Source: a bacterium HR35 (GTDB lineage: Bacteria > Patescibacteriota > Minisyncoccia > UBA6257 > HR35). From it: a DNA stretch of 36,826 bases. The stretch spans positions 115,264 to 152,089 of the forward strand of contig BEIL01000002.1 in NCBI GenBank assembly GCA_002898235.1. The letters run 5' to 3'. Positions 1 through 36,826 of this stretch are shown here, in pieces. Each line of letters starts with the position of its first letter. Positions within the stretch are counted from its first letter, which is position 1. Under the pieces are notes generated by a model. That model saw nothing but the letters and a program-made list of their open reading frames with translations. It searched no databases and was not told the DNA's origin. The position numbers were made by a program, and so were the translations under genes.

Positions 1-2
1 GT

Positions 3-902
3 TCCTTAGCTCATCCCTTAGAAGAAATAAGATGGGCAGGTAAAAGAGCTTATGAAGAACTTCTTAAGATTATTCCTGCTTTTTTAAGAAGAATTGAGAA
101 GCCAGAAACTCAAGATTATCAAAAATATTTAGGCGAAAGGAGTGAAAGAATTTTAAAGTTAATTGAAGAAATAAAGTGGCAAAAAGAAGAAATAAAAGTG
201 AATCCTGAAGTTAAACTTTTAGCCTATGATCCAGAAGGAGAGGATAAAATAATTGCCGGTTTACTTTATCCGCTTTTGAATGAATCTTTTGAATTAGTTT
301 TAGCTAAAGTAAAAAAATTAACTTTAGCTCAAAAAGAGAAAATACTTCAAGAAATCTTAAAAGATAGAAAATATCGCTGGCAAAAAATGCCTCGAGCTTT
401 AGAACTGGTTTATTTAAAATTTGAGATTTTAACTAATATTGGAGCTTGGCGAGACCTTCAGCGACATCGAATGCAAACTTTAATTAATCAATTTTTTACT
501 GTTGAAGAGGGATTTGATTTACCACTTGTTTTTGAAGAGTTAGGAATAAAAGAAGAGATTTTAAATTTGATTTCTCAAATCGAAAAATTTTATCAAAAAA
601 TAAAAAAAATCAATCTTTGGGTAGCCCAATATTCAGTTCTTTTTCTTCACAAAATAAGATTTTTACAGTTTCAAAATTTAAGAGAATTTTTTTGGGAAAC
701 AGAATTAAGAACAACTAGCCAAGGGCATCCTGATTATCGAAAAATCGAACATCAAAAAGTTAGATTAATTGAAAAAATTTATCCACTAATTTCTAAATAT
801 CTAATTATTGATTGGCGAGACTATGAATTTGCTCGTCGAGGCGAAGATGAAAAAATTAAGAAAAGGGAAGAAGAGCTTAAAAAATTTTTAGAAAAGGTTT
901 AA
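3..902 (+). CDS. ThyX-like (flavin-dependent thymidylate synthase family) protein, 5'-truncated by the window edge
   Basis: Frame is open from nt 3 through the listed GTG at 198 (SLAHPLEEIRWAGKRAYEELLKII...), so the 198 start is an artefact. RDLQRHR and ELRTTSQGHPDYRKIEHQ resemble the ThyX RHR and C-terminal motifs. Confidence 0.65.
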   Translation, partial: SLAHPLEEIRWAGKRAYEELLKIIPAFLRRIEKPETQDYQKYLGERSERILKLIEEIKWQKEEIKVNPEVKLLAYDPEGEDKIIAGLLYPLLNESFELVLAKVKKLTLAQKEKILQEILKDRKYRWQKMPRALELVYLKFEILTNIGAWRDLQRHRMQTLINQFFTVEEGFDLPLVFEELGIKEEILNLISQIEKFYQKIKKINLWVAQYSVLFLHKIRFLQFQNLREFFWETELRTTSQGHPDYRKIEHQKVRLIEKIYPLISKYLIIDWRDYEFARRGEDEKIKKREEELKKFLEKV

Positions 903-938
903 AATATTAATTAGGTCGAATTAATTAAAATTTTTCTA

Positions 939-1130
939 ATGGATAATCATCTTTATAATCTTTTTAGCCAAATAGTTCAAAATAGACGAAGCATTTATCG
1001 AATTAGAAAATTTTATTTAAAAGATGCTACCCGCTGTCAGCGTTGTAAGGATTTATGGCAAAAAATTTTAAAAAATAAAGAAGAGGAAACTAAATTACTA
1101 ATTGAGGTTTTAAAAGCTCATAAATTTTAA
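939..1130 (+). CDS. small hypothetical protein with a CxxC motif (63 aa)
   Basis: Intact ORF in the gap between the ThyX-like gene and the tRNA; CQRC motif; no family recognised. Confidence 0.5.
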   Translation: MDNHLYNLFSQIVQNRRSIYRIRKFYLKDATRCQRCKDLWQKILKNKEEETKLLIEVLKAHKF

Positions 1131-1163
1131 TTTTTTAGTTTATAATAATAAAAGAAAGAAACT

Positions 1164-1235
1164 GCCGGCGTAGCTCAGAGGTAGAGCACCGCTCTGGTAA
1201 TGCGGGGGTCGCGGGTTCGAATCCCGCCGTCGGCT
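1164..1235 (+). tRNA. tRNA-Thr (GGT)
   Basis: Cloverleaf: acceptor GCCGGCG/CGTCGGC, anticodon loop CTGGTAA, T-arm GCGGG-TTCGAAT-CCCGC; no encoded CCA. Confidence 0.93.
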
Positions 1236-1260
1236 ATGAAGGTCATTAATTAATTCCAGT

Positions 1261-1279
1261 CCTGCTGAATTAAAGCAGG
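1261..1279 (+). promoter_or_regulatory. stem-loop between tRNA-Thr and the KH gene
   Basis: CCTGCT-GAATTAA-AGCAGG perfect 6-bp stem, 8 nt before the ATG at 1288. Confidence 0.4.
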
Positions 1280-1287
1280 TAGAGAAA

Positions 1288-1554
1288 ATGGCTGATAAAA
1301 TAAAAGCTATCGAAGAAAAACTCCGCACCCTCTTTTCTCTTTGGGTCGATTCTTCAAAAGTTAATCAATTGATGTTCAATAGTCGGGTTGATGAAAGAGG
1401 TGTTTTAGTTGAAATTACAGGTCCTCGAGAAGTTTTAGCTATGATTATTGGTAGAAAAGGATCAACGATTAATGCTGTTAGAAAAATAGGAAGAGTTATT
1501 GGCGCTTCAGTAGGAGCAGCTGTTTCAATCAAGGTTAACACTCCTCGATCCTAA
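1288..1554 (+). CDS. KH-domain RNA-binding protein (KhpA/YlqC-like)
   Basis: VLAMIIGRKGSTINAVRKIGRVIGA contains the KH GxxG motif (IIGRKGSTI); 88 aa. Confidence 0.8.
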   Translation: MADKIKAIEEKLRTLFSLWVDSSKVNQLMFNSRVDERGVLVEITGPREVLAMIIGRKGSTINAVRKIGRVIGASVGAAVSIKVNTPRS

Positions 1555-1593
1555 GGAATTAAAAGTTAATTAAAATCTTTTTTAAGAAAGGCT

Positions 1594-2466
1594 ATGACCT
1601 CATTTTTCTTTTTGTTTCTCTTTAATGATTTATGGCAGAATTTTTTTTGTAATAAAACTCCTTCTGCTTCCTTAAATCAACCCTTAGCTATTTTCAGGTT
1701 GGAAAATTTTAAAAGAGAAGAAAAACCAAATTTTCTTCAATTAAATGAAAACAAACTAACAGCTGAAGGGATAATAGTTAAAGAATTTGAAGGAAAAATA
1801 TTATATGAAAAAAATTCTCAAAAAACCTTTTCTTTAGCTTCCTTAACTAAACTTTTGTCAGCTTATTTAGCTTTAGAAAAATTTTCTCCTCAAACTACTT
1901 TTAGTTTTGACGAATTTACCTTTAGAAATCAATTAACTTCGGCTAGATTTTCTGTTGGTGAAAAAGCAAATTTATTAGAGCTTTTAAGTGCTGGCTTAAT
2001 TGCTTCTAATAACGAAGCTATTTATTTAATAGCTAAAACCTACGGGCTGGAAAAATTTACTTCCGAACTTAATCAACTTTTAAGTCTTTGGGGATTTAGA
2101 GAAACTAAAATTTTTGAACCAACAGGAATAGACGAAAAAAATATTTCTACCCCCGAAGAATTTGCTGATATTATGTTTAAGATTTATTCAAGACATCCGG
2201 AAGTTTTTTCTTTAACTCAAAAGGAATACCTTGATCTTAATGGCAAAAGATTTTGGACAACCAATCTTATTTTTAGAAAATATAATCGTCTTATTGTTGG
2301 GGCAAAAACAGGTTATCTACCTCAAATTGGAGAAAACTTCGCTTTACTTTTAAAATTTCCTAACTCTCCATTTATTTCAGTTGTTATTTTAAAATCTAGT
2401 GATAGATTTCAAGATGCCGAAATTATCATTAAAGCTTTAGCCCAATATTACAATTATGACTTATGA
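1594..2466 (+). CDS. D-alanyl-D-alanine carboxypeptidase-like serine peptidase (S11/PBP)
   Basis: SLTKL (SxxK), SNNEA (SxN) and KTGYL (KTG) motifs in order. Confidence 0.88.
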   Translation: MTSFFFLFLFNDLWQNFFCNKTPSASLNQPLAIFRLENFKREEKPNFLQLNENKLTAEGIIVKEFEGKILYEKNSQKTFSLASLTKLLSAYLALEKFSPQTTFSFDEFTFRNQLTSARFSVGEKANLLELLSAGLIASNNEAIYLIAKTYGLEKFTSELNQLLSLWGFRETKIFEPTGIDEKNISTPEEFADIMFKIYSRHPEVFSLTQKEYLDLNGKRFWTTNLIFRKYNRLIVGAKTGYLPQIGENFALLLKFPNSPFISVVILKSSDRFQDAEIIIKALAQYYNYDL

Positions 2467-3505
2467 GACTTCTTTTCAATTGATTAAAGTAATTCTAAAT
2501 GCTCTTTTTAGTGCTCTTTTAGCTTTTCTTTTAGTTCCTCCTTATTTAAAATTAGCAGCTAAATTTAGATTGGGCGATCGTTATGCTGATCCCGAAAGAG
2601 TTCAAAGAGCTCCAATAGCTTCCCAAACATTAAAAGAAAAAGAAAATGTTCCAACTATGGGCGGAATAATTATCTGGTTACCACCAATTATTTTAGCTTT
2701 TCTTTTTTACTTTTTAGGTTTAGTTTTCGGAAGTTTTTTTTCTTACCTAAATTATTTAGAAAGAAGAGAAACCTATTTACCTCTTTTTGCTCTTTTTCTT
2801 GGTGGTTTTTTAGGCTTGATTGATGACATTTTAGGTAGATTAAATCGAGAATTAAAATTTGGAATTAAGGAAAAAATAATTGTTTATTTAGCCGTGGGAA
2901 TTTTTTTTGCTTGGTGGTTTATTGCCAAACTTAATTATCGTTTTCTAGAAATAGTCGATTTAAAAATCTATCTTGGAACCTTACCGCTTTTTTTCCTTTT
3001 ACTTTTTATTTATTTAGCAACTACTTTTTCTTTCAATGAAGTTGATGGTCTTGATGGGTTGTTTGCTGGAATTGCTATTTTAATGATAATTTTCTTTCTC
3101 TTTGTTTCTTTAAAGGAGGAAAAATACAATTTAGCTTCTTTTTTAGGAACACTCCTTGGCTCTCTTTTAGTTTATCTTTGGTTTAATTTCTATCCAGCTC
3201 TTTTTTTTGATGGCAATAACGGTTCTTTTTCTGTAGGCAGCTCTTTAGCCGTAATTTCTTTTTTAACTGGAACTTATCTTCTTTTACCATTTATTGGTTT
3301 AATTTTAGTAATTGATTCTGGTTCAGTCATCCTTCAATTAATTTCTAAAAAACTTTTTAAAAGAAAAATTTTTCTCTCAACTCCTATTCATCATCATTTT
3401 AAAGCTTTAGGCTTAAAGGAACCCCAAATAGTTGTTCGTTTTTGGATTGTCAATTTTTTGGGAATTTTAATAGCTTTTATTTTATATTTATTTTTGAAAA
3501 TTTAA
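2456..3505 (+). CDS. mraY: phospho-N-acetylmuramoyl-pentapeptide-transferase
   Basis: Polytopic; PTMGG, GLIDD, NEVDGLDGL and IHHHFKALGLKEPQIVVRFW motifs; overlaps the PBP gene end. Confidence 0.92.
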   Translation: MTYETSFQLIKVILNALFSALLAFLLVPPYLKLAAKFRLGDRYADPERVQRAPIASQTLKEKENVPTMGGIIIWLPPIILAFLFYFLGLVFGSFFSYLNYLERRETYLPLFALFLGGFLGLIDDILGRLNRELKFGIKEKIIVYLAVGIFFAWWFIAKLNYRFLEIVDLKIYLGTLPLFFLLLFIYLATTFSFNEVDGLDGLFAGIAILMIIFFLFVSLKEEKYNLASFLGTLLGSLLVYLWFNFYPALFFDGNNGSFSVGSSLAVISFLTGTYLLLPFIGLILVIDSGSVILQLISKKLFKRKIFLSTPIHHHFKALGLKEPQIVVRFWIVNFLGILIAFILYLFLKI

Positions 3506-3516
3506 AATAAACCAAA

Positions 3517-4776
3517 ATGACTAAGTTAATCATCAAAGGAGGAAAAAGGTTAGAAGGAAAAATAAGGGTGGCTGGTTCAAAAAACGCTGTTCTTCCACTT
3601 ATTTGTGCTTCTCTTTTAATTTCCGGTAGAACAATTTTAAAAAATGTACCTCAAATTAGTGATGTTGAAGTAATGCTGGAAATTTTAAAATTAATGGGAG
3701 CTGAAATCGAAAGAGACGATTCAATGGTAATTATTGATACCAAAAATGTTAATTATGTTGATTTAGTTAATCCTTTAATTTCTAAACTTCGAGCTTCAAT
3801 TTTGTTTTTAGGTCCTATTCTTTTTAAATTTAAAAAAATTAAGATGTCGCTTCCTGGAGGAGATATAATTGGAGCCCGACCAATAACAACTCATCTTGAA
3901 GCTTTAAAAACTTTAGGAGCTGAAATTGAAATTAAAAACGGAATAATTGAAGGCGAATTTAAAAAATTAAAATCAACCGAAGTTATTTTAAAAGAAGTAA
4001 GTGTGACTGCTAGCGAAGTTGCTTTAATGGCTTCAGCTTTAGTAGCAGACAAACCAATTCAGCTCAAGCTTTTAGCTTTGGAGCCTCATGTTCAAAGCTT
4101 AGAAAAATTTATTCAAAAATTAGGTTATAGAGTTAAAGGCATCGGAACTCATTTTGTTAAAATAGAAAAATCAAAAAATTTAAAAAAAGAAATTGTTTTC
4201 GAAGTTCCCAATGATTATATTGAGGCAGCCACCTTTTTAGCCTTAGGAGCAGCAACTAAGAGTAAAATTATCATTGAAAATGTGCCTTTAACTGATTTAG
4301 ATTCTGTTTTTTTAACTGCTAAAGAAATGAATGTTAATTTTGTCATTAAAGGAAATTCTCTTATTATTAAACCAGCAAAACTCCGAGGTACAAAAATCCA
4401 GATAGGTTATTTTCCTAAATTTCCAACTGATGCCCAACCACCATTTGGAGTTTTAGCAACTCAAGCTGAAGGAGTGACCTTAATTCACGATTGGATGTAT
4501 GAAAACCGTTTTTCTTATTTAAACGAACTTAACTTAATGGGAGCTAGCACTGAACTTCTTGATCCTCACCGAGCTATTATTATTGGCCCAACACCCCTTC
4601 AAGGAAAAGAAGTTAAGTCTTTAGATATTAGGGCTGGTATTAGTTTAGTAATCGCTGGTTTAGTTGCTCAAGGAGAGACAATTATTCATGAAGCAGAAAA
4701 AATTGATCGAGGTTATGAAAAAATAGAAGAAAGATTAAAAAATTTAGGAGCTGACATAACTCGAATTTTAGATTAA
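3517..4776 (+). CDS. murA: UDP-N-acetylglucosamine 1-carboxyvinyltransferase
   Basis: GGKRLEGKIRVAGSKNAVLPLICASLL, LPGGDIIGARPITTHLEALKTLGAEIE. Confidence 0.95.
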   Translation: MTKLIIKGGKRLEGKIRVAGSKNAVLPLICASLLISGRTILKNVPQISDVEVMLEILKLMGAEIERDDSMVIIDTKNVNYVDLVNPLISKLRASILFLGPILFKFKKIKMSLPGGDIIGARPITTHLEALKTLGAEIEIKNGIIEGEFKKLKSTEVILKEVSVTASEVALMASALVADKPIQLKLLALEPHVQSLEKFIQKLGYRVKGIGTHFVKIEKSKNLKKEIVFEVPNDYIEAATFLALGAATKSKIIIENVPLTDLDSVFLTAKEMNVNFVIKGNSLIIKPAKLRGTKIQIGYFPKFPTDAQPPFGVLATQAEGVTLIHDWMYENRFSYLNELNLMGASTELLDPHRAIIIGPTPLQGKEVKSLDIRAGISLVIAGLVAQGETIIHEAEKIDRGYEKIEERLKNLGADITRILD

Positions 4777-4786
4777 AATAATTGTT

Positions 4787-6430
4787 ATGAAAAAAATTTT
4801 TATCGGGGCTGCCTGGCCTTATGTTAATGGAGATTTACACATCGGCCATTTAGCTGGTTATCTTTTCCCAGCGGATATTTTTTCTCGTTTTTGTCGACTT
4901 AATGGTTATGAAACTTTAATGGTTTCTGGAACTGATTGTCATGGCACGCCAATTACAGTTGAAGCTGATAAAAAAGGGGTTAAACCAGAAGACATAGTGA
5001 AAGAATACACTCCTAAAATCCATCAGCTTATTAAATTTTATGATTTAACTTTTGATCTTTTTACTTCAACTACTACTTCTAATCATAAAAAAATAACCCA
5101 AGAATTTTTTTTAAGGCTTCTAAACAATGGTTATATTTTTAAACAAAAAACCTTACAATATTTTTCTCCGGAAGAAAATCGCTTTTTACCTGATAGATAT
5201 GTTGAAGGTATTTGTTCTTTTTGTGGAGCCGAGGGGCAAAGGGGTGATCAATGTGAAAATTGCGGTCGAGTTTTAGAGCCAGGAGAACTAAAAAATCCTT
5301 TAAGCAAGCTTTCTAAGAAACCAGTTATTTTAAAAGAAACAGAACACTACTTTTTAGATTACGCTAAACTTCAGCCACTAATTGAATCTTATGTTAAAGA
5401 ACATCAAAATAATTGGCGAAGTTGGGTTTATGAAGAAACTCTTTCTTGGTTAAAAGAGGGTTTAAAACCTCGTCCTATAACTCGAGATTTAGATTGGGGT
5501 GTTGAAATTCCTGAAAAAGAAATTCCTGAAAATCTAAAATTAGATAGCTTCGAACATAAAAGATTTTATGTTTGGTTTGAAGCTGTTATTGGTTATTTTT
5601 CAGCTACAATTGAATGGGCTGAAAAAAATAATCGTTATTGGCAGGAATTTTGGCAAGATGAAAATTGTCTTCATTATTATTTTATGGGTAAAGATAACCT
5701 AACTTTTCACACTATTTTTTGGCCTGGACAACTTCTAGGCCAAAAATTAAATCTTAATTTGCCATTTTTCCCTTGGGTAAATAATTTTCTCTTCTTAGAA
5801 GGAAAAAAATTTTCTAAAAGCCGAGGAGTTATTATTGATTCACTAGAAATTGGTAAAAATTATGGTGCTGATTATGTTAGATTTTACTTAAATTCAATTT
5901 TGCCCGAAAATAAAGATGCTGATTTTAAATGGAAGGAATTTGAAGAAAAAATTAATGGTGAGCTTAACGATAATTTGGGTAATTTTATTCAAAGGACTTT
6001 AGTTTTTTTTAAAGATAAACTTCAAGAAAAAATAGAGAATAAAAATTTTGATAATGAAATTATCCAAAAAATTGAAGCTACCTATGAGGAAATTAAAAGA
6101 ATTATGTTTAAGGGCGAAGAAGTAAAATCTTTTAACTTAATTTTAGAGCTTATTAGAGAAGGGAATAGATATTTAGAAAAAAATGAACCTTGGAAAAAAG
6201 AAAAAAGCGAAGCTGAAAGAACAATCTTTAATTCTCTTCTTTTAATAATTAACTTAACCTATCTTTTAAATCCCTTTTTGCCCAATTTTACCAAACTTCT
6301 TCGAGAAAAACTAAGTTTGCCTGAAATAACTTATGAAGTTGGTAAAGATAAATATGTTTTTAATTCCGAAGAGATTAATTGGTTGAAAATAAAAGATTTA
6401 TTCCCATTATTTAAAAAAATTAAAGTTTAG
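4787..6430 (+). CDS. metG: methionine--tRNA ligase
   Basis: [28 protein letters not shown], zinc knuckle [25 protein letters not shown]. Confidence 0.96.
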
Positions 6431-7167
6431 CTATTTTGTTTTTGAAAAGCTTCAATAATTTTATCTAATTTACCCTCCATAATTTCTTCTAAATCATACC
6501 AACTTTTGTTTAATCGATGATCGGTAACTCTATTTTGAGGAAAATTGTAGGTTCTAATTTTTTCTGATCTTTCTTGACTGCCAATTTGTTTTTTTCTAGC
6601 TTCAGTTAAAGAACCATAAATTTTTTCTTGCTCCATTTGCCAAATTTTATTTTTTAAAATTTCTAAAGCTAATTCTCGATTTCTTTGCTGACTTCTTTCG
6701 CTTTGACAAGCAACCACAATCCCTGTTGGTTTATGTCTAATTCTAACAGCTGTTTCTACTTTATTAACATTTTGACCACCAGGGCCACTTGCTCGATAAA
6801 ACTCTATTTCTAAATCGCTTTCTTTTATTTGAATTTGAGGTAAAGACAATTTAGGCAAAATAGCAACCGAAGCTGTTGAAGTATGAATTCTGCCGCTTTT
6901 TTCAGTAACAGGTATTCGCTGAACTCGATGGACTCCAGCTTCTTGTTTTAAAAGCTCATAAACTTGAGGTCCAGAAACCTCAGCTATTAAAGTTTTAATT
7001 CCTCCCAAATCACTTTCACTTATATCTAAAATTCGATAATTCCAGCCCCTTTTTTCAAAAAATTTAGAATACATCCTCCATAAATCGCGAGCAAACAAAG
7101 CAGCTTCTTCTCCGCCAACCCCAGCTCTGATTTCAAAATAAATAGATTGAAAATTATTTTCAGACAT
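6427..7167 (-). CDS. prfA: peptide chain release factor 1, short form lacking N-terminal domain 1
   Basis: [25 protein letters not shown] (RF1 PxT motif), [17 protein letters not shown] (GGQ). Begins where RF1 domain 2 normally begins. Confidence 0.88.
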
Positions 7168-7200
7168 TTTAAAATTGATAAACTTTAGTTTATAATTAAT

Positions 7201-7413
7201 TTACTCCTCTTTTTTATTTTTTGAGTAGCGTTTTCTAAATCTTTCCACTCTACCAATAACTACTTTAGCTTCTTCGGTGCCAGTAAAAAGAGGAGAACAA
7301 TTGCGACAAACTTCAACAAAAATTTCCTTTTTAGTTCCGTAAACTTCATATTCAGCTCCGCAAGCACATTTAACTTTTGTCAAAAAATATGTTGGGTGAA
7401 TATTCTTTTTCAT
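7201..7413 (-). CDS. rpmE: 50S ribosomal protein L31
   Basis: MKKNIHPTYF...CACG...CRNCSPLFTG...GRVERFRKRY. Confidence 0.93.
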   Translation of the reverse strand: MKKNIHPTYFLTKVKCACGAEYEVYGTKKEIFVEVCRNCSPLFTGTEEAKVVIGRVERFRKRYSKNKKEE

Positions 7414-7421
7414 TATTTTTA

Positions 7422-7430
7422 ATTATAGCA
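7422..7430 (-). promoter_or_regulatory. extended -10 promoter for rpmE
   Basis: TGCTATAAT on the minus strand, 8 nt before the rpmE ATG. Confidence 0.5.
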
Positions 7431-7452
7431 AAAATTAAGTTAAAATAAAAAT

Positions 7453-8175
7453 ATGGTTCAAACACCAATTAAATCAAAAATTGAAAACGAGATGGTTTTT
7501 GAAGAAATGCAAAAAGCTGGAGTTCATTATGGAAGAGCTAAAAGATATACTCATCCATCGATGAAACCCTTTTTGATTAAAAGTTTACATAATATTGAAA
7601 TTTTTAATCTTAATTTGACTTGGCAAAAAATGAATGAAGTAGCTTATGCCTTAGCTGATTTTTTAAAAGCAGATAAAAAAATTCTTTTTGTTGGAGTTAC
7701 ACCAGCAGCCTCATCTTCTTTAACTCAATTTGCTTTAACCTTTAATCAACCTTATATGACTTATAAATGGGTAGGAGGTTTTTTGACTAATTTTTCAACT
7801 TCTCTTTCAAGATTAGCCTATTTTCGAGACCTTGCCAAAAAGGAAGAAACCAAAGAATTAGAAGAATATCCACCTAAAGAAAGAGCAAAATTAGAGAGAG
7901 AATTAAATAAACTTAAAAATATTTATTCCGGAGTGATTAATTTAGAAAAACTTCCAGATGCTCTTTTTATTGTTAATTTAGCTTATCCTTCCCATCAAAC
8001 AGCTAAAAGAGAAGCTTTAAAACTTAAAATTCCTATTTTTGCTTTAGCTGGTTCTGATAATGATATTTCTGGAGTAGATTATGTTATTCCTGGAAATGAT
8101 AAGGCTCCTAAAAGTATAGCTTTTATTATTAATTATTTAGAAGAAAAAATTAGGTCGCTTCTCCAAGTTTCCTAA
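7453..8175 (+). CDS. rpsB: 30S ribosomal protein S2
   Basis: GVHYGRAKRYTHPSMKPFL, WVGGFLTNF, PDALFIVNLAYPSHQTAKREALKLKIPIFALAGSDND. Confidence 0.93.
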   Translation: MVQTPIKSKIENEMVFEEMQKAGVHYGRAKRYTHPSMKPFLIKSLHNIEIFNLNLTWQKMNEVAYALADFLKADKKILFVGVTPAASSSLTQFALTFNQPYMTYKWVGGFLTNFSTSLSRLAYFRDLAKKEETKELEEYPPKERAKLERELNKLKNIYSGVINLEKLPDALFIVNLAYPSHQTAKREALKLKIPIFALAGSDNDISGVDYVIPGNDKAPKSIAFIINYLEEKIRSLLQVS

Positions 8176-8178
8176 AAA

Positions 8179-8769
8179 ATGGATCCAGTTATTTTAGAAA
8201 AAATAAAAATTTTGAAGGAAAAAACCGGAGCTCCCATAGGAAAATGTCTCGAAGCTTTACAAAATTCTGATTTTGATCTAACCAAAGCCGAAGAATATTT
8301 AAGAAAAAAAGGAGAAACTTTACTTGAAAAAAAGAAAGAAGTAAAAACTAGTCAAGGGGTAATTGCTGCCTATGTTCATTTTAATGGGAAAATAGGTTCG
8401 CTGATTGAATTAAAATGTGAAACAGATTTTGTTGCTCAAAATCAAGATTTTAAAAATTTAGCTTATGAATTAGCTATTCAAGTAGCCGCCCTTAAACCTC
8501 TTTATGCTTCTCTAGAAAAAATTCCTCAAGAAATTCTTGAAGAAAAAAGAAAAGAATTTTTAGTTGGTCTAGAGAATAAACCTCAAGAAGTTCAGGAAGA
8601 GGTATTTAAAGGAAAATTAGAGAAATGGTTAAATGAAGTTTGTCTTTTAGAGCAACCCTATTTTCGGAATGAAAATTTAAAAGTAAAAGATTTAATTAAT
8701 GAGTATGTTAATCGTTTTGGAGAAAAAATAGAAGTAGGTAGATTTATTCGCTTTGCTCTCGATGAGTAA
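8179..8769 (+). CDS. tsf: elongation factor Ts
   Basis: IKILKEKTGAPIGKCLEALQNSDFDLTKAEEYLRKKG, IGSLIELKCETDFVAQNQDFKNLAYELAIQVAA. Confidence 0.95.
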   Translation: MDPVILEKIKILKEKTGAPIGKCLEALQNSDFDLTKAEEYLRKKGETLLEKKKEVKTSQGVIAAYVHFNGKIGSLIELKCETDFVAQNQDFKNLAYELAIQVAALKPLYASLEKIPQEILEEKRKEFLVGLENKPQEVQEEVFKGKLEKWLNEVCLLEQPYFRNENLKVKDLINEYVNRFGEKIEVGRFIRFALDE

Positions 8770-9094
8770 TTTATTTTTTATTTTTTTAAGCTTTTTCTTC
8801 CTTTTCGTAACAATTGTTTATTTGGCTTGGCAGACAAAAAAAGTAAAACTAGAAAGAAGTGATTATGCTCACTGGCTTAAAATTCAAAATAAATTTAGAT
8901 TTTTTAAATTAAATTTTGCAAAAAATATTTTTACACCGGCTAAAAATTTTTCCCAATTGATTGTTTTTAATTTTTTAGAAAAAATTTTGAGGAGAATAAA
9001 AATTGAAGCTTTAAAATTAGAGTCTTGGGCATCTAAAAAAATTGAAAAAATAAAAGAAAAAAGAAATCTTCCCTCAAATGAAAATCAATCTTAA
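8762..9094 (+). CDS. small membrane-anchored hypothetical protein
   Basis: N-terminal TM then a basic tail; the ATG at 8762 (overlapping the tsf stop) is more likely than the listed TTG at 8753. Confidence 0.6.
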   Translation: MSNLFFIFLSFFFLFVTIVYLAWQTKKVKLERSDYAHWLKIQNKFRFFKLNFAKNIFTPAKNFSQLIVFNFLEKILRRIKIEALKLESWASKKIEKIKEKRNLPSNENQS

Positions 9095-9116
9095 TTTTTG
9101 CTATAATTAATTTAGC

Positions 9117-9188
9117 GGCACGGTGGCGGAGTGGTTACGCAGCGGTCTGCAAAACCGCTTGACGCCGGTTCGAATCCGGCCCGTGCCT
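9117..9188 (+). tRNA. tRNA-Cys (GCA)
   Basis: Acceptor GGCACGG/CCGTGCC, anticodon arm AGCGGT-CTGCAAA-ACCGCT, T-arm GCCGG-TTCGAAT-CCGGC; TGCTATAAT promoter just upstream. Confidence 0.95.
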
Positions 9189-9195
9189 CTAAATT

Positions 9196-9981
9196 TTAGA
9201 GATAACCAATTTCTTTAAGATAATCTCGATATTCCCATTCCCATAAAGTTTTACAACCTAAAAAAGCTTTAAAATCCTCCTCTGGATTATTAAATTCTTT
9301 TAATTCCCATTCTCCTAAAAGCTCTCCAAATTTATGGTCACAAAAAGCGTCTCCACCTTCAATTTTTGTTCCCATTTTTCTAATTTTCATAACCGCCCCA
9401 CATTTTTCGCAAATTCTTTTCTGATTTATTCTCAGGATATATCTTTTTTCAATTGGTTTCAAAAGAGGAATCTTTCTTCCTTTCTCATCTCTAAAGAAAC
9501 CCTCTTCATTTAAAGCCATTAAATAAGCTGAAGTTTGAAGTCGATAATCTTCATAAATAGCTTGAGAAGTTTTGATATCAATTAAAGCAAAATTATTATC
9601 TAACTCACCAAGAACATCAAAAGTTCCAGCATAGCGATGAAGGGGATGGATAATTTTTTTCTCTAACCATTCTTGTCTAGAAAAAAAAGAATGATTTTTT
9701 AAAAAATCTTCAAAAGCTTGTTTTATACCAAGATATTCTGGAGGAACAACTATTTGTCTTCGTTGAATAAAACTTTCGATAATTTCATGAACAATTTTTC
9801 CTTCATCAGCTGCTTTTTGTTTTCTATTAGTAGCTTCTTTAAAATTAGGTGCTTCAGCATAAAAATAGTAAAGAGCTGGTTTGCTTTTAATTTCACAAAT
9901 TTTAGTTACCCGAGGATACCAGACATTGTCAATAATATAACCATGTTCTTTTTTAAATTTTTCCAAATCATTAATTGTCAT
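9196..9981 (-). CDS. PD-(D/E)XK (RecB-like) nuclease with a C-terminal CxxC...CxH cluster
   Basis: GKIVHEIIESF, YAGTFDVLGELDNNFALIDIKTSQAIYEDYRLQTSAYLMAL (D-x-IDIKT and QTSAY), plus CEKC...CDH. Confidence 0.78.
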   Translation of the reverse strand: MTINDLEKFKKEHGYIIDNVWYPRVTKICEIKSKPALYYFYAEAPNFKEATNRKQKAADEGKIVHEIIESFIQRRQIVVPPEYLGIKQAFEDFLKNHSFFSRQEWLEKKIIHPLHRYAGTFDVLGELDNNFALIDIKTSQAIYEDYRLQTSAYLMALNEEGFFRDEKGRKIPLLKPIEKRYILRINQKRICEKCGAVMKIRKMGTKIEGGDAFCDHKFGELLGEWELKEFNNPEEDFKAFLGCKTLWEWEYRDYLKEIGYL

Positions 9982-9983
9982 TT

Positions 9984-10661
9984 TTAAAGATAACGTAAAT
10001 AATTAGACCATAATTCATAAATTTGAGCTGTTACTAAAACATCTTTTAAAGCATAACTAGTTAAAGCTCGATAATCTTTTGTTTTAACTAATTCTTTAAC
10101 ATTTCGACCATCATAGATTTCTTTCGGATCTTCAAAGCCTAAGGAAAGAGCAGTTAATTTTAAACTTAAATGTTTAATTCGTTGATTAAAACTTAGTTTT
10201 TCAAAAAGATCAATATGATAATCACGGTCCAAGAGAGCATAAGTTGGTCTAATTTTATATTTTAATGAACGATAAAGTAAAAAAGGAATATCAAAGCGAT
10301 TGCCGTTAAAAGTAATAATTTCTTGATAATTAGGAACAATTTCCCAAAATTTTTTTAAGAGTTCTTCTTCTGTTGGAAATCTTTTAAAATCTATCAAATT
10401 TTCCGTCCAATCTTCAATTTCTTCCTCCCATTTAAAATAAACTGCTCCTCTTTTAGTTTCTGGGTTATAAAAACTAATAGCAATTATCTCGCCAAATTGA
10501 GGATAAAGGGATAGCTTTTCATCAATCAATTTAATTAATTCTTCCCTTGATTTTCTTTCAAATTCCTGAGAAAATTTCTCTAGAAGATGATCCTGAAGAT
10601 TGGGCGGTAAGTCTTTAAAATCAGGAGCTAAGGTTTCAATGTCGAAAACTAATTTTTGCAT
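9984..10661 (-). CDS. DEDDy-type 3'-5' exonuclease, RNase H fold
   Basis: VFDIETLA (ExoI), ITFNGNRFDIPFLLYRSLKY (ExoII), LTSYALKDVLVTAQIYELW (ExoIII YxxxD). Confidence 0.82.
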   Translation of the reverse strand: MQKLVFDIETLAPDFKDLPPNLQDHLLEKFSQEFERKSREELIKLIDEKLSLYPQFGEIIAISFYNPETKRGAVYFKWEEEIEDWTENLIDFKRFPTEEELLKKFWEIVPNYQEIITFNGNRFDIPFLLYRSLKYKIRPTYALLDRDYHIDLFEKLSFNQRIKHLSLKLTALSLGFEDPKEIYDGRNVKELVKTKDYRALTSYALKDVLVTAQIYELWSNYLRYL

Positions 10662-10667
10662 TTTTAG

Positions 10668-11150
10668 ATGTTTGATTTAATTACTTATCCCAATGATATT
10701 TTAAAACAAAAAACAAAGGATGTAAAGAAAGTTGATAAAGACATTAGAAAAATTGTTAATGAAATGAAGAAAATAATGAAAAGAAATAATGGAGTTGGCC
10801 TAGCAGCTAATCAAATAGGTCTTGATATTTCAATTTTTATTGCTGAAAGTGGAAACAAAATCTTAACTTTTATTAATCCCAAAATTTTAAAATTTGAAGG
10901 AGAAAAGGTTTTATTAGAAGAAGGCTGCCTTTCTTTGCCTAATATCTGGGGGAAAATAAAAAGATACCCTAAGGTTGAAGTTGAATATTTAGATCTTTTT
11001 GGCAAAAAGAAAAAAATTAAAGCTCAAGGATTTTTAGCTCAAATTATTCAACATGAAATTGATCATCTTAATGGTATTTTATTTGCTGAAAAAGCAGAAA
11101 AATTATATAAAATTGAAGAAATTGATAAACAAGAAGCTTTAAATAAATGA
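10668..11150 (+). CDS. def: peptide deformylase
   Basis: GVGLAANQIGLD, EEGCLSLP, QHEIDHLNGILF; TGA stop. Confidence 0.96.
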   Translation: MFDLITYPNDILKQKTKDVKKVDKDIRKIVNEMKKIMKRNNGVGLAANQIGLDISIFIAESGNKILTFINPKILKFEGEKVLLEEGCLSLPNIWGKIKRYPKVEVEYLDLFGKKKKIKAQGFLAQIIQHEIDHLNGILFAEKAEKLYKIEEIDKQEALNK

Positions 11151-12106
11151 AAAAATTCTTACCTTTAGTTTTTTTTAGTTCTTCAGAATTTGGGATTTAT
11201 GTTTTAAAAGAATTTTTGAAGACATATAAAATTTCTCTTATTTTAACTTTACCAGCTAAGAAAAAGGGTAGGGGGCTGAAACTTCAACCTAATGAAGTTT
11301 ATTTATTTGCTTTAAAGGAAAAAATTCCTGTTTTAGAAGTTAAAAATTGGCGGGAAATCGAAAAAGAATTGAATTTAATTAAACCCTTAGTAGGTGTAAT
11401 CGCTGGCTTCGGAAAAATAATTCCTCAATCTATTATTAATATTTTTCCTAAGGGTATTTTAAATATCCATCCATCTCTTTTGCCTAAATATCGAGGTCCT
11501 AATCCGATAAGAGAAACAATTTTAAACGGAGATAAAGAAACTGGAATAACTATTTTTATTATTGATGAATTAATTGATCATGGTCCAATTGTTGCCGTTG
11601 AATCTATTTTTCTTAAGGGAAACGAAGCTTATTTAGAACTTCAACAAACTTTGGGAAAATTAGGCGGTTTTAAATTAAGAGAAGTTATTGATGATTATTT
11701 AGAAGGAAAAATAGTTCCTTTGCCTCAAGATGAAACTCAGGCTACTTATACTCGAAAAATAAGCTTTGAAGATGGAAGGCTTAAAATAGAAGAAGACTAT
11801 GAAACCTGGCAAAGAAAAATTAGAGCCTTAAATCCAGAACCAGGGACTTATATTTATATTAACCATAAAGGCAATAAGAAACTCTTAAAAATTTTTTCAA
11901 TTTCTAAAATTAATGAAAATGAACTAGACGAAAAAACAAAGAAATTAAAAATCGGTGAGTTTTTTAGATATAAAAATGAATTAGGTTTAAGAATAAAAGA
12001 TTGTTTTATAGTTATTCATGAACTTCAGCTTCAAGACAGAAAAAAAATGACTTCAAAAGAATTTCTAAATGGTTATCCGCTCGAATCTTTTAAACTTGAA
12101 AATTAG
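11147..12106 (+). CDS. fmt: methionyl-tRNA formyltransferase
   Basis: SLLPKYRGPNPIRETILNGDKETGITIFIIDELIDHGPIV; ATGA overlap with def. Confidence 0.95.
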   Translation: MKKFLPLVFFSSSEFGIYVLKEFLKTYKISLILTLPAKKKGRGLKLQPNEVYLFALKEKIPVLEVKNWREIEKELNLIKPLVGVIAGFGKIIPQSIINIFPKGILNIHPSLLPKYRGPNPIRETILNGDKETGITIFIIDELIDHGPIVAVESIFLKGNEAYLELQQTLGKLGGFKLREVIDDYLEGKIVPLPQDETQATYTRKISFEDGRLKIEEDYETWQRKIRALNPEPGTYIYINHKGNKKLLKIFSISKINENELDEKTKKLKIGEFFRYKNELGLRIKDCFIVIHELQLQDRKKMTSKEFLNGYPLESFKLEN

Positions 12107-12678
12107 TATAAATTAAGATTTGACCCAACTTCATAAAGAAGAGTAGGACCAGTATTTTGGTTTCCACCATCATTTTGCATTGAAGCTGTATCTTTTTCCA
12201 ATTTAGCATTAAGTTCATATTCACCAATATTAGAAGTACAGACAAAAGCATAAAAATAACCTACTCCTCCAACCGTTTGATTTAGAGGGTCTAAAGGAAG
12301 AGTAGAAAGATTAACTAAACTTGATGAGGCAAAAGTTATATATCTTACCCAACCAGTTCCATTGACAGCTGTTGAATTAGTTCCAGTAGCTGTATAACCA
12401 GCAGGAACACCTGGCCAACTAGCTGGTGGATATGTTCCTGTATATGACCAAGAAATTGTATTTCCTGGACACCAATTTATTGCTGATCCAGATTGGGATA
12501 AATCAGCAACATAAGTATCGATTGCTCGAGCAACACTTGCTAAATTACCTTTTCTTTGAGAGTCTCTTGCTCTAACAAAAATTTCTTGAGGTTTAATAAC
12601 GACAATTAGAATTCCTGCTAAAATGGAAATTAAAGCTAAAACAATTAAAAGCTCAATTAAAGTAAAGCCTTTCTTCAT
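12103..12678 (-). CDS. type IV pilin/pseudopilin-like protein
   Basis: MKKGFTLIELLIVLALISILAGILIVV prepilin N-terminus. Confidence 0.9.
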   Translation of the reverse strand: MKKGFTLIELLIVLALISILAGILIVVIKPQEIFVRARDSQRKGNLASVARAIDTYVADLSQSGSAINWCPGNTISWSYTGTYPPASWPGVPAGYTATGTNSTAVNGTGWVRYITFASSSLVNLSTLPLDPLNQTVGGVGYFYAFVCTSNIGEYELNAKLEKDTASMQNDGGNQNTGPTLLYEVGSNLNLY

Positions 12679-12752
12679 AAATTAATTTTTTTTAAATTCG
12701 ACCTCTTCCAATTAATCCTAAATTTTAAAACAAAAAAATTAAAAAACAAAAT

Positions 12753-12761
12753 TGTTATAAT
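12753..12761 (+). promoter_or_regulatory. extended -10 promoter for the YkuK-like gene
   Basis: TGTTATAAT, 7 nt before the ATG at 12769. Confidence 0.5.
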
Positions 12762-12768
12762 AATATTA

Positions 12769-13242
12769 ATGCTTGAGGGTTTTAGACTAGCTAATGGACT
12801 TTATCTTCATAAAGAAGAACTTTTGAAAGAAATAGAAAGCTTTATTTTAGCAGATGATGATTTTTATTATAAAGTAATGGTTGGAACAGATTCTGAAAAC
12901 TATGAAAAAAAAGTTGAATTTATTTCAGTAATTGCTCTTCATCGAATTGGTAGAGGCGGTAGATTTTTCTGGAAAAAAAATATTATTAATAAACCTTTAG
13001 CTCTTTATGATAGACTTTGGCAGGAAGCTATTCTTTCTTTAAATATTAGTAAAGAACTTTTGTATGAATTAAATAAAAAAAATCTTCTTTTTGAATTTGA
13101 ACTTCATTTAGATTTAGGGACTAATGGTAAAAGCAATTCAACCGTTAGAGAAATTATTAATTTAATTAAAAGTTACGGTTTTGAGGTTAAGACTAAACCA
13201 TTTTCTTATGCTGCTTCAAAAGTAGCTGATAAACTTTTTTAG
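12769..13242 (+). CDS. YkuK-like (DUF458) predicted RNase H-fold protein
   Basis: KVMVGTDSENYEKKVEFISVIALHRIGRGGRFFWKK ... FELHLDLGTNGKSNSTVREIINLIKSYGFEVKTKPFSYAASKVADK. Confidence 0.75.
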   Translation: MLEGFRLANGLYLHKEELLKEIESFILADDDFYYKVMVGTDSENYEKKVEFISVIALHRIGRGGRFFWKKNIINKPLALYDRLWQEAILSLNISKELLYELNKKNLLFEFELHLDLGTNGKSNSTVREIINLIKSYGFEVKTKPFSYAASKVADKLF

Positions 13243-13318
13243 CTTGAAATAGTCTTCTAAAAGTTTTATAATTAACTTACTGGGGCTCGTTGAAGTTAAT
13301 TTTGACGGCTCCACTCCG

Positions 13319-13336
13319 CCCTGCCGAAAGGCAGGG
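13319..13336 (+). other. GC-rich GAAA-tetraloop hairpin upstream of tRNA-Lys
   Basis: CCCTGCC-GAAA-GGCAGGG perfect 7-bp stem. Confidence 0.7.
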
Positions 13337-13340
13337 TTTA

Positions 13341-13413
13341 GCCCCCGTAGCTCAATTGGTAGAGCAACGGCCTTTTAAGCCGGTGGTTGCAGGTTCGAAT
13401 CCTGCCGGGGGCA
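13341..13413 (+). tRNA. tRNA-Lys (TTT)
   Basis: Acceptor GCCCCCG/CGGGGGC, anticodon loop CTTTTAA, T-arm TTGCAGG-TTCGAAT-CCTGC. Confidence 0.95.
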
Positions 13414-13414
13414 A

Positions 13415-14005
13415 ATGTTAAATTTAAATTTAAATTTAAAAAATAGAGATTTAAATAAAAAGGCTGATAGTTATCGAAAAGAAGGTTTTGTGCCAGGAAT
13501 TGTTTATGGACCAGAAATTGGTTCACTTCCAGTTTTAATTGAAAAAAAAGCTTTTGAAGATTTTTATAAAAGATATGAATCTGGTTTATTTGAGTTTTCC
13601 TTAGAAAATAAAAAATACTTAGGTATTTTACAAGAAGTTCAATTCCATCCTCTTAATGATGAAATTATTCATTTTGATATTTTCGTTCCTTCTTTAGAAG
13701 AAAAAATTACTACTCGAGTTCCTTTAGAATTTGTTGGCGAAGCACCAGGAATTAAAGCTGGTGGTGTTTTAAGTATTAATCTTGAGGAATTAGAGATAGA
13801 ATGTTTGCCAACAAAAATACCCGAAGCTATTTATGTTGATTTGACTAAGCTTGAAAAAATCGGTGATTCTATTTATGTTAAAGATTTAAATATTCCTCCT
13901 GATGTTAAGGTTTTAATTAGTCCAGAAAATCCGGTAGTTACTTTAATTGCCGAAGCTCAAGTTGAAGAAGAAAGCCAAGAAACAACATCAACTCCTCAAG
14001 CTTAA
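13415..14005 (+). CDS. rplY: 50S ribosomal protein L25 (CTC family)
   Basis: NKKADSYRKEGFVPGIVYGPEIGSLPVLIEKKAFEDFY..., EVQFHPLNDEIIHFDIFVP, EFVGEAPGIKAGGVLSINLEELEIECLPTKIPEAIYVDLTKL. Confidence 0.92.
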   Translation: MLNLNLNLKNRDLNKKADSYRKEGFVPGIVYGPEIGSLPVLIEKKAFEDFYKRYESGLFEFSLENKKYLGILQEVQFHPLNDEIIHFDIFVPSLEEKITTRVPLEFVGEAPGIKAGGVLSINLEELEIECLPTKIPEAIYVDLTKLEKIGDSIYVKDLNIPPDVKVLISPENPVVTLIAEAQVEEESQETTSTPQA

Positions 14006-14018
14006 TTTTTAACTTTCA

Positions 14019-15419
14019 ATGAAAAAAATCGAAGATATTAAACCTAAAAGTATCGATTTTTTTCCAATTAAAAAGAAAAATTTCTTAAAAGTTTCCTTTT
14101 CCAATTTTTGGAGATACTTTCTAGTTTTAATTTTTCTTTTAGCTCTTAATTTTGCTTCGGCTCCTAACTCCTTTACCCAAGTGACTAATACTAAAAAATT
14201 ACCACCAGAGCTTGAGGCTAAAAAACAATCACTTGAGGCTCAACTTCAAGAAGTTTTGAAAGAAATTGAAAAATATAAGGCTGAGATTAATAAAATTAGA
14301 AGCCAAAAAAGAAGTATTCAGCAAGAAATAAATTTAGTTAATTCTCAAATTAAAAAAACTGAATTAGAAATTAAAGCTATTAATATTCAAATTGAAAATT
14401 TAAATAGAAAAATAGCTCAAACTAAAAAATCAATCACCTTAACTGAAGAAAAAATTCAAAAATCAAAAGAATATTTAGTAGTCTTAATTAGGTTTTATTA
14501 TCAACTTAGACAAAGAAATGTAATTGAAGTTTTTTTAGCTGAAGCTAAACTTTCTGATTATTTCAGTCGTTTTTATTATTTAGCTAAAGTTCAAGAAAAT
14601 ATAAGTAACGAGATTGATAACTTAAAAGAACTTAATGAAACCCTAAATAAACAAAAATCTAAACTGGAAGAAGAATTGAAGGTTCAAAACAATCTTTTAA
14701 CTTTAGCTAAAATTAAATATCAAGAACTTCAAGAATTAAAAGCAGAAAAAAATCAACTTTTAGCTCAGGCACAAAAACTTGAAAGAGAGTATAATAAAAA
14801 ACTCCAAGAATCAGAAAGAACTGCTGCTCAAATTAGACAAGAAATTTATAAATTAGCTGGTGGAGCTGGTCCAATTACTTTTGGAGAAGCTTATGAATAT
14901 GCTAAATTAGTTGAAAAATATACTGGAGTTAGACCAGCTTTTCTTTTAGCTATCCTTCATTATGAAACCAAAATAGGGCAAAATGTAGGTACCTGTCATT
15001 ATAAAGATGCTATGAAACCTTCAGAAAGGCCAATTTTTGAACAATTAGTAAGTGAATTAGGTTTAGATCCTAATAAAATGCCAGTTTCTTGTAAGCCATG
15101 GTATGGTTGGGGTGGAGCAATGGGACCAGCTCAATTTATGCCCTCTACTTGGCTTAAATACAAAGAAAGAATAGCTAAAATAACAGGTAACAATCCGCCT
15201 TCACCTTGGAATATTCTTGATTCTTTTATAGCTGCCGGTCTTTATTTAAAAGATTTAGGAGCTGATATTGGAACTTATCAAGCTGAATGGAAAGCAGCAA
15301 TGATGTATTTTGCTGGTTCTAACTGGGATAATCCTTCTTTAAGATTTTATGGAGATGATGTTATGTCAATCGCTCAAAGATTTGAAGAAGATATCAGGAT
15401 TTTGGAAAGAGGAAAGTAA
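14019..15419 (+). CDS. secreted coiled-coil peptidoglycan hydrolase with C-terminal lytic transglycosylase (SLT/MltB-like) domain
   Basis: N-terminal TM, long coiled coil, then LAILHYETKIGQNVG...GWGGAMGPAQFMPSTWLKYKERI...PWNILDSFIAAGLYLKDLGA. Confidence 0.82.
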   Translation: MKKIEDIKPKSIDFFPIKKKNFLKVSFSNFWRYFLVLIFLLALNFASAPNSFTQVTNTKKLPPELEAKKQSLEAQLQEVLKEIEKYKAEINKIRSQKRSIQQEINLVNSQIKKTELEIKAINIQIENLNRKIAQTKKSITLTEEKIQKSKEYLVVLIRFYYQLRQRNVIEVFLAEAKLSDYFSRFYYLAKVQENISNEIDNLKELNETLNKQKSKLEEELKVQNNLLTLAKIKYQELQELKAEKNQLLAQAQKLEREYNKKLQESERTAAQIRQEIYKLAGGAGPITFGEAYEYAKLVEKYTGVRPAFLLAILHYETKIGQNVGTCHYKDAMKPSERPIFEQLVSELGLDPNKMPVSCKPWYGWGGAMGPAQFMPSTWLKYKERIAKITGNNPPSPWNILDSFIAAGLYLKDLGADIGTYQAEWKAAMMYFAGSNWDNPSLRFYGDDVMSIAQRFEEDIRILERGK

Positions 15420-16961
15420 AAGTAAAAGAGAAGACATTGACCAAGTTTGAATTAAAGAACCTTCGCTTTTTCTTTCTTTAGCTGAACTCAATTCACTTGA
15501 AAAACCCAAAACTCCATCTTTCAAAAGGTCAGTTAAAGAAGCTTCAATTATTTTTTGAATAGTAAATTTGTATTTTTTTTCATTTAAATCTTTTAAAATT
15601 AAAGCTAAGAGATTATTTAAATAATACCAAGAATCGCCAGAATGGTAACTTAAAGGATTTTCGCCAGTGTGTTGGCTTATAAATTTATCAGAATTAATTT
15701 TTTGGGTAGCAACTCCTCCCCAAGGCAAATAATAATCAACTAAAAATCTATCAAATATCTTTAACCATTCTTTTTTAGAGAAAACTTCTGGAAGGAGAAA
15801 ATAAACTAAAATTAAATTTACATCATACTCTTCTTTAATTTTTTGTTTAAGAAGCTTTAAATAAAAATCTGCTTTTTCTTTATAAATTTTTTCGAATTTG
15901 GCCAATTTTCTTAAGGCTTTTAAATAAAGAGTATAAATTTCTAAAGATTCATTTTTTTCTAAAGTATCCATCCAAGTTGCCTTTGCTGGTAATTTAAGTA
16001 AACCGTTTTTATCTAAAAAGTTTTCTTCCCAAAAACGAAGATATTTTTTAAAAACAACTGAATAATAAGCTAAATCTTCTTCATCGATATTTAAAATTAT
16101 TAATGGCAAAGTATCAGCCGCTAAAATTCCATTTTCTTTATTAAATTGCCATTTGTTTTCTAAATTAAAAAGATAATTAGAAAAAATGCTTTTTTTGTCC
16201 TTGAGATAATCTTTTAAAAGATAAAGAGATAAAAGTTCATCTCGAAACCAATTTTCAAAAAACCAAGGAAAGCCAGCGGGAAGATAATTTTTTAAAATTA
16301 ACGAATTAAGACGAGTTAAAATAAAATCAAAGATTTTATTATTAGTTAGATTAAAGATTTCTCCAGAAAAGCAAGCTGTTTCTAAGATTTTTATTTTTAG
16401 ACAATTAGTTTTTGAAGTTAACTTACCATAACTCCACCATTCTTTTAAAGAAGAATTTCTTTTAGAATCAAAATCTAAAAAATTTCTAAACCAACCAGTC
16501 TGAAAATTTAAAGGAGCAAAAGATTCAACAAGAATTTCCATTATAAGTTGGTTATCAAAATAGAAAAAAAAATGATAGGTTGAGGAATTTAATTTTTCTT
16601 CTTTAATAAATCTTAAAAAAGGATTATCATTAAAAATAAAATTAGCATCAAAAGAAAGACTAATTTCTTCAAGGTTAGCAGCTTTTATTTCTAAACAATT
16701 TTCTTCTTTGAGCGAAAGATAAATTTGATTTCTATCTGTTTCCCAAAAGATTTCAGTTGGAGAGAAAATGGTTATTTCTTTTGGCAAAGAAGAAATTTCT
16801 AAAGAATCTAAAAAGCGAAAAGGCTGATTTTTAAAATAAAAACCTCCAAAAAATCTGCTTTTTTCTTTACTTAAAATTAACCATAAATTTTTGTTTTTCA
16901 AAAATAACTTATCACTTAAAGATTCTCCTGAAAAATTAAGTTCTAAGTAATTTAGCTTCAT
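15366..16961 (-). CDS. amylo-alpha-1,6-glucosidase / glycogen debranching-type glucanotransferase domain protein
   Basis: GFPWFFENWFRDELLSLYLLKDYL, KATWMDTLEKNESLEIYTLYLKALRKLAKF, SYHSGDSWYYLNNLLALIL. Confidence 0.78.
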   Translation of the reverse strand: MKLNYLELNFSGESLSDKLFLKNKNLWLILSKEKSRFFGGFYFKNQPFRFLDSLEISSLPKEITIFSPTEIFWETDRNQIYLSLKEENCLEIKAANLEEISLSFDANFIFNDNPFLRFIKEEKLNSSTYHFFFYFDNQLIMEILVESFAPLNFQTGWFRNFLDFDSKRNSSLKEWWSYGKLTSKTNCLKIKILETACFSGEIFNLTNNKIFDFILTRLNSLILKNYLPAGFPWFFENWFRDELLSLYLLKDYLKDKKSIFSNYLFNLENKWQFNKENGILAADTLPLIILNIDEEDLAYYSVVFKKYLRFWEENFLDKNGLLKLPAKATWMDTLEKNESLEIYTLYLKALRKLAKFEKIYKEKADFYLKLLKQKIKEEYDVNLILVYFLLPEVFSKKEWLKIFDRFLVDYYLPWGGVATQKINSDKFISQHTGENPLSYHSGDSWYYLNNLLALILKDLNEKKYKFTIQKIIEASLTDLLKDGVLGFSSELSSAKERKSEGSLIQTWSMSSLLLLLSSFQNPDIFFKSLSD

Positions 16962-18733
16962 TTATTTTTTTTAAAAATAGTATTATAAAGTTCTAAATAA
17001 TTTTTAATCATTTCCTCCCAATTAAAATGAGAAGCTAAAACTCTGGCTTCGTATTTATTTTGAATTCTTTCAATCCTTTCCATTTTAATAATCCGAAGCA
17101 TTAAGTCGGCTAAGTCTTGAATAACTTCTTCGTCTCGTCTATTCTTTCTTTTTAAAATCCATAAACCAGGATAATCTCTTTTAAGCAATCTTTTTTCCTC
17201 AAGATAATTAGCAAAACCAGTTAAATCAGAAGTAATTGCCATCACTCCAGCTGCCAATGTTTCTAAGGGAGTGTAACCCCAAGGTTCATAATAAGAAGGA
17301 AAAACACCCAAATGGCAACCATTAATAGCATCATAATAATTTAAATTTAAAAAGCCATCAGCTGAATGAAGATAAACTGGATAGAGAATTACTTTAACCT
17401 TATCCTCTTCTCGATTAAGCAATCCTTCATTAGTTAAAATTCTAACAAAATCATTATTTTCTGGTAAAAGATGAGTAGATAAAGGAGCCCTATCTGACTT
17501 TTTTATCTGATTCAAAATTCTTTGAATTTCTAATATTTCTTCTTTAGAAAAGAGGTCATCAGTTTCAACTTGAAATTTTTGATGAATAACAGCATGGAGA
17601 AGTCGCGCATCAATCTCATTTTTTAAATTATTTAAATACTCTTCTAAACCTCGATAAACCATTAAATTATTTAAAACTTCATGATTAACGTCTTTAATTT
17701 CATCAGGAACAAAAATAAAGAAAAAAATGTTTTTTTCAGAATTTTCGCTTTTGAGTTTTTTATTAAGTAAACCTAAAGCTTTCAATAAAACATCAAAGCC
17801 TTTATTTCTAATTTCTTTTCTTCCGCTCGTAAAAAAAATAAAGCTATTTTTTACTGGACAACTATATTTGTAATAAGGAGAAAAAAAGTAGAGAAGAAAC
17901 TCTAAAATGGCTTGTTTATTTTTTCGATGTTGACTGGAGATTTCTTCAAAAGTAGGAAAACGAGAAAGATCAAATCCGTTAGGAAGAAGAAAATCAACCT
18001 TTCTTTTAAGAAAAGCTTCCGCCTCATCTTTAACTACTGAGCTGACAGTAACAAAATAATCAGCTTTTTCAGCTGAATTTTTTTCAACTAAATGTTTTGC
18101 TTCAATTTGATATTGATAAGCTAAATTTAGAGGGTCGAGAGTTGTTAGTTTTTCCCAAAAGTTAATATTGCTTTCAGCTAAACTTCTTCCTAAAACAGTT
18201 GCATGAGTCATAAAAATTTTAATTAAAGGAAAATTTAAAGAAAAAAGCAAAGCAAAACCTGAAAGCCATTCATGAAAATGAACTAAAGAATTTTTAAATT
18301 CCTCTCTTTTAGTTAATTCTTCAAAAAAATCACTAACTGCTCTTGACCAAGCTAAAGGATAATTATAGTCATCACCCGTACGAAGGCTATCGATTCCGAA
18401 TTTAACCCAAAGTTCGTATTTTAAGTAATTGACTTCAGAAAGATATTTTTGAAAATCAATCAAAAATACTTGTGGCCTACCTTCAATTAACCATTCTCCA
18501 TAATAAACCATTACTCCTTTACTTTGAAGAGAACTAATTATTTCTCCAAATAAAGAAGGTGGTTGGAGAAAATGAAATTCATTTTCTGTTTTCGCTCCCA
18601 AATAAGGTCCAATTAAAAAATAATCATTACCATATTTTTCTTTAATGTACTTAGCTTTACTCGATAAAACTGTATATATCCCACCAACCTTATTAGCTAC
18701 TTCCCAGCTAACTTCGAATAGATATTTTGACAT
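16958..18733 (-). CDS. GT3-like (eukaryote-type) glycogen synthase
   Basis: LFEVSWEVANKVGGIYTVLSSKAKYIKEKYGNDYFLIGPYLG, YYGEWLIEGRPQVFLIDF, FHEWLSGFALLF, TTHATVLGRSLAESNINFWEKLTTLD-like, LGVFPSYYEPWGYTPLETLAAG. Confidence 0.88.
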   Translation of the reverse strand: MSKYLFEVSWEVANKVGGIYTVLSSKAKYIKEKYGNDYFLIGPYLGAKTENEFHFLQPPSLFGEIISSLQSKGVMVYYGEWLIEGRPQVFLIDFQKYLSEVNYLKYELWVKFGIDSLRTGDDYNYPLAWSRAVSDFFEELTKREEFKNSLVHFHEWLSGFALLFSLNFPLIKIFMTHATVLGRSLAESNINFWEKLTTLDPLNLAYQYQIEAKHLVEKNSAEKADYFVTVSSVVKDEAEAFLKRKVDFLLPNGFDLSRFPTFEEISSQHRKNKQAILEFLLYFFSPYYKYSCPVKNSFIFFTSGRKEIRNKGFDVLLKALGLLNKKLKSENSEKNIFFFIFVPDEIKDVNHEVLNNLMVYRGLEEYLNNLKNEIDARLLHAVIHQKFQVETDDLFSKEEILEIQRILNQIKKSDRAPLSTHLLPENNDFVRILTNEGLLNREEDKVKVILYPVYLHSADGFLNLNYYDAINGCHLGVFPSYYEPWGYTPLETLAAGVMAITSDLTGFANYLEEKRLLKRDYPGLWILKRKNRRDEEVIQDLADLMLRIIKMERIERIQNKYEARVLASHFNWEEMIKNYLELYNTIFKKNK

Positions 18734-19901
18734 TTGATTGTTTGATTCTTAATTTAAAATCTTCTAAAACATTTCTAAAATTCAAATAAGCATCAAAAGG
18801 AGTTTCATAAGGACTAAAATATTTATGAACATCTCCGTCAGCAAACCATTTAGTGCACATATAATAAAAATGATCAGCAGTTTGAAGTTTTCGCCAAATT
18901 TCTTTTAAACTAAAAGGAACTTCTTTCTCCAAAGAAAAAAGCATTTCTAAACATTCTTTTTGCATTTCATTTCCTAACCAAGCAGTTAAATCTCTTTCCG
19001 TATCTGCCCAGGTAATTGGTTTTGGGGAAGAATAGATACCTCTAATTGGATATTTTTCAATTGCTTCACTAGGCAAAGAAAATTCTAAATCTTTTCTTTT
19101 AAGAACTTCAAAGGGCAATGCTTTTAAAAATTCAAAAATCCCAGTTTCTGACCATTGATGCTCACCAAAAGTTTCAAAATCCATAAATAAATTAATTACT
19201 TCTCCATTACCGTTATAAGCCTCTAACCAACTAGCAAATTTATCAGCTGTTAATGGCCATTCTTCCCACCAGCGAGCAGAAAAACGAAAACTAATATCAT
19301 CAGAAAGTTTGAAATGCCTCAAAAGCAAAATTATATTTTTTCCAGGATCTTCATAAAGAAAAGTAGGCGAGCGCCATCCTAAAATCCAAGGTACTCCTTC
19401 AGCTAACATACCTTTAAATCCTAATTCTTTGACTATTTCAGCTAAACCATCAAAATAAATTAATTCTGTATTAGCAAAGATCTGCGGTTCAAAATCAAAT
19501 AAATTTTTTACTAATTTTTTATGCTTAATAACTTGATTTTTGAATTCATTTAAGGAATAAAGGCAAGAAAGAGAATGATAATAATTTTCTCCGATAAATT
19601 CAACCGAGCCAGTTTTAGCTAAAACTTGAAGAAGTTTAATAATTTCTGGATGGTATTTAGTTAAACTTTCAATTAAAATTCCAGTAATTCCTAAAGAAAA
19701 TTTAAACTTTCCATTTGTTTTTTTGATTAGCTCTAAGAGAATTTCTAAAGTTGGCAGATAACATTTATTAACAACTCTTTCTAAATAATATTTATTTCTT
19801 TCTTCATCGAAATAATTATCATCCTCACCGATATCAAAAACGGTATAATGTTTCAATCTTTGTGGCTGATGAACTTTAAAATAAAAAATTATTGAAGGCA
19901 T
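18708..19901 (-). CDS. GH57-family alpha-amylase-like glycosidase/transferase
   Basis: YFKVHQPQRLKHY, FANTELIYFDGLAEIVKELGFKGMLAEG, FMDFETFGEHQWSETGIFEFLKALP. Confidence 0.9.
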   Translation of the reverse strand: MPSIIFYFKVHQPQRLKHYTVFDIGEDDNYFDEERNKYYLERVVNKCYLPTLEILLELIKKTNGKFKFSLGITGILIESLTKYHPEIIKLLQVLAKTGSVEFIGENYYHSLSCLYSLNEFKNQVIKHKKLVKNLFDFEPQIFANTELIYFDGLAEIVKELGFKGMLAEGVPWILGWRSPTFLYEDPGKNIILLLRHFKLSDDISFRFSARWWEEWPLTADKFASWLEAYNGNGEVINLFMDFETFGEHQWSETGIFEFLKALPFEVLKRKDLEFSLPSEAIEKYPIRGIYSSPKPITWADTERDLTAWLGNEMQKECLEMLFSLEKEVPFSLKEIWRKLQTADHFYYMCTKWFADGDVHKYFSPYETPFDAYLNFRNVLEDFKLRIKQSNVKISIRS

Positions 19902-21049
19902 TTACTTTTAATTACTGATTGATAAAAATTAAGAAGTTGGTTGGCTGTTTTTTGCCAATCAAATTTGTTTTTAGCTTCTAAATGGATAGCTTTTCGATAC
20001 TCTTCCTTCATTTTATTATATCTTAAAATGCCTACGATTTTATTAGCCATTTCTTTAACATCCCAAAAATTAAATTTCATCATTAAACTTAAATAATTGC
20101 CTACTCCTGTTTGATAAGAAGTGATTACTGGTAAATAAAAATTTATTCCTTCTAAAGGAACTAAGCCAAAAGGATCAGCTACTGAAGGAACAACTAAAAT
20201 GTCAGCTAAAGAATAAACGCCCCAAAGCTCTTTTTCTCTTAAAAAATTAGTGAACAAAACATTTTCCCAAGAATTAAGCTCATAAGTTAATTTAACTAAC
20301 TCGGAAAACATATCGCCTGAACCAACAAAGACATACTTTATCCTCGGAAAAAATTTTTTGACATAAGGTAGTGTTCTTAAAAGATAATCTGGTCCCTTTT
20401 GAAGAACTAATCGACCTACAAAAAGAACAATTTTGTAATCATTAGCTTTTAAATAATTTAAGTAATTAGGAACTAAACACTCTTTTTGACTCCAATCAAA
20501 ACCATTCGGCAAAACAAATAATTTTTCTTTAGGTATTTTATAAACATTAATTAAGACTTCTTTAGTTAAATCACTAACTGGCAAAAGAAAATCAGCTTGA
20601 GAAAAATATTCTTTTTCTATTTGATAAATAATCGGATTAGGATTATTACCTGTTCTTTCAATTTCCGTTGAGTGAACATGAATTAAAGAGGGCACTTTAA
20701 AATAATTGCTTAAAAAAATAACAGCTGGTCCAGAAAACCAATCATGACCATGAACAATATCCGGTTTTTCTTTATAAACCTCTAAAATTCTTTGACCATA
20801 ACTAAGAATTAATTCTAAAATTTCTCGATTAACACTTAAATGAAAACGAGAATAATATCCAGTTATTTTTGAAATTTTATTGGAAGCGAAAATAACTTTA
20901 AAAGGAAGATTGTTTAGAGGCAAATCATAAGGAAGAACAAAAGTTAAATTAATTTTTTTAGATAGTTCTTTAGCCAAAAAGAAACTAGCAACGCCTAACC
21001 CACCACTATTGAAAGGTGGCAACTCCCACCCTATCATTAAAACTTTCAT
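19889..21049 (-). CDS. GT4/GT5-like glycosyltransferase (glycogen/starch synthase-like)
   Basis: MKVLMIGWELPPFNSGGLGVASFFLAKEL, VHGHDWFSGPAVIFLSNYFKVPSLIHVHSTE, LFVGRLVLQKGPDYLL, VPSVADPFGLVPLEGINF. The internal Met is preferred over the listed upstream TTG start at 21085. Confidence 0.85.
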   Translation of the reverse strand: MKVLMIGWELPPFNSGGLGVASFFLAKELSKKINLTFVLPYDLPLNNLPFKVIFASNKISKITGYYSRFHLSVNREILELILSYGQRILEVYKEKPDIVHGHDWFSGPAVIFLSNYFKVPSLIHVHSTEIERTGNNPNPIIYQIEKEYFSQADFLLPVSDLTKEVLINVYKIPKEKLFVLPNGFDWSQKECLVPNYLNYLKANDYKIVLFVGRLVLQKGPDYLLRTLPYVKKFFPRIKYVFVGSGDMFSELVKLTYELNSWENVLFTNFLREKELWGVYSLADILVVPSVADPFGLVPLEGINFYLPVITSYQTGVGNYLSLMMKFNFWDVKEMANKIVGILRYNKMKEEYRKAIHLEAKNKFDWQKTANQLLNFYQSVIKSKCLQ

Positions 21050-21091
21050 TATTTTAAATTTTAATTTTTTCCTTTTTAAAAACAACTAAAT

Positions 21092-21970
21092 TTATGTGGA
21101 TAACCAATTGCTTACTAACACTATTGCCTCCTCCTTGCTTCTAACCCAATTAACTTCTTTAATTTTTAGAAGCTCTCTTATTTGTTTTTTAGCAAATCTT
21201 AAAGTTTCCTGATAGCACCTTTGAATAGCCTCCTCTAAACCTATTTCTTCAGCAACATATCTTCCAAACCATTCATATTCCAAGCCAAAAGAGATAATTC
21301 TTTTTAAAGACAAACCAATTTTCCTTAATTTTTTAATTTCTTTTATTATTTTGGGAACTCTTTTTATTAATCTTTCTTTTATTTTTAAAAAAAGAGTCTC
21401 TTTTGGTAATAAAGGAGCTAAGATTAAAAGGTCAAATTCAGGATTTTTTTTAAGAGGCTCTATTTTCTTTTGGGCTAAAAGAATCTCAAGCCTTCTAATT
21501 AATCTTCTTTTATTTTTAAAATCAAGGTTAATTAGGCCATTTTTATTTATTTTTTTAATCATCTCGATAAGCTCTTCATTCGATAATTTTTCTAGCTCCC
21601 TTCTTAATTTATAATTAGGTTTAACCTGGGGCAACTGCCAACCTTCTTTTAAAGCTTTGAGATATAAAATTGTTCCTCCACAAAATATAGGTAATTTCTT
21701 TTTTTTAATTAATTTAAAAGCTATTCTCTTTGCTTCTTTTAGCCATCTGCCTAAAGAAAAATTTTTCTTTGGAGAAGCGATTGAAAGAAGATGATGTTTA
21801 ACATTTCCTATTTCTTTTTTAGTTATTTTTCCGCTACCCCAATCTAAAAATTTATAAACCTGTCTTGAATCAGCATTAATTACCTCACCATTAAATTTTT
21901 TAGCTAAATAAACAGCTAACTCAGATTTTCCAGAAGAAGTGGGTCCGGTGATAAACACTGCTTTTTTCAT
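21092..21970 (-). CDS. miaA: tRNA dimethylallyltransferase
   Basis: FITGPTSSGKSELAVYLAKKFNGEVINADSRQVYKFLDWGSGK, CGGTILYLKALKEGW. Confidence 0.94.
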   Translation of the reverse strand: MKKAVFITGPTSSGKSELAVYLAKKFNGEVINADSRQVYKFLDWGSGKITKKEIGNVKHHLLSIASPKKNFSLGRWLKEAKRIAFKLIKKKKLPIFCGGTILYLKALKEGWQLPQVKPNYKLRRELEKLSNEELIEMIKKINKNGLINLDFKNKRRLIRRLEILLAQKKIEPLKKNPEFDLLILAPLLPKETLFLKIKERLIKRVPKIIKEIKKLRKIGLSLKRIISFGLEYEWFGRYVAEEIGLEEAIQRCYQETLRFAKKQIRELLKIKEVNWVRSKEEAIVLVSNWLST

Positions 21971-23016
21971 TTTTCTCCAAATGAACTAACAATTCCTAAA
22001 AGCCAAAGATCAAAAATTAAATGAGAGCCACCATAAGAAATAAAAGCCGGAGGTAAGCCAATAATAGGAAAAGCTCCAAAGTTAATAAAAGAGGTTAAGC
22101 AATATTTTACTAAAAAATAAATAATAACTAGATAAGTAAAATTTTTAACTAAATATTCCTTAGAAAAAAAATAAAGATGATAAAGTTCGTTAATTAGAAG
22201 GAAAATAAGTAAACTATAAATAAGAAAGCCAAAATAACCACGTTCTTCAATGATAAAAGTTAAAATAAAATCAGTTGAAGCTGAAGGCAAAAGTCCAAAT
22301 TTTCCTAAATCAGAATAACCAACTCCTTTGCCAAAAAAATTAGTACTAGCTAGGGCGATTCTTATTTGCCGAAGATTATAATCAGTTTTTAAAGGATCGC
22401 CAGAAGAAAATAGAAAAGAAGTAATTCTCTTTTTTTGATAATCTTTTAAAACAAAAACCCAAAGGACTAAACCAAAAATTAAAAAAACAATCAGAAGAAA
22501 GAAGAGTAATTTTCGAGGTAAAAAGAAAATTATAGCGAAAAACCAAATAAGAAAATAAAGAAAAGCCATCCCCATATCTGGTTGAAGATAGATTAAAAAA
22601 AGATAAGGTAAAACTAAAAAGAAGGAAAGAGCTAAATAAAAGATTTTTTTAAGGTGTTTCGCATAATAGGATAAGAAGCTAGTTAAGATTAAAAAAAGAG
22701 AAATTTTAGCAAATTCAGTTGGTTGAAAGCTTATCGGTCCCAAATGAAACCAACTTTTTATTTTTCCTGGCGTAAATAAAACCAAAATTAAAAGAAAAAA
22801 ACTTAAAATAATTAAAAGATAAAAATAAAACTTGTTGAAAATAAGTCGATAGTCGATTATTTTGAAGGAAAAAAATAATAAAAAGCCAATTAACCAAAAA
22901 ATAAGTTGTTTTAAAAATAAATCAAATTTTCCCAAAGAAAAAAGAGCAGTTAAGGAAATTAAAGCTAAATTGAGTAAAATTAAAAAAAGAGTAAAAGTTC
23001 TATTTTCATAAACCAT
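21967..23016 (-). CDS. RodA/FtsW-type SEDS peptidoglycan glycosyltransferase
   Basis: Polytopic; SFQPTEFAKISLFLIL, LQPDMGMAFLYFLIWF, DFILTFIIEERGYFGFL, GLPPAFISYGGSHL. Confidence 0.92.
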   Translation of the reverse strand: MVYENRTFTLFLILLNLALISLTALFSLGKFDLFLKQLIFWLIGFLLFFSFKIIDYRLIFNKFYFYLLIILSFFLLILVLFTPGKIKSWFHLGPISFQPTEFAKISLFLILTSFLSYYAKHLKKIFYLALSFFLVLPYLFLIYLQPDMGMAFLYFLIWFFAIIFFLPRKLLFFLLIVFLIFGLVLWVFVLKDYQKKRITSFLFSSGDPLKTDYNLRQIRIALASTNFFGKGVGYSDLGKFGLLPSASTDFILTFIIEERGYFGFLIYSLLIFLLINELYHLYFFSKEYLVKNFTYLVIIYFLVKYCLTSFINFGAFPIIGLPPAFISYGGSHLIFDLWLLGIVSSFGEK

Positions 23017-23164
23017 GGAACTTTTTAAAAATTTAAAAGCTAATAAAAAAATTCAACTTTTTGTCTTCTTGGTTTTAATAACATTTTTAGCTTTTGGTTT
23101 AGGATTTATTTTAGGAAGTCGCTTTTATGAACCTAATCCAATTATAATCCAAAAATATGAATAA
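23015..23164 (+). CDS. small single-TM protein (49 aa), not in the supplied ORF track
   Basis: MELFKNLKANKKIQLFVFLVLITFLAFGLGFILGSRFYEPNPIIIQKYE*; ATG overlaps the rodA start in CCATGG. Confidence 0.6.
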   Translation: MELFKNLKANKKIQLFVFLVLITFLAFGLGFILGSRFYEPNPIIIQKYE

Positions 23165-23276
23165 TCTTCATGAAATTTTAAATTCAATTGGTAAAATTTT
23201 TTTTGGCGTTTTTGTTTTTATTTTTTCTTTATATTCTATTATTAAAAATTTTATTATTAAATTTTTAAAGCTCTAA
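23157..23276 (+). CDS. small single-TM protein (39 aa), not in the supplied ORF track
   Basis: MNNLHEILNSIGKIFFGVFVFIFSLYSIIKNFIIKFLKL*; start overlaps the stop of the 49-aa ORF. Confidence 0.5.
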   Translation: MNNLHEILNSIGKIFFGVFVFIFSLYSIIKNFIIKFLKL

Positions 23277-26200
23277 GAAGGACGAATAGCATCACCTCCA
23301 TAAATTTCAAAAAGATAATCTTTTTCTGGACAAATCTCAAAGAAACTCAAATCATTATTTTCAAGCAAAAAGTAATAATTTTTATTTGCTTCAAATTGAG
23401 GAAGATTATCCCAACCAGGTAAATAATAATAAACTAGATATTTATTATTACAAATAGTTTTTACTCCCAGACTATTTGCTTTTTTTAGTTTCAATTCTTG
23501 AAATTCAGTTTCATTTTCTTTTTTGTATTTTAAAGTTACTTCTTCTAAATTTTCATTTGAGGAAATAAATCTAAATATAAGCGGAAGATAATCCCTCTCA
23601 AAATTTTTAAAACTTAAAGTCTGTCCCGCTTGATTTTTATTAATAACAATTTCTCTTAAAGGTATTTTAGTAGTAGATAATAATCGACCACCTTCATCTG
23701 CTTTAACATTTTTTATTTCCATCTCGGGATCTATCTTTTCCCAAGAGAGAGGCGTTGAGGAAACCAAAGTAATTGTTTCTCCTTCTATTTCTTTAGTTAA
23801 TTCTAATGAAAAAAGTAAACCTTCTAAATTTTGAAGAAAAATATCAAAATCAACCTGGTATGATTTAAGAGGATAAAAAGCAAACTTTTCTAATGGTCCT
23901 AAGGATTCGTAATCAGAAGAAAGTTGGTTTAAGCTAATAGTAGTTGAAGAAAAATATAAAGCCGGAGAGATAAAATTAAAACGAAGATTAAAATTATGAT
24001 AATTTATTTTTCCGCTTTTAATTAAATTATTATTTTCATCAAAAATTTTATAATCAGTTTCTTCCTTCACAATAAAGCCTCTAAAATTTAAAAAATTTTT
24101 AGGTAAAGGTTTAAAAATTAAAGAATTTTCCGGTTGAGGATCTCTATATTCAAAACTTTCTTTAATAAGATAATTGCCGTTTTCATCAAAAGCTAAATAA
24201 CCATTACCCCAAGAGTTTAAATCAATATCTAAATTATTGGCTTGCCGATCCAATTTTTTTCTTTCTATGCTTTTTCCTTCTGGTGGATTATTCAAACAGT
24301 TTTGATAATTATCGACTTCTCCCCAACAAAGATAATCAACAATTTCGTTTTTTTCATTTAAAAGGGCTAAACCATTATTAAAAGTTAAACCATAAAGAGT
24401 TGACGACGGATAAAGATAATCAAAACTAAAATTGCTATTTAAATTGCAAGTTTCTTTATTGCCTATTAGAAAGTATGAAAATGGAGGAATAACCGCTTTA
24501 ATTTTAGTAGGAGCCAAAAGTTTATTTTCCGAAAAATTGCCGTTTTTATTTATTTTAACCAATGACCAACCGCTAATATTAACAGGATAATCATTAGGAT
24601 TGTAAAGCTCGATAAATTCTCCCTGATTATTATTAATCCCTTCAATCACCATTACTTCTGAAATAAATACTTTTCCTGAAGTAGCGTTTTCAAGATTATC
24701 TAGGGAATGATCTATTAAATTGCAAGAAACAAGAATGTTTTGAGAGCAGCCTAAATCTTGTAAATTAATTTCTGAAGTAGTAGCTAAATAATTTTCTTCA
24801 TCAACCCTGTCTTTTAAATAAAAATTTATTCTTAATAGAAAATTACAATTTTCAATGGGGAAATTAAGTTTTCTTTCTTCACTGTTGAAATTAGCTTGAA
24901 GTGTTGAAGTTGAAAAACTAGATGATGAAGATTCTAATTTAATTTCATAAAAATAATTAGTAGAAGAAACATTTAAATTTGGTTCTTTGAAAGAAATCAC
25001 TAAATTATTTATCTCTGTTGATGTTTCAATAGAAATTCTAAAATTTTCTATTTTTACTTGTGAAAGATCAATAAAGTCCTCTCTTGGTATTCTTGATGGT
25101 GAATTAGAATTTTCAGGATTAGCTTTTCTTAGCCAAAAATCTTGTGAGTTATTATTAGTATCTTGTAAATTTTTTCTTTGAATTGTCCTATTATTGTCTG
25201 CGTTAGTCTGCGTTATAATAAATGGTTCTGCTTCATATTGATAAATTTTTTCTTTATCATCTCCATAGCCAACTAAATCTGATATTTCTCCATTTGGTTT
25301 TCTTAGAACAATAGTATTATTTTTAGAGATTGAATAGCTTTTAGCATAAGTTAAGTCTGCTTGGTATTTATCTTTATATTCTTCAGCTGAGATTAAAAAG
25401 AAGGAATTAGGTTTAATTTTACCTTGAAATTTTGATTGAGGAATTAAAGTATAAAGATTAGGAGTTGAAGTTGAATTATTGTCTTTTGAAGAATATTTTT
25501 CTAATTTCCAGCAAGTTAAGTCAATTTCTTCATTTGTTGGATTGTAAAGTTCAATATATTCATCTTGAGTGCTTGAAGGTGTTTCATATTGAATTTCTGA
25601 AATTAAAATATTTGGATATTGTTTGTTTTTATAATTTTCACAAGGATCTTTTGGTTGTTGAGGTTGATTATTAGCTGTTCTTATATCAGAGCCTGAAGTT
25701 TTAATCGGAGTAGTTGGCCGTTGATTAATTTTTAATTCAGATAATAAAGATTCAAGGTTTAAATTGGATTCTTTTTTATTTTCTTCTGTGGATGTTGATT
25801 TTGAAAATTGATTTGTTATAGTTGGTGTTGATTTTAAGTTTAAATTTTTATTTAAGGATTTAGTAACTTCTGGTTTTTTCCTTTCTTCTTGATAGCTAAA
25901 AGATAAGATTTCTTCTTTGGAAGTTTGAGAAGAATTGTTTTGGAAATCTTTAGCGTTATTATTTTGATTATTTGATTTTAAAACAACTTTTAGTTTATAG
26001 TTAGAAGGTGGCAAATAATTTTGTCCTAAGTAAAGAGGTGTAGATTCAACATAACCTAAGCTTACTAGATTTAATTCAATAAATTGTTTCTGTTTTTCAA
26101 GATTGGCTAATTTTATTTCTTTTTGTTTAGCAACTTCTGTTTTAAGACATTCTTTCTTTTTCCTAATTGACCAATTATTTTCTGTACATTGAAGGAATCT

Positions 26201-26905
26201 ATCTTTAATTACCGAAAGAGCACAAGAATAATCATTATTTGAACAATCATAAACAAAAATAGTATCTTGAAGTATTTGCTCCCAGTCTTGCTTAGCATCT
26301 TTATATTTTTCAAGTTCATCTTTGTTGCAATTATAACTACAAACTGCTTGTTCTTCGTTTTTATTGACTCCATCTTTAACTAACTTTAAAGCAGCAGCAT
26401 AAAGTGAATCTTCTAAATTCCATGGATTTTTGTTTTTAAGCTCAGGGTATAATATCCAAGTTGTTGGTTGAAATTGAGTATATCCAATTCCGAAATCAGG
26501 AGCAATAGGGACTTTATTAATATCTAAACCTAAATTTTTAGTTATTTTTTCTAACGTTTTGTATTGTTCATTACACCAATCTCGTCTTTCGTCAATTGTA
26601 TATTCTTGTTTCTTTCTATTATAACAAGCCACTAAAAATCTACCATCGATATTATGAGTTTCTTTCCTCCAAAAACACATATTAACACATCTGTTTATAT
26701 TCTTTTCTTTAGATCCTAAATTTACTCCCAAATTTTCTCCAAAACTGCTTTCTCTTTCAATTATTGATAGAATAACAGTTGGCGTATTTAGCCCTGATAA
26801 CTTATAAGCTTTATCTATAGCATTAATTAAAGTTTTCCATTCTAAAGCTAAAACTAAACTAAATAAGAAAAATAAAAGCAATATTGTTGCTCTTATTTTA
26901 CTCAT
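23273..26905 (-). CDS. secreted multidomain protein: lytic-transglycosylase-like N-terminus plus two lamin-tail-like (LTD) domains
   Basis: Signal peptide; ILSIIERESSFGENLG...GIGYTQFQPTTWILYPELKNKNPWNLEDSLYAAALKL; LTD motifs ILISEIQYETPSSTQDEYIELYNPTNEEIDLTCWKL and VFISEVMVIEGINNNQGEFIELYNPNDYPVNISGWSL. Confidence 0.8.
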   Translation of the reverse strand: MSKIRATILLLFFLFSLVLALEWKTLINAIDKAYKLSGLNTPTVILSIIERESSFGENLGVNLGSKEKNINRCVNMCFWRKETHNIDGRFLVACYNRKKQEYTIDERRDWCNEQYKTLEKITKNLGLDINKVPIAPDFGIGYTQFQPTTWILYPELKNKNPWNLEDSLYAAALKLVKDGVNKNEEQAVCSYNCNKDELEKYKDAKQDWEQILQDTIFVYDCSNNDYSCALSVIKDRFLQCTENNWSIRKKKECLKTEVAKQKEIKLANLEKQKQFIELNLVSLGYVESTPLYLGQNYLPPSNYKLKVVLKSNNQNNNAKDFQNNSSQTSKEEILSFSYQEERKKPEVTKSLNKNLNLKSTPTITNQFSKSTSTEENKKESNLNLESLLSELKINQRPTTPIKTSGSDIRTANNQPQQPKDPCENYKNKQYPNILISEIQYETPSSTQDEYIELYNPTNEEIDLTCWKLEKYSSKDNNSTSTPNLYTLIPQSKFQGKIKPNSFFLISAEEYKDKYQADLTYAKSYSISKNNTIVLRKPNGEISDLVGYGDDKEKIYQYEAEPFIITQTNADNNRTIQRKNLQDTNNNSQDFWLRKANPENSNSPSRIPREDFIDLSQVKIENFRISIETSTEINNLVISFKEPNLNVSSTNYFYEIKLESSSSSFSTSTLQANFNSEERKLNFPIENCNFLLRINFYLKDRVDEENYLATTSEINLQDLGCSQNILVSCNLIDHSLDNLENATSGKVFISEVMVIEGINNNQGEFIELYNPNDYPVNISGWSLVKINKNGNFSENKLLAPTKIKAVIPPFSYFLIGNKETCNLNSNFSFDYLYPSSTLYGLTFNNGLALLNEKNEIVDYLCWGEVDNYQNCLNNPPEGKSIERKKLDRQANNLDIDLNSWGNGYLAFDENGNYLIKESFEYRDPQPENSLIFKPLPKNFLNFRGFIVKEETDYKIFDENNNLIKSGKINYHNFNLRFNFISPALYFSSTTISLNQLSSDYESLGPLEKFAFYPLKSYQVDFDIFLQNLEGLLFSLELTKEIEGETITLVSSTPLSWEKIDPEMEIKNVKADEGGRLLSTTKIPLREIVINKNQAGQTLSFKNFERDYLPLIFRFISSNENLEEVTLKYKKENETEFQELKLKKANSLGVKTICNNKYLVYYYLPGWDNLPQFEANKNYYFLLENNDLSFFEICPEKDYLFEIYGGDAIRPS

Positions 26906-27603
26906 TTGTTTATAAATTTAAAGGTTTTTACATAATCTTCATAAAGTTTTGCTGAAACAATATAGATCATATATAACTTGTTATTAATTATAGTTTTATA
27001 AAAATAGGATGCGTCTGGATCTTCTGGATCTTCTTCAGGAAGTAATACTTTAATAAATTCGACCCCGTTGATTACTATTTTTTGGGTTGTTGATTTAGTT
27101 AGATCTTGATAATATTCTTCTATTTCGTCTTTCCAATATTCATCAGTAGGATAGTAAATATAAATAAAAATTGCCGTCCAATATCTAGTAGGAGCATATA
27201 CACTTATTGCTTTTAAGGAATCAAAATTTAAAGAACTCGCGTCTCTACTCCTATTCAATATCAACTCTTTAGGTATTTCTATTTGATAACCTTCAGTATG
27301 ATTGATGACTAATTTTCTGTCTCTTTTGTTTATTATTTCTACTCCTTCAAGTTGGATGTCGGTTGAGGTTGAAAAGTATGATTCAAAATCTAAGGCTCTT
27401 GATAATTTTTCGGCATATTCTTCTTCATTGAATTTCTTTGTTTTTTCTATTTCCTGTTCTATTTGTTGAAGCTCTTGTTTAGTTTGCTCAATTTTTTTAT
27501 TAATTGTTACCTTTTGATAGAGAAAATAACCTCCAGCTGATAAAGTGATAAGTAAAACTATGGAAAAAAATAATAAAATTTTTTTAATTACTGCCCAACT
27601 CAT
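26902..27603 (-). CDS. membrane-anchored hypothetical protein with coiled coil
   Basis: N-terminal TM (IKKILLFFSIVLLITLSAGGYFLY) plus coiled coil; 4-bp overlap with the downstream LTD gene. Confidence 0.7.
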   Translation of the reverse strand: MSWAVIKKILLFFSIVLLITLSAGGYFLYQKVTINKKIEQTKQELQQIEQEIEKTKKFNEEEYAEKLSRALDFESYFSTSTDIQLEGVEIINKRDRKLVINHTEGYQIEIPKELILNRSRDASSLNFDSLKAISVYAPTRYWTAIFIYIYYPTDEYWKDEIEEYYQDLTKSTTQKIVINGVEFIKVLLPEEDPEDPDASYFYKTIINNKLYMIYIVSAKLYEDYVKTFKFINK

Positions 27604-27776
27604 TCCTTTCCGATTCTTATTTTTTAAAAATTTTAATAAAAGTAAAGTTTAAAAACAAATTTATTGTTTGTTAAATTTAGGAGGAGAGAACATAAGTTTA
27701 TAAAATCCATAAAGAGGTGGGATTAAAAAGAAGTTTGTAATTTTTAAAAACCAGCTTTGATAAATTAAATAATTAA

Positions 27777-28463
27777 TTAATTTGTTAGCTGAATAAATGA
27801 TAAATAAAAGAAAAATAAAAAAGAAGAAATAGTTAAAAAAGAGAAAAATAACTTCTTGTTTTTATTTTGAATTTTTGATAATTTCTCTAACAAAATTTTT
27901 AAAGTAAGATATAATTCCAAAAGCAAAATAAAACTAACAGTTATCAACAAGAGAATATTGAGAAAAAGCAATGGATAAATATCTGTGATAAATTTATTTG
28001 ACCAACCAAGAAAAAAAGAATTGTTAAAAATATTTTGCAAAGAAGGTTCTAGATTTCCAAAATTTTTAAAAAAGAAGATTAAAAAGGAAAAAAAGAACCC
28101 TAGTGGAAGGCCCAAAAAATAAAGTTCGCGAAAGAAAATATCTTTTTTATTCATTTCTTCTTTTGAAAATAAATACTGTCTATTTTTAAAGAAAATTAAA
28201 TTAATAAAATAAAAAACAAAAGTTAAAAAAATTAAAGATATATCTAAAAAATTGAAATTTAAAGTAGAAGATTTTAGAAAAACATTCGAAATAATCAAAG
28301 CAATCGTAGTTATCAGGTTAACAATACCAAAAAATATAGCAATAAATGTTAAAGCTCCATAAGAACAATATTTAATAAAAACACGGAAGAAGTTAATAAA
28401 TTCATGTAAGGATAGAAAAATTTTTGAATAATCTTTATCACGCCAAAATTCATTTTTCAACAT
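27777..28463 (-). CDS. polytopic membrane protein, unknown function; possible 3' frameshift
   Basis: Several TM stretches; ATG at 28463 (MLKNEFWRDKD) lies 7 nt after a TATAAT and is preferred over the upstream TTG. Confidence 0.6.
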   Translation of the reverse strand: MLKNEFWRDKDYSKIFLSLHEFINFFRVFIKYCSYGALTFIAIFFGIVNLITTIALIISNVFLKSSTLNFNFLDISLIFLTFVFYFINLIFFKNRQYLFSKEEMNKKDIFFRELYFLGLPLGFFFSFLIFFFKNFGNLEPSLQNIFNNSFFLGWSNKFITDIYPLLFLNILLLITVSFILLLELYLTLKILLEKLSKIQNKNKKLFFSFLTISSFLFFFYLSFIQLTN

Positions 28464-28531
28464 TGATTTAATTATAGAAATAAATAACAAATTTTTTAAA
28501 AAATTTATTGAAAATTTATTATAAAACCCTA

Positions 28532-28634
28532 TTCTTAATTTCTTAAAAAATTCAGAAATTATAATTATAATGATTGATTTTTTATTTAACCGTTTAAGGT
28601 GCTATAGCGTGTTAAACGGTTGAATATGGAAATT
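28532..28634 (-). repeat. 103-bp direct repeat, copy A
   Basis: Identical to 29264-29366 except 28547(a)/29279(g); contains AACCGTTTAA-N14-TTAAACGGTT. Confidence 0.97.
28588..28621. promoter_or_regulatory. inverted repeat AACCGTTTAA-GGTGCTATAGCGTG-TTAAACGGTT (copy A)
   Basis: Perfect 10-bp arms; loop contains the palindrome GCTATAGC. Confidence 0.85.
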
Positions 28635-28654
28635 AGCAAAAAATCAAGGTATAT

Positions 28655-28672
28655 TTTAAGATACTATAGCGT
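28655..28672. repeat. degenerate copy of TTTAAGRTRCTATAGCGT (A2)
   Basis: TTTAAGATACTATAGCGT, 62 bp from the first copy. Confidence 0.85.
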
Positions 28673-28696
28673 TGTAGATGTATCCTTCTGTAAATT

Positions 28697-29074
28697 TTAA
28701 AATTTATATAATCTCAGTTCTTTTATCTTCTTAAAATCTCTTAAATTAAAAGTAAAAAGTTCAGCATCTAAATAAATTGAAGTAGCAGAAATAAGAGCAT
28801 CTGGTAGTTTAATTTTATATTTAGATCTTAAAAAACCTCCCAATTCAGCAATAGAGAAATCAATTGGAATAAAATAAAAATTATTAACAAAAGATTTAAT
28901 AGTCATTCTTTCGCTTTCAGTAAGTTTTGGATAACTCATCATTTCAGCAAAAACAATTGCTGGCACATATATTGAGAAATTTTTATTAATCAAATTCTCT
29001 AAATGATAAGTGACTGTTTCATCTTTTAGAAGATATCTTATTAGAACATTTGAGTCAACAACTATTTTGTCCAT
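28697..29074 (-). CDS. PIN-domain ribonuclease toxin (VapC-like)
   Basis: VVDSNVLIRYLLKDE, IYVPAIVFAEMM, IKLPDALISATSIYLDAELFTFNLRDFKKI: PIN acidic residues and spacing. Confidence 0.9.
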   Translation of the reverse strand: MDKIVVDSNVLIRYLLKDETVTYHLENLINKNFSIYVPAIVFAEMMSYPKLTESERMTIKSFVNNFYFIPIDFSIAELGGFLRSKYKIKLPDALISATSIYLDAELFTFNLRDFKKIKELRLYKF

Positions 29075-29211
29075 TCTTTCTTAGTTTTTTTAATGTGTTC
29101 TAAAAGAAGCCGCAGTTTTTTGCTATCTATCAATCCTTGGTATTTTCTTAAAATCTCTATTTTATTTTCTTTTGGTTTTTTTAATAAAATCTGTTTCATT
29201 TTAGCACTCAT
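29062..29211 (-). CDS. 49-aa antitoxin-like protein overlapping the PIN toxin start; not in the supplied ORF track
   Basis: MSAKMKQILLKKPKENKIEILRKYQGLIDSKKLRLLLEHIKKTKKEWTK*; 13-nt overlap with the toxin ORF; extended -10 TGTTATAAT upstream. Confidence 0.75.
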   Translation of the reverse strand: MSAKMKQILLKKPKENKIEILRKYQGLIDSKKLRLLLEHIKKTKKEWTK

Positions 29212-29217
29212 AATTCA

Positions 29218-29226
29218 ATTATAACA
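29218..29226 (-). promoter_or_regulatory. extended -10 promoter for the TA operon
   Basis: TGTTATAAT on the minus strand, 6 nt before the antitoxin ATG. Confidence 0.55.
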
Positions 29227-29263
29227 TACCTTTCAAAATTATTAATTTTTAAATAAATTTAAT

Positions 29264-29366
29264 TTCTTAATTTCTTAAGAAATTCAGAAATTATAATTAT
29301 AATGATTGATTTTTTATTTAACCGTTTAAGGTGCTATAGCGTGTTAAACGGTTGAATATGGAAATT
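29264..29366 (-). repeat. 103-bp direct repeat, copy B
   Basis: 102/103 identical to 28532-28634, offset exactly 732 bp. Confidence 0.97.
29320..29353. promoter_or_regulatory. inverted repeat AACCGTTTAA-N14-TTAAACGGTT (copy B)
   Basis: Perfect 10-bp arms, upstream of the TA operon promoter. Confidence 0.85.
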
Positions 29367-29397
29367 TGAAAAAATATTAAGAAATGTAAGGGAATGT

Positions 29398-29415
29398 TTT
29401 AAGGTGCTATAGCGT
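29398..29415. repeat. TTTAAGGTGCTATAGCGT (B2), adjacent to the tRNA-Ser 3' end
   Basis: Exact match to the core in copies A1/B1; ends 5 nt from the tRNA discriminator. Confidence 0.85.
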
Positions 29416-29420
29416 TTAAG

Positions 29421-29508
29421 CGGAGGGGGTGGGATTCGAACCCACGAGACCCCGGAAAGGGGCCACGGCTCTCCAGGCCGTCCCGTTAGTCCACTCCGGC
29501 ACCCCTCC
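29421..29508 (-). tRNA. tRNA-Ser (GGA)
   Basis: Acceptor GGAGGGG/CCCCTCC, anticodon arm ACGGC-CTGGAGA-GCCGT, long variable arm GGCCCCTTTCCGGGGTC, T-arm GTGGG-TTCGAAT-CCCAC. Confidence 0.95.
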
Positions 29509-29531
29509 AATATTTCTATTATAAATCAAAA

Positions 29532-30170
29532 TTAAGGATTTGGTGGAGGAAAAGGAGGAATTAGATCTAAATTTGTTCCAATCTCAAAACGATTAGGATC
29601 ATTGCCATTATCGGTTGAAGTTTTATCCTCTCTTCCTCCTTGTTTAAAATCTTTTGATTCTAATGCAGCTGAAAGTTCAAATTGAAGCGGTTTTCTTCTA
29701 AAAGCGTAGAGATAATAGTAGCCCCTTGAGTAATTATTTAAAGGATCAACTGGCAAAGAAGAGAAGGGAAGTGAGGTTAAGTTAGTAAAATCAACCGGAA
29801 GCCAACCATGTCCATCTATCCTTAAATAATTATTCTTATCTGTTTGAAAAACAGCAAAAATTTTATTTCCATAAACACAGCTTGAAGAAGGAAATGATTG
29901 AAATTCTAAAGGAACAGAAATAAAAACAGTTGGCCAAACCTCATCTATTCCTCGATAATCCAAATAAGGTCCATCTAAATCAGGAGTTGAAGTGCTTTGA
30001 CTATAAATTCTTAAAACATTAGTCAAGCTTTCTAAATCACTTATTCTTTTCAAATCTCTTGAGCGAGCAAAATAACTTTGAACTCGAATTACTGATAAAA
30101 TTATTCCTCCAATTACTATTAACAAAAATAAAACAATCACAATCTCAGTATAAGTAAATCCTTTTTTCAT
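29532..30170 (-). CDS. type IV pilin/pseudopilin-like protein
   Basis: MKKGFTYTEIVIVLFLLIVIGGIILSVIRVQSYFARSRDLKRISDLESL. Confidence 0.85.
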   Translation of the reverse strand: MKKGFTYTEIVIVLFLLIVIGGIILSVIRVQSYFARSRDLKRISDLESLTNVLRIYSQSTSTPDLDGPYLDYRGIDEVWPTVFISVPLEFQSFPSSSCVYGNKIFAVFQTDKNNYLRIDGHGWLPVDFTNLTSLPFSSLPVDPLNNYSRGYYYLYAFRRKPLQFELSAALESKDFKQGGREDKTSTDNGNDPNRFEIGTNLDLIPPFPPPNP

Positions 30171-30176
30171 CGAAAG

Positions 30177-30248
30177 AGCCGGCGGTGGGATTCGAACCCA
30201 CGACCTACCGCTTACAAGGCGGTCGCTCTACCACTGAGCTACGCCGGC
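30177..30248 (-). tRNA. tRNA-Thr (TGT)
   Basis: Acceptor GCCGGCG/CGCCGGC, anticodon arm ACCGC-CTTGTAA-GCGGT, T-arm GTGGG-TTCGAAT-CCCAC. Confidence 0.94.
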
Positions 30249-30252
30249 TTTA

Positions 30253-30261
30253 TGGTATAAT
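30253..30261 (+). promoter_or_regulatory. extended -10 promoter for groESL
   Basis: TGGTATAAT upstream of groES. Confidence 0.5.
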
Positions 30262-30280
30262 TATAATATATAATTTCGAA

Positions 30281-30307
30281 TTATCACCTAAAATTAAAAA
30301 GTGATAG
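30281..30307 (+). promoter_or_regulatory. diverged CIRCE-like operator
   Basis: TTATCACCT-N9-AAGTGATAG between the putative promoter and groES; same 9-9-9 geometry as CIRCE (TTAGCACTC-N9-GAGTGCTAA). Confidence 0.55.
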
Positions 30308-30334
30308 GTCGCAATTAAAAGTTTAATTCTAAGA

Positions 30335-30625
30335 ATGAAGATTACCCCTCTTCATGACTTTATTTTAATTGAGCCAATAAAAGAAGAGGAACTTACCAAA
30401 GGCGGTATAGTCATTCCTCCTTCAGCTCGGGAAGAAAGGTCAATGAAAGGAAAAGTAATTGCTGTTGGGCCAGGAAAATTAAATGACAAAGGAGAAAGGC
30501 TTCCTCTTTCTGTTAAACCAGGACAAATAGTAATTTTTAAAAAATACGCTCCAGATGAAATTAAAATTGATGACAAAGAATATTATTTCGTCAGGGATGA
30601 TGACATTATGGCTATTATTGAGTAA
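30335..30625 (+). CDS. groES: co-chaperonin GroES
   Basis: ITPLHDFILIEPIKEEELTKGGIVIPPSAREERSMKGKVIAVGPGK. Confidence 0.97.
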   Translation: MKITPLHDFILIEPIKEEELTKGGIVIPPSAREERSMKGKVIAVGPGKLNDKGERLPLSVKPGQIVIFKKYAPDEIKIDDKEYYFVRDDDIMAIIE

Positions 30626-30656
30626 TTTTTAAAAGGTCGTCTTAAATCTTTTTTAA

Positions 30657-33427
<2,771 letters not shown>

Positions 33428-33465
33428 TTTTTATAATTTTATTGTATAATTTAGAAATTAATTAA

Positions 33466-33813
33466 ATGGCAAGGGTTAAAAGAGGAGTAATAAAAAATAA
33501 AAAAAGAAAGAAAATCTTGAAGTTAGCTGAAGGCTTTCGAGCTCCTTATTCGACTAAAAAGAAATTTGCTAAAGAAGCTTTACTTCATGCTTTTAAATAT
33601 GCTTATCTTGGTAGAAAACAGAAAAAGAGAAATTTTCGCAAGTTATGGCAAGTGAGAATCAATGCTGGAGTCAGACCTTATGGCTTAAATTATTCAAAAT
33701 TTATTCATCTCTTAAAAGAAAAAAACATCAATTTAAATAGAAAAGTTTTAAGTGAAATAGCTCAAAACTATCCTCAAGTTTGGGAAAAGCTAGTAGAATA
33801 TGTAAAGAGCTAA
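33466..33813 (+). CDS. rplT: 50S ribosomal protein L20
   Basis: MARVKRGVIKNKKRKKILKLAEGFRAPYSTKKKFAKEALLHAFKYAYLGRKQKKRNFRKLWQVRINAG. Confidence 0.96.
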   Translation: MARVKRGVIKNKKRKKILKLAEGFRAPYSTKKKFAKEALLHAFKYAYLGRKQKKRNFRKLWQVRINAGVRPYGLNYSKFIHLLKEKNINLNRKVLSEIAQNYPQVWEKLVEYVKS

Positions 33814-34301
33814 TGTTAGCTGGAATTCATTTTTTTAGTGCTTCAATTATAGCTTTTAAATTTTTAGACTCACCTCTTTTAGCATTAATTTTCGGCTTTT
33901 TTCTTCATCATTTAGAAGACCTTTTACCTCATCTTGATTTAAATATCTTTAATAAACCCGAATATGAATCAATTAAAAATTGGGATTTCAAAGCCTTTAT
34001 TCTTTTTATTTTAGAATTTTCTTTTTTCTTTCTTTTAACTTTTTATTTTTTAGGTAGATATCCTTTAAACAAACAATTAATTGCTTTTTGGGCAGGAGTT
34101 GGAGCTTTACTTCCGGATATTATTTCTTTTTCTCTTAAATCTTTTTTTCCGAAATTAAAAATCTTCAATTTTTATTTAAATTTTCATAAAAAATATCACT
34201 TTCAATTAAAAGCAAAAAAATTTGTTGATTATTTTCAGCCAATACTAATCGAAGGTTTAATTATCGCCCTTTGTCTTTATTTAGTAAACACTATTCATTA
34301 A
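33813..34301 (+). CDS. membrane-bound metal-dependent hydrolase-like protein
   Basis: HHLEDLLPHLD motif plus TM segments; start at MLAGIHFF overlapping the rplT stop (TAATG). Confidence 0.55.
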   Translation: MLAGIHFFSASIIAFKFLDSPLLALIFGFFLHHLEDLLPHLDLNIFNKPEYESIKNWDFKAFILFILEFSFFFLLTFYFLGRYPLNKQLIAFWAGVGALLPDIISFSLKSFFPKLKIFNFYLNFHKKYHFQLKAKKFVDYFQPILIEGLIIALCLYLVNTIH

Positions 34302-34886
34302 ATTTTTATCATTACCTACTTCAAAAATATTCGGATTGTTGCCACCATCAGTGCTTGTTTTATCATTGCTCCCTCCATTTTTAAAAATAGCTGATTCTAA
34401 ATTAGCATTAATTTCATATGTTGAGCTTGCTCTATTAAAAACATAGGAATAAAAATATTTTTTCGAGTAATAATTAATCGGATCAATCGGTAAGGAATTT
34501 AGTGGGGGATAAATTAAAACTGAAAAATTAATTGGCAGCCAACCAGTGCCGTCGATTTTATTAAGATTAATAGAACTTACCTGATAAATATAAAAACCGC
34601 CAGCTAAACTATTTCTTACATCTTCCTTATCATAAGGAACTGAAATAAAAACCGAAGAAGAAGCTTCACCAACGCCTCTTGAATTTGGCCCTAAAACCGG
34701 AGTTGAAGTTACATTCAGATAGGTATTAATAGCTATTTCTAAAGCTTTTAAATCACTCATTCTTTTTAAATCCCTGCTTCTTTGAAAATAGCTAAACGGT
34801 TTAATTACAATCAGAGTTAAACTTAAAATTGTCATCAATAAAAAAATAACTATTAACATTTCAATTAGAGTAAATCCCTTTTTCAT
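34281..34886 (-). CDS. type IV pilin/pseudopilin-like protein
   Basis: MKKGFTLIEMLIVIFLLMTILSLTLIVIKPFSYFQRSRDLKRMSDLKAL. Confidence 0.88.
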   Translation of the reverse strand: MKKGFTLIEMLIVIFLLMTILSLTLIVIKPFSYFQRSRDLKRMSDLKALEIAINTYLNVTSTPVLGPNSRGVGEASSSVFISVPYDKEDVRNSLAGGFYIYQVSSINLNKIDGTGWLPINFSVLIYPPLNSLPIDPINYYSKKYFYSYVFNRASSTYEINANLESAIFKNGGSNDKTSTDGGNNPNIFEVGNDKNLMNSVY

Positions 34887-35308
34887 TTTTTAAAATTTCT
34901 TAAAAATCTTTCAGCTTTTTTTAATATCTTCTTTGGTTCTTCAAAGGTTATCAAATTTAAAGCTAATTTAAATGGAAGCCAAACATAACCATTATGTTCT
35001 GGCGAAAGAATTACTCTCTTATTTTCTGCTTGGGCTAAAAAATAAACAACCTCCTTAATAACAATCTCTCCCTTATCTTTAAAATGAAAAAAGAAATTTT
35101 CTTGAAACCCTTTAATTATTTTTACTTTTAAACCAGTTTCTTCTCTAATTTCTCTTAAAGCTGCTTGAATTGGATTTTCACCAATTTCAATATGTCCTCG
35201 CGGAAAATCCCAATGTCTTGTATTGGAACGATAATTTAAAAGCAAATATTCTCTTTCTCTTTTTTCTTTATAAAAAACAATTGCTCCAGCTGAAATTTCT
35301 TTTCTCAT
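34883..35308 (-). CDS. NUDIX hydrolase (Ap4A hydrolase-like)
   Basis: Nudix box GHIEIGENPIQAALREIREETGLKV. Confidence 0.92.
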   Translation of the reverse strand: MRKEISAGAIVFYKEKREREYLLLNYRSNTRHWDFPRGHIEIGENPIQAALREIREETGLKVKIIKGFQENFFFHFKDKGEIVIKEVVYFLAQAENKRVILSPEHNGYVWLPFKLALNLITFEEPKKILKKAERFLRNFKK

Positions 35309-35405
35309 TTTAAAATTACTAATTTGCGTATATATTTTATAGATATTTTAAAACGATAATATATAATAAATAATAACACCAATCAAATTAAGAATAAAAA
35401 TCAAA

Positions 35406-35470
35406 ATTAATCCGTAGCCAAAGAAACATCCGTTTTAATCCGTTATTAAATCCGCATTAATCCGTAGCCA
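35406..35470 (+). repeat. clustered AATCCGT-type short direct repeats upstream of the MBL gene
   Basis: ATTAATCCGTAGCCA at 35406-35420 and 35456-35470, with further TCCG cores at 35429, 35439 and 35451. Confidence 0.85.
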
Positions 35471-36822
35471 TGAAGATTTATTTTTATGGAGGAGTAGAAA
35501 CAGTTACTGGTTCAAATTTTATTTTAGAAGGAAATGAAGAGCAAATTATGATTGATTGTGGTTTAATTCAAAAAGAAAGAACCTGCGATTTAGCCAATTT
35601 TCAACCTTTTCCCTATGAGGCTTCAAAGATAAATTTTGTTTTTATTACTCACGCTCACCTTGACCATATTGGCAGATTACCCAAGCTTTTAAAAGAAGGA
35701 TTTTCAGGCAAAATTTTTAGTACTCCGCCAACTAAAGATTTAGCTTATGAAATTTTAAAAGATTCTTTAAAGGTGATTGAAGAAAATTGCAATTTTTATA
35801 ATAAAGAAGTTTTTTATGAAGAAAAGGATATCGATAAAGTTTTATCAATTTGGGAAACAATTGATTATCATCAAAAAATAAGAACCAAGGAATTTGAAGT
35901 TGAATTTTTTAATGCTGGCCATATTTTAGGTTCTGCTTTTATTAAAATAACACAGACTAACGCAAATAATATTTCAATTGTTTTTTCTGGTGATTTAGGA
36001 AATAAATTTAAATCTTTAGATAAAGAACTAGAACCACTTCCAGCTGCTGATTATTTAGTTTTAGAATCAACTTACGGCGATAGAAACCATGAAAATTTAA
36101 AAGAAAGAAGAGAAATCTTAGAAAAAATTATTGAAAGAGTTATAAAAGAAAAAAGAACCTTAATTATCCCCACTTTTGCTTTAGAAAGAGCTCAAGAAAT
36201 AATTTACGATATTCAAGAATTAATTGAAAACAAAGAAATTCCAGAAATAAAAATTTTTCTTGACAGTCCATTAGCCTTTAGAATTTCCAAAATTTACGAA
36301 AAATATCCTCAATATCTTGATGAAGAAGCAGGAAAACAAATTTTAATAAAAGGTCTTTTTGATAAAAGTTATGTCAAAATAATTTATGAAAAAGAAGAAG
36401 AAAAAGAAATTTATCTTACTCCATCTCCTAAAATCATTTTAGCCGGTTCAGGAATGGTAACCGGTGGAAGAATTTTAGATATTTTAAAAAATTATATTGA
36501 AGATGAAAAAACAACTCTTCTTTTTGTTGGTTTTCAAGCAGAGAATTCTTTAGGAAGAAAAATTTTAGAAGGAGCTAAAGAAATAGAATTAGATGGTAAA
36601 AATTATAAAGTAATGGCTGAGATTTTAACTTTATTTTCTTATTCAGCTCATCGAGACCAGCAAGGAATTTTAGAATGGCTATATCCCCAAAGATTTAATT
36701 TAAAAACAATTTTCTTAACTCATGGTGACCCTCCTGCTAAACAAGCCCTAAAAACAAAAATAATGGATGAACTAACAATTAAAACAATTATCCCAGGATT
36801 AAACAACAGTTTTGAGCTTTAA
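35470..36822 (+). CDS. beta-CASP metallo-beta-lactamase-fold ribonuclease (CPSF/YSH1-like)
   Basis: THAHLDHIGRLPKL, GHILGSAFI, FSGDLGN, LESTYGDRNHEN, IPTFALERAQEIIYDI, GSGMVTGGRILDIL, FSYSAHRDQQGILEWL. Confidence 0.92.
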   Translation: MKIYFYGGVETVTGSNFILEGNEEQIMIDCGLIQKERTCDLANFQPFPYEASKINFVFITHAHLDHIGRLPKLLKEGFSGKIFSTPPTKDLAYEILKDSLKVIEENCNFYNKEVFYEEKDIDKVLSIWETIDYHQKIRTKEFEVEFFNAGHILGSAFIKITQTNANNISIVFSGDLGNKFKSLDKELEPLPAADYLVLESTYGDRNHENLKERREILEKIIERVIKEKRTLIIPTFALERAQEIIYDIQELIENKEIPEIKIFLDSPLAFRISKIYEKYPQYLDEEAGKQILIKGLFDKSYVKIIYEKEEEKEIYLTPSPKIILAGSGMVTGGRILDILKNYIEDEKTTLLFVGFQAENSLGRKILEGAKEIELDGKNYKVMAEILTLFSYSAHRDQQGILEWLYPQRFNLKTIFLTHGDPPAKQALKTKIMDELTIKTIIPGLNNSFEL

Positions 36823-36826
36823 AATA

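Follow-up and report, generated by a model that had tools for sequence, protein, structure and literature searches.

Which protein restrains a PIN-domain toxin when the only gene that overlaps it encodes 49 amino acids, too few for an antitoxin of the usual design? In the usual description, a VapB antitoxin joins a DNA-binding head to a toxin-binding tail, and its annotation relies on finding the head. The window analysed here, a stretch of 36,826 nucleotides of bacterium HR35 (contig BEIL01000002.1), belongs to a 0.6-Mb genome in five contigs (G000). A preliminary description of this DNA had pointed out an intact minus-strand ORF overlapping the start of the toxin gene by 13 nt, regarded it as an antitoxin with a promoter of its own, and proposed that it could represent a new antitoxin type. 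The ORF and its overlap are confirmed and sequence comparisons support the antitoxin role, while the novelty of the type is not borne out. The reading that we favour, with a probability of about 0.86 judged from sequence, is a type II VapBC operon in which a VapB of 49 aa, cut down to its toxin-binding tail, would plug the nuclease, and in which gene order and translational coupling would provide the control.

Toxin gene and overlapping ORF

The features of the locus are as follows.
28532..28642, plus strand: 111-nt direct repeat, copy 1, located 3′ of the toxin gene and containing the palindrome AACCGTTTAAGGTGCTATAGCGTGTTAAACGGTT (sequence comparison)
28697..29074, minus strand: vapC-like PIN-domain toxin gene, 125 aa, with D7, E44 and D92 present (Pfam, alignment, AlphaFold2, Foldseek)
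29062..29211, minus strand: vapB-like antitoxin ORF, 49 aa, without DNA-binding domain (ORF reading, family searches, tail HMM)
29062..29074, minus strand: antitoxin/toxin overlap of 13 nt, the toxin ATG lying within GAA-TGG, the conserved Glu-Trp codons of the antitoxin (sequence)
29071..29160, minus strand: conserved VapC-binding tail, antitoxin residues 18–47, with invariant G26, conserved W47 and K44 at the usual Arg position (alignment, HMM, AlphaFold2)
29218..29226, minus strand: extended −10 element TGTTATAAT, ending 6 nt 5′ of the antitoxin ATG (pattern match; predicted leaderless start)
29264..29374, plus strand: 111-nt direct repeat, copy 2, 97% identical, located 5′ of the antitoxin gene (sequence comparison)
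29420..29508, minus strand: tRNA-Ser(gga), adjoining the second repeat

The toxin is a VapC by sequence and by predicted fold. It matches Pfam PF01850 at 1.4e-15, its acidic active-site residues D7, E44 and D92 are invariant across eight aligned relatives, and its AlphaFold2 model (pLDDT 94.5) has its best Foldseek matches in VapC2 of Rickettsia felis (3zvk) and VapC of Klebsiella pneumoniae (7by2/7by3). A PDB profile search with the eight relatives places Klebsiella VapC at the top (7by2_B, 2e-21), followed by R. felis VapC2. From the comparison of fold and active-site residues, VapC is a predicted PIN-domain ribonuclease.

As in other VapBC pairs, a small gene lies upstream of the toxin gene on the same strand and overlaps it. 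The ATG is the start codon of the 49-aa frame, whose translation is identical to the sequence quoted in the preliminary description. Since an in-frame stop lies two codons 5′ of this ATG and the other upstream frames are closed, the antitoxin can reach at most ~50 aa, and neither a longer form nor a split N-terminal domain can be accommodated. The N-terminal DNA-binding domain by which VapBC antitoxins autoregulate is found in no frame and matched by no model. The family search suggested earlier was run, and the single protein matches no family in Pfam, NCBIfam, PADLOC or PHROGs, which includes RHH, MazE/AbrB and Phd and agrees with the original impression that none of these types fits; a profile of ten antitoxin relatives retrieves nothing relevant from the same four libraries. 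Two of the relatives have weak DnaB_2/DnaD matches (0.002–0.004), which were judged to be chance likenesses of helical, charged sequence. No close orthologue of the 49-aa ORF was found. The basic, helical character ascribed to the protein is supported; its AlphaFold2 model predicts helices at residues 17–28 and 31–48, with a pLDDT of ~86–90 over residues 31–49 and low confidence (~55–64) in the N-terminal part.

A conserved tail with variable heads

In the order, 11 of 244 genomes carry relatives of the toxin; in the class 21 of 384 do so and in the phylum 24 of 380, and 48 loci from elsewhere were added. Most of these toxins have a small ORF directly 5′, and the antitoxins beside them share a tail with the consensus KKKKSFKKAKGILKNKKIKDPLEYQKKIRKEWERRL. 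A simple motif, [RK]xx[WY], is too loose (26% in shuffles), and an HMM with controls was used in its place, trained on ~80 tails from other loci with the window protein excluded. This HMM scores residues 18–47 of the 49-aa protein at 19.9 bits, a value that none of 2000 shuffles reaches (maximum 14.6); the next best ORF of the window scores 5.3 bits. A tail-bearing neighbouring ORF (E ≤ 1e-3) accompanies 98 of the 113 related toxins versus 10 of 113 when the ORFs are reversed, a count that is partly circular because most of these loci had trained the HMM; at the 32 untrained loci, 22 tails were found. The ORF upstream of homologous toxins, whose conservation had been named as a check on the antitoxin role, is therefore conserved, and the 49-aa gene is almost certainly, as far as such comparisons can tell, the antidote of the toxin gene that it overlaps.

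The separate profile searches with toxins and antitoxins converge. Ten small antitoxins, the window protein included, retrieve from the PDB the tails of 7by2_A, an RHH-type VapB (2e-4), and of YiiF (2k5j), so that both halves of the pair point to one solved complex, 7by2. The Gly that is invariant in the ten aligned antitoxins is retained in the window protein as G26, as is the Trp, W47. At the plug position, 75 of the 98 loci carry Arg and seven carry Lys; the window protein has Lys (K44), and in sequence it thus has both the C-terminal tail signature and a basic plug residue, with Lys for Arg.

In longer relatives the same tail stands behind RHH_1 (L153), MazE/AbrB (L167) or Phd/YefM (L137) heads, and behind unassigned N-termini in others. 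Of the tail proteins, 37 of 98 measure no more than 62 aa, which, given domains of ~40–45 aa, would leave no room for a standard head in addition to the tail. What travels with the VapC clade is therefore the tail; the DNA-binding head is swapped or missing. The tail-only form is a pared-down version of a familiar system, and some other antitoxins that carry this tail are headless as well. In the window, toxin, gene order and inhibitory tail fit VapBC and the DNA-binding head is missing, which makes the pair a variant of VapBC rather than a classical member.

The ORF could, on the other hand, be a decayed VapB fragment whose DNA-binding domain has degenerated away and which is no longer, or no longer fully, functional, as might be suspected from the Lys in place of the usual Arg, from an ORF length among the shortest, and from a relative in genome G007 whose toxin gene is broken by a stop and a frame change, so that such loci do degenerate. 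We nevertheless consider decay quite improbable, because the toxin is intact with all its active-site residues and could hardly be maintained in the absence of an antidote, antitoxins of 48–62 aa consisting of the tail recur across many lineages, no domain remnant is present in any upstream frame, and the ORF has an intact start, a promoter-like −10 element and a coupled overlap. A genuinely new antitoxin, unrelated to VapB and with another principle of inhibition, would agree with the failure of the single protein to match any family model; it is very hard to reconcile with residues 18–47, which form a VapC-binding tail that is homologous to VapB of known structure, alignable with that of the RHH-type VapB in 7by2, and to the tails of RHH-, AbrB- and Phd-headed VapB proteins. 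The proposal of a new type is unsupported because the inhibitory tail is already known and the DNA-binding part alone is missing. Finally, short ORFs are plentiful in A+T-rich DNA, yet a chance ORF, with the true antitoxin elsewhere or the toxin solitary, is barely credible in the face of the shuffle test and a tail conserved in position.

Tail-only VapB forms occur in Patescibacteria and some other phyla and match no model in the libraries searched, and the toxins of such pairs are therefore readily annotated as lone PIN proteins. Should the tail-only forms neutralise their toxins, the tail suffices and a pair can persist without the standard autoregulation.

Proposed mechanism and known systems

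In the VapBC operon with a tail-only VapB that we prefer, the helices at residues 17–28 and 31–48 would wrap the PIN domain, W47 and hydrophobic residues of VapB would fill the toxin groove, and K44, the counterpart of the conserved Arg, would sit among D7, E44 and D92 and displace metal ions in the manner of Arg64 in the Shigella VapBC. In the latter, the tail packs aromatic residues into a groove and inserts Arg64 and Gln66 into the acidic active site, where they replace metal ions (PMC3384007). The predicted helices together with W47 and K44 agree with this groove-and-plug scheme, and by analogy a similar tail mechanism may apply here. Inhibition by a C-terminal tail is what the Shigella flexneri complex (3tnd) would have in common with the window pair, the Arg entering its active site being a Lys in the window protein. 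However, both Shigella VapBC and R. felis VapBC2 possess an AbrB/MazE-type head and form a hetero-octamer on DNA, neither of which can form in the same way here.

The closest solved antitoxin tail, that of Klebsiella VapB, shares the pattern G-[IL]-[WL]-...-Y-Q-x-x-[LI]-R-x-E-W with the window protein. The Klebsiella protein differs in that it has 82 aa and was deposited as a CopG-family (RHH) regulator, its tail comprising residues 44–82, whereas the window antitoxin consists of the tail and ~17 other residues only. Short VapB-like proteins of other Patescibacteria and Bacteroidota (L122, 48 aa; L110, 50 aa; L127, 58 aa; L157, 54 aa) are alike in their tail, their position before the toxin and their lack of room for a standard head, but differ in low overall identity, other N-termini and, mostly, Arg at the plug position; the tail of L127, a close relative, is identical to that of the window protein at 10 of 23 positions. 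In a limited search of open papers, tail-only VapB proteins were nowhere described. By its title, a 2015 study cited in PMC7472061 reportedly defined a minimal VapC4-binding module of VapB4, which points the same way.

Lacking a DNA-binding head, the 49-aa VapB is unlikely to autorepress its transcription as VapB antitoxins usually do. The balance between the two proteins more probably depends on the order of the genes, on an antitoxin start that is probably leaderless, and on translation re-initiating at the toxin ATG within the last codons of the antitoxin gene. Regulation may also pass through the toxin, by analogy with Haemophilus influenzae, where, reportedly, VapC-1 binds DNA and VapB-1 on its own does not (PMC4803016). 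The window pair comprises the only two ORFs between 28532–28642 and 29264–29374, and a regulator gene as in tripartite systems of the omega-epsilon-zeta or PaaR-PaaA-ParE type is absent from this interval. PaaA2-ParE2 of E. coli O157 resembles the window pair in having a short antitoxin without a DNA-binding domain. It differs in the ParE fold of its toxin and in its tripartite arrangement (PMC4803016), in which a third gene, PaaR, regulates, while the repeats here enclose no third gene.

Gene expression and genomic setting

The promoter ascribed to the antitoxin gene holds as a pattern: TTAATA-16-TGTTATAAT matches at 10 of 12 positions and includes the TG. It is important to point out that promoter-like matches are common by chance in A+T-rich DNA (8 found versus 6.6 ± 2.9 expected). 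The −10 element begins at −12 from the ATG, and −10-like hexamers starting between −15 and −11 precede 8 of 37 window genes versus 3.6% of non-start ATGs (P = 4e-5). The antitoxin start is plausibly leaderless, because its −10 spacing falls within the range enriched before window genes. The gene starts with such a hexamer 11–15 nt 5′ are 3517, 4787, 7453, 12769, 21049(−), 28463(−), 29211(−) and 33427(−). Among the window genes listed, only two have a Shine-Dalgarno-like sequence, and leaderless starts seem to be widespread in this genome.

Across related loci, the conserved Trp codon provides an ATG in the toxin frame at 23 of 72; in four of these a stop precedes the toxin, so that ~19 real candidates remain. 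A toxin start of the form GA-ATG-G, made from the Glu-Trp codons of the antitoxin, is also seen at L156, L159, L166, L168, L179, L193, L194 and L151, from several phyla and an archaeon. The embedding of the toxin ATG in antitoxin codons at several loci suggests translational coupling of the two genes.

The TA pair is accessory, being absent from the corresponding locus of the same-genus genome. That genome, G001 (L074 1–1542 versus window 28490–29508), keeps the order groEL, groES, tRNA-Thr, pilin-like gene and tRNA-Ser, and there rpsB/tsf-like genes (named from sequence by eye) follow the tRNA-Ser in place of the pair. Within each of the 111-nt repeats that flank the pair, a palindrome built around GCTATAGC has a predicted RNA folding energy of −14.1 kcal/mol (z −4.2), and a second palindrome of more variable sequence comes after it. 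The pair may be a cassette that recombination between these repeats has moved. A REP/RAYT origin can be rejected for the repeats of this genome; G000, G002 and G007 have no Y1 transposase. Neither the toxin nor the palindrome has a relative in viral contigs, and the cassette DNA is absent from plasmids. A wider proposal, in which a tail-only VapB lineage, with its leaderless start and its toxin start in the Trp codon, would lack any transcriptional autoregulation and the pair would move as a cassette between palindromic repeats with the GCTATAGC core, appears unlikely.

The next gene on the strand beyond the TA pair is membrane protein-like. Among 17 genomes of the family, the palindromes are confined to G000, G002 and G007, occurring single or paired in the latter two, with none in the other 14. 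They are intergenic repeats with the core GCTATAGC(G) and are often paired; further pairs lie at C1:419–515 (L051 419–515) and C1:112,040–112,145 (L052 2040–2145), and L078 1118–1190 is another site of this repeat family. The broken toxin relative in G007 (L005 / G007:C1:252521–252841), with its internal stop and frame change, is accompanied by a short antitoxin ORF, L093, that is still readable. The second palindrome, TTTCTTAAGAAA or near it, of which a version lies within the 111-nt repeats, is present in five copies within 0.7 kb at L053 1330–2005 (G000:C1:213.8–214.5 kb).
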